From the NCBI RefSeq assembly GCF_000429165.1, contig NZ_AUBI01000001.1:1-64000 (forward strand): a stretch of 64,000 nt of DNA. The letters run 5' to 3'. The notes below the pieces were generated by a model. That model was not told the origin of the DNA. It did no database searches and was given only the letters and a program-made list of their open reading frames with translations. The stretch comes from Acetobacter nitrogenifigens DSM 23921 = NBRC 105050. GTDB lineage: Bacteria > Pseudomonadota > Alphaproteobacteria > Acetobacterales > Acetobacteraceae. A program made the position numbers and the translations under genes. Positions 1 through 64,000 of the stretch are shown piece after piece. Every line of letters begins with the position of its first letter. Position 1 is the stretch's first letter.

Positions 1-1
1 A

Positions 2-508
2 GAGAAATCCAAAACGGAAACCCAAACCGGCGCGTCGGTTTCCCCAGCTAAGCTAGCTCATACTGAAAGTATAAAAGCTGTAGCTATAGCTCGGGAACCG
101 ACGAAGGCCGAGATTGACGCGGCGTATCACCGCATCGGTTCCAGGGCGTTCGAAGTCGCCGGGTTCGATCTGGCCCGCGACAGGGGTGATTACCGCGTGG
201 CGCGCCAGTGGGCGGCGGACGGGCTGCAGCGCGGCATGACGGCGGATCAGATCGAGCAGGTCGTGGTCGAGACCGTGGAAACCGTGACTGCGCGTGAGCG
301 TGGCGCCGGGCGAGTGCTTCCGCACATGGGATATTTCAAACCTGCTGTGGCGCAGGCGATCGAGCGGTTTGACGTTCATGCGCCGCGTACGGTGGAAGAT
401 CATCTGGCGCAGGAAGCGTGGCAGAAGGCCATGGGCGAGTGGATGCGTTCGGGCGGCAAGGGGCCGCAGCCGCAGCTGGTCGAATTCAGCAATTTGCGCG
501 CCGCATGA
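2..508 (+). CDS. Hypothetical phage protein, N-terminus cut by window edge
   Basis: The frame is open from the first complete codon at position 2, so the gene starts upstream of the window; GTG at 197 is only an internal candidate. The visible 168 residues are hydrophilic, with an alanine/arginine-rich helical centre and a C-terminal part rich in Trp, Glu and Pro. It overlaps the next gene by four bases (ATGA), so the two are translationally coupled. Its place directly before a DUF6362 protein and the terminase suggests an end-of-early-region DNA-binding or replication-associated protein. I recognise no motif that proves this. Function unknown. Confidence 0.6.
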   Translation, partial: EKSKTETQTGASVSPAKLAHTESIKAVAIAREPTKAEIDAAYHRIGSRAFEVAGFDLARDRGDYRVARQWAADGLQRGMTADQIEQVVVETVETVTARERGAGRVLPHMGYFKPAVAQAIERFDVHAPRTVEDHLAQEAWQKAMGEWMRSGGKGPQPQLVEFSNLRAA

Positions 509-1014
509 TGCGAGACAGCAAGGTTCCAGCGCCCTGCGATCCGGGTGAATTCGTGGATGTCTCGGCCCTAGCCTTCCGCAGCCGCAAGCCGACCGAGTTC
601 AGCACGCTGCGTCCGGTTGTGGATCAGGTGGCGGAATGGCTGGATGAGGCCGCAACCACACTGGCCACGTTGCACGTGAAAGACCTTCGTCCCGCCGGCG
701 TGAAGATCAATTGGCCGGACATCGTCGCTGATCGTTCGGATCTCGACTGGTTTCGGGCAAGCGATGACGTTCTGCCCTCGCCTACAGCCGACGCCGTGGC
801 GCGCATGGATATCGTTCTCGGCTGGCCGGGGCTTCTCGCAGACATGGGCCAGCGAACCGTCGTCAACAAGCGCCTGATCGTGAACCCCTATTCCGGAAAG
901 TTCCGCTGGGAATGGCGCGCTTTGGCGCGTCATCTCGGGATTGACCATAAGACCGCGCAGGCGTGGCACAGACGCGCCTGCGAGGTCATCGGAAAAAAAA
1001 TCGACCAAACGTAA
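505..1014 (+). CDS. DUF6362-like phage protein (possible helix-turn-helix)
   Basis: This is a 169-residue protein starting at ATG 505, overlapping the stop of the preceding gene; ATG 508 is an alternative. The C-terminal segment around residues 130-160 has the pattern WRALARHLGIDHKTAQAW, which reads as a helix-turn-helix: a helix with Leu-Ala-Arg, a turn at Gly-Ile, then a recognition helix. This fits the DUF6362 family found before terminase genes in alphaproteobacterial prophages. The central region has several Asp and Trp residues but no catalytic motif I recognise. Its position between early and late regions suggests a late-gene regulator or a factor acting near the packaging site; that is inference. 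Family assignment is from memory of the motif and is moderately sure. Confidence 0.6.
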   Translation: MMRDSKVPAPCDPGEFVDVSALAFRSRKPTEFSTLRPVVDQVAEWLDEAATTLATLHVKDLRPAGVKINWPDIVADRSDLDWFRASDDVLPSPTADAVARMDIVLGWPGLLADMGQRTVVNKRLIVNPYSGKFRWEWRALARHLGIDHKTAQAWHRRACEVIGKKIDQT

Positions 1015-1334
1015 TTTTCCTCTCCCCAAATTCCCCAGATTGCAGTATCTGCAAAGTCATGATGTGGGGTCGTGCAGCCTTTGGGGCGCACGGCCCTTTT
1101 TCGTTGGGCGCGCCGAACGCGGGAGGGTGTCATGTGATCTCGCCCCGCGCCCCCGACTCATGCGCCTCTCGCATGCACCCCGCCCCATCCATGCAATTTT
1201 CTTGGGTCCCTCCTGGAGGGTTCCCCTGCCGGGGGAAGTTCGAACCCCGGTAGGTCGGACTTTTTGAGAAAATAAAAGAAGGGTTTCTGTTGTTGTTGTT
1301 GTCGTCTGACCAAAGCGCGTCGTCTGGGCCGCCG
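1015..1334. other. Non-coding gap before terminase; candidate cos/packaging site
   Basis: No convincing gene is seen in these 320 bases. It holds three nested dyads: CCCTCC-T-GGAGGG (1208-1220), TTCCCC/GGGGAA (1221-1226 with 1232-1237) and CCGGGG/CCCCGG (about 1229-1250). The last two share bases and cannot form together. A T run follows at 1261. In lambda-type phages with a Nu1/A terminase the cos site sits just upstream of the small subunit gene, so this gap is the natural place for it. A transcription terminator before the late operon is the other reading. Confidence 0.4.
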
Positions 1335-1928
1335 ATGGCGACGCCGATGCTCAACAAGCGCCAGATGGGCAACCGTCTGGGCGTCTCCAGCCCGACCATG
1401 ACCGCGTGGCTGGAGCGCTGGCCGGACTTTCCGGTTGTTGAGCGCGGCACAAACGGCGCGAGCTACAGCTTTGATCCGGAAGCGGTGTTCAAATTTCTGG
1501 CGGAGCGGCGCGAGGAAGAGGCGCTCTCGCGGTCTGGTCGCGATGAAGCGCTTATGGCGCTGCAGCTTACGTTCGCCGAAATCTTGCCAGACCCGCCACA
1601 GGCTCCGGGCGCGGGGCGCAAGCTCAGCACTAAAGAAGAAATCGACCTCTGGAAGCTGCGCGACCTGAAACAGAAGGCGGCTAAAGAGAGCCGTGCTCTG
1701 GTTATCGTCGCCGAGGTCGAGCGCCTGTTCGAGAACGCGCTGGTCAAACTCAGCCGGGACGCGGGGACCTTCATTCGTCGCCTTGGGCAGCAGGAGCGTT
1801 GGCCGGACGCCCAGATACGGTCCGTCGAGGCGCGCTTCGCAGAAATGCAGCGTAAGTCAGTCAGCGACGCGCTCGCCACTCTTGAAAGTGAGCCAGACGA
1901 TCATGAGCGCCAGCTCGACCTCACTTGA
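1335..1928 (+). CDS. Terminase small subunit (gpNu1/DUF1441-like)
   Basis: This 197-residue protein begins at ATG 1335 (MATPMLNKRQMG). The N-terminus is a winged-helix-like DNA-binding segment: residues about 5-45 contain LNKRQMGNRLGVSSPTM, a turn, and a WLERWPDFPV segment, the pattern of Nu1-type small subunits that choose a helix and wing to read the cos site. The C-terminal half is a charged helical region (KEEIDLWKLRDLKQKAA) expected to form dimers and contact the large subunit. It overlaps the terminase large subunit gene by 26 bases, as usual for this pair. TTG or other codons upstream would extend it, but the ATG gives the family's usual beginning. Role: recognises phage DNA and loads the large subunit for packaging. 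Confidence 0.8.
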   Translation: MATPMLNKRQMGNRLGVSSPTMTAWLERWPDFPVVERGTNGASYSFDPEAVFKFLAERREEEALSRSGRDEALMALQLTFAEILPDPPQAPGAGRKLSTKEEIDLWKLRDLKQKAAKESRALVIVAEVERLFENALVKLSRDAGTFIRRLGQQERWPDAQIRSVEARFAEMQRKSVSDALATLESEPDDHERQLDLT

Positions 1929-4032
1929 TGACCTGATGCCTGGCGACGTGCTGTTCGCCGATCCTCGCACAATCGTCCGCAAGGCGCTGCAGGCCTATCT
2001 GCCCGCCGAGAAGATATCAGTCGCCGAATGGGCGGCGCAGAGCCGCTATCTGGACAATCGCGGCGGTGGCTATGTCGGACGCTGGTCGCACGACGAAGCG
2101 CCCTATCTCGTCGGGCCGATGGAGGCGCTCACAAGCTGGTCGCACCTGACTACGGCGGTAGTGGGGCCTGCCCGATCAGGGAAAACCGCGTGTGGCCAGA
2201 ACTGGATCGGGCAGACAGTCGAAAATGATCCGGCTGACATGCTGGTCTACGCGCAGACGGAAGATGTTCTCGAAAGCTATGTAAAGCGCGAGATCGAGCC
2301 CATGATCGCCAGCCATCCGGTGATGGCGGAACGGCTTGGCGCGGCGCCGAAGCTCCGCTCCATGAAGTTCAAACAGTTTCGGGGGATGTGTGTAGAGTTT
2401 CTCTCGGCCACGAAGAACAACCTGATCAACAAGGGCGCTCCGCGCGTCATCATGACGGAGCTCGACGCCGTCTCCCCCGAACTGGGCGACGCTTACAATC
2501 TCGCCTCTTTCCGTCGTCAGACATTCGGCAGGGAGAGCATGGTTTTCGCCGAGAGCCACCCTGACCGCGCGCGAGGCCTCGATCCGTCCCTATGGACCGA
2601 CGGCATCATGAAGCTCTACGCGGATAGCGACCGACGCACCTGGTGGTGGCCCTGCCCGCACTGCAACGCGTTTTCCAGTCCGACGCCAGGCGCCACGCGC
2701 GAAATGGTGCTCCACTGGCCTGAAGATGCGCCCCTAGACGAAATCAAGGAGGAAGCGCGGCTCGTCTGCCCCTGCTGCGGCTCTCTGATCGAGGACAAAT
2801 GGCGGCGCGCCATGAACCTCGACGGCGTGTGGGTCGGGTCTGGCCAGGAGATATCGGAAGATGGGGAGGTTTCTGGCGAACTGATCAAGAGCGACATAGC
2901 CGGGTTCTGGATCACCGGACTTATGTCGCCATTCGTAATTGACGGCATCGGCGCACTCGCGCGGGAAATGGCGAAAGCAAAGCGGGCTTTCGAGATCACT
3001 GGCGACGAAAAGGACCTGAAGGAAGTCACGGTCAAGCGCTTCGGCATTCCCTATGGGGGGCAGCGCAAGGCAGGCTCTCTCGACGCCGCGACCCTCGCTG
3101 ACCGCGCCGAGCCAGCGCTCAAGCTTGGCCGCGTGCCTGTCGGCGTGCGTTTCCTGACTGCCGGCATCGACATTCAGTCCAACCGTTTCGAAACACTCGT
3201 GCGTGGATGGGGGCGCGGTAGCGAGAGTTGGGTCATAGACCGGTGGGAGGTTCCAGCCGATCCTGCCACAAGCCCGGATGCCTGGGACGCGTTGCTGCGG
3301 GACCTGCGCCAGCGCAAATACGAGCTCGACGACGGTTCTGGTCGCGGTATGAGCATCCGCGCCATCGGTTACGATAGCGGCGGTCAGGAAGGCGTGACTA
3401 TTCAGGCCTACAACGCCTGGCGCCGCGCCCGAAAGTCGGGTCTCGCCAGAATGGCGGGCCGGATTGACGGGCGGGAAGCGTGGACGCTGTTGCCGCTCAA
3501 GGGCGCGTCCAGTCTCAACGCGCCTCCCCTTTCCGTCTCGCACCCCGACAGCCAGCGGCGGGATAGAAAGGCGTCGGCGCGTGGTGAAATCCCGGTCGGG
3601 CTTTTCAATCCCAACCGCGCGAAGGACGATCTGAACGTCGCCTTGCAGAAGGCTGAACCGGGGCCGCTTGCGATTCACTTTCCGGGTGCGCTGCGGGAGG
3701 GTGAAGCGCCCTACCCGTTCTTCGAGCAGCTCGTCGCCGAGGAAAGAGGGCCTGGCGGCCGTTGGGTCAAGAAACGAGGCGTCTCTCGCAATGAGGCTCT
3801 CGACCTCATGGTCATGACTTCAGTGATGGCGTTCCTTTTCGGGGCGCATCGCATCAACTGGGACAGGCCGCCCGCATGGGCGGCCGAATGGGATGAAAAC
3901 AGCCTGGTTTCTGTGATTGAGGACGCCACGGCCGGCACGCATCCGACCGGCGTGGCCAGTCCTCACGTCGGCAATACAACCGCGCCATCCCGAACGCCTC
4001 AAAACAGGCGGCGCACGCGCTGGGCTGTGTGA
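1903..4032 (+). CDS. Terminase large subunit, lambda gpA family
   Basis: This 709-residue packaging motor and nuclease starts at ATG 1903, inside the end of the small subunit gene. An N-terminal ATPase domain has a Walker A-type loop GPARSGKT near residues 85-92 and a Walker B-like stretch with IMTELDAV near residue 190. A zinc-binding insertion follows, with CPHC and CPCC pairs around residues 250-290. The C-terminal RNase H-like nuclease region begins with the TAGIDIQSNRFE motif, where the Asp is an expected metal ligand. Length is close to lambda gpA (641) and its longer relatives. It works with the gene before it to cut concatemeric DNA at cos and translocate it through the portal. The C-terminus is basic (RRRTRWAV). 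Confidence 0.95.
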   Translation: MSASSTSLDDLMPGDVLFADPRTIVRKALQAYLPAEKISVAEWAAQSRYLDNRGGGYVGRWSHDEAPYLVGPMEALTSWSHLTTAVVGPARSGKTACGQNWIGQTVENDPADMLVYAQTEDVLESYVKREIEPMIASHPVMAERLGAAPKLRSMKFKQFRGMCVEFLSATKNNLINKGAPRVIMTELDAVSPELGDAYNLASFRRQTFGRESMVFAESHPDRARGLDPSLWTDGIMKLYADSDRRTWWWPCPHCNAFSSPTPGATREMVLHWPEDAPLDEIKEEARLVCPCCGSLIEDKWRRAMNLDGVWVGSGQEISEDGEVSGELIKSDIAGFWITGLMSPFVIDGIGALAREMAKAKRAFEITGDEKDLKEVTVKRFGIPYGGQRKAGSLDAATLADRAEPALKLGRVPVGVRFLTAGIDIQSNRFETLVRGWGRGSESWVIDRWEVPADPATSPDAWDALLRDLRQRKYELDDGSGRGMSIRAIGYDSGGQEGVTIQAYNAWRRARKSGLARMAGRIDGREAWTLLPLKGASSLNAPPLSVSHPDSQRRDRKASARGEIPVGLFNPNRAKDDLNVALQKAEPGPLAIHFPGALREGEAPYPFFEQLVAEERGPGGRWVKKRGVSRNEALDLMVMTSVMAFLFGAHRINWDRPPAWAAEWDENSLVSVIEDATAGTHPTGVASPHVGNTTAPSRTPQNRRRTRWAV

Positions 4033-4071
4033 AGGGGTGCTCAGACTGCGGGGGGCTTTAGGAGGAATCCG

Positions 4072-4827
4072 ATGGTTGTATCGTTAGACATCAAATTTGA
4101 CGCCAGACAGGTCATGAAGGACCTGCGTGCGCTTTCTGAAAAGGAAGTTCCGAACGCAACTGCAGCGGCGCTAAACCGCCTCGCGAAAGGCGCATCATTA
4201 CAAGTTCGCGATCGGATGGAAGAAGTATTCGACCGCCCAACACCGTTTACTTTGAAAGGATTTTACGCGAAGCCCGCGCGCGCAAATGATCTCGAGGCGT
4301 GGGTGGCGACACGAGATTACGCCCCCAAGGGCAGTCCTGCGATCCGATACCTTGGACCACAGATTCGCGGCGGCCGCCGCGACATGAAGGGAATAGAGCG
4401 TGCTCTCTCCCCTCTTTCGGGAGGGCAGTTCATTCTGCCGGGCAAAGATGCCCCACTCGATCAATACGGTAACATTTCTCGCGGCGTGCTCGTGCAGATC
4501 ATGAGCCGCCTCAGCGTCATGCGCGATTCGACCGCCAACATATCCAGCAAAACAGCAGCTCGTCTGGCGAAGGCCGGGAAAAACGTCAAAGGTCAAAAAA
4601 GTGAATACTTTATCGGGCGCGAGCGGGGAAATGGCAGACCCACCGGCGTCTACAAGCTCGTCGGACCCGGGAAGGTCGCTCAAATTCTGAAGTTTGTGGC
4701 CAAGCCTCCAACCTACAAAGCGGTCCTCCCCGTCGAGCAGATTGTTCAGGACACCATCGCGCGTCGCGCTGGACGCATCGCGCAGGAAGAAATCATCAAG
4801 GCGTTTCAGAAACGAGGGCTGCGCTAG
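4072..4827 (+). CDS. Minor tail protein Z / tail-completion-like protein
   Basis: This 251-residue protein starts at ATG 4072 after a good AGGAGG-like ribosome site. The N-terminus has an alanine-rich helix (ATAAALNRLAKGAS) followed by a basic DRMEEVFDRPTPFT segment. A middle stretch (IRYLGPQIRGGRR, then ILPGKDAPLDQYGNISRG) resembles proteins annotated as minor tail protein Z in lambda-like phages. Such proteins complete the tail tube end that joins the head. In lambda, Z lies after the FII connector, whereas here the gene sits between terminase and gpW, so it has been moved or is a different protein with the same fold. The assignment rests on motif memory; hypothetical protein is the safe alternative. 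Confidence 0.5.
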   Translation: MVVSLDIKFDARQVMKDLRALSEKEVPNATAAALNRLAKGASLQVRDRMEEVFDRPTPFTLKGFYAKPARANDLEAWVATRDYAPKGSPAIRYLGPQIRGGRRDMKGIERALSPLSGGQFILPGKDAPLDQYGNISRGVLVQIMSRLSVMRDSTANISSKTAARLAKAGKNVKGQKSEYFIGRERGNGRPTGVYKLVGPGKVAQILKFVAKPPTYKAVLPVEQIVQDTIARRAGRIAQEEIIKAFQKRGLR

Positions 4828-4863
4828 AGCGTCGCTGTCTCTGCTGAACGCATAGAGGCGGCC

Positions 4864-5136
4864 ATGCGTAAATCGATTTTCCCGGTTCCATGCGGAACCT
4901 GGGCGGGCATGACGGAAGCGCAGGTCATCGCCGCCAGAAATGGCGCGCAGCTTGCTCTTCAGCAGTTGCTCTCAGGAAAGCGCCCGGCATCGGTCAGTTA
5001 CGCGCAGGGAGACGGAAGCCGAAGCGTATCCTTCAGCAATTCGGATCAATCGCAGCTGCGCATGAACATTCGCGAGTTTAACATTTTACTGGGCGTTCAA
5101 TCGCGCCGCAGACCCATGAGGCCGTATTTCCGATGA
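4864..5136 (+). CDS. gpW-like head-to-tail joining protein
   Basis: This 90-residue protein has the gpW pattern: a short N-terminal part with a WAGMTEAQVIAARNGAQLAL helix-like segment, a glycine/serine turn region (SVSYAQGDGSRSVSFS) and a second helix around MNIREFNILLG. Lambda gpW has 68 residues; this version is longer at both ends. In lambda, gpW binds under the portal after packaging and lets gpFII and the tail attach. The stop overlaps the portal gene by four bases (ATGA), the same W-B order as lambda. The C-terminus is Arg-rich (RRRPMRPYFR). Confidence 0.8.
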   Translation: MRKSIFPVPCGTWAGMTEAQVIAARNGAQLALQQLLSGKRPASVSYAQGDGSRSVSFSNSDQSQLRMNIREFNILLGVQSRRRPMRPYFR

Positions 5137-6776
5137 AAGCGCCCCGGTTGATCGCGAAAATGTGGAATGCGATCGCAGACGCAGGCAATTCCCCTTCCCT
5201 GCCTCCGACCGCGCTTCCCGGTTTCATGGGGGGAATGGGTGGCCCGTTTGCCTATGACGCCGCCAATATTTTCAGTCAGGAAGGATCAGACTGGAATCCG
5301 CTGCTACGGTCGCCGGATAATGAAATCAATATGCACCGCGACCGCATGGTCGCACGTGCGCGAGATCTCTATCACAATGATGGCTGGGCGCGTGGCGCCA
5401 TCACGCGGATTTCCGACAATGTTGTCGGCGCGCAGTGGAGACTTGTCGCGAAGCCGGACTATCGAGCGCTGAACCAGCGCTACGGCAAGGGGTTCGATTC
5501 CGTTTGGGCCGACGAGTTTCGGCGGGTTGTGGAAGCCGAATGGCGCACATGGTCAGACGATCCTCTGTTCCTATGCGATCAGGAACAGGCGATGAGCGTG
5601 CAGCAGATGCTGCGTCTGGCCTTTATGCACCGCATAAAGGACGGAGAATCTCTGATCCGCCTGTTTTTCGATGAAGACCGGATCGCAATGGGCGCGCTTT
5701 ACGCGATGACCATGCAGGTCGTGCATCCGGACCGGCTCTCGAACCCCTACCAGCAACAGGACACGCATTTTCTGCGTGGCGGGGTCGAACTGAACGATGA
5801 TGGGGCTCACATCGCCTATCATCTCCGCCGGGCTCACCAGTTCGATTATTTCGACGCCGTTGAAAGCGTCGAATGGGAGCGTATCCCCCGTTACACGCCC
5901 TGGGGCAGGCCTGTCCTGATCCACTCCTACGATCGCGACGACGCGGGGCAGCACCGGGGACTGTCGGTCTTTGCCCCCATCATGAACCGGTTCCGCATGC
6001 TGTCGCGATATGACCAGGCCGAGTTGCAGCAGGCCCTGATCCAGACATGTTTCGCGACGTTCTTCGAAAGTCCCTATGACGCGGAAGACGCGATGACAGA
6101 CGGAGAAGGTGGCGAAGGATCGCAGTATCAGGAAAATCGCAGGGATTTTCACGAGCAGAACCCCATGGCGATAAACGGGGTTCGTATCCCTTCCCTCTTT
6201 CCCGGTGAGAAGGTGTCGACCGTATCCGCCAGCCGCCCATACAGCGGATTTGCAGAGTTCCACCGGGCGTTCCTGCGCAATTTCAGCGCAGCGTCCGGAA
6301 CATCGGCTGAGCAGATCAGCATGGATTACAGCCAGACGAACTACTCTTCGTCTCGCTCATCGTTTCTGGAGGCGTCGAAAACCATGTATCGGCGTCGTGA
6401 AGATTTCGGTCGCGATACTGCGCGGCCAATTTATGTCGCGCATCTGGAAGAGCAGTTTGACCGCAAGCTTCTTCCCCTGCCCCGCAACGCACCGGACTTC
6501 CTTGAAGCGAGGGCGGCCTATTCGCGGTGTTGGTGGATCGGCCCCGGTCGCGGATGGGTCGATCCGGTCGCCGAGCGGCAGGGCGCCATTATGGGGCTGG
6601 ATGCAGGCCTGAACACGCTCGAACGCGAGTGCGCCGAGCAGGGGCTGGATTATGAAGAGGTTCTCGATCAGCGCAGCACCGAACGCCGAATGATGGAGGA
6701 ACGCGGCATCCCGTTCCCTGAGTGGGCGGTAGGCGCTCCTGTACCAAGAGCGATGAAGGCGCCGGACGCCCAATGA
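5133..6776 (+). CDS. Portal protein, lambda gpB family
   Basis: A 547-residue protein, close to lambda gpB (533). It carries hallmarks of the lambda portal family: the early segment RARDLYHNDGWARGAITRISDNVVG (described here by its ends, about residues 70-95), WRLVAKPDYRALN, a central MQVVHPDRLSNP strand, and a C-terminal segment with AEQISMDYSQTNYSSSR typical of these portals. It forms the dodecameric ring at one capsid vertex through which terminase pumps DNA and to which the neck binds. The gene is coupled at both ends by ATGA overlaps, to gpW before it and the S49 protease after it, matching lambda W-B-C order. Confidence 0.95.
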   Translation: MKAPRLIAKMWNAIADAGNSPSLPPTALPGFMGGMGGPFAYDAANIFSQEGSDWNPLLRSPDNEINMHRDRMVARARDLYHNDGWARGAITRISDNVVGAQWRLVAKPDYRALNQRYGKGFDSVWADEFRRVVEAEWRTWSDDPLFLCDQEQAMSVQQMLRLAFMHRIKDGESLIRLFFDEDRIAMGALYAMTMQVVHPDRLSNPYQQQDTHFLRGGVELNDDGAHIAYHLRRAHQFDYFDAVESVEWERIPRYTPWGRPVLIHSYDRDDAGQHRGLSVFAPIMNRFRMLSRYDQAELQQALIQTCFATFFESPYDAEDAMTDGEGGEGSQYQENRRDFHEQNPMAINGVRIPSLFPGEKVSTVSASRPYSGFAEFHRAFLRNFSAASGTSAEQISMDYSQTNYSSSRSSFLEASKTMYRRREDFGRDTARPIYVAHLEEQFDRKLLPLPRNAPDFLEARAAYSRCWWIGPGRGWVDPVAERQGAIMGLDAGLNTLERECAEQGLDYEEVLDQRSTERRMMEERGIPFPEWAVGAPVPRAMKAPDAQ

Positions 6777-7639
6777 GCCGCCTGCCCTTTCTCGCGCAAC
6801 GGGTCTTCAACGTCCCGGTCGCCATTCACCCACAAAAGGCCGAAATCATTGTCGCCGCCCTGTGGGAGCGTCTTGGCGTCGCTCATATGGTCAGCGGCGG
6901 CCGGCGTGTTCAGGCGGCGGACATTTTGGAAGATGCTGACGGATTTGGCGACGCAGCCCCTGACAAAGGCTACGAAGCTGTCAACGGCGTCGCAGTCATC
7001 CCTGTGTCAGGCACTTTGGTGCAGAAACTGGGATCGATCCGCCCTTACTCCGGAATGACCGGTTATGACGGCATCCGCCACAACCTGCTCACGGCGCTCG
7101 ATGACGACGCGGTCAGGTCGATCGTTCTGGATATCGACAGTCCAGGCGGCGAAGTCGCCGGCTGCTTTGACCTCACAGATTTCATCTATGACGTGCGCAA
7201 GCAAAAGCCGATACGCGCGATGCTCGATGAAAATGCCTTCAGCGCTGCTTATGCCATCGCTTCGGCCTGTGAGACGATCACTGTTCCCCGAACGGGCGGC
7301 ACCGGGTCTGTCGGTGTGATTTGCATGCACGCCGACTGGACCCGGGCGATGGACAAGGAAGGCGTCACGGTCACGCTCATCCGTTACGGCGCGCTCAAGG
7401 CGGAAGGGTCGCCTTATGAAACCCTCAGCCCGGACGCCCTGGGGCGTATTCAGGCGGATATCGACAGCATGGGCGAGCTGTTCGTCGAGACTGTCGCCCG
7501 CAACCGAGGCCTGCGCGCCAGCGCGGTTCGCGGCTTCCAGGCGAGAACCTTTCTTGGCGCTGAAGGCGTCAGGGCAGGCCTCGCCGACGCGGTGATGTCG
7601 CCAGCACAATCCTTCGCGGATTTCTCGCGCGGGCAATAA
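6773..7639 (+). CDS. S49 family head maturation protease (lambda gpC-like)
   Basis: A 288-residue SppA/ClpP-fold serine protease starting at ATG 6773, overlapping the portal stop. The nucleophile region reads DENAFSAAYAIASAC (Ser about 157), and the general base lies in RYGALKAEGSPYE (Lys about 209), the Ser-Lys dyad of S49 enzymes. The IVLDIDSPGGEVAG strand gives the oxyanion loop. It is expected to cleave portal and scaffold during prohead maturation. In lambda the scaffold Nu3 is encoded inside the protease gene; here the protease ends after the S49 domain, and a separate acidic protein follows that may supply the scaffold. Confidence 0.92.
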   Translation: MSRLPFLAQRVFNVPVAIHPQKAEIIVAALWERLGVAHMVSGGRRVQAADILEDADGFGDAAPDKGYEAVNGVAVIPVSGTLVQKLGSIRPYSGMTGYDGIRHNLLTALDDDAVRSIVLDIDSPGGEVAGCFDLTDFIYDVRKQKPIRAMLDENAFSAAYAIASACETITVPRTGGTGSVGVICMHADWTRAMDKEGVTVTLIRYGALKAEGSPYETLSPDALGRIQADIDSMGELFVETVARNRGLRASAVRGFQARTFLGAEGVRAGLADAVMSPAQSFADFSRGQ

Positions 7640-7662
7640 CCGAACTTTTATCAGGAACAACC

Positions 7663-8280
7663 ATGGCAACTCGTAATCGGGCGCGGCTGTCGTTCGCGCA
7701 TCTGCTCGCCTCCACGTCTATGTCGTCAGGCCGCCGCGCCGACGACGATAGCGACAATCGTCAGGACCCGGCAGACGCCGACGACGATGATGAAAATGAC
7801 GATCCTGCCGGCGACGGCGTTCCGGCCGCTCGTCGGCGCGCTGACGATGATAGCGATCCCGACAACGTCGATGACCCGGATGACGGCGACGGACAGGCGC
7901 GCGGCAGCCGGCGTGCGGACGATGACGCGCCGGACGAAGAAGATGACGAAGCCGACGACGCCGATCCGTCCGCCCGCGCCGCAAGGCGTCGCGAGCGAGC
8001 ACGCTGCGCCGCCATTTTCGGTAGTCGTGCTGCGGCGCATCGTCCGGACATGGCGGCGCACCTCGCGTTCAACACGTCGCTCAGCGCGAACGAAGCGGTG
8101 CGCACGTTGCAGGCTTCAGCAAACGGAGCCCGGTCATCCGGTCCAAGCCTGAGCCGACGCATGTCTGCGTTTCCATCCAGTCGAACCGGAATGGACACAG
8201 CACCGAAATCTCGCGGGCAGCAGGTTTCGGCGAGTTGGGAAGCGTCGGCCAGGCGTGTCGGCATCCAGTTGAAGAAGTGA
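7663..8280 (+). CDS. Asp-rich repeat protein, presumptive capsid scaffold
   Basis: A 205-residue protein between protease and decoration genes. Residues about 24-105 are extremely acidic, and the phrase RRADDD occurs three times, followed each time by Asp/Glu/Pro-rich spacer sequence. Residues about 105-150 are basic then helical (ARAARRRERARCAAIF; HLAFNTSLSANEAVRTLQ), and the C-terminus is basic (RRVGIQLKK). An acidic, removable body plus a basic C-terminal helix that can dock on capsid protein is what scaffolds look like, and the position matches lambda Nu3. No sequence motif proves this, and the repeats are unusual for the family. An alternative is a structural protein of unknown role. Confidence 0.6.
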   Translation: MATRNRARLSFAHLLASTSMSSGRRADDDSDNRQDPADADDDDENDDPAGDGVPAARRRADDDSDPDNVDDPDDGDGQARGSRRADDDAPDEEDDEADDADPSARAARRRERARCAAIFGSRAAAHRPDMAAHLAFNTSLSANEAVRTLQASANGARSSGPSLSRRMSAFPSSRTGMDTAPKSRGQQVSASWEASARRVGIQLKK

Positions 8281-8290
8281 GGAGGCCAGA

Positions 8291-8950
8291 ATGGTCAGCC
8301 CTGTCCTGAATGAGAATTTTTACTCCGGCGCTTTTATCGTTCGTGAGGCGAACGGATTTCTGTCGCGTGATCAAGGCGAGGTCGTGAACGCGACCGACGA
8401 AAACGTCACGTTTCAGGGTGGCCTGGTGGTGGCGTCTGCTACAGCCGCCACTGCGGATCTGATCGTCACCGAGACCAACACCGGCAATGGCACGCTGGGA
8501 AGCGTCGCCACGACGTCGAGCACGTCGCCGAGCAATTATTCGGTGCTCATGACGTCAGATACCGCCTTCTCCGTAACCGACGCCAAGGAAAACGTGATCG
8601 GGACGGGGGTAGTCGGAACCGCGTTCACGGGCACGAACGGGCTTGGCTTCACCATCACGGCTGGAACTACCGCATTTGTGGAAGGGGATTCCTTCCTCAT
8701 CACGGTCATCAACACGAACTACGGCCAGTACGTTCCCTTCAACGGAACCAACACGGCGGTAGGCATCCTGTTCAACCTCCTGCGCCTTGGTCCTCAGTCA
8801 AGCCATCGGGCCACTGTCATCAAGCGCATGTGCGAGGTCAATGAAGCTGAATTGCAGTGGGATGCTTCGGTGACAGGCGCAACCAACGCCGCGACGCTTC
8901 AGCAGGCCGCTCTCACCAGCCTCGCAGCCGCAGGCATCGTCGCCCGCTAA
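8291..8950 (+). CDS. Head decoration protein (lambda gpD family)
   Basis: A 219-residue protein with a good GGAGG site just before ATG 8291. The N-terminal segment VLNENFYSGAFIVREANG, then LSRDQGEV, is the typical beginning of gpD-like decoration proteins. The C-terminal part (GILFNLLRLGPQ, then HRATVIKRMCEVNEAELQW) also matches. Lambda gpD is 110 residues; about 80 residues of Thr/Ser/Val/Gly-rich beta-type sequence are inserted here (about residues 55-150). This could form an extra domain displayed on the capsid surface. Such trimers bind and stabilise the expanded capsid. The gene lies directly before the major capsid gene, as in lambda D-E. Confidence 0.85.
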   Translation: MVSPVLNENFYSGAFIVREANGFLSRDQGEVVNATDENVTFQGGLVVASATAATADLIVTETNTGNGTLGSVATTSSTSPSNYSVLMTSDTAFSVTDAKENVIGTGVVGTAFTGTNGLGFTITAGTTAFVEGDSFLITVINTNYGQYVPFNGTNTAVGILFNLLRLGPQSSHRATVIKRMCEVNEAELQWDASVTGATNAATLQQAALTSLAAAGIVAR

Positions 8951-8996
8951 GCTTTCCGCGCTCCCGACGCGCCCCCAAAAACTGACGCGAAGGCCA

Positions 8997-9018
8997 CCCG
9001 GATCCGTATGGATTCGGG
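8997..9018 (+). promoter_or_regulatory. Hairpin between decoration and capsid genes
   Basis: CCCGGATCC pairs with GGATTCGGG around a four-base loop, giving nine pairs with one G-T wobble. There is no T run, so it is unlikely to terminate transcription. It may protect or process the mRNA and help raise capsid expression. Confidence 0.35.
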
Positions 9019-9048
9019 CTGTCGTCGTATGCCCGATGGGATCACATC

Positions 9049-10083
9049 ATGGTATCACTTGACGTTTTTAATCAGGACGCCTTCACGACGATGGAGCTCA
9101 CCTCCTATGTCGATAAGGTCCCCTTCCAGCCAACCGGCATCGGCGATCTTGATCTCTTCGAAGATCTGCCTGTCCGCACAACATTCCTCATGGTCGAAGA
9201 ACGCGACCAGCGTCTTGTTGTCATTCCGACCTCAGACCGTGGCGCTCCCGCGACCGAACGCCAGACAGAAAAGCGCAAGGCGCGCTATTTCGAAATCCCT
9301 CGCCTCTCGCACGGCGATACGGTTTACGCCTCGGAACTGCAGAACGTTCGGGCCTTCGGAACCCAGACCGACCTCATGCAGGTCCAGGACGAAGTAAATC
9401 GCCGCCTTGCAGGCCCGACGGGCCTCACGGCGAACATGGAATACACCTGGGAACTGCACCGGCTTGGCGCCATTCAGGGCATGCTGCTGGATTCAGACGG
9501 GTCGGTTATTCGCAACTGGTTTGACGAATTCGAGATTTCGCAACCTGCGGAGATCGGCTTCGCGCTCGACGCCGCCGACCCTGCCCTCGGTTCCCTGCGC
9601 ATCCAGTGTAACCAGATCGTGCGCGCCATGATGCGTGCAGCACAGGGCGCGTGGCTTCCTTCCACGCGCGTCATGGCGATGTGCGGCGACGATTTCTGGG
9701 ACAAGCTGATCACGCACAAGGACGTGTTGACCACCTACTTCAACTGGGAAGCCGCGCGCGAACTGCGCAAGGGCACCGCCTTCGAGGCGATGGATTTCGG
9801 GGGAATCTCGTGGTTCAACTATCGCGGATCGAATGACAACACGACCGTCGCCGTTGGCACGGACAAGGTGAAGTTTTTCCCTGCTGGAGCACCCGGCGTT
9901 TTCCAGCGCGCACTGGCGCCGGGCGAAGCGGCTGAATGGGTCAATACCCTCGGAAAGCCGATCTACATCATCCCGATCTATGATCGCGATCGCAATTTCT
10001 GGTGGCGGATGGAGGCCTATTCCTATCCGCTGCATATCTGCACCCGTCCGGAAATCCTGCGCTCCGGACGCCTTGGCAGCTGA
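9049..10083 (+). CDS. Major capsid protein, lambda gpE family
   Basis: A 344-residue protein, close to lambda gpE (341). Family marks are the N-terminal MVSLDVFNQDAFTTMELTS, the stretch ERQTEKRKARYFEIPRL, a central WELHRLGAIQGMLLDSDGS, and the C-terminal AYSYPLHICTRPEIL. It has the HK97 fold and forms the icosahedral shell, assembling on the scaffold and binding the decoration protein encoded just before. Start at ATG 9049 after a 98-base leader that contains a hairpin. An upstream in-frame extension is not expected for the family. The next gene overlaps the stop by one base. Confidence 0.95.
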   Translation: MVSLDVFNQDAFTTMELTSYVDKVPFQPTGIGDLDLFEDLPVRTTFLMVEERDQRLVVIPTSDRGAPATERQTEKRKARYFEIPRLSHGDTVYASELQNVRAFGTQTDLMQVQDEVNRRLAGPTGLTANMEYTWELHRLGAIQGMLLDSDGSVIRNWFDEFEISQPAEIGFALDAADPALGSLRIQCNQIVRAMMRAAQGAWLPSTRVMAMCGDDFWDKLITHKDVLTTYFNWEAARELRKGTAFEAMDFGGISWFNYRGSNDNTTVAVGTDKVKFFPAGAPGVFQRALAPGEAAEWVNTLGKPIYIIPIYDRDRNFWWRMEAYSYPLHICTRPEILRSGRLGS

Positions 10084-10442
10084 TGGCCATGGACTTCGTC
10101 GATCTCGTCCTCGGTGCCTGTCAGGACGCGTTCGGCGAGACCGTCACCTGGCAGTCGGCGCTCCTCGCAGCGCCGGTGCAGGTTCAGGGGATCTTCGACG
10201 AAGGATACAGCCCGTTCGACGGGATCGGCGGTGATGACGGCGTGGCCTCGCAGCATGTCTCGTCGGCAACGCCTGTCCTGGGCATTCGCCTGATCGACTG
10301 GCCCGGTCAGGTCAGACAGGGCGACCTTCTGACCATTCGAAACAGGCTCTACCGCATCAGGGAAGTCCAGCCGGACAGCCACGGTGCGGCCAAGCTGTTG
10401 CTGAACAACGCGGAAAGAGAAAATGACCCTTTACCGCGCTGA
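10083..10442 (+). CDS. Head-tail joining protein, FII-like
   Basis: A 119-residue protein starting at ATG 10,083, which shares its A with the last base of the capsid stop codon (TGATG). The C-terminal half (IRLIDWPGQVRQGDLLTIRNR, described by its ends, then LYRIREVQPD) is beta-rich and fits the gpFII fold that connects the filled head to the tail. The N-terminus (MAMDFVDLVLGACQDAFGE) is helical. Position after the capsid gene agrees with lambda FII. Overlaps the next gene by 20 bases. The exact family is judged by length, context and the C-terminal pattern. Confidence 0.65.
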   Translation: MAMDFVDLVLGACQDAFGETVTWQSALLAAPVQVQGIFDEGYSPFDGIGGDDGVASQHVSSATPVLGIRLIDWPGQVRQGDLLTIRNRLYRIREVQPDSHGAAKLLLNNAERENDPLPR

Positions 10443-10941
10443 ACTCCGCGAAATGGCTGTGGACGCGCTGAAGGCCGCGAACACCATTGCGGGACCGAAC
10501 GTATTTTCGGCGCGAAGTCTTCCAGTGACGGATGAGGCGCTCCCTGCCCTGTATCTTCAGGTGCCCGATGACGACGGCGTAAGCGATGGTCGCTCGGCGC
10601 CGTCCTTCACGCGGACAGCCACCCTGGCGATCCGTGGCTATGTGGCGGCAGGAACTCCGGAAAAGAGCGAACTCGTGCTGGAGCATCTGGCCGAGCAGAT
10701 CGAACTGGCGCTGATGACGTCCGTGCCGTTGATGGCGGCCGTGCAGCAGGTCTCATTCCTGCGCACGCAGATGCTGGTTTCAAGCGACACCGGCCAGCAC
10801 AAAGGCGAGCTCCGGATGCTGCTGGGTCTTGAATATACCGAGACCTATCCGCTGCCCGGAACCCCGCTGACCGGCATCACTGGCCAGATTGAGGCCACTG
10901 GGCACGACGATTTCGCGGGTTTCTCCGCCCAAACCATCTGA
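10423..10941 (+). CDS. Tail terminator-like protein (gpU-like)
   Basis: A 172-residue protein starting at ATG 10,423, overlapping the connector gene. It has an N-terminal helix (YRAELREMAVDALKAANT), a strand ending in PALYLQVPDDDG, a second strand TATLAIRGYVAAG followed by a long amphipathic helix (LVLEHLAEQIELALMT), and a LGLEYTETYPL strand. This alpha/beta order matches small tail terminators such as gpU, which cap the tail tube and bind the connector. The location between connector and sheath supports this. Sequence identity to known terminators cannot be measured here. Confidence 0.6.
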   Translation: MTLYRAELREMAVDALKAANTIAGPNVFSARSLPVTDEALPALYLQVPDDDGVSDGRSAPSFTRTATLAIRGYVAAGTPEKSELVLEHLAEQIELALMTSVPLMAAVQQVSFLRTQMLVSSDTGQHKGELRMLLGLEYTETYPLPGTPLTGITGQIEATGHDDFAGFSAQTI

Positions 10942-10956
10942 ACAATCGAGGCGATA

Positions 10957-11172
10957 ATGTTTGTTAAGCCCGCCCCGGGCCGCGCAGTGCGCTGGCCTGT
11001 TTCCATGCGCCTGCTCAACGAGGCGGGCGAGAACGTTCCGTCTTCCCCATTCTGGCTGCTCGCGCTGCATCACAAGGATGTCGTCGTGATCAAGCCTCCA
11101 GTCGAGGCCGCAGCCATTCCTGCTGAGCAGGCGGCAGACGTCACGGCGCCCCATGAAGGAATTGAAGCATGA
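10957..11172 (+). CDS. DUF2635 family small tail protein
   Basis: A 71-residue protein beginning MFVKPAPGRAVRWP, the characteristic opening of DUF2635 proteins that lie directly before the sheath gene in Mu-like contractile-tailed phages. The C-terminal part is Ala/Glu-rich and probably disordered. It overlaps the sheath start by four bases (ATGA), so synthesis of the two is coupled. The biochemical role is not established. Confidence 0.8.
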   Translation: MFVKPAPGRAVRWPVSMRLLNEAGENVPSSPFWLLALHHKDVVVIKPPVEAAAIPAEQAADVTAPHEGIEA

Positions 11173-12653
11173 GCGGCAGTGTTTCGATCGCCGGATACAA
11201 CGCGACGAACCGCGTTCCCGGCTTCTACTTCGCTCTCGACAATTCGAAGGCCAACACTGCGAGCGTCCAGAGGCGCGTGCTGATCGTCGGCCAGATGATT
11301 ACGGGAACCGGAGTCGCAAACGTCGCGACCTTGTCCGCCGGTTATAGTGATTCCGTCGCCAAGTATGGCGCGGCTTCGCAGTGCGCCCAGATGGTGAGCG
11401 CGTATCGTAAAATCGACACGCAGGGCGAGATCTGGGTTCTGCCTCTGGCTGACGATGCGTCAGCAGCTGCAGCGACCGGCTCATGGACAATCTCGGGAAC
11501 CGCGACCGCAGCCGGAACGCTCTCGCTCTACGTGGGCGATCAGCTGATCTCGGTCGGCGTTTCGTCCGGCGATACCGCCGCAACGGTTATCGCATCCGCC
11601 GTCACTGCGGCGAACCAGGTTGCGGGGCTGCCGGTGTCCATCGTCGAGTCCAGCACGGCGGGAACATTGACGGCGACCGCGCTCAACAAGGGCGCCTGCG
11701 GCAATGACATCCTGCTTGGCGTGTCGTTGCTTGGGACCACGGGCGGCCAGTCCGTGCCGTCCGGACTGACCGTCGCCGCCGGGACCATGGCCGAGGGCAC
11801 GACCAACCCGACGACGTTGGCGACAGCGCTCGCCACGGCTGGAGAGCGTGTCTACGATCTGATCATCCACCCCTACACAGACAGCGGTTCCCTGAACGCT
11901 TTGCAGGAGTGGCTGAACGACACGGCTGGTCGCTGGTCGGCGATGCTGCAGCTCTACGGGCATGCGATCACAGCCTATCGCGGCACCTACGGCGCAGCGA
12001 CGGCGTTTGGGATCACGCGGAACGACCAGCATGCGACGATCACGCCGATCGGCGACAGCCCCTCGTCACCCCTGATCTGGGCAGCCCAGCTCGGAGCCGC
12101 GACGGCCCAGAGTATGCGGACAAACCCGGCGCTGCCCGTCACAGGCATCGCGCTGACGGTCATGCCGCCCACGGACGCCGGTCGTTACACCACCTCACAA
12201 CGCAACTCGCTGCTTTACGACGGCCTTGCGACGTTCACGGTGAACGACAGCGGAACGGTCGAGATCGAGCGGATGGTCACGACCTATCAGACCAACTCCG
12301 CCGGCGTCGCCGACGACAGCTATCTCGACATGGAGACGTTGCTGACGGCCGAGATCTGCATGCAGGATCTCCGGACGTTTCTGGCGTCTCAATACTCTGG
12401 ATACATTCTCGTCGCCGATGGGTCGAAGATCGCCGCCGGACAGAAAGCCACCACGGCCGCTCTGATCGGAAAGGCTGCTGCTTCGCGGTACCGCTACCAG
12501 GCGACGCAGCTCTGGGTCCAGAACGCGGATACCTTCGCCAGCGCACTGACCGCGACGAACGTCGGTGGCGGCGTTGTCGATCTTCTCCTGCCGTATGATT
12601 TTGCGAACCAGCTTCGCATCGTCGCCGGCTCCCTGCAGTTCACGAAATCCTAA
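11169..12653 (+). CDS. Contractile tail sheath protein (Mu gpL-like)
   Basis: A 494-residue sheath protein. The opening (FDIxGYN-type sequence IAGYNATNRVPGFYFALDN) and the segment RRVLIVGQM are standard in Mu-family sheaths. Residues about 95-210 form a Thr/Ala-rich beta insertion probably exposed on the tail surface. The C-terminal domain (TLLTAEICMQDLRTFLASQ... then YDFANQLRIVAGSLQF) supplies the interlocking strands. This gene establishes that the phage has a contractile (myovirus-type) tail, unlike lambda. It is coupled to DUF2635 upstream and followed after 9 bases by the tube gene. Confidence 0.93.
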   Translation: MSGSVSIAGYNATNRVPGFYFALDNSKANTASVQRRVLIVGQMITGTGVANVATLSAGYSDSVAKYGAASQCAQMVSAYRKIDTQGEIWVLPLADDASAAAATGSWTISGTATAAGTLSLYVGDQLISVGVSSGDTAATVIASAVTAANQVAGLPVSIVESSTAGTLTATALNKGACGNDILLGVSLLGTTGGQSVPSGLTVAAGTMAEGTTNPTTLATALATAGERVYDLIIHPYTDSGSLNALQEWLNDTAGRWSAMLQLYGHAITAYRGTYGAATAFGITRNDQHATITPIGDSPSSPLIWAAQLGAATAQSMRTNPALPVTGIALTVMPPTDAGRYTTSQRNSLLYDGLATFTVNDSGTVEIERMVTTYQTNSAGVADDSYLDMETLLTAEICMQDLRTFLASQYSGYILVADGSKIAAGQKATTAALIGKAAASRYRYQATQLWVQNADTFASALTATNVGGGVVDLLLPYDFANQLRIVAGSLQFTKS

Positions 12654-12662
12654 GGGGCCACT

Positions 12663-13049
12663 ATGTCAGGAACAGTTTTCCGTGGGCCTCTGGCGGGCAC
12701 CTCAAGCGTCGAAATTAATGGCACGACCTGGAATGTCGTGGGCGAATGCCAGTATTCCGTCGCCGGGTCTCAGAACGAAACTCTCAAGGGCCAGTCGGCG
12801 GTTGAGGGTTTTTCGCAGATGCCCAAGCAGGGTTACTGGTCGGCGACCCTTCGTGATCGGCGCGATATCGATGGGCCGTCCACATACCAGGGCGCCAGCG
12901 GCCTCACCGTTATTTGCCAGATGGCTAACGGCAAGATCATCACCGTAGACGACGGCTGGCAGGTCGAGGAAATTGCCGTCAACACTCAGGAAGGTACGTT
13001 CGAGCTGCGCATCGATAGCGCAAGCGTCGTCGTGGACGTGGTGGGATAA
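12663..13049 (+). CDS. Tail tube protein
   Basis: A 128-residue protein directly after the sheath. It contains the pattern expected of Mu/P2-type tubes: an N-terminal arm with a WNVVGECQYSVAG strand, a loop with NETLKGQSAVEGFSQMPKQGY, then YWSATLRDRRDIDG and paired strands (GLTVICQMANGKIITV; VNTQEGTFELRI). It forms the inner tube that is driven through the envelope when the sheath contracts. The stop overlaps the start of the chaperone gene by one base (TAATG). Confidence 0.88.
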   Translation: MSGTVFRGPLAGTSSVEINGTTWNVVGECQYSVAGSQNETLKGQSAVEGFSQMPKQGYWSATLRDRRDIDGPSTYQGASGLTVICQMANGKIITVDDGWQVEEIAVNTQEGTFELRIDSASVVVDVVG

Positions 13050-13714
13050 TGCTGCATCTTCAGCCAAGCGACGACGACGTTCTTGCGGTTTTCGCCGGGA
13101 CCGATGGCTCACTTGAAGAGTCCGACGACGGCATAATTCTTCTCAAACCGGCCATCAAAGATGGAGACAATACGGTTGATCGGCTGACGCTTCGTCAGCC
13201 GACCGTTGCTCAGGTTCTTGGCGCTGCTGATGTGATCGGCAAGCGCCCGACCTTAGAGACGGTCTACGACTCTCAGATCATCCTCATCGCGAAATCGTGC
13301 GGGCTTGCGCAAAAGATTATAGACGCCCTGCCCAGCAGAATTCTTGATGAGGCGGTCGCATGGGTCTCAGCGTTCGAAGAGGATGCGCGCCGTTCGCCAG
13401 AGGCCGAGCCTGACTGGTCGCCCGAATTCGTTGTGAACTTTCCGAATGCACTGACAGGGGGCGGCCGGAGTTTTTCCGTCATGCGGCTGCGAGAGCCCAC
13501 CGTCGCCGAAAGGAGAAAGTTCAAGGCGCGCGAAAGTGGCGGTTCTGCCGCCGACATCCTGCGCGCAGAAATTTCTCTCGTGCAGGATGTGAGCGGGTGG
13601 CACACGGCGGCCGTGCTGAACGCCCCGATCAGCCTCTTTGCCCGTGCGGCGGATTATCTCACGGGTTTTTTTATCGTTGGCCCGGCGACTGGGAAAGCCT
13701 CCCGGCGGATCTAA
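13049..13714 (+). CDS. Tail assembly chaperone, short form, with duplicated gp41-like domain
   Basis: A 221-residue protein in the position of the Mu/P2 tail chaperone, between tube and tape measure. Two similar halves are visible. Residues about 28-108 contain LTLRQPTVAQVLGA, then a helix with Ala-Lys-Ser-Cys-Gly and RILDEAVAWVSAF. Residues about 128-208 contain MRLREPTVAERRKF, then a helix and LFARAADYLTGFF. Single-domain proteins of about 100 residues are usual, so this looks like a fused tandem duplication. A slippery heptamer at 13,663-13,669 lets part of the ribosomes enter the -1 frame and make a longer form (next entry). Expected role: coat the tape measure during tail assembly. Confidence 0.85.
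   Translation: MLHLQPSDDDVLAVFAGTDGSLEESDDGIILLKPAIKDGDNTVDRLTLRQPTVAQVLGAADVIGKRPTLETVYDSQIILIAKSCGLAQKIIDALPSRILDEAVAWVSAFEEDARRSPEAEPDWSPEFVVNFPNALTGGGRSFSVMRLREPTVAERRKFKARESGGSAADILRAEISLVQDVSGWHTAAVLNAPISLFARAADYLTGFFIVGPATGKASRRI
13663..13669 (+). promoter_or_regulatory. -1 ribosomal frameshift slippery site
   Basis: G GGT TTT in the frame of the chaperone gene, followed by TTT A. Both tRNAs can re-pair after slipping back one base (GGG, TTT). The -1 frame then stays open for 61 codons and has the expected extension sequence. Confidence 0.85.
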
Positions 13715-13854
13715 GCCAGTTTTTCACGGGCTGGACGCGAAGCGAATGCGAAGGCCTGAACGGGGCGCAGCTCTGGCAGGCCGCCGCTGACGTCAGGCGG
13801 ATCGCCGAGATGCGAGAAAAGGCAGCGAAGCGTAATGGCAAATCAGGGCGCTAG
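13669..13854 (+). CDS. -1 frameshift extension of the tail chaperone (gpGT-like long form)
   Basis: This frame has no suitable start of its own but continues the chaperone after a -1 shift at G GGT TTT (13,663-13,669). The fusion joins 13,049-13,669 to 13,669-13,854 and gives about 268 residues. After the shift the sequence reads FYRWPGDWESLPADLSQFF, followed by helices with LWQAAADVRRIAEMREKAA. A short Trp/Pro segment, then a Glu/Leu helix, is the usual look of the frameshift extension in P2 E+E', lambda GT and Mu 41-42. The extension overlaps the start of the tape measure gene by 20 bases. The T run following the heptamer gives a second possible slip site one codon downstream. Confidence 0.85.
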   Translation, partial: FYRWPGDWESLPADLSQFFTGWTRSECEGLNGAQLWQAAADVRRIAEMREKAAKRNGKSGR

Positions 13855-15847
13855 GGTCGTCATCAGCGCGACCGATCGCGCCTCGGCGACGCTCGAAAAA
13901 ATTAACACGCGTATCGCGGCGATTCAGGCGCCGGTGCGTCGCGCCCGGGCGGCAATGGACCGTTTCGCGAGCGTCACCGGCTTGCGCACCGTGCAAAACG
14001 GCCTCGAGGGGGTCGGGCGATCTGCTCTCGGCGCATTTAGGACGCTGGGGCAGATCGTCCCGGTGCTTGGGACGATCACGGGGGCTGCAAGCGTCGCCGG
14101 CATATACAGGCTGGCGAGCGCATGGGGTCAGGCCGGGACGCGCCTGCAGACTGCCTCCCGGTCCATCGGGATGGCGCCGGAAAAGCTTATGGCGCTGCAG
14201 AACGCTGCGCGTCTCTCCGGCGGAACCGCCGAGGGGATGACAGGCGCGCTGGAAGGGCTGGCGCAAACACGCTGGGAAGCCGTGAACGGGTTTGCCCCGG
14301 AAGCAACAGCCCAGTTTCAGGCCCTTGGCATCAGCTTCGAAGAGTTGAGAAAGATGTCGCCGGACCAGATGTTCGAGCGTCTGGCCAAACGTCTTCGCGC
14401 GATCAAGGACCCGGTTGCGCGCACGATCGCCGCCCAGAAGATATTCGGTGGCGACGCCGCCGGGATCTTGCCGATCCTGCAGCAGACCGGCGACGCGTTT
14501 GAGCGAAACGTTCGGCAGGCAGAACGCTATGGCTTGATGAATACGAAGGGCGTCGCTGCTGCGGATCGGCTGCGTCGCGCGCAGGAGGGGCTGAGTGAGG
14601 CCGTCGAGGGCTTCGGGTATTCGATCGCCGAATCTCTTGAGCCGGTTATCAGGCCCGTCGTCGAGCAAATGTCGGAATGGATCGCAGCCAACCGAACGTG
14701 GATAGCTCAGGATATCGCTGGGTATGTCGGGAAGTTCATTACCTGGTTGCGAACTGGCGGCTGGGACAAAATCAAGGGAGACATCACAGGCGTCTATGAC
14801 GCGGTGACGAATGTTGTGACGTCCCTCGGTGGGTGGAAGTCTGCGGGGAGAGACGCTCTGATCGCCGTCGCCGCGATCTACGCTGCTCCGGTTTTGGCTG
14901 GATTTGTAGGGCTCATAGCAAACATCTCTGCCGTCGCGGGCGCGTTTACGTCTGTGAGGCGAGAAGCGGTCGCTGCTCAGGCCGCCGCCGCCGCCTTTGG
15001 CGCTCGCAATATGCCTGTAGCGGGCTTGGGAGGAATTGCTCTCGCTGGTTACAATGCCTGGTCTCTCTACCAATATGCGAAGAATGGCACCACGCCGGAT
15101 CAGCAGGATGCGAATAATCGCAGCTTTATGTCTCTTCCGGGCGTCTCTTGGCTGGGAAAGACTTATGATCGGGTCTCCGGCGCCGTGGATCGCATCACCG
15201 GAAGAGATCTCGAGCCTGCATACAAGGCGTGGCAGTATTTTCGCGGTCAGGGGTGGAGTCCGGCGCAGGCATCGGGAATTGTCGCCAATCTCGACAAGGA
15301 AAGCACGTTTCGCCCCGATGTCGCTGGTGACAGCGGCCGGGCTTACGGGTTGGGTCAGTGGCATGCTGATCGACAGGCTCAGTTCGCGAAGCGCTTTGGC
15401 CACAGCCTCCAGCGCTCCACATTCGATGAGCAGCTGCAGTTCGTTCAATATGAGTTGACCAACGGTGATTACCGGAGTGCTGGCGACGCGCTGCGTCAGG
15501 CGCGAACTGCAGGCACTGCGGGCGCCACTGTCTCGGCGCTCTACGAGAAGCCCCAAGATCAATTTGGCGAAATGGATGACCGCGCGCGCCTCGCGTCATC
15601 GTGGCTTAACCGCTTGCAGGATCGAGAGGGTTACGGCGGCAACGCGTGGCCGGCCTGGCTACACGATAATGCTGTTCGGGAAGAGCAAGGCGATTCATCG
15701 CCCGTCAGGCTCGAGATATCCGTCGACCACAAGAACGCCCCGCCCGGTTCATCGGTGAAAGTCAAATCGACCGACCCGCGCGTGGACGCGCATGTCGTGA
15801 AACAGGTGCGGGCCATGGACCCGCAGAACACAGCCGTAGGAAACTGA
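13835..15847 (+). CDS. Tail tape measure protein with C-terminal tail lysozyme domain
   Basis: A 670-residue protein. The N-terminal two thirds is helical and Ala-rich, starting VVISATDRASATLEKINTRI, a common opening of tape measures. Hydrophobic stretches occur at about residues 68-95 and 340-385. Residues about 455-590 form a lysozyme-like domain: AWQYFRGQGWSPAQASGI, NLDKESTFRPD with the likely catalytic Glu, and AYGLGQWHADRQAQF. Such domains cut peptidoglycan as DNA is injected. If the usual 1.5 angstrom per residue rule applied to the whole protein, the tail would be roughly 100 nm. It begins inside the chaperone extension. A long open frame on the opposite strand is a codon-bias shadow. 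Confidence 0.92.
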   Translation: MANQGARVVISATDRASATLEKINTRIAAIQAPVRRARAAMDRFASVTGLRTVQNGLEGVGRSALGAFRTLGQIVPVLGTITGAASVAGIYRLASAWGQAGTRLQTASRSIGMAPEKLMALQNAARLSGGTAEGMTGALEGLAQTRWEAVNGFAPEATAQFQALGISFEELRKMSPDQMFERLAKRLRAIKDPVARTIAAQKIFGGDAAGILPILQQTGDAFERNVRQAERYGLMNTKGVAAADRLRRAQEGLSEAVEGFGYSIAESLEPVIRPVVEQMSEWIAANRTWIAQDIAGYVGKFITWLRTGGWDKIKGDITGVYDAVTNVVTSLGGWKSAGRDALIAVAAIYAAPVLAGFVGLIANISAVAGAFTSVRREAVAAQAAAAAFGARNMPVAGLGGIALAGYNAWSLYQYAKNGTTPDQQDANNRSFMSLPGVSWLGKTYDRVSGAVDRITGRDLEPAYKAWQYFRGQGWSPAQASGIVANLDKESTFRPDVAGDSGRAYGLGQWHADRQAQFAKRFGHSLQRSTFDEQLQFVQYELTNGDYRSAGDALRQARTAGTAGATVSALYEKPQDQFGEMDDRARLASSWLNRLQDREGYGGNAWPAWLHDNAVREEQGDSSPVRLEISVDHKNAPPGSSVKVKSTDPRVDAHVVKQVRAMDPQNTAVGN

Positions 15848-15848
15848 G

Positions 15849-17147
15849 ATGAGCGGAACGCTGGGGACGATCGCAGGGGAGTTTCTCCAGTGCTCGTTCC
15901 GCGGCGTTCCGTTCGTTGTCCGCGGATCGGGCGGAACCCACGGCCGCAAGCAGGCGCCGCACGATTACCCCGGGCGCGACGGAATCATGATCGAGGATCT
16001 CGGGCGCCAGGCGCGCCGAATACGCATCTCCGGTTTCGTCGTGGGGGCGTTCGCCTACGCGCAGCGTGATCTGCTGATACAGGCGACGGAGACCGCCGGG
16101 ACAGGCCTGCTCGTCCATGCGACGCGCGGGATCATGCAGGTGTGGTGCTCACGCTTCGAGTGGCGTGAGCCGGAAGAGCGTACGCGCGTCGTTGAACTCG
16201 AATTCGAGTTTATCGAAGAATCCAGCCTTCTACCGACTCTGGTTACGGCGGCGCTGTCCGCCAGCGTCGGAGCGTTGGTCACGGCCCTCAATACGTCCTC
16301 GGCCTCCAGCTACGCGTCGCGGACAAGTTCCGCTCTTGACTATGGGGCGTCGGTCCTGAGCGCCGCGCAGACTGTCGCGTCCAGCTGGGCTGCTGGCGCG
16401 CTGTTCGCCGTTGAATCACCGATGATGCAGCAATCGGCGATGTCGGTCCTCGATGGCAACTACGGGCGCTACGCGTCAGGGTCCAGTTCGGATGTCGACA
16501 CCACAGCGACTGTCGCGAGCCAGTTGGCGGCCCTCGCGACAGACCGGGCGAGCGTATCGTCCGCAATCGCATCCGTGGCGACGTCCGACAGCGCGGCCAC
16601 TCTGGCGACCGCCGTCCAGGCCGTCATCACCGCCCTTGCAGACGCAACCGACGATCCGGGCGTCCTGATCTCCCTCCTCTGGCCTCTGACGTCGTGCGCT
16701 CCCTCGATCACCGCCAGCTCGGCGCCAATCGGGGGCGCCATAGCAACCGTCCAAACGGAGACAGCGGCCCATTGTCGCCGCGCTGCGCTGGCCGCTATCG
16801 GATCGGCATGCGCGTCATGGTCGCCGTCGTCGTCCAATGAGGCGCAGGACATGGCGTCACGGGTCACATCTCTTATCGAGGCCGAAGAAACGACAGCAGG
16901 CGATGCGGGCGATGACGCGGATTATGAGGCGCTCCATGAGTTACGGGCTCAGGTCGCTGAGGACCTGCAGAAGCGGGCGGTCCAGCTCGCCGACATCGTG
17001 ACGATCCAGCGCAACGCAAACCTGCCTGCCCTCTTGCTGGCGCAGCAGCTCTACGGCGACGGAACCAGATCCGACGATCTGGTCCAGCGCGCCGATCCGA
17101 TCCATCCGGCATTCATGCCGAACGAGTTTGAGGCCCTGTCAGCATGA
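15849..17147 (+). CDS. DNA circularisation / baseplate hub protein (Mu gpN-like)
   Basis: A 432-residue protein with the N-terminal DNA_circ_N domain: LQCSFRGVPFVVRGSGGTHGRK, described by its ends, then HDYPGRDGIMIEDLGRQARR and FVVGAFAYAQRDLL. This is typical of the Mu N-like family, which takes its name from a historical DNA-circularisation claim but is now seen as part of the baseplate. The middle (about residues 130-320) is Ala/Ser/Thr-rich and low in complexity. The C-terminus returns to ordered sequence (LADIVTIQRNANLPALLLAQQLYG), a motif seen in these proteins. ATGA overlap with the next gene. Confidence 0.88.
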   Translation: MSGTLGTIAGEFLQCSFRGVPFVVRGSGGTHGRKQAPHDYPGRDGIMIEDLGRQARRIRISGFVVGAFAYAQRDLLIQATETAGTGLLVHATRGIMQVWCSRFEWREPEERTRVVELEFEFIEESSLLPTLVTAALSASVGALVTALNTSSASSYASRTSSALDYGASVLSAAQTVASSWAAGALFAVESPMMQQSAMSVLDGNYGRYASGSSSDVDTTATVASQLAALATDRASVSSAIASVATSDSAATLATAVQAVITALADATDDPGVLISLLWPLTSCAPSITASSAPIGGAIATVQTETAAHCRRAALAAIGSACASWSPSSSNEAQDMASRVTSLIEAEETTAGDAGDDADYEALHELRAQVAEDLQKRAVQLADIVTIQRNANLPALLLAQQLYGDGTRSDDLVQRADPIHPAFMPNEFEALSA

Positions 17148-18292
17148 GCGGCGTTCTCTCACAGATTTCGGCACTGCTGGGGTATTCAGCCTCAAGCAGC
17201 CAGACTGTGGTTGTGCGAATTGGCGATCAGCTCATTTACGGCTGGACGAGCGTCGCTATCCGCCTGGGGCTTGAACTCATGCCCTCCACAGCGGATCTTA
17301 CGATCACCGAGACCAGCCCGGTAACGGGGACGCTCCAGAACGTGTCGCCCGGCGATGCGGCGGAACTTTATATCGGCCTTGATCAACTGATCACCGGATA
17401 TGTTGTGGCGGTGATCGATACAGAGAGCGCGGAAAGCCACGATATCCACGTCCAGATCGCCAGCAAGTCGATGGATCTCGTGGATTGCGCGGCCGAGTTT
17501 TCGACTTACCAGATGACAAGCACGAACGCTCTCGCGATCGCGCAAAAGGTGGCGGAGCCTTTCGGAATATCCGTCTCTTCGATTGGTGGTGCCGGCGACG
17601 TCAATATCCAGCAGTTCAGCGTGATCCTCACAGAAACGGCGTACGAAGTTATTGAGCGGCTTTGTCGCCTCGCTGGCTGTCTCTTCTACGATTTACCAGA
17701 CGGCAACATCGTGCTCGCGCCGGTTGGTTCCGATCTTATGGCAAGCGGATTCACCATGGGAGAAAACGTTGAACAACGGCAGCACGTCCGCTCCATGGCA
17801 GGCCGATATTCGACGATCACCGCCATTCTGGCTAGCAACATTATGTTGTTTGATCCTCCGTCCTCTGACGGAAAGCAGGTCGACCAGATGAAGGCAATCA
17901 CCGCGCCCGGAAACGCGGTCGTGACAGATCTGGATATCACTCGCTGGCGGCCTCTTCTGATTCCAGTAGAGAATGGCGATGCCGATTACAAAATGGCGCG
18001 TACGCGCGTGCTCTGGGAAGTGGCCCGCCGAGCTGGGCGATCAAGGCAAATTACCGTGACATGCGACAGTTGGCGGGATAGCGCCGGCGCTTTGTGGCGC
18101 CCCAATAAGCTGGCTCCCTATACGGACGGCAACGGTGTTTCGACCAATTACGTGATGGGCGAAATTACTCTCACGCAAAATCCGGGAGGGACGCGTGCCG
18201 ATGTCACGTTGATGCCCCGTCAGGCGTTCATCCCAGAACCTCTATTGTTGCCTATGGCGTCCAATGAGGCTGTACGGGCTGCGAATAGCTGA
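17144..18292 (+). CDS. Baseplate hub protein (Mu gpP / gp27-like)
   Basis: A 382-residue protein with features of Mu gpP: an opening beta domain (TVVVRIGDQLIYGWTSVAI, then LELMPSTADLTITE), a central AFGI-type segment (ALAIAQKVAEPFGI), and ERLCRLAGCLFYDLPDGNIVL, the hub domain shared with T4 gp27 and P2 gpD. The C-terminal part has WEVARRAGRSRQITVTCDSW and a conserved W.PN region (LWRPNKLAPY). It forms the trimeric centre of the baseplate onto which the spike attaches. The gene ends one base before the spike gene starts. Confidence 0.88.
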   Translation: MSGVLSQISALLGYSASSSQTVVVRIGDQLIYGWTSVAIRLGLELMPSTADLTITETSPVTGTLQNVSPGDAAELYIGLDQLITGYVVAVIDTESAESHDIHVQIASKSMDLVDCAAEFSTYQMTSTNALAIAQKVAEPFGISVSSIGGAGDVNIQQFSVILTETAYEVIERLCRLAGCLFYDLPDGNIVLAPVGSDLMASGFTMGENVEQRQHVRSMAGRYSTITAILASNIMLFDPPSSDGKQVDQMKAITAPGNAVVTDLDITRWRPLLIPVENGDADYKMARTRVLWEVARRAGRSRQITVTCDSWRDSAGALWRPNKLAPYTDGNGVSTNYVMGEITLTQNPGGTRADVTLMPRQAFIPEPLLLPMASNEAVRAANS

Positions 18293-18293
18293 G

Positions 18294-18803
18294 ATGGCCG
18301 ACGTATTCACGCGTCTTGCGCGACGCATTTCCATGGCCCTGTCTACATCAAGGCAGACAGCTGCCACGAATGAAGCCTCAGGCACCTCTACGGTTCAGCT
18401 TGTTTTGCCCGGGGGTGAAGTCCGATCGGATGTCCCAGTGCTCCAGAATTACGGCTTCTATGGCAGAAGTCTGCCGGGAGCAGATCTCGGGGTTATGTTC
18501 GTGACTGGCGACCGGTCCCGTGGCGTCGTGATCGCGAGCAACGATCAGCGCTATCGCCCGACTGATCTGCAACCCGGCGAAGTCTGTGTCTACCATTCGA
18601 GCGGCTCGCGGATCACGTTGCTTGCTGACGGCTCTATCTCGATCGCTCCGGCTGCGAAGAAAGTCACGATAGATGCCGATGTCACCGTCACGTCCCTGAC
18701 GGCGAGCGGCGATATCGTTGCCGGCAATATCTCGCTTCAGAAGCATCTAACCTCAGGCGTCACCGCAGGCTCGGCAAAGTCGGGTCCTCCCGTTTCGGAA
18801 TAA
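18294..18803 (+). CDS. Baseplate spike protein (Mu gp45 / gpV-like)
   Basis: A 169-residue protein starting at ATG 18,294. The N-terminal OB-like domain has VQLVLPGGEVRSDVPVLQNYGF and a GDRSRGVVIASNDQRYRP stretch. The C-terminal part (SSGSRITLLADGSISIAPA, then VTIDADVTVTSLTASGDI) has the alternating pattern of a triple-stranded beta helix that forms the membrane-piercing needle. This is the standard layout of Mu gp45 and P2 gpV spikes. An in-frame GTG/ATG upstream at 18,264 would place the start inside the hub gene and is less likely. Confidence 0.88.
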   Translation: MADVFTRLARRISMALSTSRQTAATNEASGTSTVQLVLPGGEVRSDVPVLQNYGFYGRSLPGADLGVMFVTGDRSRGVVIASNDQRYRPTDLQPGEVCVYHSSGSRITLLADGSISIAPAAKKVTIDADVTVTSLTASGDIVAGNISLQKHLTSGVTAGSAKSGPPVSE

Positions 18804-18808
18804 TCCCC

Positions 18809-19312
18809 ATGGACATTGCGGTCATTTGGAACGTCGCGAAGGCTCGCGGCGACTGGACGATCTCGTCCGGAGATCTGGCTCTCGACAACCCCCTGCGCTC
18901 CGCCGTCATGGTGAGCCTCTTCAGCGACCGCGTGGCGCCTGACCAACCCTCACAGACCGATCAGGCTGTCGGGATCACCCCGCCGGGTAATGCGGCGAAC
19001 AGCGGGAAGAACGATCGGCGCGGGTGGTGGGGCGACGCTTACGAACCTGATCAGATCCCGATCGGATCGCGGCTCTGGCAGCTGCAGCGCGCCGTCAAGG
19101 CTGGCGACACCGCGATACTACGAGACCTGAAGCAAATGGTCATCGAGGCGCTCGTCTGGATGAAGAACGACGGCGTCGTAACAACAATCGCCGTGGACAC
19201 GGCCTGGAGCGCCACCAGCGCCAACGTCGTCGAATTTTCCGTCACGCTTACGGAGCCCGGCTCAGCCGGACCTCAGACGTTTTTCTTTTCGTGGGCTTGG
19301 GAGGGCCTCTGA
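18809..19312 (+). CDS. Baseplate wedge protein, Mu gp46 family
   Basis: A 167-residue protein with the gp46 (GP46/gpW-like wedge) pattern: GDWTISSGDLALDNPLRSAV near the N-terminus, then a VSLFSDRVA stretch, the DRRGWWGDAY motif, and LWQLQRAVKAGDTAILRDLKQM, quoted by its ends. It corresponds to T4 gp25 in position and contacts the sheath at the baseplate. The TGA stop overlaps the ATG of the following baseplate J gene (TGATG), so these are co-translated. Confidence 0.88.
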   Translation: MDIAVIWNVAKARGDWTISSGDLALDNPLRSAVMVSLFSDRVAPDQPSQTDQAVGITPPGNAANSGKNDRRGWWGDAYEPDQIPIGSRLWQLQRAVKAGDTAILRDLKQMVIEALVWMKNDGVVTTIAVDTAWSATSANVVEFSVTLTEPGSAGPQTFFFSWAWEGL

Positions 19313-20424
19313 TGCCGTACAGTCGCCCTACCCTTACCCAGTTGCGTCAGCAGGCGGTGCAGGACGTGCAAAGTGGAGGGATCACCGGCGTAACGGCCCT
19401 CCTGCGGTTCTCCGTGCTTTATGTGCTGGCGATGGTGCTCGCAGGGCTTTCGAACCTGCATTTCGGGTTTATCGACTGGATTTCCAAACAGGCCATCCCG
19501 GCGACCGCTACGGACGAATTTCTGGAATCATGGGGAGCGCTGAAGACCGTCTACAAGAAGGCCGCCTCGGCAGGTTCTGGATCAGTCAGCTTCCCGGTTA
19601 GTTCCGCAGAAACGATACCAACGGGCACGACGGTAATCGCAGGCGGCGTGACGTGCCTGACGACGGATGTCAGCGTGACGACGAACGGCGTCACCGTCGC
19701 GCCATGTCTGGCCCAGACAGCCGGGGCCGCCAGCAATGTCGCATTGAACGCCCTGGCGACGCTCGGCAGCCCGGTTGAGGGTGTGCAGACCTCTGGAACC
19801 GTCACCACCGCCTTCTCGGGCGGGGCGGACGAGGAAACAGACGATGAATACAGGGTCAGGGTCCTCGATGCTTACGCAGCGGGAGGCGAAAACGGAAACG
19901 AGCAGGATTATATAAACTGGGCGCTGGACGTCGCTGGAGTAACGCGCGCTTGGTGCGATCCCATCGGCATGGGCGCCGGCACGGTTGTCATCTTTTTCAT
20001 GATGGATGACGCACGCAGCAGCGATGCAGGGTTCCCTCAGGGCACAAATGGCGCTGCTACAAGCGAAAGCCGCTACACGACAGCGACAGGCGATCAGTTG
20101 ACGGTCGCCGACGCAATTTATCCGAAGCGTCCCGTTACAGCCCTCGTCATCGCCTGCGCGCCAGTGGCTCAGGCTACAGATTTCTCGATCACTGGCCTTG
20201 GCGACGACAACACCAGCGACAATCAGGACGCAATAACCAGCGCCCTGTCCGACATGTTTACACGCCTTTCTGAGCCGGGCGGCACGATTGCGCCGAACCA
20301 GTGGTACGAGGCGATCAATGCGATCGGCCTGACCAGCTTCGTCGTGGCGTCACCTACTGCCGCGATCACCGCCACAGGAAGCGGTTACATGCCGACCCTC
20401 GGCGCCGTGACCTTTGCGACATGA
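19312..20424 (+). CDS. Baseplate J/gp47 family wedge protein
   Basis: A 370-residue protein starting at ATG 19,312 (MPYSRPTLTQLRQQ), the usual opening of the gp47/baseplate J family. Typical segments are GLSNLHFGFIDWISKQAIP, TATDEFLESWG, a beta-sandwich domain with SVSFPVSSAETIPTGTTV, quoted by ends, and SGGADEETDDEYRVRVLDAY followed by GNEQDYINWALDVAGVTRAW. It corresponds to T4 gp6 and builds the ring of the baseplate around the hub. The ATG at 19,291 would give seven more residues but lies inside the previous gene and lacks the family start. Confidence 0.93.
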   Translation: MPYSRPTLTQLRQQAVQDVQSGGITGVTALLRFSVLYVLAMVLAGLSNLHFGFIDWISKQAIPATATDEFLESWGALKTVYKKAASAGSGSVSFPVSSAETIPTGTTVIAGGVTCLTTDVSVTTNGVTVAPCLAQTAGAASNVALNALATLGSPVEGVQTSGTVTTAFSGGADEETDDEYRVRVLDAYAAGGENGNEQDYINWALDVAGVTRAWCDPIGMGAGTVVIFFMMDDARSSDAGFPQGTNGAATSESRYTTATGDQLTVADAIYPKRPVTALVIACAPVAQATDFSITGLGDDNTSDNQDAITSALSDMFTRLSEPGGTIAPNQWYEAINAIGLTSFVVASPTAAITATGSGYMPTLGAVTFAT

Positions 20425-21014
20425 GCGCCCCTGTCTTTACCGTCGACCAGTTTCGCAAGGCGTTGCTGGCGCTGCTCCCCCGCGGTCGGATCTGGTCTCG
20501 CGACAGCGACGGGCTCCAATCGCTGCTTGTAGCGTGCTGGGCCGCGTCATTTCAGCGCAGTGCAGCGCGGGCCTCAAATCTTCTGACAGACGCATTCCCG
20601 ACGACTACAGAGGAATTGCTAACGGAGTGGGAAGATAGTCTCGGACTACCTGACCCCTGCGCAGGCACGAACCCAACCGTCACGACGAGACGCGCCCAGG
20701 TAGTTGCGCGCCTTACCGACACCGGCGGCAGCTCAATTGCCTACTATGTCGCGTTCGCGGCCACGCTTGGCTACACGATCAGCATCACCGAGTTTGCTCC
20801 TTCCCGCTTCGGGCGCAAATTCGGAACGCCGTTCGGCGGCGACGCATGGGCCTACGCATGGCAGGTCAATGTTCCGCAAATCACACGAACATACCTTAAA
20901 TTTGGCGATCAGTTCGGTGCCGCTTTCTCATCTTGGGACAGTACCGTTCTTTTTTGCGAACTGAAACGGATCAAGCCCGCAAATACGGTGTTGATCTTCA
21001 ACTATACGAGTTGA
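20421..21014 (+). CDS. YmfQ/DUF2313 baseplate protein (Mu gp48-like)
   Basis: A 197-residue protein starting at ATG 20,421, overlapping the baseplate J stop (ATGA). Family marks are the LLPRGRIWSRD motif near residue 20, LLTEWEDSLGLPDPC, RRAQVVARLTDTGG and a C-terminal ELKRIKPANTVLIFNY. It is the Mu gp48/P2 gpI-type protein that links baseplate wedges to tail fibres. It is followed directly by the fibre gene. Confidence 0.9.
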   Translation: MSAPVFTVDQFRKALLALLPRGRIWSRDSDGLQSLLVACWAASFQRSAARASNLLTDAFPTTTEELLTEWEDSLGLPDPCAGTNPTVTTRRAQVVARLTDTGGSSIAYYVAFAATLGYTISITEFAPSRFGRKFGTPFGGDAWAYAWQVNVPQITRTYLKFGDQFGAAFSSWDSTVLFCELKRIKPANTVLIFNYTS

Positions 21015-21017
21015 GCT

Positions 21018-21992
21018 ATGGATTTTTTGATTGCAGCAAACTCGGTCCCTCTTGCCGATCGCGACGTAGCCCCCGCGTCAGGAACTCCCCAATGGGCGAC
21101 GGATGGAGATCCCACTACCAGCGTCCCCGCCACTGATTTTCCGGCATACATCTTCAATGCGATATTGTCGGAGATAACGACAGCAATCACTGCGGGTGGA
21201 CTTACGCTCAACGGAAATGACTGGACGCAGCTTTCGCAGGTGCTCGCGAAACTGGCGCCGCTTGCCTCTCCCGCCATCTCCGGCACCCCAACCACACCCG
21301 ACATCTCCGGCTCGTGGCAGACGAAGCAGGTAGTCAATGCGGAGAGCGTATCGAACATGCTGTTCGCGTCGCTCGCACAACCAGTGACGTCCTCAGGCGG
21401 CCTGACAGTTCCCGCGGGTGCTCGTTACCTGGAACTCACATGCATAGCAGCCGGCGGCGGCGGTGGCGGCTGCCAGTCAAACTCATCGACGTCGACAAGC
21501 TTGATTTCCTTCGGTTCCGGCGGTGGCGCTGGCAGCGCTATCATTTCTCGCCATGCTGTAACATCGACGTCGTCTATCGCTCTCACCATAGGGGCGGGCG
21601 GTGCAGAGAGCAGCGCGGGCGGCGACACATACGTCACTATCGACGGGTCTGTGGTTGTCAGGGCTGCGGGCGGCGCGGGCGGACTCTCCTATACCGGCGG
21701 CACGTCCGGCGGCGCGGGCGGCGCGCCCACTCTCTACTCGGGCCAACTAGTAGCGGCATACGACGGCAGCGATGGCTATGACGGCCAAGCAGGCAATACC
21801 ATGCGGTCACCCGGCAACGGCGCCCCGGGCTTCCTCGGTATGGGTGCTGGTCGTGCCGGTTCCCAGGGCGGTAGGCCAGGAACATCGTACGGAGCGGCTG
21901 GTGGCGGCGCTTACGACAGCTCGTTCACAGGCAACCGTTATTATGGTGGCGCGGGCTATCAGGGCGCTATTTTTTACAGGTGGATATTTTGA
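21018..21992 (+). CDS. Glycine-rich tail fibre / adhesin
   Basis: A 324-residue protein three bases after gp48. The N-terminal third (ASGTPQWATDGDPTTSVPATD..., with PAYIFNAILSEITTAI) resembles the baseplate-binding region of many fibres. From about residue 135 the sequence becomes very Gly-rich, with runs such as AAGGGGGG and repeated GGAGG and GGTSGGAGG stretches. It ends GYQGAIFYRWIF, an aromatic tip seen in fibres whose distal part folds as a polyglycine-II lattice, like the gp38 adhesin of phage S16. It is likely a host-recognition protein. No chaperone gene with known homology follows; the next small gene might serve. Confidence 0.8.
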   Translation: MDFLIAANSVPLADRDVAPASGTPQWATDGDPTTSVPATDFPAYIFNAILSEITTAITAGGLTLNGNDWTQLSQVLAKLAPLASPAISGTPTTPDISGSWQTKQVVNAESVSNMLFASLAQPVTSSGGLTVPAGARYLELTCIAAGGGGGGCQSNSSTSTSLISFGSGGGAGSAIISRHAVTSTSSIALTIGAGGAESSAGGDTYVTIDGSVVVRAAGGAGGLSYTGGTSGGAGGAPTLYSGQLVAAYDGSDGYDGQAGNTMRSPGNGAPGFLGMGAGRAGSQGGRPGTSYGAAGGGAYDSSFTGNRYYGGAGYQGAIFYRWIF

Positions 21993-22171
21993 GCACATCA
22001 CAGGCATACGCCGTCTATTACACGTCGGCGACAGGCGAATACGCGGCTGGATACGTTTTCGACCGCTCTATGTGGGACGGAACGTCCGCATGGTCGCCCC
22101 CGGCCGGCAGCGCGGCAGTCGCCGACCCGGACAGCAAGTATCCGATCGGCAGCACGTATAGCGCAAGTTAG
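21989..22171 (+). CDS. Small hypothetical protein after the fibre
   Basis: About 60 residues from TTG 21,989, which overlaps the fibre stop (TTGA); GTG 21,980 in the same frame is an alternative. The sequence is rich in Tyr, Ser and Ala (AYAVYYTSATGEYAAGYVF) with no transmembrane segment. Its coupling to the fibre gene suggests a fibre assembly or tip-associated function, which is inference only. I recognise no family. Confidence 0.5.
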   Translation: MSTSQAYAVYYTSATGEYAAGYVFDRSMWDGTSAWSPPAGSAAVADPDSKYPIGSTYSAS

Positions 22172-22231
22172 CAACGTTCGGGCGCCGTCTCACCGCCCTC
22201 GGCAGAAATCAGCCACAATACGGAGCGACGC

Positions 22232-22648
22232 ATGATCAGGCGCGCGCACGAATACATCCGCACGATTTTGCGGAGAGAACACTGGTGGGCCGAAGCATGG
22301 TCTGGCATCGCACTCATCGCATTCGGCATGGCCTCCATGCTGCAAACGCGCGAAGCTCTACACGCGACGCCCAGCACGCATAATTTCTTCATCCTCCTCC
22401 CGAACGGCCTTTGGCAGTCCCTCCTTGTCTTGTCCGGGTCATATCAGCTCGCCGTGCTTGTCGCGGGGTTCCGCAACTGGCGCGTCTGGCGCGGCAGCGC
22501 CGCCGCAAACGCAGCGTTCTGGTCGCTGTGGATTGCTTTCAGCCAGGTCATATACGCGTTCGGATACAATCCGATTGTGACATTCGTTTTTGCGTGGGTG
22601 GGCATCAACCTCTACGCCCTGAGCCGCGCCATTGGAGGGCTGCGATGA
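22232..22648 (+). CDS. Four-helix membrane protein, holin candidate
   Basis: A 138-residue protein with four predicted transmembrane segments: about residues 19-38 (AWSGIALIAFGMASML), 52-75 (FILLPNGLWQSLLVLSGSY), 90-110 (AAFWSLWIAFSQVIYAFGY) and 113-132 (IVTFVFAWVGINLYALS). The N-terminus is positively charged (MIRRAHEYIRTILRREH), suggesting it stays in the cytoplasm. It lies directly before the spanin-like gene and the peptidoglycan hydrolase, where a holin is expected. Four segments is more than most small holins, so the call stays tentative. Confidence 0.55.
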   Translation: MIRRAHEYIRTILRREHWWAEAWSGIALIAFGMASMLQTREALHATPSTHNFFILLPNGLWQSLLVLSGSYQLAVLVAGFRNWRVWRGSAAANAAFWSLWIAFSQVIYAFGYNPIVTFVFAWVGINLYALSRAIGGLR

Positions 22649-22649
22649 T

Positions 22650-22967
22650 ATGCCCCTCCTCCCCGATTTGTGGGCGGCGCTGCAGCCTTGCATTGCGCAG
22701 CATCCATGGCTTGCGCCAGTGTTCGCAGGCCTGCTTGTAGTTTCTTACATTTTACGGGGTCTGTCTGTCGTCTGGGGCCGATACCAGCGCTCGCAGGAAC
22801 TGGATCAAACGCAACAGGCGGATCTTGTTCACGCACTGCAGGACCAAAGGGACGCGGCGATGCGAGATCTTACGATCGAGCGTACCGCGCACGCAGCCAC
22901 CAGAACACGCGCCGAGCGCGCCGAGGCGGCGCTTCGTGACCATCTCAGGCGAGAAGAAATCAAATGA
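22650..22967 (+). CDS. Single-pass coiled-coil protein, inner-membrane spanin (Rz-like) candidate
   Basis: A 105-residue protein starting at ATG 22,650, two bases after the previous stop. Residues about 18-40 form one hydrophobic segment (HPWLAPVFAGLLVVSYILRG). The rest is a highly charged helix (LDQTQQADLVHALQDQRDAA, quoted by part; ERTAHAATRTRAERAEAAL) likely to form a coiled coil in the periplasm. That layout is the usual one for Rz. No Rz1-type lipoprotein is nested in this gene; lipoproteins encoded at 30.5-31.7 kb might act as partners. The stop overlaps the hydrolase start (ATGA). Confidence 0.55.
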   Translation: MPLLPDLWAALQPCIAQHPWLAPVFAGLLVVSYILRGLSVVWGRYQRSQELDQTQQADLVHALQDQRDAAMRDLTIERTAHAATRTRAERAEAALRDHLRREEIK

Positions 22968-23404
22968 CAATCAACTATAAGAGCGCGCCTGACATCGCCG
23001 CGCGCACCGCCTGGGGCGAAGCTCGGGGAGAAGGCGCGCCTGGCATGCAAGCCGTCCTCAACGTCGTCGCCAACCGCGCCGCCCAGCCGTGTTGGTGGGG
23101 TCGGTCGATCCTGAGTGTTTGTCTGAAGGCCGAGCAGTTTTCTTGCTGGAACGAGAACGATCCGAACCGCGAGAAGCTGCTGGCCGTCACTGAAGCGGAT
23201 CCGGAGTTCGTCACGGCCTCGTCTCTTGCGGAGAGCCTCGTTGCTGGGACGCTCGCGGACATAACGGGCGGCGCCGATCACTATTACAGCGCGTTCATCG
23301 CAGCGCCCGGCTGGACGATTGGCCGCAAACCAACAGCACACATCGGCCATCAACTGTTTTATCGGCTCGGGCCTTACGGGCGCGCATTGGAAGCATCCGC
23401 ATGA
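22964..23404 (+). CDS. Cell wall hydrolase, SleB family endolysin
   Basis: A 146-residue enzyme with the SleB/hydrolase_2 pattern: TAWGEARGEGAPGMQAVLNV, where the first Glu (about residue 19) is the likely catalytic residue, VVANRAAQPCWWG, then FSCWNENDPNRE, and near the end GADHYYS with HIGHQLFYRLG. Such enzymes are lytic transglycosylases that act on the glycan chain. There is no signal peptide, so it needs a holin to reach the wall; the preceding membrane protein is a candidate. It is the phage's endolysin by context. Overlap with the next gene is four bases. Confidence 0.88.
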   Translation: MTINYKSAPDIAARTAWGEARGEGAPGMQAVLNVVANRAAQPCWWGRSILSVCLKAEQFSCWNENDPNREKLLAVTEADPEFVTASSLAESLVAGTLADITGGADHYYSAFIAAPGWTIGRKPTAHIGHQLFYRLGPYGRALEASA

Positions 23405-23856
23405 GCAGATGCTCTACGGCGCCGCATCGCGGCGCACGCATCGAGATCTCCGACAACCAGTATAGGGGCCTCACTTTCGTTCCAAATTACCGTCTTCCCC
23501 CGATATCAACAGGTGATCTGCTCTACGCACGAATCGCATTCGTTGGAATCTTTTCAGCGCGGATCGTAGAGGCTGCGGTGACGTCGGAAAATCTTGATAT
23601 TGGACCTCCTACGATAGCCACCGATGAAGTCCGGTTCGCCCTGACCGCGCCTTTGGGATCTTCGCAGAGTGGCGTCGTCACTATATCTGCTCGCAGTGCC
23701 GACGGCGACGTGCGAACAGCGCAGATTTATGTGCCCATTTTATCAAATGCGTCTGGAATCACCGGCGCATTGCCGTCGTATGCAGATAATTCGTTTGTCT
23801 ACGGCGACGTCTTTTTCCCCAATCCGAGCGGCGACGCTCCTTTGTTGATGGTGTGA
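23401..23856 (+). CDS. Hypothetical phage protein
   Basis: A 151-residue protein coupled by ATGA overlap to the endolysin. From about residue 15 the sequence is a regular alternation of short strands with Thr, Val and Ile (ISDNQYRGLTFVPNYRLPP; GVVTISARSADGDVRTAQIYV), suggesting a beta-sandwich. There is no signal peptide and no transmembrane helix. It is placed with the next gene before the large spike-like protein, so it may be a virion or baseplate-attached protein. I do not recognise the family. Confidence 0.6.
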   Translation: MSRCSTAPHRGARIEISDNQYRGLTFVPNYRLPPISTGDLLYARIAFVGIFSARIVEAAVTSENLDIGPPTIATDEVRFALTAPLGSSQSGVVTISARSADGDVRTAQIYVPILSNASGITGALPSYADNSFVYGDVFFPNPSGDAPLLMV

Positions 23857-23857
23857 T

Positions 23858-24259
23858 ATGGCGACTGCTTGGTCTGACCCCAGCCTGAATACTGACACTG
23901 CGGACACGACCGATCTGCTGGCGATCCTTCGCGTAGCATCAAGCGGTGATGTGCTGTCGTATTCACCGCTCAACATCACCCTGACGGCCCTGTTTTCCTC
24001 ATTCCTGCCAACAGCTTTGGCGGCGGTTATGGCTGCCATACCGACTGAGGACGGCACGACCAGCCCGATATGGCTAAACAACGGCGTCATCACACGAACG
24101 ACGACCGGCGGCTCTCAGTCTGGCGTGTCCCTGTCTGTGGCGGCGCAATTCGCGAGTTATGCCCGCTGGGTCGCCAGTCTTCCGACCAGCGATCCGGGAA
24201 CTGGCACGGGCACCTTCTGGAGCAATAACGGCATCGTCACGGAAAGCGAGGCGTCTTGA
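23858..24259 (+). CDS. Hypothetical phage protein, possible tail-appendage base
   Basis: A 133-residue protein one base after the previous stop. It begins MATAWSDPSLNTDTADTTDLLAIL, a pattern that recalls the N-terminal attachment part of appendage proteins, and ends with a Gly/Thr-rich segment (PGTGTGTFWSNNGIV). The phrase IWLNNGVITRT and the phrase FWSNNGIVTES near the C-terminus look like an internal repeat. It ends three bases before the start of the 937-residue spike-like protein. A role in holding that protein is a guess from context. Confidence 0.55.
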   Translation: MATAWSDPSLNTDTADTTDLLAILRVASSGDVLSYSPLNITLTALFSSFLPTALAAVMAAIPTEDGTTSPIWLNNGVITRTTTGGSQSGVSLSVAAQFASYARWVASLPTSDPGTGTGTFWSNNGIVTESEAS

Positions 24260-24261
24260 TC

Positions 24262-27075
24262 ATGAAAAAAGCGCTCTTTGTTACAGCGTTTCTTGTGACA
24301 CACGCGGCTCATGCCCAATTCGTGCCTCCCGGCGGCCTCTCCTCTGGAACGACCATCGGTGGCAGCAATGGCCAGCCGATGTTCAACTCCCAAAACCGCA
24401 TAGTGGCGCCGCTCTCCAACCCGACGATCTACGCCGGACAAGTCGCTACCGCGACGATCGCCAGCGCGGGCGCGTATGCTCCGACCGATCTGCCGGTCAC
24501 GCTGACGTTCACGCAGAACAACTCCGGCCCCGTCACGACGGCTGACGTCTCGTCCTACACCGCCGTATCGGCGCGCGTGGTCGCGGCGGGCAACGCATGC
24601 CCGACGTCGAGCGTCTATACGATCGCCAGCACCGGCACCAAAATCATCGTCAGCGATGGCGACGGCCTGTCCGGGTCAGTCATCACTGTATCTGTCGGCG
24701 GATCGGCAAGCGCGTCCAGCGTCCCGGCAAACCCGGTCACGGTCACAAGCTCGACCACGGGCTGCACACCGCCTCAGTTCAACCTCTCATGGGGCGTTGG
24801 CGCGATCAGCCTGACCCGGCAGGGCTGGGGCTACACGACGGCTCCAACCGGCACTGGCAGCGCGTCCACGGCGACGGACGCTGCTCTTGCATCGATCTCG
24901 ACCACGATCGGGACCGGCCTGGTCAACCTTGGGCAGTCCATCGCGCAGGGGTCTGACGCCGCCGCAGCCGCGCAAAGCACGGCCAACAGCGCAACCACCG
25001 CTGCGGCCGCCGCCCAGACCACGGCGAGCGCCGCGATCCCGCTGGCGCAAAAGGGCGTGGCGTCCGGCGTTGCGGGTCTTGATACCAGCGGCAACGTGAC
25101 GGCTCCGGTCAGCACGACGGGGCAGATCCACGCGGGCAGCGATACCGCCACGACCTACAACGCAGGCAAGATAAGCATCGCGGCTGCCCAGCGCGTGTCT
25201 GTCGGTGACAATCTCGGATATGGCATCCTCGACAACCGCTCCGTCCTGTTCGGCGGACGTCGCTACGGCGGGTCGTCTCCGACGTTCGTCTATGCGTCTC
25301 CCTACGGCGGGTCCGGACTAGGCGCGACATTCGGCGTGGGGCTCACCAAGTCTGGTATCGGCGGTGCACAACCGGCTCTCGCCCCATCTGGAACGGATGG
25401 ATCGGGCGGAATCTCCGGATATCCTGAAATGGACGCGGCTGCGACATGGTTTTTTGCAGACTCGTCATACCCGTGGGTCTCGGTCGGTGGAGACATAACA
25501 TCCGGCGATGGCACTGTAAGGACGGTCACATACGACAGCACGCACGCCTATTTCAGCCCGTCTTTGGCTGCGCAAGACGTCGCCCTGTTGCGTGTTGGTA
25601 TGCACGTCATGACAAACTCGGTCGGGTCGACGCGCACCAACACAACGGACTATTGGCAGCCAAATAACGACTACGCGGGCGAGATCACGGCGATTGCGTC
25701 AGACGGATCGTCCATCACGGTCGGCGGGTGGCGCGTTCTCGGCGCCGGGGATACCGACGCGGCGCAGGTTCCGGGGACGACTTACGACACGACCATGTGG
25801 CCGACATACACTCATGCGGACCTGTTCATGGGCGTCTACACCCACGCGATCGCGAACAATTCGATGTGCTTTCTTGAGGCCAGATCGATCAAGACATCCG
25901 GTGACGCCAATTCGCCTGAAGTCGGACTGTATCCCGAGCCGGTTACGGATTGCGAGATCGCCGAGATGGACCTCCATCAAGGGCTTCCGGATTATATGGG
26001 GCGCGCTAAAGGTATTTTGGTGACGATGAACGGCCCTAATAAACCGTCGCTCGATAGCTATGACTTTATGGCCGGTGGCAGCACCCCTAATGGATTCGTC
26101 GCGTGGAACGGCACCAAGGCTAACAATTTCATATCGGACGGGTTCTACGCCCACGGAAACAACGGCGTAAATTCGGGGCTCAGCACAGACGGGACGGTCG
26201 TTGTGGGCACGGCAGGCGATACCCACGAGCTTGCTGAGTTCATCGGCGCAAGCGCTGTGCAGCCGGACGGGTCAGGTTCTGGCGACAAGATTTCGCTCGT
26301 CGCCTACGAAAGCCTTATCGCCGCGTCCACGAACATGGGCGCGAACGCCGCAAGCAATGTTGCCCTCCACTGGTCCGAGCTGGTTGGCGGCACGACGACG
26401 CTGGTCTCGACATTGACCGGCGGAGACAAGGTGACGACCAGCACGGCCATGGGGGACGTCGTGTTTAACGCGGACGGCGCGGGCGGACTCGGGTTATTCG
26501 GCGGATCGTCTGGCGCGGGCCTGCACGTCAATTCGTCTGGTGCGGTCACTGCGGATGGCGATGTGCATATGACAAGTGGCAAGGCGCTGTTTTTTCCGAA
26601 TGCCACAAGCACTTCCGCCGTTTACCTGACTGCGGACTCCAGTGGTAATTTTAACATCGGGACGCAGCAGAGTGGCGGCGGCGGCCTTAATGTGGCTGGA
26701 GCAACTACCGTCGCAGGGCCATTTTCTGCGGCGGGTGCGTCTACATTGACGGGCGGCGTCGTAGGAAATCTCAAACTCTCAACAGCAGGCGCACAACTAT
26801 CTCTTATGCCGTCCAGCGGCACTATTGCTCCGTTCGCCTATGCCACAGACAAGGCAGATATCGCGTTTTCGAACTCCGAAGGTGACGGTATCGTCCTGAA
26901 TCCATATGGCGTTAACGCGACGACCGCGACGCTTGGGACTGCGGTCCTTACATTAGGGACTCCTGCATCCTCATCTGCCGCATGTACGGCTGGGCAATTC
27001 GAAGATGACGCGAATTATCACTACGTATGCGTCGCGGCGAACACATGGAAGCGCGTCGCCTTAAGTTCGTTCTGA
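24262..27075 (+). CDS. Large spike-like protein with Sec signal peptide (copy 1)
   Basis: A 937-residue protein starting at ATG 24,262 (TTG 24,256 would add two residues). The first 19 residues, MKKALFVTAFLVTHAAHAQ, form a classic Sec signal peptide, which is odd for a virion component. Next come Ser/Thr/Gly-rich strands, an Ala/Gln-rich helical linker (about residues 235-270), the phrase GVAGLDTSGNVTAP, and a long mixed beta region. The last 40 residues (TPASSSAACTAGQ, then YVCVAANTWKRV) recur in the second copy. That tail domain, with two Cys, probably caps or trimerises the fold. It may be an exported adhesin or a tail spike. It is followed by a strong terminator. Confidence 0.75.
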   Translation: MKKALFVTAFLVTHAAHAQFVPPGGLSSGTTIGGSNGQPMFNSQNRIVAPLSNPTIYAGQVATATIASAGAYAPTDLPVTLTFTQNNSGPVTTADVSSYTAVSARVVAAGNACPTSSVYTIASTGTKIIVSDGDGLSGSVITVSVGGSASASSVPANPVTVTSSTTGCTPPQFNLSWGVGAISLTRQGWGYTTAPTGTGSASTATDAALASISTTIGTGLVNLGQSIAQGSDAAAAAQSTANSATTAAAAAQTTASAAIPLAQKGVASGVAGLDTSGNVTAPVSTTGQIHAGSDTATTYNAGKISIAAAQRVSVGDNLGYGILDNRSVLFGGRRYGGSSPTFVYASPYGGSGLGATFGVGLTKSGIGGAQPALAPSGTDGSGGISGYPEMDAAATWFFADSSYPWVSVGGDITSGDGTVRTVTYDSTHAYFSPSLAAQDVALLRVGMHVMTNSVGSTRTNTTDYWQPNNDYAGEITAIASDGSSITVGGWRVLGAGDTDAAQVPGTTYDTTMWPTYTHADLFMGVYTHAIANNSMCFLEARSIKTSGDANSPEVGLYPEPVTDCEIAEMDLHQGLPDYMGRAKGILVTMNGPNKPSLDSYDFMAGGSTPNGFVAWNGTKANNFISDGFYAHGNNGVNSGLSTDGTVVVGTAGDTHELAEFIGASAVQPDGSGSGDKISLVAYESLIAASTNMGANAASNVALHWSELVGGTTTLVSTLTGGDKVTTSTAMGDVVFNADGAGGLGLFGGSSGAGLHVNSSGAVTADGDVHMTSGKALFFPNATSTSAVYLTADSSGNFNIGTQQSGGGGLNVAGATTVAGPFSAAGASTLTGGVVGNLKLSTAGAQLSLMPSSGTIAPFAYATDKADIAFSNSEGDGIVLNPYGVNATTATLGTAVLTLGTPASSSAACTAGQFEDDANYHYVCVAANTWKRVALSSF

Positions 27076-27079
27076 CACA

Positions 27080-27108
27080 GCCGCCCCCTAATCGGGCGGC
27101 CTTTTAAT
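27080..27108 (+). terminator. Terminator, first copy of a three-copy unit
   Basis: GCCGCCC (27,080-27,086) pairs with GGGCGGC (27,094-27,100) and is followed by CTTTTAAT. GGAG and an ATG follow at once, as in the two other copies at 29,449 and 30,276. Confidence 0.8.
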
Positions 27109-27118
27109 GGAGCCAGCA

Positions 27119-27178
27119 ATGGACCCTTCGCCAAACCTCGACGTGGGAATGCCAAAGCGCACCGATAAATATTCGTGA
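27119..27178 (+). pseudogene. 19-codon reading frame, likely gene remnant
   Basis: ATG at 27,119 after GGAG, in the same setting as the small membrane protein gene at 29,486. The first bases match that gene (ATGGACC), but the frame stops after 19 codons (MDPSPNLDVGMPKRTDKYS). It looks like the front of a cassette gene whose body was replaced. The 130 bases that follow, to the second spike gene, hold no other gene I can see; they become AT-rich. Confidence 0.4.
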
Positions 27179-27309
27179 AGAAAATTTAATGTAATCGATC
27201 GTTTTCGATCGTGAAGACAATGAAAATCGCTGTGCACGACAGTTTGCGGCTCGGCTGTTCGGACCACTTGATAATTTCGCGAGCCAAGAAATGGTGGAGG
27301 TGACTGGAA

Positions 27310-29439
27310 ATGCAAATATCTAAAAATTCCATCAAATATATTTTAGCATTTTTTCCATTTACTCTGATTTTCTACGGAGCCTCTTCTGCCGCGAGAGCAG
27401 ACGATTCGCCGGTGCTACAATCTCAAATTAATCAACCCAATGGCGTCGCGGGCCTCGACGCCAGCGGTAATGTGACAGCGCCGATCAGCACGTCCAACAT
27501 CGCGGCGTCGGGAAATCTGGGGGCTGGGACCGCTCCGAGCGGGCGACACTATATCGCGCAGGGGCTCTCGGCATCAGTGGACGGCGCGCTCCTCCCGTCC
27601 ACGTTTCTAATCGGGGGCATCGGCGAATACGACGCAGCCCCGACCAAGATGACGTCACCCCTTATCGGCCACGGAGACTACGGCGGTTGCGTCCTCAACG
27701 TTCAGGATGCGCTCTTTGAACAGTTTGCGCGTTGCGGCGCGGGTCTCGATGAGGCCGTCGTGGGCATGTTCAAGACCGTCAATAACTCACCGCTGTTTGA
27801 GGCTGGCGCTGACATCACCAGCAAACCAAGCGACACGGTTTACACGGTTGTTCTGAATGGAGCGTCTGTCACGATCACGCCCGCGATCTCTGCCGCTGAT
27901 CAGAATCGCATCTACCCGCACACGCGCATCTACACCAACGTCCGAAACGGGATGCTCAACACAGCGGCGGACGGATCAACCAACACCCCTGCGATTTGGT
28001 ATGGCTACGTCAGTACGATAACGTCCACGAGCACGGCGACGACTATCAACGTAACCATCGACCCGGATAGCAGCACGGGCGGATGGATGCTGGATACAGG
28101 CACGACGACAACAACAGCGCCCGGTTCAAACTCCGGTGACGTCACCGACACCTATATGAGTTCTTACACGCACCCTGCGGTATTCATCGGAGCGTCGGGA
28201 AAGCGCTTCGTGTTCAATACGATGATCCAGCTTGATCCTACGGTCAAAGATAGCGTCACCCGCGCTGGCGAGGGCGAGGAGTCAGATCTGCAGTTACTCG
28301 ACCCGACAGGGTACCATGCGAATGACAAGTTCTTCACGGTTCACGGTAAAACCATCGTGGTCACGGGCAAGGATTTGGCCGCTGACGATTCATACCTGAT
28401 GCGGCTGGCGGGCAGTAGCCTGATGCCAGAGGGTCTTGACGTCGATGGGATCGAGCATGGTGGTCAGGTCATCCACACCGATGCAGGGTATCAGTATTAC
28501 TCGCTGGGCGATCTTAATTCCGCATCCGCTGGAAGTGCTCTACTGATATCCCAACTCGGCGCCATCAACTACAATGGAACATTCGCGTCTCTGCTGATGT
28601 ATGGCTGGAAGAACTCCAACACAACAAGCGGCTGGGGTGATAATGCGGAATTTCACCTTGGCATGCAGGAATGCCAGAACGCTGCAGTTATGAGCGGCAC
28701 CTCTATCGGAGCTTCTGGATGCACGTCGGGCGGACAGATTGTTTTGAACCCATCGGGCTATCACTACGGGATCGGTCTCGGCGCTGGTATAGGCGGGACC
28801 GTTAACTACGGACTCTACGTCGACAGTAACGGGGCCTCCTACATACCGAACAGCCTGACGTTCCAACGTTCAGGCACGGCGCAGGGCGCATTTACGACCG
28901 ATGCATACGGAAACCTGCTCTTTAATGGGGCGAACTTCATTCTCGAGGACGCTACGAAGGAGTTCCAGGTGTACGGCGCGACGGACCTGAAAGGCGCGAC
29001 GACCGCTGCCGCAATTACAGCAACATCTCTGACGAGCACCGGCGCGATACAAGGACAGACTATCACATCGACAGGGACATTAACGGCAGCAGCGAATGTG
29101 GTGGCGAACGGCACAATAACCAGCCAAGGCTACTACGTCGCGTTGTCGGGAGCGGCGAATGCCTTCCTCCGGCAGCAGACTTTCGCCTATTCCTCCTTCA
29201 CCGACCCGGATAGCGGTGTGGCTCGCGACGCCAAGTTTGGACAGGATGGTATAGCCGTTTCCGGCGGCACGAAGACGGATACGCTCAACGTCACGACCTC
29301 GGCAGTTCTCCCGTTTGGGACGCCTGCGTCGTCATCCGCAACCTGCACAGCAGGTCAGATAGAGACTGACGCCACCTACATCTATTCGTGCGTCGCGACC
29401 AATACCTGGCATCGCGTATCGAACGGCGCGACGTGGTGA
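27310..29439 (+). CDS. Large spike-like protein with Sec signal peptide (copy 2)
   Basis: A 709-residue paralogue of the preceding spike-like protein, with a GGAGG site before ATG 27,310. Residues 1-30 form a signal peptide (basic start, hydrophobic IKYILAFFPFTLIFYG, then SSAARAD). The shared phrase GVAGLDASGNVTAP follows at about residue 47, and the end repeats the two-Cys cap (TPASSSATCTAGQ, YSCVATNTWHRV). The central region differs from copy 1 and has its own beta-rich sequence with GSSLMPEGLDVDGI and a conserved-looking GYHYGIGLGAGIGG. The first 20 codons are AT-rich compared with the rest, so the secretion signal may have been joined secondarily. A terminator of the same type follows. 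Confidence 0.75.
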   Translation: MQISKNSIKYILAFFPFTLIFYGASSAARADDSPVLQSQINQPNGVAGLDASGNVTAPISTSNIAASGNLGAGTAPSGRHYIAQGLSASVDGALLPSTFLIGGIGEYDAAPTKMTSPLIGHGDYGGCVLNVQDALFEQFARCGAGLDEAVVGMFKTVNNSPLFEAGADITSKPSDTVYTVVLNGASVTITPAISAADQNRIYPHTRIYTNVRNGMLNTAADGSTNTPAIWYGYVSTITSTSTATTINVTIDPDSSTGGWMLDTGTTTTTAPGSNSGDVTDTYMSSYTHPAVFIGASGKRFVFNTMIQLDPTVKDSVTRAGEGEESDLQLLDPTGYHANDKFFTVHGKTIVVTGKDLAADDSYLMRLAGSSLMPEGLDVDGIEHGGQVIHTDAGYQYYSLGDLNSASAGSALLISQLGAINYNGTFASLLMYGWKNSNTTSGWGDNAEFHLGMQECQNAAVMSGTSIGASGCTSGGQIVLNPSGYHYGIGLGAGIGGTVNYGLYVDSNGASYIPNSLTFQRSGTAQGAFTTDAYGNLLFNGANFILEDATKEFQVYGATDLKGATTAAAITATSLTSTGAIQGQTITSTGTLTAAANVVANGTITSQGYYVALSGAANAFLRQQTFAYSSFTDPDSGVARDAKFGQDGIAVSGGTKTDTLNVTTSAVLPFGTPASSSATCTAGQIETDATYIYSCVATNTWHRVSNGATW

Positions 29440-29448
29440 TCGGACACA

Positions 29449-29472
29449 GCCGCCCCTTAAGGCGGCTTTTTT
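29449..29472 (+). terminator. Terminator, second copy of the three-copy unit
   Basis: GCCGCC (29,449-29,454) pairs with GGCGGC (29,461-29,466), followed by six T. TTGGAGCCAGCAATGGACC next to it is nearly the same as the sequence after the first copy. Confidence 0.85.
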
Positions 29473-29485
29473 ATTGGAGCCAGCA

Positions 29486-29704
29486 ATGGACCTCTCGACA
29501 ATCCTCGCGCTGCTCCCGGCGCAGTATGCGGGCGATGCGACGATCATCGTGTCGTTCGTAGTCTCGACATGCGCGCTGATCGCCCGGTTCTGGCCGCGCC
29601 CTGCCGCCGGCTCGAAGTGGCTGCCGCTTTACCAGATCGTCAACGCGATCGGCATGAACGGCAAGCACGCGGCGAACGCGGATGATGTTGGGGCGGGGAA
29701 GTAG
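29486..29704 (+). CDS. Small membrane protein
   Basis: A 72-residue protein starting at ATG 29,486 after a GGAG site. One hydrophobic segment at residues about 15-35 (GDATIIVSFVVSTCALIARF) is followed by a basic, Pro/Trp-containing part (WPRPAAGSKWLPLYQIVN) and a polar tail. Small one-pass proteins like this are common near the lysis genes of prophages and could be a second holin or an antiholin. No family motif is recognised. The next small gene begins one base after its stop. Confidence 0.6.
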   Translation: MDLSTILALLPAQYAGDATIIVSFVVSTCALIARFWPRPAAGSKWLPLYQIVNAIGMNGKHAANADDVGAGK

Positions 29705-29705
29705 G

Positions 29706-29894
29706 ATGAGCGAAGGTGTGGTGATCGCAGCCGGTTCAGGGGGCTGTGGCGACGGACGGCATGTAATCGCGGGAGGCTGCGGTTCTGCCGGAAGCCATTC
29801 CCCCTTGATCAGTTCGCTTTCTGGCGAGGGTCATTCAGTAGTTTCATATATTGTTGGAGAAAGTTGTCAGATTGTTCAGGAGAAAGATGCATAG
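29706..29894 (+). CDS. Small Gly/Ser-rich hypothetical protein, probably 3'-truncated
   Basis: ATG 29,706 opens a 62-codon frame. The first half is GC-rich and glycine/cysteine-rich (GVVIAAGSGGCGDGRHVIAGG), while the last 25 or so codons run antisense into the low-GC minus-strand gene that begins downstream. The change in composition at about 29,805 suggests that an insertion has replaced the original end of this gene. No function is suggested. Confidence 0.4.
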   Translation: MSEGVVIAAGSGGCGDGRHVIAGGCGSAGSHSPLISSLSGEGHSVVSYIVGESCQIVQEKDA

Positions 29895-30171
29895 CGAACC
29901 ATCCGAAGCCGGGATGCCCGATCTGCATTTCAATGCCGTCTTTCGATTCATTTCTCACGAGGCGCCATTTCATGCCAGTATTGTCGGACAATCCATGGCC
30001 GGTCGCGACAATATCTTCCACCATTGAAGGTTTAATGTGTGACCGCATCTGAATGCAGAGTTCAGATATCTCAACAAGATTGTCGGCGGTTAGAGTTGTC
30101 TGCTCCCTCCCAAGGGCAAGAGTAATTTTCCCGTCTTTGTCTCTGCTGATTTTTACTTGCTTAGATTTCAA
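29809..30171 (-). CDS. Low-GC minus-strand moron protein, unknown function (moron 1)
   Basis: A 120-residue protein read opposite to all surrounding phage genes, with clearly lower GC than its neighbours. Start taken as TTG 30,171 (a GGGAAG lies upstream); the frame remains open to 30,285, but that extra part is GC-rich and reads like another gene's shadow. The protein is soluble and charged: KSKQVKISRDKDGKITLALG, then ELCIQMRSHIKPSMVEDI, and a final segment GHPGFGWFAMHLSPEQSDNF. I recognise no family. Orientation and composition suggest an independently expressed gene active in the lysogen, for example for phage exclusion or host fitness; this is inference. Confidence 0.65.
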   Translation of the reverse strand: MKSKQVKISRDKDGKITLALGREQTTLTADNLVEISELCIQMRSHIKPSMVEDIVATGHGLSDNTGMKWRLVRNESKDGIEMQIGHPGFGWFAMHLSPEQSDNFLQQYMKLLNDPRQKAN

Positions 30172-30275
30172 TGCCGTCTTCCCGCTTGGAATATATCCAA
30201 GAGTGTCACGCGCATCCCGATTCCAGCAAGACCACCGCACGTTGGCGGATAGACACCGCCCACGCCCCACACACA

Positions 30276-30302
30276 GCCGCCCCAACCCGGGCGGCTTTTT
30301 TT
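30276..30302 (+). terminator. Terminator, third copy of the three-copy unit
   Basis: GCCGCCC (30,276-30,282) pairs with GGGCGGC (30,289-30,295), followed by seven T. GGAG and ATG 30,316 follow, as in the other two copies. Confidence 0.85.
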
Positions 30303-30315
30303 ATGGAGAAAGCCC

Positions 30316-30579
30316 ATGGCCGATCTGGCCTCGATTACCTCGCTCGAAAACCTGATATCGACCGTTGCGGGCAAGCATGAATCGTCTGCCGTCAAAGCGG
30401 ACATCGCGCTCGCGGGCAACGCCCTGTCGCTGCTCGTCAACGCGCTCGTGCCGAACCTCGCGCCCGGCGTTGATCTGTCCGGCATCGATGCGGGACTGTC
30501 GAAAGCGTTCGACGGGATCACTGCCGTCATCAGTGCCGTCGAGGGCGCCGCCAGCACGGAGACCGTCACCAATGCGTAA
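30316..30579 (+). CDS. Small Ala/Leu-rich hypothetical protein
   Basis: An 87-residue protein starting at ATG 30,316 behind a GGAG site. The sequence is mostly amphipathic helix (ITSLENLISTVAGK; ADIALAGNALSLLVNALVPNL) with no clear transmembrane segment or signal peptide. It overlaps the following lipoprotein gene by eight bases, so the two are translated together. No known family is recognised. It could be a soluble partner of the lipoprotein or a phage structural accessory. Confidence 0.55.
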   Translation: MADLASITSLENLISTVAGKHESSAVKADIALAGNALSLLVNALVPNLAPGVDLSGIDAGLSKAFDGITAVISAVEGAASTETVTNA

Positions 30580-31123
30580 CCTATCCCGTCGCGCCGCCCT
30601 GCGTGGAATCGGTATGATTGCCGCCGGAACCGCGCTCGCCGCCTGCACCGTCACCACGTCGGGCAACGTCACCACGATCACGCTCAACGTCGCCAAGATC
30701 ACGGCGTATGGTCAGGCGGGCGTGAATGCTGCGGCGACGATCATCAGCCTGGCGTCCGGCATCTCGGCGCTGACGCCTTATCTCGCCGCGATCGAGGCTG
30801 CCGAGACCGCGCTTTCGACGGCGCTGACGGCGTTCTCGACTGCGGCCGGCTCGAGCGTGACGATCAGCTACGACGACACCAACTGGAAAACGCGCGTCGA
30901 TAGCCTTCTGTCGGATATCGAGTCCGTAAGCTCGACGATTGCGGCTGCGATTTCCGGCGCCGGGTCTGCTCTGTCGTCCACCGTCAAGAGTGATGCGACC
31001 ACAGCGGCGAACGCGCTGGCGACTGTCGTCTCGCTGTTCGAGGCGCTGCTCGGATCCACTTCGGCAGCGCGTCTGGGCATGACCGAGGCGCAGGCGCTCA
31101 AGACGCTGGGCGTATCGCGATGA
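30572..31123 (+). CDS. Phage lipoprotein with twin-arginine-like signal
   Basis: A 183-residue protein starting at ATG 30,572 (longer upstream frames lack a signal). The N-terminus MRNLSRRAALRGIGMIAAGT has an SRRAALRG twin-arginine-like motif and a hydrophobic core, then a lipobox LAAC with Cys at about residue 25. The mature part is very rich in Ala, Ser and Thr, with long helical stretches (AAIEAAETALSTALTAFSTAAG; STIAAAISGAGSALS). Such a lipoprotein could be an outer-membrane spanin subunit, an exclusion lipoprotein, or a surface modifier. Tat export of a lipoprotein is uncommon in phages. The stop overlaps the start of a 29-residue membrane peptide. Confidence 0.65.
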   Translation: MRNLSRRAALRGIGMIAAGTALAACTVTTSGNVTTITLNVAKITAYGQAGVNAAATIISLASGISALTPYLAAIEAAETALSTALTAFSTAAGSSVTISYDDTNWKTRVDSLLSDIESVSSTIAAAISGAGSALSSTVKSDATTAANALATVVSLFEALLGSTSAARLGMTEAQALKTLGVSR

Positions 31124-31209
31124 TCTGGGGCGCGGCTCTCATTGTCGCGGCTCCGGTGTTCGGCATTTGGCTGTTCGTCTGGGGCTTGTGCCGTGCCCGC
31201 GCCCGGTGA
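31120..31209 (+). CDS. 29-residue membrane peptide
   Basis: ATG 31,120 overlaps the lipoprotein stop (ATGA). The peptide MIWGAALIVAAPVFGIWLFV... is one hydrophobic helix with a basic C-terminus (RARAR), a plausible single-pass membrane peptide. It overlaps the next lipoprotein frame and a second 20-residue hydrophobic frame at 31,206. Coupling and composition support translation, but very short frames are weak evidence. Confidence 0.4.
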   Translation: MIWGAALIVAAPVFGIWLFVWGLCRARAR

Positions 31210-31681
31210 TCCTCGGCGGGATGGCGGCTGCTGCCGTCGTCCTGTGGCTGCTCTGGCGCTGGTATTGATCCTTGCGGCCTGCACCGATCGCACGGAGCAG
31301 GCGCGCACCGAACTGATCGGCATGCCGTATCCGGATCTCGTTGCGTGCGCCGGGCCGCCATCGGTGCGTGTGCAGACGGACGCAGACGATTGGGATGGCG
31401 AATGGGGCGGTTCTGTCTCGACGCCATCCGTATCTGGCTCAGTTCCGCTGTTCGCTGATCTGGTCAAGCCGACCGTCTCCGCCAGCGCTGCGATGTCCTG
31501 TCGCATGACGGCGCGCGTCCGTGGCGGGCGCGTCTACTCCATCCACTACGTCGGCACGTCGTCGCTGATCTTCGGCGCGCATGCTGCCTGCGCCGCGCTG
31601 GTCCGCGACTGCTTGCTGCATCCTGACCATACGACGCTGCCAGCGGATTACGACGCCGGGCGGTATCTTGGGGCAAAATGA
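31193..31681 (+). CDS. Phage lipoprotein with BamE-like fold signature
   Basis: The frame is open from before 31,142, and the start is uncertain: GTG 31,193 gives an Arg-rich n-region (PRRDGGCCRRP) followed by the hydrophobic core AALALVLILAAC, with the lipobox LAAC at the expected place. GTG 31,244 would give a very short signal. After the Cys, ELIGMPYPDLVACAGPPSVR resembles the first helix-turn of SmpA/BamE-like small lipoproteins, followed by strands (SCRMTARVRGGRVYSIHYV). Such phage lipoproteins are common but have no agreed function. Two tiny hydrophobic frames overlap its 5' end. The C-terminal part has two more Cys that could pair. Confidence 0.6.
   Translation: MPAPGDPRRDGGCCRRPVAALALVLILAACTDRTEQARTELIGMPYPDLVACAGPPSVRVQTDADDWDGEWGGSVSTPSVSGSVPLFADLVKPTVSASAAMSCRMTARVRGGRVYSIHYVGTSSLIFGAHAACAALVRDCLLHPDHTTLPADYDAGRYLGAK
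31206..31268 (+). CDS. 20-residue hydrophobic peptide (doubtful)
   Basis: GTG 31,206 overlaps the previous stop (GTGA). The frame encodes a hydrophobic, Trp-rich peptide (MILGGMAAAAVVLWLLWRWY). It fits a chain of overlapping tiny membrane genes, but it lies inside the leader of the next lipoprotein frame and may be untranslated. Confidence 0.25.
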   Translation: MILGGMAAAAVVLWLLWRWY

Positions 31682-31830
31682 CGTGACTGCGGGCCGGGCT
31701 TGATACCGGCTGCCGCTCAGTCCGGGGCTATCGTAGCTCGTAGGGTGGGCATGACTCTGGCTGCGCAACCAGAAGCTCTGAGATTGAATTCAATGCGTGT
31801 CCATCCACGCCGCTCGCAGTCACGCGAGCA

Positions 31831-32310
31831 TTATGGTGTATATGTGCGCTGGGCGCTAATCATATCGCGAATTATATTGAAACCCTTGGGCATTTGTTCA
31901 TCGACAGTGTTTATTACGTCGCCTTCTCCTGCTCGTAAGTAAGTGTCATGAATTTTTAGCTCGTGCCTATGGTTTGGCCGCGTATTCTTCCTGATAAAGA
32001 ACCCACTTTCGTTACTTACGAATGTAGAAACCAACGCACCGACAAAATCCTTGTAATGCCTCTCAAGACACAGTGGCTCACTTGTCGTATATTTTTCGTT
32101 AATTTCGTTTGGATTCTTTGATTTATCGTAATTCCACCAAATTGACACTCGCGTGTCGCCGTATCCTACGTCGTGCCAATTTCCAACACATCGAACACTG
32201 CCCGCGCTGAAGAATAAATATCCAGGCGGCGTTGTCCCGTTTATTGCCAAAACGCCTCGCGAAATAATCTCGTTCAACCCGATGATTAAAACTTTTTGTA
32301 GCGGCTCCAT
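31831..32310 (-). CDS. Low-GC minus-strand moron protein, unknown function (moron 2)
   Basis: A 159-residue protein starting at ATG 32,310, with AGGAG about 12 bases upstream. It is antisense to the late block and lower in GC than its neighbours. It begins with a hydrophobic strand (VLIIGLNEIISRGVLAI), then aromatic-rich sequence (PPGYLFFSAGSV; GDTRVSIWWNYDKSKNP), and ends with charged sequence (RPNHRHELKIHDTYLRAG). There is no signal peptide. Codons and length support a real gene. I recognise no family. It starts 58 bases from the divergent peptidase gene, so the two may share a control region. As with moron 1, expression in the lysogen is likely but unproven. Confidence 0.7.
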   Translation of the reverse strand: MEPLQKVLIIGLNEIISRGVLAINGTTPPGYLFFSAGSVRCVGNWHDVGYGDTRVSIWWNYDKSKNPNEINEKYTTSEPLCLERHYKDFVGALVSTFVSNESGFFIRKNTRPNHRHELKIHDTYLRAGEGDVINTVDEQMPKGFNIIRDMISAQRTYTP

Positions 32311-32368
32311 AACTGGCGCGATCTCCTTGTGCTTTTGGCACGAAACCATAGATAAATCAGGAACCGAA

Positions 32369-33124
32369 ATGCAAAGAAAGCTGGGCAAACTTGCTCCGCG
32401 CCATGACGCGCGCACCTATCGTCTGACGCCAATCCTGAATGGCCGACTGATTCCCATTCCCGCGTCGTGCGACTGGTCCAAGGGGATCAGCTACGATATG
32501 AACGGCAACGATCAATATGGAGACTGCGCCGACGCTGCCCGCGCTGCGATGGTGCTGACATGGACAAGTCGAGCCCAAGCGCCGATGCGGCTGACGTTGG
32601 CTCAGGTGCTTGCTGATTACGCCGCGACAACGAGGCCGCCGTTCGATCCGAAGACGGGAGCCAACGACAACGGGACGGTGCTGCTCGACCTTCTCAACCA
32701 TTGGTGCAGAGACGGACTGTCGAGACCGGGACAAACGGCGGACTATCTCACGGCATACGGCGCGCTGACGCCGACCGACCACGATAGCGTCAGGCGAGCG
32801 ATCTATGCTCTTGGTGGCGTGTATCTGGGCATTCAGGTTCCGAACTACCTCATGACGTTGGCCGGTGACTGGACCTACCAACCGAATGCGGACTGGTCTC
32901 TGGCCGGGGGCCATTGCATTGCGGCAGTCGGGTTCGATGACTTCGGCCCCCGCATCTTCACCTGGGGCGGCACGCGGCGCATGGAATGGCGCTTGTGGGA
33001 CAAGATCGTGGATGAAGCCTACGGGCTGGTCTCGAAAGAGAACTGGACCAACATTCCGGGCCTCTCACCCAACGGCGAGGCGCTCGACGCGCTGGTGGCT
33101 GAGATGCGGGCGAGCGCGGCATGA
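32369..33124 (+). CDS. Papain-like (C39/C1-type) cysteine peptidase-like protein
   Basis: A 251-residue protein starting at ATG 32,369 with an AGGAA site; the open frame upstream is antisense to moron 2 and is rejected. An oxyanion Gln and nucleophile Cys occur in NDQYGDCADAARAAM (Gln about 49, Cys about 53). The catalytic His lies in AGGHCIAAVGFDDFG (about 182), followed by a Trp-rich WGGTRRMEWRLWD strand. This order fits papain-like peptidases of the C39-like group. There is no signal peptide. It is the last gene of the rightward phage block. Its substrate is unknown; it could mature virion proteins, or act in lysis or on the host. A short frame overlaps its stop. Confidence 0.7.
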   Translation: MQRKLGKLAPRHDARTYRLTPILNGRLIPIPASCDWSKGISYDMNGNDQYGDCADAARAAMVLTWTSRAQAPMRLTLAQVLADYAATTRPPFDPKTGANDNGTVLLDLLNHWCRDGLSRPGQTADYLTAYGALTPTDHDSVRRAIYALGGVYLGIQVPNYLMTLAGDWTYQPNADWSLAGGHCIAAVGFDDFGPRIFTWGGTRRMEWRLWDKIVDEAYGLVSKENWTNIPGLSPNGEALDALVAEMRASAA

Positions 33125-33273
33125 GCGAGTTTCAAGCAGGATTCGCGGCGGGCGCTATATTCGGTCCCGACAGTCGTCCAATACGAGGTGATAGTAGCTG
33201 TTATCACCTCTCGATAATGGGCAGATTTCGAGGAACAGAGATCATCTTTTCGCGTTACCTTCGAGAAAAATAA
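33121..33273 (+). CDS. 50-codon frame after the peptidase (doubtful)
   Basis: ATG 33,121 overlaps the peptidase stop (ATGA) and begins MSEFQAGFAAGAIFG, which looks like a real phage N-terminus. However, a perfect 9-base inverted repeat at 33,185-33,210 crosses it, and the remaining codons are unremarkable. It may be the front of a gene cut off by recombination. Confidence 0.3.
   Translation: MSEFQAGFAAGAIFGPDSRPIRGDSSCYHLSIMGRFRGTEIIFSRYLREK
33185..33210. promoter_or_regulatory. Perfect 9-bp inverted repeat at the end of the late block
   Basis: GAGGTGATA (33,185-33,193) and TATCACCTC (33,202-33,210) with an 8-base spacer. No T run follows, so it is either a weak or factor-dependent stop, or a protein-binding site. 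Confidence 0.45.
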
Positions 33274-33470
33274 TCCCTACAGATCAGGCCTTCTGCGCAA
33301 TGGAGTGAGCTTGCTCGTCAGCCACAGCATATGCCCGAGCAAGTTTGCTGCGTGATCTAGCGCATGCGCTCAACACGCTCCATCCAGAGGAGACCGGTTA
33401 CTACCACGTCTGAGTGCGACTTTCTCGGCGATCACTGTGTAGGGTGATCACCTAATCGCACACTAGGGCA

Positions 33471-33704
33471 TCAGCCTGGGGTGGTACGAGCTGATGTGGA
33501 GCGCTGTCGCCGATTACGCGCCTTTTCGGCCGCCATCATAATTTTCTGGACCCACCTGCGAGCCTCCATCCATCGATGCGCATTATCGAGATCATCTGCG
33601 GCTAGCAAAGCGGCCGCTCTGCTAGCCGCCACCTCCCCTGCCTGATCCCCAAACAAGTGCATCGACTTTGTGGCGATTCGTCGCGGCTCAAATGATTTGG
33701 CCAT
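33471..33704 (-). CDS. Small basic hypothetical protein
   Basis: A 77-residue protein starting at ATG 33,704 (MAKSFEPRRIATKS); the frame extends to 33,773, but that part is AT-rich leader. The sequence is helical and charged: EVAASRAAALLAADDLDNAHRWMEARRWVQKIM, given here by its ends, followed by a basic tail (AEKARNRRQRSTS). It resembles short unassigned alphaproteobacterial proteins with repeated Ala-Arg helices. A strong palindrome (33,787-33,804) lies 80 bases upstream in an AT-rich stretch, suggesting its own regulated promoter. The roughly 200 bases between this gene and 33,273 show no gene. Confidence 0.55.
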   Translation of the reverse strand: MAKSFEPRRIATKSMHLFGDQAGEVAASRAAALLAADDLDNAHRWMEARRWVQKIMMAAEKARNRRQRSTSARTTPG

Positions 33705-33786
33705 ATTGAAAGTGATTTCCTTCGAATTTTGGCGTGTGGATGCCTTAAAAAACTCAAAAAATATCAAAAACAACAGATCTCGATAT

Positions 33787-33804
33787 ATATACTTGTAAGT
33801 ATAT
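33787..33804. promoter_or_regulatory. Perfect 8-bp palindrome, operator-like
   Basis: ATATACTT-GT-AAGTATAT in AT-rich DNA, about 80 bases before the start of the minus-strand gene at 33,704. Size and symmetry suit a dimeric repressor site. Confidence 0.4.
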
Positions 33805-33947
33805 TATAAATACTACTTAATTACATAAAATGTTGTTTTAGTGTTTAAAATTCTCCACCCGCCGGGTTAAGCCTAAACGCAACCGCCCCCAACTCGATTG
33901 TCGAGGGCAGCCGTGTCTTTCATAACGCAAAATACGTGTGAGTGCTA

Positions 33948-35573
33948 TCAGGCCCGGCGCTGGTCTTTCATAAAGCCCTGCGTATCGAGCGCATAAGGAC
34001 CTGCGGCGATAATTTGAACTGACAGGAGGGCTGCGTAGGGCCAGTTGCGTTCCCCCAGAGGGAGCAGGGCATCGCCAGTCGTCCAACGTGCAGTTTCAGC
34101 CTCTAAGGCGTTCCAACCGTCTAGATCAACTAGAGAGAGATGCTCAACGACAGAGCGAGAGCGCCTTCCTTCATGTAGCATGACCTCACCTACCGCGACG
34201 CCGAAATAGCGTCGATCATCAACGTAAGGGCCAATCACATCAGACGGACGAGAGGCGTTGGAAACGATCCTGAGTTCATTCACCCCGTTGGGAATAACGA
34301 AGACCGATCGGCCGTCTGTCTCGCTAATCTTCCGGATAATGGCGCCGGACTCTGTAATCAGATGAAGGTCTGTATCGTAGGAAAGGGGACTGCCTTCGTT
34401 TACAACCGGGCATCCAAGAGACTCACTGCGATCAAGAATCTCGCGGAACAGCGGCTCAACGAAGGCGCGCGTCACATCAAGCGGAGCAGCGGCGTCATTC
34501 CAGGACAGCTTACGGCTACCACCGATCGAAACGACTTTTCCCGTCTGACGGAAGCTGCTCCGATTGCCTGTATCGAGATAGCTCTCCGTAAGAACTCCGT
34601 CGGCCATAATAACCGAGTGATCTTCCGTTTCGATATGATAGTAGTCGTACGAAGCGATGGTTTTGTCATAGAAAATTGAACGCCCATTCACCAGCATACG
34701 TACCGGGATAAATTTCCCTTCCAGAAGCAGGCAGTGTTCTGCGGTGACAAGCATATCTTTAAAAGGAGCGCCCGCTGATATTGCGTCCTTTAAAATCCGA
34801 ACCGGATATCCGGCAAGATCGTCAGGCAATGACGAATCAACAATGCAACTCGCCCGCCCTGCCCAGACCACACGCCGTGAACTTGTGGCGTCACCTGCAT
34901 AGGCGAGAACGTGATCTCCCAGCGCGATATCTTGGACGGCTACATTCCCGCGAGTGGTATTTATCGCAGTGTCACGCAAGTAACATGTGACGGTAGCTGT
35001 GTCCCCAGAAAAGCTAAAATCGCTGGCGCTGTAACCGGAAGCGAAAGTAACATTCGCAACAACAGCGCCAGTTTGATCGACGAGCGTATTGCCCTTAACG
35101 CTCAGCGATGTTGTTTCCCCATTATCGAATTCTATAACATCTCTAGGAGACAGATTTTCTATATTAATAATTTCGCTGTAATTGGTAACAATTAATGTGT
35201 TGCTGGCCGACGAATTCGTTGGAGATGTCCCAAAGATAATAGTTGATGTGACGTAGCCCGTCTTCAAAGTGGCCCCACCGCTAATCGTGACCGCGCCACC
35301 GCTGACCGTTCCGCCAACGGTTACATTCTCATCATCGATATTAAGAGACCCTGTTACCTTTACGTCGCCATAGACAGTCAACGACGTCCCGCCAGCCACA
35401 GTTACATCGCCAGATGAGGTGATGCTGCTAGCATAGTAGATCGAACTCGGGGAATTTTCGTCGCTTGCCTGAGAAGCAACATTTAAGAGCAGTGAACCAT
35501 CAGAGCCATCCAGCGTTACCGCCTGATAGTTCATATTAGAGGACCAGTATTCAGTTTTTGCGTAGGTCGTCAT
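33948..35573 (-). CDS. Hint-domain surface protein (copy inside the prophage border)
   Basis: A 541-residue protein starting at ATG 35,573 (GTG 35,588 is an alternative). Residues about 20-190 are repetitive beta-type sequence (VTVAGGTSLTVYGDVKVTG; GGAVTISGGATLKTG), likely a beta-solenoid passenger. The Hint_2 domain begins at about Cys 197 (TCYLRDTAINTTRG), with DIALGDHVLA and the block-B motif TAEHC followed by LLLEGKFIPVRMLVNGRS, then EDHSVIMADGVLTESYLDTGNR. Hint domains cleave or rearrange the peptide bond before their Cys; in acetic acid bacteria this group occurs in many surface proteins. The domain closely parallels that of the gene at 36,970. No Sec signal peptide is evident, so export is probably by another route. 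Confidence 0.85.
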   Translation of the reverse strand: MTTYAKTEYWSSNMNYQAVTLDGSDGSLLLNVASQASDENSPSSIYYASSITSSGDVTVAGGTSLTVYGDVKVTGSLNIDDENVTVGGTVSGGAVTISGGATLKTGYVTSTIIFGTSPTNSSASNTLIVTNYSEIINIENLSPRDVIEFDNGETTSLSVKGNTLVDQTGAVVANVTFASGYSASDFSFSGDTATVTCYLRDTAINTTRGNVAVQDIALGDHVLAYAGDATSSRRVVWAGRASCIVDSSLPDDLAGYPVRILKDAISAGAPFKDMLVTAEHCLLLEGKFIPVRMLVNGRSIFYDKTIASYDYYHIETEDHSVIMADGVLTESYLDTGNRSSFRQTGKVVSIGGSRKLSWNDAAAPLDVTRAFVEPLFREILDRSESLGCPVVNEGSPLSYDTDLHLITESGAIIRKISETDGRSVFVIPNGVNELRIVSNASRPSDVIGPYVDDRRYFGVAVGEVMLHEGRRSRSVVEHLSLVDLDGWNALEAETARWTTGDALLPLGERNWPYAALLSVQIIAAGPYALDTQGFMKDQRRA

Positions 35574-36705
35574 AATCGAAAAACTCACGAAAGTTTATGT
35601 TTGGAAATCTTTAACTTGCGAGACCGGACCATGCGGCAGGTGAGACGTCGCGTCAACAGCCCCTGCCCATAGAAAATATTTTTTAGAATCAATGCGATGC
35701 TTTGATATTTCGACAATCATCTATTATTAGACAAATATCAGTTTCGGATTTTTATCTGGATAGATATATATCTATATTGAACTATATAATATTATATATT
35801 TAATTTTTTGTGTAATTTTTGGAATAAAAAAATAAGAACAATACTTTGCTTTTATCTTGAATATATCAGAAATAAATTCATAGAATTTTGCGAATTCTTG
35901 GTGATATAACAAGAACAAACAACAGCATTAGTAGTTAAATTTAGAAAATAAATTGTTTCGGTTTGTTTTTATTTGTAGATCTATACAAATATCAACTGGA
36001 TGCGATTAAAACAAAGCAGAGTTTCGATTATAGCGTTTTGATGTTAAATTATCATTAATGATGCGACAATCTGCCGTTCGATATGGACGCGACTACACGC
36101 AGGATATTCTACAGGCCAATAGAACGGGATATGGGGCGGCTTGGAGACAATTCAGAGCGCCTTTCAAATCCACGTCTTGATTACCTCGGGCAGATTGGGT
36201 GGGCATTTGAGGTAACTGTTGGCCCTTCGAAGGTGAGCCGTCGGAAACATGAGGTAGACACGAATGTGCTCTCAATGACCCAGCGGCCTCTTTTGTTTCA
36301 ATGCGGCCTCTGATGTCACGCCAGGAGTATGCGAGACAGCATACCCTATAGTCATAGCCTTTGTTGGCGTGAAATTCTCCAGAGCGGGATCTGTTTCGCC
36401 CCGTCTCCGAACACTCGCACCCACTCGTCTGGCGATAGCGATCGGTCAGGAAACTTCCTGCACTACAATCCGCCCTCAGAATCTTGAGCCAGTTTCCAGA
36501 AACAGCAGAATGTGGAAACCAAACTGGTGCGAGCGATAAATGGAATAAGTCGTCAAGTCAGAGCAATGTCCGCTTTAAGTCCCGACATCCTTATTATCGG
36601 TGTAGCTAACGTCCATGACGGGGCGTGGAGAAGGGAATGCTACCCCGTCTCTACGCCCCCATGATGCGTCAAAACACACAACTGATTTATAATAAAAACC
36701 ACAAT
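35574..36705. other. AT-rich region without a convincing gene, left of the att site
   Basis: About 1.1 kb. From 35,680 to 36,060 the DNA is strongly AT-rich with runs such as TATATATCTATATT, unlike any neighbouring sequence. From 36,060 to 36,600 it is near average in composition. Short frames occur (for example 36,083-36,313) but look random. An imperfect dyad (CCAGTTTCCA with TGGAAAC...ACTGG) lies near 36,490-36,525, and a strong hairpin at 36,620-36,659. The stretch may hold promoters for the Hint gene, integration-protein sites, or remains of lost genes. Confidence 0.5.
36620..36659. other. Long imperfect hairpin beside the att site
   Basis: GGGGCGTG-GAGA-A-GGG on the left pairs with CCC-CG-TCTC-T-ACGCCCC on the right, about 15 pairs with a small bulge and a 7-base loop. 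It lies 47 bases before the tRNA fragment. It may be a terminator protecting the tRNA region, or a recombination accessory site. Confidence 0.45.
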
Positions 36706-36706
36706 C

Positions 36707-36751
36707 CTTCTAAGCTGTGGGTCACTGGTTCGAATCCAGTAGGGCGCGCCA
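36707..36751 (+). other. 3' half of tRNA-Arg(UCU): prophage attachment site (attR)
   Basis: From the anticodon loop CTTCTAA (anticodon TCT, 36,709-36,711) the sequence continues as a proper tRNA: 3' anticodon stem GCTGT, variable region, T-arm ACTGG-TTCGAAT-CCAGT, acceptor strand AGGGCGC, discriminator G and CCA. The bases before the loop do not pair with GCTGT, so the 5' half is absent. This is the usual right-end duplication left when an integrase recombines within a tRNA anticodon loop. The intact tRNA-Arg should stand at the other end of the element, outside the window. Confidence 0.9.
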
Positions 36752-36969
36752 ATTCAAGCCGAAAAACTCGGCCCAGCTTTCAAAAATTTCAAATACATAT
36801 GAACAAAATTGACGCTTCTAAATGGCGCAATTTATTCGCGTTGCGAATATTATAAATTCTATAATAATTCGTGAAACTTCTGGCCAATTGTTGCTGCAAC
36901 ATCTAAAAGCGCCATCGTGTTAAAAAAACACAAACATTTCAAAACGCGAAGCGAAATTAGGAAGTTAAA

Positions 36970-38901
36970 GTGTCGACAGACTCATGGATTGGCGCAGCTA
37001 CTGGTGGCGCGTGGAGCACTGCTGGCAATTGGAGCGCCGGGAACGTTCCTGACGGGAATTCTCAGGCAGTAATCGGTTCGGCGAGCGGCACTGCAAACGC
37101 CACCGTCTCGGTGCCCAACGGCGCTTCCGCTAACACAATAGAAGTCGATTCAGGTTCTTCCGCGACTATAGTCGGGTCGGTCACTGGCTTGCAGAATGTT
37201 CACGCTTATGGCGGAACCATTACATTTGGACCCGGATCATTGTCATCCAACGTAAGCCTGTCGGTAACATCGTCAGGTAAAGCGGTTATCGAGAGCACAC
37301 GTGATACATTTACGAATATTAGCGCCGCGGGAACGGGTAGCACCATTGAGTTGAGCGGTTTATCTAACTATTCCCTGTCAAACGCGAATTTCAACAACGG
37401 CGCAGTGCTTGAGCTGGACAATACGACAATGTCCAGCTTCAGCGGAAACTTCAACAATGGAAGCTCTATAGTATTAAATAACAATTCAAGCATTAGTGTA
37501 AGCAATCTGTCGGCGACCGTCACTGTCAACGGCGGTTCAACGCTCACATTGACCGGCAATTACAACGGCGGCGCTTCTGTCGTCATGGGGACCGGTTCGG
37601 GAAATACGCTTATTCTCTCAGGGAGCGCCGCGAACAATAATCTGAATATTTCCGGCGTGGAGCTGACGGACAAGATCGGCGTCGCTGGCAAGACTGTGAC
37701 AAGCGCAACGTACACAAACACGAACGGCTCTGGCACAATAACCCTAAACACAAGCGACGGTTCGAGCGTTACTTATTCAGGCATCAAATTTGCGTCTGAC
37801 GTGCCCACAGGGACCCAGACGGTGAAGGCGGTGAACGGCGAAGCTGTTATCTGCTTTCTCGCAGACAGCATGATCGCGACAGCCAACGGCGAGGTCGCTG
37901 TTCAGGATGTTCGGATTGGCGACAGCCTTGTCGCTTTTGACTGGCGTCGCGGCGAGAACGTCATGCGCAACGTAGTCTGGGTTGGAAAGGCTCGCGCTGT
38001 GGTCAAGCCGGGCCTGCCGGATGATGAGGCAGGATATCCCGTCCGTATCGCCAAGGACGCGATCGCGGCGGGCGTTCCCCACAAGGACATGTTGATCACG
38101 GCGGAGCATTGCCTGTTTTTCGAAGGGAAGTTCGTGCCCGCGCGCATGCTTGTAAACGGGCGTTCGATTTCTTACGATAAATCCTTCACGTCGTACGATT
38201 ACTACCATATCGAGACGGCGGACCATTCGGTCATCGTGGCTGACGGTGTCTACACCGAAAGTTACCTCGACACTGGAAACCGCGGCTCCTTCGTCCAGCA
38301 TGGTCAGGTCGTGCAATTCGGCGCCGCCCGGGCCTTGAATTGGGAAGACCATGGCGGAGCGCCTCTTTGCACTGAGCGGAGCTTCGTCGAACCGATTTTC
38401 CACAGTCTCAATGCCCGCGCCGCGCAGATGAATCTCGTCGAGCCCGTCACGTCAAAACGTGTTGTGACCACCGATGCGGACGTGCGCCTGCTTACCGGCA
38501 ATGGCCAGATCATCCGCCCGATCCGTGAAGAGGGAGACCGCGTCGTCTTCATCCTCCCTTCGGGTCTGGAAAGCGTGCAACTCGTGTCCCGTTTCAGTCG
38601 GCCGAGCGACATGGTGGGACCGTTTGTCGACGACCGCCGGAAATTTGGCGTACTGGTCGGGAAAATCAGCTTCTTTGAAGGCTCCGTCGAAGCAGAAATG
38701 ACCGAGCACCTGACGCAGGTGGAACTGAACGGGTGGAACGGTCTGGAATCTTCTGAAGCTCGCTGGACTTCGGGTGAAGGCCTCATCACGCTGCCGGAGC
38801 GCAAGGTAAAAGGTCCCGCAATGCTGAGCGTGCAGGTGCTGACCACGGCGCAGTATATTCTGAAAGATCTACAGGGAACGCGAGCCAATCAAGCTGCTTG
38901 A
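36970..38901 (+). CDS. Hint-domain surface protein (copy outside the border)
   Basis: A 643-residue protein starting at GTG 36,970 with AGGAAG upstream; a TATAAT lies at 36,860. Residues 1-280 are a beta-solenoid passenger. The opening WIGAATGGAWSTAGNWS is typical of autotransporter-like repeats, followed by Ser/Thr/Asn-rich strands. The Hint_2 domain starts at about Cys 295 (ICFLADSMIATANGEVAV) and contains T-A-E-H-C at 377-381 with LFFEGKFVPARMLVNGRS, and DHSVIVADGVYTESYLDTGNR. The last 150 residues are an associated conserved C-terminal region (GPFVDDRRKFGVLVG). It is likely an exported, self-processing surface protein. A strong bidirectional hairpin follows the stop. Confidence 0.88.
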   Translation: MSTDSWIGAATGGAWSTAGNWSAGNVPDGNSQAVIGSASGTANATVSVPNGASANTIEVDSGSSATIVGSVTGLQNVHAYGGTITFGPGSLSSNVSLSVTSSGKAVIESTRDTFTNISAAGTGSTIELSGLSNYSLSNANFNNGAVLELDNTTMSSFSGNFNNGSSIVLNNNSSISVSNLSATVTVNGGSTLTLTGNYNGGASVVMGTGSGNTLILSGSAANNNLNISGVELTDKIGVAGKTVTSATYTNTNGSGTITLNTSDGSSVTYSGIKFASDVPTGTQTVKAVNGEAVICFLADSMIATANGEVAVQDVRIGDSLVAFDWRRGENVMRNVVWVGKARAVVKPGLPDDEAGYPVRIAKDAIAAGVPHKDMLITAEHCLFFEGKFVPARMLVNGRSISYDKSFTSYDYYHIETADHSVIVADGVYTESYLDTGNRGSFVQHGQVVQFGAARALNWEDHGGAPLCTERSFVEPIFHSLNARAAQMNLVEPVTSKRVVTTDADVRLLTGNGQIIRPIREEGDRVVFILPSGLESVQLVSRFSRPSDMVGPFVDDRRKFGVLVGKISFFEGSVEAEMTEHLTQVELNGWNGLESSEARWTSGEGLITLPERKVKGPAMLSVQVLTTAQYILKDLQGTRANQAA

Positions 38902-38943
38902 TTTTCGGGCGCATTCTGATTGGCATGCGCTGTACATATAGTG

Positions 38944-38968
38944 TTGGCCCGCCCACCTGGCGGGCCAA
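38944..38968. terminator. Bidirectional terminator between Hint gene and vsr
   Basis: TTGGCCCGCC (38,944-38,953) pairs perfectly with GGCGGGCCAA (38,959-38,968) around a 5-base loop, between two convergent genes. Confidence 0.7.
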
Positions 38969-39014
38969 TGATACTGGTCGTCGCTCCGTTAGAGGCGAGC
39001 CAGAAGCGCGCTAT

Positions 39015-39416
39015 TTACTCAAGAAAATCGCGAAGCATAGTCACCAGCTTCTCTCGGTCCCCGATTTCACACTCCCATAGGGTCAGGCTGCGCCATCCCT
39101 GATCGCGTAACGCCGCGGCATTGCGTCGATCCCGTTCGATATTTCGTGTAATCTTGCTCCGCCAATATTCGGCGTTGGTTTTGGGCGCCCGCGCGCCACG
39201 CTTGCAGTCGTGGCCATGCCAAAAACATCCATGCACAAAAATTACTTTCCGGCGTCCCGCGAAGACGATGTCTGGAGAACCGGGCAGGTCCTTGCGGTGT
39301 AACCGATATCGATAACCCAACGAGAAAAGCAGTCTTCTGACGGCAAGCTCCGGCGCTGTATTGGCGGACTTCACGGCACGCATGATGCGCGAACGGTTCG
39401 CGTCGGGCGTGATCAC
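39015..39416 (-). CDS. vsr: Very short patch repair endonuclease Vsr
   Basis: A 133-residue mismatch endonuclease with the full family signature: SRIMRAVKSANTAPELAVRR at the N-terminus, the catalytic Asp in GSPDIVFAGRRKVIFVHG, and the zinc/metal site region CFWHGHDC followed by KTNAEYWRSKI and RDRRNAAALRDQGW. Vsr nicks DNA 5' of a T:G mismatch formed when a 5-methylcytosine deaminates. It therefore accompanies a C5 methyltransferase, here the gene it overlaps by four bases (ATGA). The two form one minus-strand operon. Length is typical (E. coli Vsr has 156; many are 130-150). Confidence 0.95.
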   Translation of the reverse strand: MITPDANRSRIMRAVKSANTAPELAVRRLLFSLGYRYRLHRKDLPGSPDIVFAGRRKVIFVHGCFWHGHDCKRGARAPKTNAEYWRSKITRNIERDRRNAAALRDQGWRSLTLWECEIGDREKLVTMLRDFLE

Positions 39417-40561
39417 GCCGCCCGCCTGCCCTCGCCCATGGCGCCGGCAAGGATCGGCTCGAACAAGTGCTCCGCCAGATGTCGTGCGACGGGCGCCGCG
39501 ACCCCGTCCCCGAGAAGATGGTAAGCCTCGTTATAGACAGAAGGCAGGACATAATTATCTGGCAGCCCCATCAGCCGGGCCGCTTCGCGTGAAGAGATCA
39601 GGCGGGAGCGAACATGCTCGCCCTCCACGATCAGAACCGTCTGCCTGCTGGAGCCGCCGGACGGCGTACGCAGACACCCCGCCATATCGTCGAACCTGAC
39701 TTCCGCACGTTGGACTTTCGCCCCCTGCGCGTCATTGCGCGTACGGCGATAAACGCATCCGACGACCGTCCTGCCTGAGCGTTTGGCGTCCTGCAGCCTG
39801 CCCAGATGCAACGGGGACATCAATCGAATCAGCGCCTCCGTTTCAGCAGCCGTGCGCCATCTGACACTCTCAGGCTCCGCCTCGATCAGGTCGCTGAAAC
39901 CACTTCGCCGCCGGGGCGGTTCAGGCAGCCGCCACCAGATCCAGTCAGTTTTCAACGTATCCGGCAGTTTCGCTACGGCGGAGCGAAGCCCTTCAGTGTG
40001 AAATGGCGCCTGCGGGCCGTCCGACAGCAAAGCCGCGGGCGTCGGCATGCCCTTACGGATGCCGATCACGAAAAGTCTGGGTCGCGATTGAGGCAGGAAC
40101 AGCGCGGCGTCCACGACTACGGCCCCGAAGCGGTATCCGTTTTTGGCGAACATCTGACAGATGGCCTGAAAATCACGTCCCGCATGCGAGGTCAGCGCGC
40201 CACAGACATTCTCGACCGCGACAAGTCGCGGAGCGCGCCCCTGTGCGATCAGTCCGGAAATGACGTCCCAGAACGGGTAAAACGTGCCCGACCGCGATCC
40301 GCCAAGCCCGGCGCCCGCGCCAGCCAGGGAGAGATCCTGACACGGGAACGACCCCCATGCGAGGTCCGCCATGCCCGGCAGATCGTCGGCGACCAGTTCC
40401 GCAACGTCGCCGAGTCTGAATTCTCCCGTGTCGCCCCAGTTTCTGGTGTAGGAAGCGGCCTTTCGAGCGTCGAAATCATTGGCGAACAGGCATGACCAGT
40501 TGGCCCCAAGTCCCGCCCGGACCATGCCGCCGCCTGCGAAAAATTCATAAAAACATGGCAT
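39413..40561 (-). CDS. dcm: DNA (cytosine-5) methyltransferase, Dcm-like
   Basis: A 382-residue C5 methyltransferase. Motif I is FYEFFAGGGMVRAGLG near the N-terminus. Motif IV has the catalytic Cys in WGSFPCQDLSLAGAG (about Cys 74), motif VI reads VAVENVCGALTS (Glu about 117), and motif VIII is QSRPRLFVIGIRKG. The target-recognition part lies between about 190 and 300, and the C-terminal motifs IX-X are present (REAARLMGLPDNYVLPS; GDGVAAPVARHLAEHL). It transfers a methyl group from AdoMet to cytosine. No restriction gene is found next to it, so it is an orphan or Vsr-linked enzyme. Its position close to the prophage insertion suggests an acquired block. Confidence 0.93.
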   Translation of the reverse strand: MPCFYEFFAGGGMVRAGLGANWSCLFANDFDARKAASYTRNWGDTGEFRLGDVAELVADDLPGMADLAWGSFPCQDLSLAGAGAGLGGSRSGTFYPFWDVISGLIAQGRAPRLVAVENVCGALTSHAGRDFQAICQMFAKNGYRFGAVVVDAALFLPQSRPRLFVIGIRKGMPTPAALLSDGPQAPFHTEGLRSAVAKLPDTLKTDWIWWRLPEPPRRRSGFSDLIEAEPESVRWRTAAETEALIRLMSPLHLGRLQDAKRSGRTVVGCVYRRTRNDAQGAKVQRAEVRFDDMAGCLRTPSGGSSRQTVLIVEGEHVRSRLISSREAARLMGLPDNYVLPSVYNEAYHLLGDGVAAPVARHLAEHLFEPILAGAMGEGRRAA

Positions 40562-40588
40562 TATGAAAATCTCTTCAGACGAACGTCA

Positions 40589-41167
40589 CTACCCCTGAAT
40601 ACGAAACGTCGTCGTTCGACGCCGATCATCGACCAGCCTCAATCCCTGTAGCACCAGCGAGCCGCCATGATCGCGAAACTGCAACGTCAGCAGACCGTCC
40701 GATGGCATCGCCGTTCGGGCCAGCGACACCTGAAGGAACTCCGGTCCTCTCAGAACGGATGTGACGGTGATCGGACCGCTCAGCCGGATCGGCGTCGCAA
40801 GGAGCAGACCGAGCGGGTTATGCGACAGGCCCATACGTGTCACGGAACCGTTGCGATCATCGCGCAGGACCAGATGACCGTTCGCAGCCTTCATGCTGAG
40901 GCCGTGCGGATAGGTGTAGTCGAGCTTCAGGTCGCCTGGTGAGTAGGTCAGAATCCCCTCGCCCACCCCGCCGTCGGGCCACACCTGCGAGAAACCGACC
41001 GAAAATTTGGATAACCCGTTAAGGTAGGCTTCCACCCTCGCGACATCGGTCTGGTCAGCAGGAGACAGCGCCGTCGAACCGCTTCCGGCGCAGGCGGCGA
41101 CCGCAGCAGCGGTAGACAGGGAGAGTAACAGGGCTGCGCGACGTCCCAAAAACTGCGATGCGCTCAC
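40589..41167 (-). CDS. LolA-like outer-membrane lipoprotein carrier family protein
   Basis: A 192-residue protein starting at GTG 41,167, overlapping the bolA stop (GTGA). The N-terminus has an Arg pair, a hydrophobic core and a lipobox-like AVAAC (Cys about 26), so it is probably lipid-anchored, whereas classic LolA is soluble. The mature sequence reads like LolA: VEAYLNGLSKFSVGFSQV, then GEGILTYSPGDLKLDYTYP, and paired strands (LLTLQFRDHGGSLVLQGLRLVD). LolA ferries lipoproteins from the inner to the outer membrane. Similar proteins occur in Acetobacteraceae. A paralogue with another lipid-related role cannot be excluded. Confidence 0.75.
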   Translation of the reverse strand: MSASQFLGRRAALLLSLSTAAAVAACAGSGSTALSPADQTDVARVEAYLNGLSKFSVGFSQVWPDGGVGEGILTYSPGDLKLDYTYPHGLSMKAANGHLVLRDDRNGSVTRMGLSHNPLGLLLATPIRLSGPITVTSVLRGPEFLQVSLARTAMPSDGLLTLQFRDHGGSLVLQGLRLVDDRRRTTTFRIQG

Positions 41168-41499
41168 GCCGACGGCTCCACCGCCACCTTACCGACCGAA
41201 GCGTCCACCGGCGTGTCGAGGGTCAATGACAGAGCGTGCAATCCAGCATCGAACTCGCTCTGAAGCAGGGTATGCACGAGACGCGATCTTGCGACGCGAT
41301 TGACGCCGCGAAACGCCTCGCTGACGATCAGAAGGCGAAAATGGGTCTCTTCAACACCTTCTCCCGGACCACGGGGCCGTCCGATATGTCCGGCGTGGCG
41401 ATGACTGTCGTCGATCAGTTCAAAGCGAACCGGAGCGAGTTCCTTCTCCAGCAACTCCGAGATCCGCTGCGCCCGGGGACCTGTCGCTTCTTTGGCCAT
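41164..41499 (-). CDS. BolA family protein
   Basis: A 111-residue protein starting at ATG 41,499; the longer open frame to 41,910 is a shadow of the divergent J-domain gene. The BolA signature is clear: an N-terminal helix (AQRISELLEKELAPVRFELIDDS, given by ends), the conserved SHRHAGH with metal-binding His residues, ETHFRLLIVSEAFRGVNRVARSRLV, and a C-terminal HALSLTLDTP. BolA proteins work with monothiol glutaredoxins in Fe-S/iron handling and stress response. It is coupled to the LolA-like gene downstream and is divergent from the J-domain gene, a pairing common in alphaproteobacteria. Confidence 0.93.
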   Translation of the reverse strand: MAKEATGPRAQRISELLEKELAPVRFELIDDSHRHAGHIGRPRGPGEGVEETHFRLLIVSEAFRGVNRVARSRLVHTLLQSEFDAGLHALSLTLDTPVDASVGKVAVEPSA

Positions 41500-41628
41500 G
41501 ATCAAGTTTCCTCCCGGTTTCCGCCATCGGCGTCGCGCCAAGGCAGGCTTCTGACGCACCGCATTCATATCCGCCCGGGCCAAGATGCCTCTTGCGCCTT
41601 GGGACCGCAGACACACATAACAGGGCCC

Positions 41629-42234
41629 ATGATCAAACGGAACACACGCCACCGGGCTTTCGATCCCGACCCGGACGCGCCGGGGCGGTGTTGCGACGCG
41701 CCAGGCTGTACGCAGTCGGCGGGGTACAGGGCTCCACGGTCGCGAACCAGCCTGAATGAATATTTCTGGTTCTGCCTCGAGCACGTGCGCGAGTATAACG
41801 CACGGTGGGATTACTATAAGGGCATGAGCGCTGCGCAAATCGAGGCGCAACTCAAAGCCGACGTCTCCTGGGATCGACCGTCCTGGAAGCTGGGCTCCAT
41901 CGGCAGGCAACCGTTTAACGAGGAAGATGTCCTCGATCCTCTGGACGTGCTGGGCGCGTCGCGGGCCGAGCGGGCTCGCCGTCGTCGGGAGAGCGCCGCG
42001 CCACGGGTCCCGGATCCGTTGCGAGAACCACTGGATACGATGGGTCTCAGATGGCCGGTTTCACTCGACGAGGTGAAAGCCCGTTACAAGGCGCTAGCCA
42101 AGAAGCACCACCCGGACGCCAACAACGGCGATCGGGGCGCGGAAGAACGCCTCAAGACGATCAACGTGGCGTATTCCACCCTGCGCACGCATCTTGCTTC
42201 TAATGTGGATAGCGGTCTCGAAAAGACCGCCTGA
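41629..42234 (+). CDS. J-domain protein
   Basis: A 201-residue protein starting at ATG 41,629. The N-terminal half has Cys and Trp residues in a conserved arrangement ([33 protein letters not shown]), perhaps a small metal-binding module. The C-terminal J domain (about residues 135-195) has [22 protein letters not shown], given in part, the HPD motif in HHPDAN, and [16 protein letters not shown] domains stimulate the ATPase of DnaK-type chaperones. In alphaproteobacteria this gene sits between bolA and cobS, as here, and may serve the cobaltochelatase complex; that link is inference from order. Confidence 0.9.
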
Positions 42235-42274
42235 CCGTGCCACACTTTCCCGGATACTGATGGACGGAAACGAA

Positions 42275-43267
42275 ATGACCGCAACGACTGCCGAACTCGC
42301 CCCTACTTCCGCCTTCGCCGTGCCTGACATTCAGGTTTCCGCCCGCGAAGTTTTCGGCATCGACAGCGACCTGATGGTTCCGGCGTTCTCGAATCGTACC
42401 GAGCACGTGCCGCCAATCGATTCGTCCTATCGTTTCGACCACGACACCACGCTCGCGATTCTCGCAGGATTTGCGTTCAACCGACGTGTGCTGGTTCAGG
42501 GTTTCCACGGCACAGGCAAGTCGTCGCATGTGGAGCAGGTCTCGGCGCGCCTCAACTGGCCGTGCGTGCGCATCAACCTCGACAGCCATATCTCGCGCAT
42601 CGATCTGGTGGGCAAGGACGCGATCGTCCTGAAAGATGGTAAGCAGATCACGGAATTCCGCGAAGGATTGCTGCCGTGGTGCCTCCAGCACCCCTGTGCG
42701 CTGGTATTCGACGAATATGACGCCGGACGCCCGGACGTGATGTTCGTGATTCAGCGCGTGCTTGAGGTCGACGGCAACCTGACCCTGCTGGATCAGAATC
42801 GCGTGATCCGCCCAAACCCTTTTTTCCGTCTGTTCGCCACGTCAAACACGGTGGGGCTTGGCGACACGACCGGCCTGTATCACGGAACGCAGCAGATCAA
42901 TCAGGGGCAGATGGATCGCTGGAACATCGTAACCTCGCTCAACTACCTGCCGCATGAGCAGGAAGTTGCGATCGTGACATCCAAGCTCGGCATCTCCCCT
43001 GACGACAAGAAAGAACGCCAGACGATCGACAACATGGTGGCGCTCGCCGGGCTGACCCGGTCGGGCTTCATGGCCGGTGATCTTTCCACCGTCATGTCGC
43101 CGCGCACCGTCATCGCCTGGGCTGAGAATGAGCGCATCTTCAAGGATCTCGCCTTTGCCTTCCGCCTGACGTTTCTCAACAAATGCGACGAGGCCGAACG
43201 CGACATCGTCTCCGAATACTACCAGCGATGCTTCAATGCGGATCCTATGGGCAAGCGGCCGCGCTAA
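42275..43267 (+). CDS. cobS: Cobaltochelatase subunit CobS
   Basis: A 330-residue AAA+ ATPase. The start is taken at ATG 42,275 (MTATTAELA), which gives the family's usual length and has GGA-type bases upstream; ATG 42,260 is an alternative. Walker A is [10 protein letters not shown], with [20 protein letters not shown] after it. Walker B is [10 protein letters not shown], and sensor residues lie in [11 protein letters not shown]. CobS and CobT form the ATP-driven chaperone ring that loads cobalt into hydrogenobyrinic acid a,c-diamide together with CobN in the aerobic B12 pathway. cobT follows 377 bases downstream on the same strand. CobN is not in the window. Confidence 0.95.
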
Positions 43268-43644
43268 AGTGCGCACGTTTGCCGATCAGTCAGTCTTGTC
43301 GCTTCGGCGAGGCGGACAACTGATCCCCTCCTGGAGCGGCGCGCGCCACATTTTTGATAGCGTGACCACGCGTTCGTTTAGAAGCAGATATTGAAGGCGC
43401 CGGATGAAAAATGCCGTTCCTCCGAAAAGCTGCTTTCCGCGAAGCGCTAGCCGCCATTTTTTGAGCGCCTATGGCAACGTGTACGTGTGAAGAGGGGGGC
43501 ATTCCTCCACATCCGAACACGTTTTTGAAACAACTCGTTGAAACGCGTTGCGACAGGTCGAATCTGCGGCGCGCTTCAGACACATATCCCTTTTCGTCGG
43601 CTATGCTTAAAGGGACTATGCTCTAGCGCAGGACGGAGATCACA
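43268..43644. other. Gap between cobS and cobT
   Basis: 377 bases without a convincing gene. A minus-strand 97-codon frame (43,290-43,583) has no ribosome site and an amino-acid composition like a random read. I saw no B12-box typical of a cobalamin riboswitch. cobT has GGAG at about 43,636. Confidence 0.5.
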
Positions 43645-45537
43645 ATGGCCGAGCAGCGCCCGCCGCGAAATTCGACGCCCGACGCCAACGATCACGTCGA
43701 GACGTTCCGTCGCGCTACGGTCGGCGCGTTGCGCGCCATCGGCGGGCGCGCCAACACCGAAGTGAGCTTCCACAGCGGCGCGATCCCCATTGGCGGCCTG
43801 GATCAGGAAGCGCCAGTACGGCTGCCCATGCCCTCACGGCACTTCGACCGGGACGAAGCCGCGCGCATTCGCGGGATGGCGGACGCGCAGGCTCTGCGCC
43901 TGCGTCATCATGACGCCGAATTGCACCTTTCCCGGCAGCCGCAGGAACAATCCGCCCGCTCTGTCTATGACGCGCTTGAACAGGCCCGCGTGGAGACGCT
44001 GGGTTCACGGCACATGCTCGGCGTAGCGGCGAACCTCGCCGTTCGCATGGATCAGGAACTGCGCGACGCGGGCGTGGAGCGGATGGCGTCGAAAGACGAT
44101 ATGCCTCCCTCTCTGGCGCTCGGCCTGCTCGCCCGCGAGAAATTGAGCGGCCAGCCCGTCCCGGCGTCAGCGCGCGATCTGGTCGACGCCTGGCGTGAAT
44201 CCCTGCCCGACGTCGCGCGACAGGCGCTCGATGGATTGGCGGCTGTGCAGGAGGATCAGGAGGCTTACGCCAGGGCGTCACGGCAGTTGATGGCAGCCTG
44301 CTCCCTGATTGAGGCTGACGCCGAAACTCCGGAAATCAGCAACGACCCGGACGGCGACGAGAGCGGAACGCAGGACGAGGCCGAAGAGCCGCCTCCTGCG
44401 CCCGAGGACGAGCCCACCCCTTCCGATATCGAAGAGCAAGGCGGTCTGGAGCCCCAGCTCATGGAGGGCACGGGGGAAGCCGGAGAGCCCGACGAGACTT
44501 CCGAAGGAGAAGCCGGCGACGCAGACGGCGCCGGAGATCCTGCGGGCCCCAGCGAGCCGACGAACACGCCCCCCGGCGACACTGCGCGCGGCTACCACGC
44601 CTTCACGACCCAATTCGATGAGGAAATCGCAGCGGAAGACCTCTGTGACGGCGAAGAGTTAGGACGCCTGCGCCAGCAACTCGACCTTCAGCTTGCCAGC
44701 CTTCATGGCGTTATTTCGCGTCTGGCCAACAAATTGCAACGCAAGCTGATGGCCCAGCAGACCCGTGCGTGGGAGTTCGATCTGGAGGAAGGAATCCTCG
44801 ATGCGGGCCGCCTCTCGCGCATCGTGGTCAACCCGATGCTTTCCCTCTCCTACAAGCGCGAGCGGGAAACCGAATTTCGCGACACCACGGTAACGCTTCT
44901 GATCGACAACTCCGGATCCATGCGCGGCCGCCCGATTTCGGTCGCAGCCATGTGCGGCGACATTATGGCCAGAACGCTGGAGCGGTGCGGCGTGAAGGTC
45001 GAGATTCTCGGCTTCACCACCCGCGCCTGGAAAGGCGGACAGAGCCGAGAGAAATGGACCGCCGAAGGAAAACCGAAAAATCCCGGACGCCTGAACGATC
45101 TGCGGCACATCATCTATAAGGCCGCCGACATGCCATGGCGCCGTGCGCGTCGTAATCTCGGGCTTATGCTGCGCGAGGGGCTGCTGAAGGAAAACATCGA
45201 CGGAGAAGCGCTGTTCTGGGCCTGGCGCCGGTTGAAGGTGCGGCCCGAGCAGCGGAAAATCCTGATGGTGATCTCTGACGGCGCCCCGGTCGACGACAGC
45301 ACGCTGTCGGTGAACGCGGGCTCCTATCTTGAAGACCACCTGCGCGAGACGATCGCCATGATCGAAGGACGCAGCGGGGTCGAACTGATCGCCATCGGCA
45401 TCGGCCATGACGTGACGCGCTATTACCGTCGCGCCGTCACCATTACGGACGCCGAGCAGCTCGGCGGCACGATGATGAAGAAGTTGTCGGAATTGTTCGA
45501 CGAGGACCGAGGCCCTTCCCGCTCACGCGCCGCCTGA
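43645..45537 (+). CDS. cobT: Cobaltochelatase subunit CobT
   Basis: A 630-residue protein. The N-terminal helical domain includes [20 protein letters not shown], given by ends, and [19 protein letters not shown]. The middle (about residues 225-310) is a long acidic Glu/Pro/Asp linker, typical of CobT. The C-terminal von Willebrand A domain begins with the MIDAS sequence [17 protein letters not shown], and continues with [17 protein letters not shown] and [16 protein letters not shown]. CobT pairs with CobS to drive cobalt insertion by CobN. The stop overlaps that of the convergent decarboxylase gene by 15 bases, so no terminator separates them. Confidence 0.95.
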
Positions 45538-47004
45538 GCGGGAGGAGGCACAAGCCAGAACTGCGTCAACAAGACGCTCGACGTCGGCGTACTCCGTTCG
45601 ATGGTTCACGATGGCGGCGCGAATGACCTTGCGTCCGTTGATCACCGTAGTTGACGGCGCAGCTATACCGCTTTCCTGCAAGTCCTTGACGATTTCACCA
45701 TTCAGGATGTCGTTCTCGACGTCGTCGCATTCCCGCGCGCAAACCCTGAAACAGACAATATTGAGCGAAATCGGCGCCATGAGTTCGAGCATAGGCTCCG
45801 CCTCCACCAGCTGCCCCAGACGGCGCGCCACAGCACAGCACCGATCAACCATCTCTCCCAGGCGGCGCGTGCCGTACACCGAAAGCGTCGCCCAAACCTT
45901 GAGCGCCCGAAAGCCGCGCGACAGATCGGGGCCAAGGTCACAGAACCACGGCGCGCCGGCCGCAAGCCCCCGGTCTTCGCGCGACAGATAGGACAGACTT
46001 TGCGCGAAAGCCGTCGCGTGGCGCTCTGGATCACGTACCAGAACGCATCCGGCGTCATAGGGAGCCTGCGCCCATTTGTGAAAGTCGAAGGCGACGCTGT
46101 CAGCCCGCTCCAGCCCGACCAGACGGGGGCGGATCGTCTCGGACAGAACAGCCGTCGCCCCGAACGCGCCGTCGACGTGGAACCACAGCCCTTCGCCTTT
46201 AGCGACGCCCGCAATCCCATCGAGAGGATCGATCGCTCCCGTATCGACGGATCCAGCTGTGCCGACGACGAGAAAGGGCTCCAGTCCGGCGGCACGGTCC
46301 GCCTCGATCATTCGCCGCAGCGCCGCCACGTCCATTCTGAACTCCTGGTCGACGTCGACAAGCCGCAACGCCTCTGACCCAAGTCCGGCCATATCGAACG
46401 CGCGACTGACGCAACCATGCACGGTCTTGCCCGCGTATCCCACGAGGCGTCTGCTCTGCAGGCCAGCAGTCCGGAGCGACAGACCACCCGGCGCGGCACG
46501 GCTCGCCACGATCACGGCGATGAAATTCGCCATGGAAGAGCCTGTCACCAGCAGCCCGCTCGCGTCCTCCGGCAGGCCCATCAGCGTTGCGGCCCAGCGG
46601 ATGACCATACGCTCGACCTCCACCGGCGCGTGGTCGCGTCCCCCGAGATTGGCGTTCAGTCCCGCCGCCAGCATATCCGCCGCCATGCCGACCGGCGTGC
46701 CGCCGCCGTGAACCCACCCCATGAAACCGGGATGCCGGTTGCCCGTGGCGTAAGGAAGCACATCCTCCCGGAAGGAGCGCCGCCATGCTTCAAGCGAACC
46801 GGCCCCGCTTGGAACCTGCGCTGCACGGAAAGCAGAGCGACGCTCATCAGGAAGAGGCCGCCAGACCGGCCCGTCGCGAAGCGCCGCCAGGTCGTTGATC
46901 ATGTCATCCAGCATGAGATGCGCCTGAGAGCGGAACTCGGTCCATTCCTGCTCGCTCTGCGGATCCAGCGAATGCCCGGGCGTCGAGGTCGGCGGCTCGT
47001 TCAT
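45523..47004 (-). CDS. PLP-dependent group II decarboxylase (aromatic-L-amino-acid type)
   Basis: A 493-residue enzyme of the aromatic amino acid / glutamate decarboxylase superfamily. Visible marks are [20 protein letters not shown] near residue 95, the PLP-contact [22 protein letters not shown] with the ring-stacking environment, and [18 protein letters not shown] where Lys about 310 binds PLP. The N-terminal region with a conserved Trp-Arg-Pro-Leu-Pro matches the family. It decarboxylates an amino acid whose identity cannot be read from sequence; tyrosine, tryptophan, phenylalanine or dopa are the family's usual substrates. It stands alone, convergent with cobT. A 290-base gap before the next gene holds nothing I recognise. 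Confidence 0.88.
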
Positions 47005-47296
47005 GCGTCTCTATCTCCACAATGGCGGTCTGTGTATCGGCCCACGCCGATGTGAACCTCTCGCCCTGCCCGCGCAACCATGCCGAGGCAAGTGCGCCTT
47101 CGATAGGCGCCCGGCGCCATCTTCAAGATAGCCAGATGTATTCAACCGACGTGCGAAAACAGGGCGACAAGGCCACTCGCCGCAACGGCATGCGAGACGG
47201 CGTTTTGAAAAGGCGTCGCAAGCGCTGTAGAGTCAGTACGGTATCGACGTTCCGCGATTGTGGCGCGTCAGCAGCCTCGAGGATGAGCCAATAGTC

Positions 47297-48082
47297 ATGT
47301 TCTTCAGTGGATTCACTCTCACGACGCTGAAGGTGAACGACATCCCGTGGCGCCTACGCTCCGGCGGCGCAGGACCCGCGCTCATGCTGCTTCATGGTCG
47401 TCCGGAAACGCATGTCGCCTGGCACGCGGTCGCGCCCGCATTTACGAATAGATACTCCGTTATCTGTCCTGATCTCCATCCTGAACTCCCACCGCAACGG
47501 CAGGCCGAGGACCTTCTCGCGCTGGCGACCGCCATGGGACATGATCGGCTTATTCTGGCGGGACAGGACGCCGGAGCGCAGATCGCCTGCCAGATTGCCG
47601 CCCTGGCGCCGGAACGGGTCGCTGGCGTAATCGCTCTGGAAGCTCTGCCCGGCATGAACCATACCGGTCGAGACGATATGGCGTATTCTCTCGCCCAGTA
47701 TGAGAGTTGTTGGTTCGGTCAGTTGCATCCAAAGCCGGAAGCGGGCGCGGTTCAGACCCCGCCGGAATGGCAACGCGCGCCTGACGAGCAGGCTGGTATA
47801 TTCGCGCCAGAGGCCGTCGCAGATTACACCCATATGGCGCTGTGGCCCCAATCGACGTCGAGTTACTGGCCTCAGGGCGAGCTCTCGCTTCAATGCCCTC
47901 TATTGGTTCTCTGGGGTAAGTCGGGGCGTATTGGCGGGTGGTATGATCCGCCGACCCTATGGCGGGAAATCGCCCACGGACATGTGTCTGGCCACGCGCT
48001 CGACGCCAGTTTTTTCCTTACGGAAGAAGCGCCGGGCGAAGTCTGTAAAGCTTTCGAAGGGTTCCTCTCTACACTGCCTTAA
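47297..48082 (+). CDS. Alpha/beta hydrolase, haloacetate-dehalogenase-like but with altered active site
   Basis: A 261-residue protein starting at ATG 47,297. The fold is clear: MLLHGRPETHVAWHAVAP resembles the oxyanion and cap part of fluoroacetate dehalogenases, and LILAGQDAGAQIACQ matches their nucleophile elbow, with Asp (about 91) as nucleophile. Two key departures exist. The HDRGAR motif is QDAGAQ here, losing both substrate-binding Arg residues. The catalytic His of the conserved LPCGHFL-type segment is Phe (about 238) in ALDASFFLTEEAP. So it probably lacks dehalogenase activity and may be inactive or have another chemistry. Expression starts after a 290-base gap, apparently as its own unit. 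Confidence 0.75.
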   Translation: MFFSGFTLTTLKVNDIPWRLRSGGAGPALMLLHGRPETHVAWHAVAPAFTNRYSVICPDLHPELPPQRQAEDLLALATAMGHDRLILAGQDAGAQIACQIAALAPERVAGVIALEALPGMNHTGRDDMAYSLAQYESCWFGQLHPKPEAGAVQTPPEWQRAPDEQAGIFAPEAVADYTHMALWPQSTSSYWPQGELSLQCPLLVLWGKSGRIGGWYDPPTLWREIAHGHVSGHALDASFFLTEEAPGEVCKAFEGFLSTLP

Positions 48083-48201
48083 AGGCGACCAGAGCACCCT
48101 TCGAGCACGCGCGGATGGTGGAGCGGTCATGGCTTCGCGTGAAACAGGCGGCCAGATCATGACCGACTCACGCAACATGAACGCTCCAGCACTCAGGCGT
48201 T

Positions 48202-49059
48202 TCACCCGAACAGCGCTGTGATCAGTGATGATGTGCTGGCGGAAGAAATTCCAAACACACTGAGCGCGACATTCGTGTTGCTTCCGTCCGATCCGTAGAG
48301 GGAAAGAAGCGTCGCAGGTTGCGAGGACGTCTGGGGGGTGATCTGTAACATTGCGAGATAACGTTCAGCGTATTTCTGAATTTTTTCTGTGCTCGAAAAA
48401 TCTGAAAGGTTAACGCTTTTCTTGAGCATCTGGACCTGCTGATCGTAATCCAGTGCGCCAAATTCAGTCGGGTCGTAGCCGGACACCGTCTCAACGACTT
48501 TGAGTAGCGTCGAATCTGACATGATCTGCGACAGGGTCATATCGGTCGTCATGGCGCGCGTAAAATAAAGCGCGTTCCCGATCCCGGACCCGTTACTGGC
48601 GTCGTTCAGGTGAGACTCGTATTTCGACTCCTCGTAACTTGTGACGATGGACGAAATTGATGAGGCGTCACTGAAGGGTGAGGACGACGAGGCGCTCGAC
48701 GACGAACTGGCCTGATTCCAGACTGAAAACGCGGCTGCGAATTTTTGCCATGCCGGATTGGCCGACTTTGCGGCGACGGAACTCGTGGAGCTTGGATCCT
48801 GCGTGAGCAGGTCTTTCACCAGCGCTGTTTCGTTCTGGATCGAGCTCAAGCCGTATGCGCCAAGAACGACCGCCAACGCTTTGTAATTGCTCATCAAGCT
48901 GGAAGCGGACGTAATGTTGACCGCGTCCTTTTCGAAGGTCGAGATATAGTTCTGCTCGACGCCGTCGGTCTTCGCGTATGTCGCCGCTGACTCGGACTCG
49001 TCAGTCATCGCCTGAAGATATGTCGCTACAGGCGACAGCCCCGAGACCGTTCCGCTCAT
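48202..49059 (-). CDS. DUF1217 family protein (flagellum-associated in relatives)
   Basis: A 285-residue protein starting at ATG 49,059 with GGAG upstream. DUF1217 features are visible: SPVATYLQAMTDESESAATYAK-like opening (about residues 8-28), DAVNITSASSLMSNYKALAVVL, then ALYFTRAMTTDMTLSQIMSD and LLKVVETVSGYDPTEF. A Ser-rich low-complexity linker lies near residue 125-140. In many alphaproteobacteria these proteins are found in flagellar gene clusters, but no flagellar gene is nearby here. The C-terminus (SSLITALFG) is hydrophobic. A link with flagellar filament or cap assembly is likely but unproven. Confidence 0.78.
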   Translation of the reverse strand: MSGTVSGLSPVATYLQAMTDESESAATYAKTDGVEQNYISTFEKDAVNITSASSLMSNYKALAVVLGAYGLSSIQNETALVKDLLTQDPSSTSSVAAKSANPAWQKFAAAFSVWNQASSSSSASSSSPFSDASSISSIVTSYEESKYESHLNDASNGSGIGNALYFTRAMTTDMTLSQIMSDSTLLKVVETVSGYDPTEFGALDYDQQVQMLKKSVNLSDFSSTEKIQKYAERYLAMLQITPQTSSQPATLLSLYGSDGSNTNVALSVFGISSASTSSLITALFG

Positions 49060-49363
49060 GCTCTCCGCTCCTTCGCCACGACACCTCTCCCGCGCCTGAG
49101 GGATGTCACACTGTGGCCCGCGAGATAGTAGACGCTGATGTTCAATCACTTCGTTGCGCAACCCGATTGACGACAGGTCGGCTGACAGGACGCGCGCGAA
49201 CCAAAAACTCCGAAGGCAAGATGAAACCCAATCGTTAACGCCGACTTAAAGTCATGGAAGGCGTGAGGCGGCGAAATCACTTGGCGAACGTCTCAATTCT
49301 TGCTTGGCTGCAACAATCCGCCTTGGCAAGAACGCCATCGGCGGTCAGGCACAAGGGACGCGA
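49060..49363. other. Divergent intergenic region
   Basis: Contains the promoters for the leftward DUF1217 gene and the rightward ATP-grasp operon. TTG 49,304 would extend the ATP-grasp protein by 20 residues. I see no repeat or RNA structure of note. Confidence 0.5.
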
Positions 49364-50872
49364 ATGGGCGATAGCGCAGACGAATCCGTCACACACCACG
49401 GGACGCAGAACGCGGCGTCACCGCCTCAACATCGGGAAGGTCTTTTCTCGGGCTATCTCAACGACGCTTTCTTCTGCGAATTGACTAACAGCGGCGGTCC
49501 ACCGGATCCCCGTATCTTGCAACTCCGCGAACGGCTCGGCGCTCTGGAGCTTGGAGATCTTCGCAACCGCGCAGCCAACGCCGAGCGCGAGCTCTACAAT
49601 CTCGGAATCACCTTCACCGTCTATTCCGAGCGCAACTCGATCGACCGCATCCTTCCGTTCGATCTGGTGCCGCGCGTGCTGACAAACCCCGAATGGCGTC
49701 ATGTCGAAGCGGGCGTGCGCCAGCGCGTGACGGCCCTGAACATGTTCCTGTGGGACATCTACCACGATCAGGCGATCCTGAAGGATGACGTCGTGCCGCG
49801 GGAACTCGTCGTCGGGAACGCGAATTACTGCCCGCAGATGATCGGCCTCGACGTGCCCGGCAAAACCTATGTCCACGTCAGCGGCACCGATCTGGTGCGC
49901 GATGACGACGGGACGTTTCTGGTGCTTGAGGACAACGCGCGGACGCCTTCGGGCGTCTCCTACGTAATCGAGAACCGACACACGATGCTTCGTGTGATGC
50001 CGGACGTCGCTGCTGGCATAGACCTTTTGCCAGTCGACGATTACGGGGTGCAACTGCAGAAAGCGCTGGCGGAAGTCGCGCCGGAGGGCGTGGACGACCC
50101 GCAGGTGGTTCTGCTCTCCCCCGGCATCTATAACTCAGCATATTTCGAGCATGTATTTCTTGCCCGTGAAATGGGCGTGCCGCTGGTCGAGGGGCAGGAC
50201 CTGACCATCGAGAACGACAAGGTCTACATGCGCACCACCGCTGGCCTTCGGCCAGTGCACTCCATCTATCGCCGCCTGAATGATGAATTCCTTGATCCCG
50301 ACGCCTTCAATCCCTCGAGCATGCTTGGCGTCCCCGGGCTGGTCTCCGCCTACCGGAAAGGCAACATCACGATAGCCAACGCTCTTGGAACCGGCGTCGC
50401 AGACGATAAGGCGGTGTACGCCTATTTGCCGCGCATCATCCGATATTACCTGTCGGAAGAACCGATCCTGAAGAACGTGGAGACGCATATCTGCGCGGAG
50501 CCTGAAGGGCTCGCCTACACGCTCGCCAATCTGGAAAATCTGGTGGCCAAACCGGTCGGCGAATCCGGCGGCTATGGCCTGATCATCGGTCCCCACGCCA
50601 CGCGCGAGGAGCTGGCGGAATTCCGTACAAAACTTCGAGCGGATCCCGCCAATTACATCAGTCAGCCAGTCGTCAGGCTCTCTGTCTCTCCGACGCTTTG
50701 TGAAACGGGCCTTGAGCCGCGCCATGTGGATCTTCGTCCGTTCGCCGTGACTGGACGGTCCACATGGGTTCTTCCCGGCGGCTTGTCGCGGGTCGCGCTC
50801 AAACGCGGGTCTCTGGTTGTCAATTCGTCGCAGGGCGGCGGCTCTAAAGATACGTGGGTGCTGGCGTCATGA
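49364..50872 (+). CDS. Circularly permuted type 2 ATP-grasp protein
   Basis: A 502-residue protein from ATG 49,364 (GGGA upstream; TTG 49,304 possible). Family marks are YNLGITFTVYSERNSIDRILPFD, given in part, ALNMFLWDIYHDQAILKD, FLVLEDNARTPSGVSYVIENR and ETHICAEPEGLAYTLANLENLVAKPVGESGGYG, also given by ends. The last part includes ATP-binding and metal ligand residues. These enzymes probably make amide or peptide bonds and almost always neighbour an alpha-E protein, as here; the product is unknown. Coupled to the next gene by an ATGA overlap. Confidence 0.92.
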   Translation: MGDSADESVTHHGTQNAASPPQHREGLFSGYLNDAFFCELTNSGGPPDPRILQLRERLGALELGDLRNRAANAERELYNLGITFTVYSERNSIDRILPFDLVPRVLTNPEWRHVEAGVRQRVTALNMFLWDIYHDQAILKDDVVPRELVVGNANYCPQMIGLDVPGKTYVHVSGTDLVRDDDGTFLVLEDNARTPSGVSYVIENRHTMLRVMPDVAAGIDLLPVDDYGVQLQKALAEVAPEGVDDPQVVLLSPGIYNSAYFEHVFLAREMGVPLVEGQDLTIENDKVYMRTTAGLRPVHSIYRRLNDEFLDPDAFNPSSMLGVPGLVSAYRKGNITIANALGTGVADDKAVYAYLPRIIRYYLSEEPILKNVETHICAEPEGLAYTLANLENLVAKPVGESGGYGLIIGPHATREELAEFRTKLRADPANYISQPVVRLSVSPTLCETGLEPRHVDLRPFAVTGRSTWVLPGGLSRVALKRGSLVVNSSQGGGSKDTWVLAS

Positions 50873-51915
50873 GCATGTCACTCGATCCTGTAGCAACGCT
50901 ATCGCCCCACCCACTCCTCTCCCGATACGCCGAATGCTCAATGTGGCTGGCGCGGTATATGGAGCGTATCGAAAATTTGGCGCGCATCATCGACGTAACC
51001 GAAACGTTCGTCCGCTCAGGCGCATCCGACGGCTGGCGGGCGATCGTACAAATCAACGCCGACGAGGAGCGATTTTACGCCTCGCATTCGAAAGCGACAG
51101 CCGACCGGGTCATCGCCTTTTACGTGATCGACGCGGAAAATCCGACCTCGATCACGTCGCTCGCCCTCGCCGCCCGTGAAAACGCGCGCGCGCTGCGTCC
51201 GCTGATTTCGACCGAGATGTGGAGCCAGCTCAACATCTTCACGCAGTTCCTGCGCGGCCTGCGCGCCGAGGACATCCGCCCAAGCGAGATTTCGCAGCTT
51301 TGCGCACGCATCAAGCAGGAGTGCCAGACTCATACGGGCATCACCGAAGGCACGTTTTACCGCGATCAGGCGAGCCTGTTCTACAACGCGGGACGCCAGC
51401 TGGAGCGTGCCGACCAGATCACCCGCCTGATCGACATTAAGTACCACACACTGCTGCCTGTCGCCGCTGGTGTCGGATCGGAAGTCGACATCAGCCAGTG
51501 GACCTCCGTCCTGCGTTCAGCGGCGGGCTATCACGCCTATCGCCGTGTGATGGCGGGCGACCTCCGGCCATCGAGCGTCGTCGGCTTCCTGCTGAAGAGC
51601 GAGGCCTTTCCCCGCTCTCTCGTGTGCAGCCTTCGGCACTTGCACAATAACGTCAGCCGGTTACGCAGCGATTACCGCCTGAGAGACGCAGGCGGCATCG
51701 TCGAGAGGATCGAGTTCCTCAGAGCCGGGCTGGATGACCAAACTGTGGGCCAGATCATCACGCGCGGTCTCCACGAATTCCTCGATTGGGTGCAGCGACA
51801 GTTGCAGGATGTGCAGACCGAGGTGGCGCAGGCTTTCTGGCCGCCTCCCCGGCCTGTCTCCGCTCCTGATCCTGTTACGATCGAAATGTCGGGGCAAACC
51901 CAGTCGCAGTCCTGA
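50869..51915 (+). CDS. Alpha-E domain protein
   Basis: A 348-residue all-helical protein from ATG 50,869. The typical opening is LLSRYAECSMWLARYMERIENLARIIDV, given by its ends, with NARALRPLISTEMWSQLN and GRQLERADQITRLIDIKYH further on. It is the constant partner of circularly permuted ATP-grasp enzymes; the pair often stands with a transglutaminase-like protease, not present in this window. The Glu-rich motif that gives the family its name suggests a binding or catalytic role, but none is established. The C-terminal 30 residues are Pro/Gln-rich and probably disordered. Confidence 0.92.
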   Translation: MSMSLDPVATLSPHPLLSRYAECSMWLARYMERIENLARIIDVTETFVRSGASDGWRAIVQINADEERFYASHSKATADRVIAFYVIDAENPTSITSLALAARENARALRPLISTEMWSQLNIFTQFLRGLRAEDIRPSEISQLCARIKQECQTHTGITEGTFYRDQASLFYNAGRQLERADQITRLIDIKYHTLLPVAAGVGSEVDISQWTSVLRSAAGYHAYRRVMAGDLRPSSVVGFLLKSEAFPRSLVCSLRHLHNNVSRLRSDYRLRDAGGIVERIEFLRAGLDDQTVGQIITRGLHEFLDWVQRQLQDVQTEVAQAFWPPPRPVSAPDPVTIEMSGQTQSQS

Positions 51916-51999
51916 CCGCACACGCCGCGCGTTTTTCAGACTGCGTCAAAGAGGCTTTTTTGGTGGGCAAAAGGGGCGCGATCTCCCTATGATCGCGCC

Positions 52000-52719
52000 A
52001 TGAACATGCTCGCCCCCGTTAACGCCAAGGTAGAGGTCGAAATCGTCTTCGATTTCGTTTGCGCCTGGTGTTACATCGGGATCGAGCAACTCGTTTCGGC
52101 GCTTGCGCAACGCGACGACGTGGACTGCAGCCTGCGGTGGCGGCCATTCCTGCTGAACCCCTCTCTTCCCGGCGTTGGAGTGAGCTTCGTCGATTACCTC
52201 CGGTCTCGTCACGGATCCGACGAGCGTGCTGCACGCATTTGTAGCCTGATAGCTGTTCAGGCGCACGAGGCCGGGCTGGACATACGCTTCGAAAGGATCG
52301 CACGCGTCAGGCCAACCATCGACGCGCATCGACTGCTCGTATGGGCCGGAGCCAGAGGCGATTGCCTCAATCTCGCTCGTGCGATTTTTGCGGCGTATTT
52401 CCGGGACGGCGCCGATATCGCCGACCACTTGACGCTCGCGGACCTTGCCGCAGCGCAAGGGTTCGACCGGGAAATCGCCTTGCAGTTCCTCGCCGGACAG
52501 ACCCTGACCGGAACAGTCATCGCAGACCACGTCGCAGCGCAAAAATCCGGGATCAACGGCGTTCCGTCAGTAGTAATCGGCGGCCTCGGGCTGACCGGCG
52601 TTCATGACGCCCGGGTGTTCGACAAGATTTTCGACGCGGCGTGCCCACAGCGGAACATGGACCAGAAGACCGGCGACGCGTTCTCCCACACGTTGTTCGA
52701 ATGGTCGGGCGGCGCGTGA
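52000..52719 (+). CDS. DsbA family oxidoreductase (FrnE-like)
   Basis: A 239-residue protein from ATG 52,000. After a short strand (VEVEIVFDFVCAWCYIG) comes the redox pair C-A-W-C, the active site of a thioredoxin fold. A helical insertion with RWRPFLLNPSLPG and the HRLLVWAGARG segment is typical of the FrnE/2-hydroxychromene-isomerase branch. The final GINGVPSVVIGGLGLTG contains the cis-proline loop. It lacks a signal peptide, so it acts in the cytoplasm, probably in thiol redox or a glutathione-type reaction. It is followed by a 160-base region with a possible hairpin. Confidence 0.88.
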   Translation: MNMLAPVNAKVEVEIVFDFVCAWCYIGIEQLVSALAQRDDVDCSLRWRPFLLNPSLPGVGVSFVDYLRSRHGSDERAARICSLIAVQAHEAGLDIRFERIARVRPTIDAHRLLVWAGARGDCLNLARAIFAAYFRDGADIADHLTLADLAAAQGFDREIALQFLAGQTLTGTVIADHVAAQKSGINGVPSVVIGGLGLTGVHDARVFDKIFDAACPQRNMDQKTGDAFSHTLFEWSGGA

Positions 52720-52843
52720 CGAAGACCTGCGTGTTGGACAGGTGACTGCTTTGCCAGACTACAATCGTAATTTCGCTATTGCGCTGGGCGCCGCCGTTTC
52801 GTCCGTGCGCAAACTCAAATAACGGACGAAGACGGGACACAGT

Positions 52844-52862
52844 CTCCCGGCGATCGCGGGAG
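52844..52862. terminator. Possible terminator between convergent genes
   Basis: CTCCCG (52,844-52,849) pairs with CGGGAG (52,857-52,862) around a 7-base loop, between the DsbA gene and the convergent transporter gene. No clear T run, so the call is weak. Confidence 0.35.
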
Positions 52863-52880
52863 TTGCACGCGCGTTGCGGC

Positions 52881-53855
52881 TCAGCCCGCCTGAACGATTC
52901 TGGCGTCCTCCTGCTCCGCCCGTTTGGCGAAACGACGCGCCAGCACTGCGCAAACGAAAAGCTGAATCTGATGGTAAATCATTAGAGGCAGCACCACGAG
53001 GCCAACTGTGGCCGGAGCGAACAGTACGTTCGCCATAGGCACCCCGGACGCCAAGGTCTTTTTCGAACCGCAAAACACGATGGCGACTTCATCTTCGCGC
53101 GAAAATCCGGCCAACCTGCTGCCAAAGCCGGTCACGAAGAGAACGAGGAACAGCAAAACGGTGTCGAGAGCCGCGATCATGCCAATCTGCTCAAGCGGAA
53201 GGCGCGTCCACAGCCCTTGCGTCACGGCTTCGCTGAACGCCGTGTAGACGACGATCAGGATAGAACCGCGATCAGTCATCGACAGAAGTTTTTTGTTCCG
53301 GTGCGCCCAGCCGCCGATCCACGGCTGCAGCAATTGCCCCAGCACGAACGGCAGCAGCAGTTGCAGCACGATATTCAGCACGCCGCCGGATTGCGCCCCG
53401 TGACGGGCCAGCACCAGACCCACCAGAAGCGGCGTGATGAATATGCCAACGATATTGGACGCGGTCGCCGCGCACACCGCCGCAGGCACATTGCCGCGGC
53501 CGATCGACGTGAAAGCGATGGACGACTGCACTGTCGACGGCAGACAGCACAGGAACAGCATGCCCATCCAAACGTCGCCGAGCAGTAGCCCCGGCGCCAC
53601 TGCGTGCAGCAGCAGGCCCAGAGCGGGGAACAGGACGAAGGTCGCGCACAGGATCGTCAGATGCAGCCGCCAGTGAGTCAGTCCCTGCACCACGGCTTCT
53701 CGCGAGAGGCGTGCGCCCTGCAGAAAAAACATAATGGCGATAACTGCGACAGCCAGCCCGTTGAACACGGGCACAGCAGCGCCATGACAGGGGATAAACG
53801 TTGCGACGATCAGCGTCGCAATCAGGCACAGCAGGAACGGGTCCGGTTTAAACAG
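52881..53855 (-). CDS. Bile acid:sodium symporter family transporter (YfeH/SLC10A7-like)
   Basis: A 324-residue membrane protein. The start is taken at ATG 53,855 (MLFKPDPFLLCLIATLI); TTG 53,912 in frame would add 19 residues. About nine to ten hydrophobic segments occur, with features of the YfeH branch: ALFLQGARLSREAV-like GARLSREAVVQGLTHWRLH, then LCCLPSTVQSSIAFTSIGRGN, and a late GSKKTLASGVPMANVLF motif. Family members transport organic anions or influence calcium and cell envelope; the substrate here cannot be inferred. The gene is convergent with the DsbA gene. The C-terminus is charged (KRAEQEDARIVQAG) and cytoplasmic. Confidence 0.88.
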   Translation of the reverse strand: MFKPDPFLLCLIATLIVATFIPCHGAAVPVFNGLAVAVIAIMFFLQGARLSREAVVQGLTHWRLHLTILCATFVLFPALGLLLHAVAPGLLLGDVWMGMLFLCCLPSTVQSSIAFTSIGRGNVPAAVCAATASNIVGIFITPLLVGLVLARHGAQSGGVLNIVLQLLLPFVLGQLLQPWIGGWAHRNKKLLSMTDRGSILIVVYTAFSEAVTQGLWTRLPLEQIGMIAALDTVLLFLVLFVTGFGSRLAGFSREDEVAIVFCGSKKTLASGVPMANVLFAPATVGLVVLPLMIYHQIQLFVCAVLARRFAKRAEQEDARIVQAG

Positions 53856-54036
53856 CATCGCAACATCCAGTCTGCGCGACGAAGCGCGTGTTATTTTTGT
53901 TGTTGAAGGCAAGAATGGACGTCATGCCTCTCAAACTTCAAGACCACACCCACGCTGGCTCGTCCAGATTACAGGTGCCGTGGCGTGCCATGACGCCATT
54001 GCGAACCGCGCGGCTTTCGGTCAGGGTCGGCGTCAC

Positions 54037-54948
54037 ATGACCATGTTGAGCCACACCTCCGCCGGGAAAACCGGATTCCGCGCGCGCAGCGCGTTCGCGC
54101 TTGTTCTGCTGTGCGGAACGTTCGCTCCCGCCCTGGCTGCGCCGCCGCCAGCCGGATGCGCGCGCATCAGCCACGACGGTGGCTCAGGCGGCGCGATGAC
54201 CCACGTCCATGTATCCATGGACGACGGAGCCGCAACGCTCGACGCCACGCGCGAAACTTATACAGGATCCGACGATGGCGTCGCAGACGCGGCGTCAGTT
54301 CTGCTTCTTTCCGCGTTCATCGGGCTGCATAAATCGGCGTGCTCGGCGTGGCTTGAAGCCGAGGGCAAGCAGGCCGAAGCGGATTTGGCCGACAAACAGA
54401 AGCTGAGCGTGGGCTGGAGCGGCGCGCATATCAAGCGCCATGAGTTGCAACTTGGACTAGGCGACGCGCGGCTTTCGGTGAGCATCGACGGAACGCAGGC
54501 CAACGCGAATCTGAGTATGTCCGGTGTGACCATAACGGGCGTCTCCGCTCCCTCCCTCGCGCCGCAATCCGCTGCCGCCGCCTTCTCGTTGCCGCTCAAG
54601 GACGTCGCGACGTTGATGGCGGCGACGGGCGGCAAGCCGTCGTCCATGCCCGCAGTGCATGTCACGATCAATTCGCTGACCGCACGTCGTGACCAGATTC
54701 AGTTCACCGGACATGGCGTCGCGACTCTGACGGGCGACGTCAACCACACGTCGGCGTCCGGCCATCTCGAGGTGCGACATATCAAGGATCTCATAGACCT
54801 CGCGCGACAGGACTCTCAGATGCGGGTCGCCGCGGCGCTCGTGCTGGCGCGACTGGTCAGCCATCGCGACGGAGACGTCAGCGCGTGGGACACGACCTGG
54901 GAAGGCGGCGTGCTCACCGTCAACGGCGTGCCCCTTCCGCTGAAATAA
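54037..54948 (+). CDS. Secreted hypothetical protein
   Basis: A 303-residue protein from ATG 54,037 (MTMLSHTSAG); ATG 53,980 would add a non-signal extension. Residues about 15-35 (RSAFALVLLCGTFAPALAAPP) form a Sec signal peptide. The mature part alternates Thr/Ser-rich strands (LSVSIDGTQANANLSMSGVTI; VHVTINSLTARRDQIQFTG) with a helical piece (LIDLARQDSQMRVAAALVLARLV). This arrangement recalls DUF945/DUF2125-like periplasmic proteins, but I cannot assign a family. The gene reads in the same direction as the following SYLF gene, 126 bases away. Two Cys are near the N-terminus of the mature part. Confidence 0.6.
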   Translation: MTMLSHTSAGKTGFRARSAFALVLLCGTFAPALAAPPPAGCARISHDGGSGGAMTHVHVSMDDGAATLDATRETYTGSDDGVADAASVLLLSAFIGLHKSACSAWLEAEGKQAEADLADKQKLSVGWSGAHIKRHELQLGLGDARLSVSIDGTQANANLSMSGVTITGVSAPSLAPQSAAAAFSLPLKDVATLMAATGGKPSSMPAVHVTINSLTARRDQIQFTGHGVATLTGDVNHTSASGHLEVRHIKDLIDLARQDSQMRVAAALVLARLVSHRDGDVSAWDTTWEGGVLTVNGVPLPLK

Positions 54949-55074
54949 TCGGGCGCTCTGCCGTCGTTTCGCCGGAAATTGCCCGCTCGCCCGGTCTCAG
55001 CCATGCTCGCGCCACAAACTCAGGCGATTCGCCTGAGGATAAACGTTCTATCTGCCGTCCACAGGAGACATCGC

Positions 55075-55917
55075 ATGCGGCTTAGCCTCGCCTCCCGGCT
55101 ACTTTTATCGGTGACGGCCACGCTCAGCCTCGCCAGCGCCCCCGGCGTCGCCAGCGCTGCGGCGTCGCAGCAAACTCTGGTCGATAAAGCCACTCTGGCC
55201 GTTCAGGACATGTTCGTGGGCGCCACGCCCACCAGCAAGATCCAGCGTTACCTGACGCAGGCGCGCGCAGTTCTCGTCTGTCCGTCGATCTTCCGCATGT
55301 CGATCGGCATTGGCGGGTCTGGCGGCGGTTGCCTTCTGCTGGCCCGCGACGCACGTGGTTCATGGTCCGATCCGGCGTTCTATACGCTCAGTTCAGGGTC
55401 CGTAGGCATCCAGCTCGGCGTGCAGGATTCCGAAGCGATGTTTTTCGTCATGACCGATCGTGGTCTGCAGGCATTGCTCGACAGCCAGTTCAAGTTCGGC
55501 GCCGACGCCTCAGCCTCCTTCGCCACGATGGGAAGCGGTATCGAAAGCGGCACCACGGGGCGTTCCAACACCGACATCATGGCCGTCCAGAAATCCAAAG
55601 GGCTGTTCGCTGGCGCCGCGTTGGGCGGTTCGAAACTCACGACCAACAGCGGCGCCAATCGGTCCTATTACAACCAGCCCGTCGGGCCGGAAGACATCGT
55701 GATCGCCATGCGGGTCAACAATCCCGGCGCCGATCCCTTGCGCGAAATTCTGACACGCTACGGCGCGCAGACAGCCGCGGCTCCACTTCCCGCGCCATCA
55801 GCAGGAGCAGCGGCCAGCGCCGTCGACAACACGCAACCCACTGCGTTGACGCCTTATACACCGCCTGCGACTGGCGGCGTGACGAGCGAGTCTCTGGCGG
55901 CGCCGACGCATCACTGA
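55075..55917 (+). CDS. SYLF / YSC84-like lipid-binding domain protein
   Basis: A 280-residue protein from ATG 55,075, with AGGAGA upstream. The N-terminus is a Sec signal peptide (SRLLLSVTATLSLASAPGVASAA). The SYLF domain runs from about 35 to 235: IQRYLTQARAVLVCPSIFRMSIGIG (given by ends), a glycine-rich turn GGSGGGCLLLAR, FYTLSSGSVGIQLGVQ, DRGLQALLDSQFKFG and GLFAGAALGGSKLTTN. The domain binds phosphoinositides in eukaryotes; bacterial versions are envelope proteins of unknown ligand. The C-terminal 50 residues are Ala/Pro/Thr-rich. A strong terminator follows. Confidence 0.9.
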   Translation: MRLSLASRLLLSVTATLSLASAPGVASAAASQQTLVDKATLAVQDMFVGATPTSKIQRYLTQARAVLVCPSIFRMSIGIGGSGGGCLLLARDARGSWSDPAFYTLSSGSVGIQLGVQDSEAMFFVMTDRGLQALLDSQFKFGADASASFATMGSGIESGTTGRSNTDIMAVQKSKGLFAGAALGGSKLTTNSGANRSYYNQPVGPEDIVIAMRVNNPGADPLREILTRYGAQTAAAPLPAPSAGAAASAVDNTQPTALTPYTPPATGGVTSESLAAPTHH

Positions 55918-55929
55918 GAAAATCCATAC

Positions 55930-55958
55930 CCCCAACCCTGATGTTCTCAGGGTTGGGG
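55930..55958. terminator. Bidirectional terminator between SYLF gene and mltG
   Basis: CCCCAACCCTGA (55,930-55,941) pairs perfectly with TCAGGGTTGGGG (55,947-55,958) around a 5-base loop. The mltG stop codon sits at its inner edge. Confidence 0.8.
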
Positions 55959-56963
55959 AGTGGCCCTCATCTCGGCCGTATTTCCACGCAAGATTGCGAT
56001 ATTGCGGTTGTGCTCTTCCAAAGACGCCGCGAAACGATGCCCGCCCTTACCCGACGCAACGAAATACAGATCGTCCCCGGACGCGGGGTGAGCGACCGCC
56101 TGCAGAGAGGCCAACCCCGGCGAACAGATCGGACCTGGCGGCAGACCTGAGGACACATAGGTATTGTAGGGACTCGGAAACGCCATATCGGCATGAGTCA
56201 ACGGGCGCCTCAGAGGCCCGGCGCCGTCGTTAATGGCGTATATTGTCGTCGGATCCGATTGCAACTTCATCCCGAGACGCAAGCGATTCAGGAAGATGCG
56301 CGCGATGTGCGGCCTCTCATCCGGCACACCCGTCTCCTTTTCGACGATGGACGCCAGCGTTACCAGTTCTTCCGGCGTCTTCAGAGGAAGCTCCGGGGCG
56401 CGTGCCGCCCAGACCTCCGCGACGTCCCGGCGCATCGCCGCTCGCATACGGCCGACAAGCGCCGACCGCTCAACGCCCCTTGGATAATCGTAAGTCTGCG
56501 GAGCAGTATCGCCTTCCACCGGAACGGGGACCGTCCCCAGGAGAAACGGCGCGCCGTTCACAAGCGCTGCAATCTGCCGGGCGGTCAGTCCCTCGGGTAT
56601 CGTCAACCAATGTCGAACGGGCAGACCGTGACGGAGCACCTGCAAGATCTGCTCCATCGAAGCGGCGGCTGGAAACTCCAGTTCGGCCGCATGCAACTGG
56701 CCATCATGCCGCGTCGCGATGATCGCCAGTCGGAACAACTGCGTATCGAGCCACCCGACGGGCAATGCGCTCTGGTCCTGCAACGCGCGGATCGTGCTGG
56801 CGTAACCGCCATGCGGAATGACGATCGCGACCTGCGCAGGCAAAGGGCCGGGCGCCCGATAGCGCCATACGCCCGCGCCGACGATTACGGCGCAAACCGC
56901 GACGAAAACGACCAACACGCCCAGAGCGCGCCGGAAGCGTCGCGGCGTTTTTGAACTGCTCAT
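55947..56963 (-). CDS. mltG: Endolytic peptidoglycan transglycosylase MltG
   Basis: A 338-residue enzyme. Residues about 12-33 form an N-terminal membrane anchor (LGVLVVFVAVCAVIVGAGVW). The LysM-like segment contains WLTIPEGLTARQIAALV. The catalytic YceG domain has PQTYDYPRGV, VTLASIVEKETG with the catalytic Glu (about 210), FLNRLRLGMKLQSDPTTIY and YNTYVSSGLPPGPICSPG. MltG cuts nascent glycan strands inside the chain and sets their length. It is the second gene of a minus-strand pair behind an aldose epimerase-like gene, with 12 bases between them. In many bacteria it neighbours fatty-acid genes; that arrangement is absent here. Confidence 0.95.
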   Translation of the reverse strand: MSSSKTPRRFRRALGVLVVFVAVCAVIVGAGVWRYRAPGPLPAQVAIVIPHGGYASTIRALQDQSALPVGWLDTQLFRLAIIATRHDGQLHAAELEFPAAASMEQILQVLRHGLPVRHWLTIPEGLTARQIAALVNGAPFLLGTVPVPVEGDTAPQTYDYPRGVERSALVGRMRAAMRRDVAEVWAARAPELPLKTPEELVTLASIVEKETGVPDERPHIARIFLNRLRLGMKLQSDPTTIYAINDGAGPLRRPLTHADMAFPSPYNTYVSSGLPPGPICSPGLASLQAVAHPASGDDLYFVASGKGGHRFAASLEEHNRNIAILRGNTAEMRATPQP

Positions 56964-56975
56964 GAAATTGCGGCG

Positions 56976-57854
56976 TCACGCGTCCGTAGCGGCGACCCGC
57001 CACGACGCCGTCCACTCCGCGCCAGGCCCCAGATGCAGCAGGCCTGGCTTCTCCTTGAAGGCGCCGGAAAAATTCGCCGGAGAGGCATGGCCGCGCCATG
57101 GCTCGATGCAGAGGAACGGCGCGCCTTCCTTGCTCCATACGCCGAGTTCGTCAAACCCCGCCCATTTCACGCGAAGACCCTTCGCGCCGGGGCGTCCAAA
57201 CCATACGGAGCGCGAGTCCACGGAATCGAAAATCACCGCGTCCTCGACGAACAGGGAATCGGAGAGCTTGAGAACGCGCCCATCGACCGGCGACGGAAAG
57301 GTCTCATCCAAAAGCAATCCGCCCGCGACACGGCGGATCGGCTCGCTTTCCAGCTGCTCGAAGATGATTTCGTAATCTTCCCGTGCCTCGCCGGGGTGAA
57401 GTGGCCAGTTGAACGCTGGATGAACGCCCAGAGACGCCGGAAGCGCCTTGCGTTCGTCGGGGTTCGTGATCGTATAGGTGGCGATCAGCTGTCCTGCTGA
57501 TACGCGGTAGGCGATCCGCAGGACGAATGCGAACGGAAAGACGGCCTGCGTTTCATCGTCGGCGCAAAGTTCAAGCACGCAGCCAGTCGGCGTGCGCTCG
57601 ATCCATTCGAACACGCGATCACGGGCGAAGCCGTGTTGCGTCATTCGGTAGGTTTTGCCGTCGATCAGAGCCTGATCGTCCGCAAGCCGACCTACGATAG
57701 GAAAGAGAACGGGCGAATGCCGCCGCCATTCGGGACCTGCGTTCCACAGCGCGTCGAGATCGCCGTCGAAGACCAACGCAGACAGCTCCGCCCCCGCAGC
57801 GCTCACCGTAGCCAGACAGGATTCGTCGCCGAACTGGTGGCTGATGTCGGTCAT
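56976..57854 (-). CDS. Aldose 1-epimerase family protein (LacX/YeaD-like)
   Basis: A 292-residue beta-sandwich protein from ATG 57,854. Characteristic segments are the opening GAELSALVFDG, FPIVGRL, the first His in MTQHGFARDRVFEW, the catalytic His in SLGVHPAFNWPL, and the general-base Glu in FLCIEPWRGHASP. Such proteins interconvert sugar anomers; the LacX/YeaD group's sugar is often undetermined. It is followed by mltG, with which it probably forms an operon. Length matches the family. Confidence 0.9.
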   Translation of the reverse strand: MTDISHQFGDESCLATVSAAGAELSALVFDGDLDALWNAGPEWRRHSPVLFPIVGRLADDQALIDGKTYRMTQHGFARDRVFEWIERTPTGCVLELCADDETQAVFPFAFVLRIAYRVSAGQLIATYTITNPDERKALPASLGVHPAFNWPLHPGEAREDYEIIFEQLESEPIRRVAGGLLLDETFPSPVDGRVLKLSDSLFVEDAVIFDSVDSRSVWFGRPGAKGLRVKWAGFDELGVWSKEGAPFLCIEPWRGHASPANFSGAFKEKPGLLHLGPGAEWTASWRVAATDA

Positions 57855-58177
57855 CCTGCACTCCCTGCCGCGAGCTTACTTCGTATTCCCGACCCGCCGA
57901 ATGCGAGTCTCTGACCGGTACAGTAATGTATCCATGCGCGAAGCGTAATGCGTGACGCGGATACGTGAGGCGCGGGACGCGACCAGTTCCGGATCGATTG
58001 AACTCTTCGCCATTACTGGCCGGGACGTTTCCGCCGAATTTCGGGAAGGCGGGAATACTGTATCTTATTATTTCTCCTAGCTGTCCGCCTGTTCAGATGA
58101 GTCCATTCTGAGCAGGTCTCGTCGCCAAAAGCGGCGCGCTGCGCTCGCACGCGCCGCGACGTCCCGCATACACGGCA
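57855..58177. other. Intergenic region: promoter side of the epimerase-mltG operon and ppk terminator
   Basis: About 320 bases without a gene. It includes the upstream control region of the leftward epimerase gene and, at its right end, the terminator of ppk described separately. A stretch TACTGTATCTTATTATTTCTCC near 58,055-58,077 is AT-rich compared with its surroundings. Confidence 0.5.
58127..58157 (-). terminator. Terminator of ppk1
   Basis: On the minus strand GCGGCGCG (58,157-58,150) pairs with CGCGCCGC (58,138-58,131) and is followed by TTTT. Confidence 0.65.
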
Positions 58178-60655
58178 TCAGTCATCCAGAAGGCGATCTC
58201 GCGGATGCGGAGCAGGCGCCCGGATGGCCACTTCGGACGCGGCCGATCCGCGCCCGGACAGCGACGGATGAGTCATGAACCACTCATGGGCGGAAAACGG
58301 CTTTCCACCCGGGTCGAGACGTCGCCATTGGCCGGTTTTCTCCAGAATCCAGGAGTGGAGGTTGTCCTTCAGATCGGTGATCATGATCTGGTCCAGCACC
58401 TGCGCATGAACGGTGGCGTTGGTGATCGGCACCAGGCTTTCCACGCGCCAGTCCATGTTACGGGTCATCCAGTCAGCCGAGGAAATATAGACCTTCGCTG
58501 ACCGTGACGGCATCCGTCGCCCGTCCCCGAACGCGTAAATTCGCGCATGTTCAAGAAAACGACCAACGATCGACTTGACGTGAATATTTTCGGAAAGCCC
58601 CGGCACTCCGGGCCGCAGGCAGCATATGCCCCGCACGACCGCCATGACCTTCACCCCGGCGCACGACGCCTCGTAAAGCTTGTCGATCAGGCGCGGATCG
58701 ACAAGCGCGTTCATTTTCAGCCAGATATTTCCCGGCCGTCCCGCCCGCACATGCTCGATCTCCGCGTCGATCAACGCCACCAGCGTCGAACGACACGTCA
58801 GCGGCGAGAACGCGATAGCCTCCATCCGCGCTGGCATCGCGTAACCCGTCACGTAGTTGAACAGCCGCGCCGAATCCCGCGCCAGTTCGGGGTTGCATGT
58901 GAAAAAGGAGAGATCCGTGTAAACGCGCGCGGTGATCGGGTGATAGTTTCCTGTTCCAAAATGTGCGTAGGACCGGACGACGCTGCCTTCCCGCCGCACG
59001 ACGAGGCTGAGCTTCGCATGGGTCTTCAGGTCCGGGAATCCAAAGACTACCTGCGCGCCTGCCGCCTCCAGCGCGCGCGACAGGCGAATATTCGCTTCCT
59101 CATCGAAACGGGCGCGCAGTTCGACCATCGCGGTCACGGACTTGCCGGCCTCGGCGGCCTCGATCAGAGCCTTGACAATCGGGCTGTCGCGTGACGTCCG
59201 GTAGAGCGTCTGCTTGATGGCGATTACGTTCGGGTCGAGGGCGGCCTGGCGCAGAAATTGCACCACAACGTCGAAGCTTTCGAACGGGTGATGAACGATC
59301 AGGTCCTTCGCGCGGATCGCGGCGAAACAGTCTCCGCCGAAATCGACGATCCGCTCCGGGAAGCGCGGCGTGTAGGGCGGGAACAGCAGATCAGGCCTAT
59401 CGTCGACGATCATCTGCTTGAGATCGACGACGCCAATCATCCCGGAATGGATCGACACTTCCTCTGGTGGCAGATCGAGTTCATCGACGATGGCGTCAGC
59501 GAGTTCAGGGGGAACGCGCTCCTCCATGTCGAGATGGATCACAACGCCCCGACGGCGACGCTTCAGGGCTGTCTCGTAAGAGCGCACGAGATCCTCGGCT
59601 TCATCCTCGAACTCGACATCCGTGTCGCGTATGACTCGCATCATGCCGCTCTCGCCAATGGACAGGCCGGGATACAACCGGTCAATGCACATCGTGATCA
59701 GGTCTTCGAGCAGCACGAAGCGCACCTGCGGCGGCTTGCCGGGCGGCGACGGCAGGCGGATGAAGCGTTCGATCTGGGCGGGCAACAGGATCAGCCCGTT
59801 CATGACGAACGCGCCTGTGTCGGCCGAAACCAGCCGCAGGCCAAGCGCCAGTCCCATGTTCGGGATGAATGGCAGAGGATGCGCAGGATCGACGGCCAGA
59901 GGCGTGAGCACCGGAAAAACCCGGTCCATGAAGTGCGCGCTCAACCACGCCCGGTCCGCCTCATCCAGATCATCAAGCGCGCAGAGAATGACCCCCGCCT
60001 CCATCAGTTGCTGACGGACATCGCCCCAGATGCGCTGCTGGTTACGCAGCAGCCGCGCCGACTGCTCCCGCACGGCCGCGAGTTGCAACGCCGGCGTCAG
60101 GCCATCGGGAGACAGGGAGACAAGACCCTCGCGCACCTGTCCGACCAAACCGGCCACGCGAACCGAATAGAATTCGTCGAGATTGTTCGCGCTGATCGAG
60201 AGAAAGCGCAGACGTTCAAGCAGCGGATTGCGGGGATTCTCGGCTTCTTCGACGACGCGCTGATTGAAGGCTAGCCACGAGAGCTCACGGTTGATGAAAC
60301 GATCCGGAGAGTCCTTTTCGATGGCTTCATGCATCAATGCGGGCGGGCGGGCGCGGGTCGAAATTTTCTCCGTTTGAAACGCTTTCCCGGATTTGCGCGC
60401 GGGAGGTTTGGCTTTCGCGGTCGTCGACGCGTCGCTCGTCGATTTTATCGTTGCGGATCGCGCGCTCGGGCGCTTCGAATTCGCCGCTCCTGTTGTCGCT
60501 GCTTTCGCAGGCGCCGACCGTGATCCGGACAGGACGGAGGCGCCACGCGCCCTTCCGGCGGCGACTTTGCCTTCTGAATTTTCGTGAACGTTTCCACCGT
60601 GCGTCGTTGCGTTAGAATTCGGTTTCCGCCGTCCAGTCAAAATAGAACTCCCCAT
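58178..60655 (-). CDS. ppk1: Polyphosphate kinase Ppk1 with basic N-terminal extension
   Basis: An 825-residue enzyme from ATG 60,655; GTG 60,706 would extend it. Residues 1-110 are a Lys/Arg/Ala/Ser-rich, probably unfolded extension not found in E. coli Ppk (688 residues). The core begins with [19 protein letters not shown]. Catalytic features are [33 protein letters not shown], and the phosphohistidine site [12 protein letters not shown], with the second His region near [17 protein letters not shown]. It makes polyphosphate from ATP and reverses the reaction. The basic extension could bind polyphosphate or nucleic acid; that is inference. A terminator follows the stop. Confidence 0.95.
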
Positions 60656-60954
60656 ACCTCTGCGACGATCACTCGTCGTCACATCAATTGACCAGCGTAG
60701 GCGCACGCCTGTGCTCTGTCATATGACAAATTCAAGGGGAGATATTTCGGGGACAAAAGACGCCAGCAATGGCGACGTCACGGCCTCCATGGGCGTCAAT
60801 GGATGTTATGTGCAACGTCCATGAGTTTGTAATTATTTTATTTAAAAACAGTACCTTACAACGGCTTTATAAAAAATCTGCCTTGAAGGTCTGATTTATT
60901 TTTTCTTAAATATCATGCAATTAATAGATAAATCAAAGAAGTAAGATTAACCAG
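60656..60954. other. Gap between ppk1 and the DnaA-like gene
   Basis: About 300 bases without a gene. The part from 60,830 to 60,950 is AT-rich and full of A/T runs, unlike the adjacent coding DNA, and probably holds ppk1 promoter elements and the terminator of the upstream minus-strand gene. I see no clear hairpin. Confidence 0.5.
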
Positions 60955-61749
60955 CTACCCGCTGTAGTTCTCCAGTAATTCTTCAATCAACGCGGACGCT
61001 GCCGCGCGGTCGAAAGCCGCGCCCGTGCTGAGCGACGCCGCGTCAATCCGCTGCACCGCCAACTGTACCGCGCGCGCTTCGCGAGGCAGACGCGGCAACA
61101 TCCACTCGACAACTGACGCCGCGACAACAAGCTGGCGTTCCGCGAGCAACCGCAGCATCAGGCGGCGCAGCAACACGTCTTCGGCCGGGCCAAGGCTGAC
61201 GGCCATCGTCGCACGCACACGGCTTTGCAGGTCTGGCACCGTCAGCCGCCAGCGCGCGGGCGCCTGACGCGCGGTCATCAGCACGGGCGCGCCGAGTTCG
61301 CGCGCCAGATTCAGCGCCTGTAGCAAGGCGACCTCATCCACGGCGTCGTCAGAAAGGTCGTCAATAGCCAAAGCGCCAGGACCATCTCCGGCCGCGAGGT
61401 TTTTGACCACGTCAACATCCAGAGCGCGGGCCTCGATCACCTTTGCCTCATGACGCGCCGCCCATACGCGCAGGAGATGCGTCTTCCCGCGTCCCGGACC
61501 GCCCCACAAAAGCAACCGCCGATCCGGCCAGCCTTCGATCGTTCGCTGACCAAAGAGCCACGCACGGGCGGCGGCGTTGGAGCGGGCCGGCACAAAGCCT
61601 GCTTCGTCGAGCACTGGCTGGTGAGAGAAAGGCAGCGCAATCTGGCTGCGACCGGACGACGGTGGCGACGAAGGCAGCGCGAGCGTCCCCTGAACAGGTT
61701 TGCGTTCCTCCGCGCCCGCAGGGTTTTCGGGTGCATCGGCGCATTTCAT
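60955..61749 (-). CDS. DnaA-like AAA+ regulator (HdaA type)
   Basis: A 264-residue protein from ATG 61,749; the frame runs up to 61,845, so the start is uncertain. The AAA+ core shows Walker A GGPGRGKTHLLRVWAA, Walker B ALAIDDLSD, and a sensor-like PVLMTARQAPARW, plus DLQSRVRATMAVSLGP and LRRLMLRLLAERQL. It matches the HdaA group: DnaA-like proteins without the DNA-binding domain that promote ATP hydrolysis by DnaA after initiation. The N-terminal QIALPFSHQP resembles the clamp-binding motif (QLxLPF) HdaA uses to reach DnaN. Divergent from purM, a neighbour pairing common in this class. Confidence 0.88.
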   Translation of the reverse strand: MKCADAPENPAGAEERKPVQGTLALPSSPPSSGRSQIALPFSHQPVLDEAGFVPARSNAAARAWLFGQRTIEGWPDRRLLLWGGPGRGKTHLLRVWAARHEAKVIEARALDVDVVKNLAAGDGPGALAIDDLSDDAVDEVALLQALNLARELGAPVLMTARQAPARWRLTVPDLQSRVRATMAVSLGPAEDVLLRRLMLRLLAERQLVVAASVVEWMLPRLPREARAVQLAVQRIDAASLSTGAAFDRAAASALIEELLENYSG

Positions 61750-61934
61750 GTCGCAAACCCGGTCCGTCACTGCTATGCGCGCCGCTTCGCCTGCCTTAAA
61801 GGAAACTCCCACGCGCCAGGGACATGACGCGCCCGTCGCTTTCACATATTACCGGACGGGCCTGCGGCCAATGGCCGTATTACGATGGGCGGCGACATAC
61901 GCCCTCTCACCATTTACTTCGAGACGAGATCGAG

Positions 61935-63005
<1,071 letters not shown>

Positions 63006-63015
63006 GCCTGTCGCG

Positions 63016-63651
63016 ATGACGGCGGTAGCCGAGAAAACGCCAATCGGCATTCTGATCAGCGGTCGGGGTAGCAACATGCGCTCCCTGATCGCAGCCTGCG
63101 CAGATCCGGAGTTTCCGGCGTCCGTCTCGCTGGTGCTGAGCAACGATCCCGACGCGCCCGGTCTCCGGACAGCCGCTGATGCGGGATTGGCGACCCGGGC
63201 CGTGCCGCACCGCGAATTTGGCCGGAATCGTGAGGCGCATGAACGCGTCATTGACGCCGCCCTGCGCGAAGCGGGCGTGAAGTTCGTTTGTCTCGCCGGG
63301 TATATGCGATTGCTGACGCCCTTCATGACGGACGCCTGGGCCGGGCGCATGATCAACATCCATCCAAGCCTGCTGCCGCTGTTTCCCGGAACGCACACGC
63401 ATGAGCGTGCGCTTGAGGCTGGCGTGCGGGTCCATGGCTGCACGGTGCATCATGTGACCGCCGGAATGGACGAGGGGCCGATCATCGCGCAGGCGGCGGT
63501 TCCGGTCCTGCCGGGCGACACGCCGGACATGCTCGCCGCACGGGTGCTCGAACAGGAGCATCGCCTGTATCCGGCCGCCCTGCGGCGGTTGCTTCAGCCG
63601 GAACATGCCGAAGCGGGTTGCTCCGGCGACGCGGCGCTGCTCGTCGCCTGA
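63016..63651 (+). CDS. purN: Phosphoribosylglycinamide formyltransferase PurN
   Basis: A 211-residue enzyme (GAR transformylase, third step of purine synthesis with 10-formyl-tetrahydrofolate). From ATG 63,016 the N-terminal GILISGRGSNMRSLI binds the phosphate of GAR. The catalytic Asn-His-Asp set is in INIHPSLLPLFPGTHTHER and VTAGMDEGPIIAQA. The C-terminal 20 residues are Ala/Gly-rich. The gene follows purM with 10 bases between, and its stop is 13 bases from the convergent partial gene at the window end. Confidence 0.97.
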   Translation: MTAVAEKTPIGILISGRGSNMRSLIAACADPEFPASVSLVLSNDPDAPGLRTAADAGLATRAVPHREFGRNREAHERVIDAALREAGVKFVCLAGYMRLLTPFMTDAWAGRMINIHPSLLPLFPGTHTHERALEAGVRVHGCTVHHVTAGMDEGPIIAQAAVPVLPGDTPDMLAARVLEQEHRLYPAALRRLLQPEHAEAGCSGDAALLVA

Positions 63652-63664
63652 AGGCGACGCGTTC

Positions 63665-64000
63665 TCAGAACGACTTCAGGAGCCGGTCCAGGTAATCGAG
63701 TTCCTGTTGCGGTCGCGTGCGATCCGAATCCCTGCGCCGCAATTCCTGTTCAATCTCATGCGCCCGTTCACGAGAGATCGTATCTGGAATGTGCGTGTCG
63801 CCGGGCGCGTTATCGCCGCCTTCCCCGGTTGAACGACCCAGTGGATCCTTGTCCGCCGACCCGTTATCGGAGCCGTCGCCACGTTCCGCGCCGCTATCTC
63901 CCGCCTGAGACTGCCCCTCGCCTGATTGGTCGCCGTTGTCGCCGCCACTCAGCGCAGGCAGGAAACTCGGCCTTCCACCGCTGGAAGAGCCGTTACCGCG
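63665..64000 (-). CDS. C-terminus of a TIGR02302/DUF4175 family membrane protein (partial)
   Basis: A minus-strand frame open from the window edge to TGA at 63,665, 111 residues visible. The upper part is Gly/Asp/Ser/Gln-rich and disordered. The end PDTISRERAHEIEQELRRR, then DRTRPQQELDYLDRLLKSF, is the conserved C-terminal tag of the TIGR02302 (DUF4175) family of large alphaproteobacterial inner-membrane proteins of unknown function. The rest of the gene (normally about 800 residues with N-terminal membrane helices) lies to the right. It converges with purN over a 13-base gap. Confidence 0.8.
   Translation of the reverse strand, partial: RGNGSSSGGRPSFLPALSGGDNGDQSGEGQSQAGDSGAERGDGSDNGSADKDPLGRSTGEGGDNAPGDTHIPDTISRERAHEIEQELRRRDSDRTRPQQELDYLDRLLKSF

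Follow-up and report, generated by a model that had tools for sequence, protein, structure and literature searches.

Two low-GC antisense genes in the lysis region of an Acetobacter prophage as candidate passenger genes

Introduction

Among the described systems closest to the present locus is Tab, the product of a late-operon gene of Pseudomonas phage JBD26, which prevents the assembly of virions (PMC10884400). Further points of reference are prophage antiviral hotspots, P22_AR_N antirepressor-type genes (PF10547) and the PADLOC model PDC-S05. The category of passenger genes (morons) is already known; what is new here is the B family described below and its position in lysis modules. No description of this family was recognised among the papers listed by literature searches, in which the protein has no name to search by, and the available part of PMC12724215 holds nothing bearing on it.

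The DNA analyzed was a stretch of 64,000 nucleotides from Acetobacter nitrogenifigens DSM 23921 (hereafter the window). In an earlier note on this DNA two minus-strand genes of low GC and without a recognised family had been picked out inside the late block of a prophage, and their layout had been read as that of lysogenic-conversion or anti-phage genes. They are referred to as gene A and gene B (Table 1).

Table 1. Features of the lysis region and of its two variable sites in the window; L056 is the closest related prophage.
Feature	Coordinates	Strand	Remarks
Small membrane protein	29486..29704	plus	One hydrophobic segment; identical protein in L056; no significant family match
Site 1 (carries A)	29704..30239		536 bp without alignment to the corresponding 946 bp of L056, which contain a P22_AR_N gene
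Gene A	29809..30171	minus	120 aa; TTG start at 30171; GC 0.457; ORFan
Perfect inverted repeat CTTGGA-ATATA-TCCAAG	30185..30201		Just upstream of the A start, over a TATATT stretch
Terminator-like stem and T run	30275..30296	plus	Right edge of site 1; also present in L056
Late gene, function unknown	30316..30579	plus	87 aa; 97% identical in L056
Conserved late gene	30572..31123	plus	Lipoprotein-like by eye
Conserved 137-codon frame	31268..31681	plus	Lipoprotein-like by eye; PHROG spanin match not significant (E 0.21)
Two consecutive hairpins after the B stop	31795..31829	minus	-19.9 kcal/mol; no T run
Site 2 (B and upstream stretch)	31827..32353		About 527 bp versus about 13 bp in L056
Gene B	31831..32310	minus	159 aa; ATG at 32310; GC 0.438; uncurated family, of which it is a divergent member
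Putative endolysin	32369..33124	plus	PHROG 19005 (function unknown)

Composition and Annotation of the Two Genes

Both frames were recovered where the earlier note had placed them, antisense among the plus-strand late genes of the prophage (for example the portal gene at 5133-6776; PF05136, 2e-96) and within its lysis region. The frame of A stays open to a TTG at 30285, which would give 158 codons, and that of B to a GTG at 32415. The lower GC content claimed for them was borne out by comparison with 30 hand-picked and partly overlapping late ORFs (mean 0.610, sd 0.029, lowest 0.546), against which A deviated by a z of -5.3 and B by a z of -6.0. Among same-size windows of the late block from which A and B had been excluded, a GC content as low as that of A occurred in 2 of 1344 and one as low as that of B in 0 of 1326.

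Profile searches of A and B against Pfam, PHROGs and NCBIfam returned no match at E <= 1. In PADLOC B had no match and A a single non-significant one (PDC-S05, E 0.024), on which membership of A was rejected; nothing significant was obtained there for A, B or ten B-family members (set A3). The absence of a recognised family thus stood for both genes in these four resources, but not beyond them for B, which has uncurated relatives. No membrane segment was indicated by hydropathy in either protein. The search for a consensus promoter upstream of A or B found none, and the two promoter-like sites found, versus 1.4 expected, both lie within the coding span of B.

Comparison With Related Prophages

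Nineteen loci were fetched, eight of which carry the neighbouring lysis-region genes and formed the comparable set; the other 11, with only the endolysin-like gene among the genes compared, were excluded from the site counts. In those of the excluded loci that were listed the endolysin-like gene stands beside apparent host genes.

In the closest relative, L056, the alignment blocks leave A and B in gaps: the B segment is absent and the A segment is swapped for the P22_AR_N gene. The blocks around them are 95.6% (29476-29703), 89.8% (30240-31266), 90.7% (31249-31712), 93.8% (31795-31826) and 67.6% (32354-33164) identical. To the left of site 2 another 82 bp (31713-31794) differ from 133 bp in L056. 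By its position and single hydrophobic segment the small membrane protein may be holin-like, and a phage homolog of the putative endolysin is annotated as cysteine protease / amidase.

A and B were present in none of the eight comparable loci. The position before the endolysin-like gene holds no gene in five of them and other genes in three, while the site of A could be placed in three and is occupied by the P22_AR_N gene (L056), an acyltransferase gene with a GC content of 0.35 (L067) or nothing (L059). In congeneric prophages an AT-rich acyltransferase gene or a glycosyltransferase gene occupies the A/B sites, and a DUF6527 gene is also found in the region; in this cargo, which was identified by Pfam only, no known defence system was recognised. 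Across the eight loci varied cargo or none lies between conserved genes, a high turnover that agrees with the passenger-gene layout proposed in the earlier note. A and B are compositionally foreign and antisense, and their sites hold other cargo in relatives.

The inverted repeat ahead of A may be operator-like. Besides the terminator-like stem listed in Table 1, a second stem resembling it was located at 29448-29467; since the scan found two such stems versus 3.6 expected in shuffles, a stem of this kind is weak evidence by itself. Hairpins as good as those following B arose in 4 of 200 shuffles; these hairpins lie mostly in DNA common to L056 and are therefore not wholly part of the insert.

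Gene A

The length of A alone is no proof of a gene, since an ORF of at least 120 codons arose in 60 of 1000 shuffles of the 536-bp insert; when 651 bp were shuffled 1000 times, 36 of the sequences held an ORF as long as the 158-codon version. No credible relative was found in 100 genomes of relatives, 385 of the class and 398 of the phylum (overlapping samples that include the own genome), or in phages, plasmids and viral contigs. These results, together with the TTG start and a 16-nt exact repeat that spans it, would fit an open frame that arose by chance in AT-rich DNA of foreign origin. Against this stand the GC content by codon position (GC1/GC2/GC3 0.53/0.35/0.50), which fits coding in the frame of A, the one to nine stops in each of the other five frames, a GGGAAG stretch before the TTG and the exchange of the segment as cargo. 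We consider a chance frame rather unlikely and A probably a real gene. Its product would most likely, though this is a weak claim, be small and soluble and serve locally in regulation or protection.

Several candidate matches of A were judged to be due to chance: one in genome G075 (20 bits at 23% identity, with an E-value of 8.5e-4 for that single genome), those in 12 phage records (E 0.1) and in two plasmid records (E 0.6-1), and, besides its own record, one of the two stretches found by a motif scan of viral sequences (L088), which is antisense to a longer ORF. Assignment of A to the P22_AR_N antirepressors was likewise rejected, the PF10547 model being unmatched (0 Pfam families at E <= 1).

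The B Family

An ORF of 159 codons was reached in none of 1000 dinucleotide shuffles of the 527-bp insert of B. Its relatives lie on plasmids, in genome assemblies (five loci) and on viral contigs, with tblastn E-values down to 9e-18; 11 plasmid records match B itself (weakest 2e-8) and 15 a central member of the family. Three queries against the phage records yielded no relative, nor did a DNA search of E. coli genomes in which one viral copy served as query. The dN/dS ratio was 0.19-0.31 in five of eight pairs, those with computable dS. Ten aligned members including window B share 16 invariant columns, partly by construction, and another set of nine members shares 14. Judged from these sequences, the family is rare, uncurated, conserved and under purifying selection.

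Window B itself is only 25-35% identical to its relatives, forms the longest branch of the family tree (3.47), lacks a WLER block present in the nine other aligned members and differs from the HPQA that usually follows their WW core. The long branch and the missing block mean that it could be decaying, as a relic of a plasmid member of the family. We regard decay as highly improbable, because the 159-codon frame is intact and the invariant columns extend to window B.

The first structure model of window B reached a pLDDT of 65.7 and a pTM of 0.66 (the other four models a pLDDT of 47.5-51.0), and that of a Rhizobium relative 76.7 and 0.78. A disordered prediction, which by the earlier note would refute its reading, was not obtained for the protein as a whole, although 48 of 159 residues of window B have a pLDDT under 50. 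Fold searches with the window B model gave a best E-value of 0.43 in PDB and 0.31 in BFVD. For the Rhizobium model the best PDB matches were type II secretion pseudopilins, with E-values of 0.27 or worse and a query TM of at most 0.25 among the best 50, matches so weak that no known fold is named for B.

In four of five distinct viral carriers other than its own B lies behind a spanin gene, and in other phages it is on the same strand as the lysis genes, which would also suit late expression. This recurrence in lysis modules, and the endolysin-like gene adjoining window B, could be explained if B were a lysis accessory for timing or inhibition, with the antisense gene damping the late transcript. 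Such a function is very unlikely: many relatives are on plasmids or in genome assemblies with no lysis genes seen nearby, congeneric prophages with similar lysis genes do not have B, and B has neither a membrane segment nor a match to a lysis PHROG.

Twelve of the 15 plasmid records were typed as conjugative. A counter-defence protein shielding incoming mobile DNA from host defences would explain the occurrence of B on both conjugative plasmids and phages, but its place in the late region of phages does not suit a protein needed for early protection, and no curated family is matched; this role is decidedly unlikely. In an uncontrolled count, five of seven plasmid context types carry, at up to about 6 kb from B, genes of the TIR, Abi, RES, VapC, CBASS or GNAT-DUF1778 type, and among the ORFs listed near six genome-assembly copies, read by eye, there was no obvious defence gene.

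Proposed Role of the Passenger Genes

We propose that A and B are morons, each acquired at one of two exchangeable sites that the lysis region has in this prophage lineage. In the lysogen, while the late genes are silent, each would be transcribed from a promoter of its own, and B may be a soluble cytosolic protein benefiting the lysogen, most likely by hindering superinfecting phages inside the cell. Taken as a whole, with both sites and the proposed roles, this explanation is plausible at slightly below an even chance. Its parts differ in strength: support for a moron is good in the case of B, which is very probably an acquired passenger gene, and moderate in that of A, while an action of B against other phages is put forward tentatively. 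Of the layout read in the earlier note the passenger part holds, and the anti-phage part is no more than suggestive, through the uncontrolled plasmid neighbours.

Alternatively both genes could be ordinary lysogenic-conversion cargo of a metabolic, regulatory or surface type, such as the acyltransferase, glycosyltransferase, antirepressor-type and DUF6527 genes that related prophages carry here. As A and B have neither a membrane segment nor a transferase match and the plasmid copies of B lean, in that same count, to defence neighbours, cargo of this kind is unlikely. To return to a protective B, the stronger proposal is doubtful in its entirety: that B represents a new single-gene anti-phage family, carried by conjugative plasmids and with a fold absent from solved structures, which was inserted repeatedly among the lysis genes of temperate phages that are not related, making the lysis region a defence slot. 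If B is protective, this small, easily tested and unannotated plasmid and phage protein family would be a new defence candidate, and the lysis-region sites of the prophage lineage would be a defined place for finding similar cargo.

Comparison With Known Systems

The alignment of A to positions 16-87 of the 91-position PDC-S05 model is, being non-significant, a lead only. P22_AR_N antirepressor-type genes share with A its site, which they occupy in L056, and not its sequence. Like prophage antiviral hotspots, the A and B sites are small high-turnover loci between conserved phage genes; unlike them, they hold in relatives recognised cargo (Pfam only) of acyltransferase, glycosyltransferase, antirepressor and DUF6527 types. 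Compared by description with Tab of JBD26 (PMC10884400), A and B differ in being antisense and in lying in the lysis region, and resemble it as small passenger genes in a prophage late region.

Two minus-strand ORFs in the lysis region

The window lies at the left end of contig 1 in a 4.27 Mb genome assembled into 51 contigs, and the contig start truncates the left end of the prophage; the integrase arm domain PF13356 was found on contigs 10 and 11 only. As the earlier note had claimed, two minus-strand ORFs, A and B, are present in the late block, both within the lysis region, and their GC contents (0.457 and 0.438, respectively) are below that of every one of 30 late ORFs chosen by hand for the comparison (mean 0.610, lowest 0.546). 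The two Hint_2 domain proteins near the right end of the prophage share 46% identity across 467 residues.

Features of the window and of comparison loci
Feature	Position	Strand	Remark
Late block	~4 kb to 33.1 kb	plus	
Portal	5.1 kb	plus	PF05136
18-nt exact repeat	27108-27125; 29475-29492		Copy 1 ~200 bp ahead of the gene at 27310; copy 2 spans the small membrane gene start
Terminator-like stems	29448-29467; 30275-30296		Near-identical, each ahead of a late gene
Small membrane gene	29486-29704	plus	
A	29809-30171	minus	120 aa
16-nt exact direct repeat	29927-29942; 30165-30180		Inside A; across its start
Perfect inverted repeat	30185-30201		Upstream of A
31268-type gene	31268-31681	plus	
B	31831-32310	minus	159 aa
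Endolysin-like gene	32369-33124	plus	
Hint_2 domain proteins	33948-35588; 36970-38901	minus; plus	
Hypothetical gene after B, plasmids of Serratia and Enterobacter	L041:6517-6939; L043:6511-6933		140 aa, conserved
B relatives with ~70-80 extra N-terminal residues	L086:8399-9154; L049:7743-8462		Extension without significant Pfam match
20-residue fragment resembling the endolysin-like gene start	L067:6404-6463		Ahead of the cargo in the site

B is a gene, since its length was equalled in none of 1000 shuffles and it has relatives with which it shares conserved positions. Among pairs of these relatives, the window's own B being left out, dN/dS was 0.19-0.31 in five of eight, and synonymous sites were saturated in three. 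Hydropathy gave no membrane segment in B.

A is a probable, not a proven, gene. An ORF as long occurred in 60 of 1000 shuffles, but A's codon-position GC is consistent with coding, and a GGGAAG stretch precedes its TTG start. No significant match was obtained in phage (best E 0.1) or plasmid records (best E 0.6), nor any credible relative in samples of 100 relatives, 385 class-level and 398 phylum-level genomes, which overlap and contain the window's own genome. The inverted repeat could be an operator, and A may, as a guess, encode a small protein with a regulatory or protective role. The copies of the 16-nt repeat fall in different reading frames; it is one of only five repeated 16-mers in 4001-33200, three of which derive from the 18-nt repeat. 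Recombination at the site enclosed by the paired stems could use them as arms.

Cargo sites in congeneric prophages

Homologs of the endolysin-like gene occur in 28 of 49 genus genomes (own genome included) and in four phage records, three of them Komagataeibacter phages, which makes an acetic acid bacterium the likely host. From 19 regions fetched, the eight with further lysis-region genes were compared, one of which (L060) is a further copy from the same genome as the window; A and B are absent from all eight. L056 is the nearest locus: its DNA is 90-96% identical to the window's on both sides of A and as far as B, and 68% identical within the endolysin-like gene. The 536 bp at A's site stand against 946 bp that carry a P22_AR_N gene (5e-27), and B with its upstream stretch (~527 bp) against 13 bp; the left edge of this insert is less tidy than the right because a further 82 bp to the left also differ from 133 bp of L056. 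An extra DUF6527 gene (4e-12) lies in L056 between two genes adjacent in the window.

The site ahead of the endolysin-like gene holds no gene in five of the eight loci (L056, L057, L060, L061, L062). It is occupied by a 312-aa ORF without match in L058, a glycosyltransferase (Pfam 4e-7) in L059, and a 259-aa ORF (sub-threshold Pfam matches only) plus a small antisense ORF in L067, three loci with a somewhat different gene order and the 31268-type gene behind the endolysin-like gene. The small membrane gene marking A's site was located in L056, L059 and L067; A's site contains no gene in L059 and an acyltransferase (GC 0.35; PF01757, 5e-22) in L067. Such varied or absent cargo indicates, from sequence comparison, that the lysis region of this lineage carries exchangeable cargo sites. 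The L067 fragment looks as if entering cargo had split or duplicated the endolysin-like gene. At loci L063 and L070-L074 of congeneric genomes, homologs of the endolysin-like gene lie, by eye, between apparent host genes, as if domesticated.

Distribution of the B family

Using tblastn, B retrieved 11 plasmid records (weakest 2e-8) and a central family member 15, of which 12 were typed conjugative; the hosts are Rhizobium, Agrobacterium, Kosakonia, Serratia, Enterobacter, Erwinia and Salmonella. A genome-collection scan reduced 19 pattern stretches to five family loci, one in Bacteroidota. B itself was found in one of 100 relatives, its own genome, and the family in two of 398 phylum-sampled genomes, own genome included. 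In viral scans, confirmed pattern stretches numbered 5 out of 27 and 9 out of 106, and apart from the window's own prophage the carriers group into five distinct viruses, with five contigs whose ORFs match taken as a single virus; IMGVR_UViG_2927201423_000004 (IMG/VR) is the window's prophage and not independent evidence. Phage records yielded no member at the limits used. Ten members had no significant match in Pfam, PHROGs or PADLOC. The suggestion that no family is recognised stands for curated families but not for B as such, which belongs to an uncurated family on plasmids, genomes and viruses.

Genomic context and putative function of B

B lies behind the spanin in four of the five other viruses (L051, L052, L054, L081) and elsewhere in the fifth, L053. 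It follows immediately, or with one small ORF in between, in L051, L052 and L081, and in L054 two ORFs and 1.4 kb intervene. In L051, L052 and L081, where terminase-like genes come next by eye, the best PHROGs of the holins and of the endolysins differ (the L081 holin also matches that of L052 weakly, 1e-4), and the surroundings are therefore probably not one inherited block. The four spanin-associated B proteins cluster in the tree with weak support (85/48), and the window's B stands apart as the most diverged, a pattern suggestive of two or more separate entries next to lysis genes rather than five.

On plasmids, B has a TIR protein ~40 bp away in Agrobacterium, Abi proteins nearby in Rhizobium and Kosakonia, CBASS and a GNAT-DUF1778 pair in Enterobacter, and a RES protein in Serratia, that is, such neighbours in five of seven context types (an uncontrolled count); none was seen in Erwinia (6 kb read on each side) or Salmonella (5 kb). 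By eye, no obvious defence gene was among the ORFs listed for six genome-assembly loci. The 140-aa gene directly after B is a possible partner. The predicted model of a B relative (helix, six strands, helix, strand) had no match in the PDB.

Because of the spread on mobile elements and these neighbours, our tentative first choice, held at somewhat less than even confidence, is that B acts inside the cell to protect against other phages; lysis control, counter-defence and other conversion cargo are each ranked behind it.

Comparison with known systems

As a category, A and B are probably a moron pair in a prophage region of variable content, for which there are precedents: the moron Tab (PMC10884400) and prophage hotspots (PMC9122126). 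As far as our searches show, what is new is the uncurated B family, the repeated occurrence of its members next to lysis genes, and the set of cargo sites in this prophage lineage.
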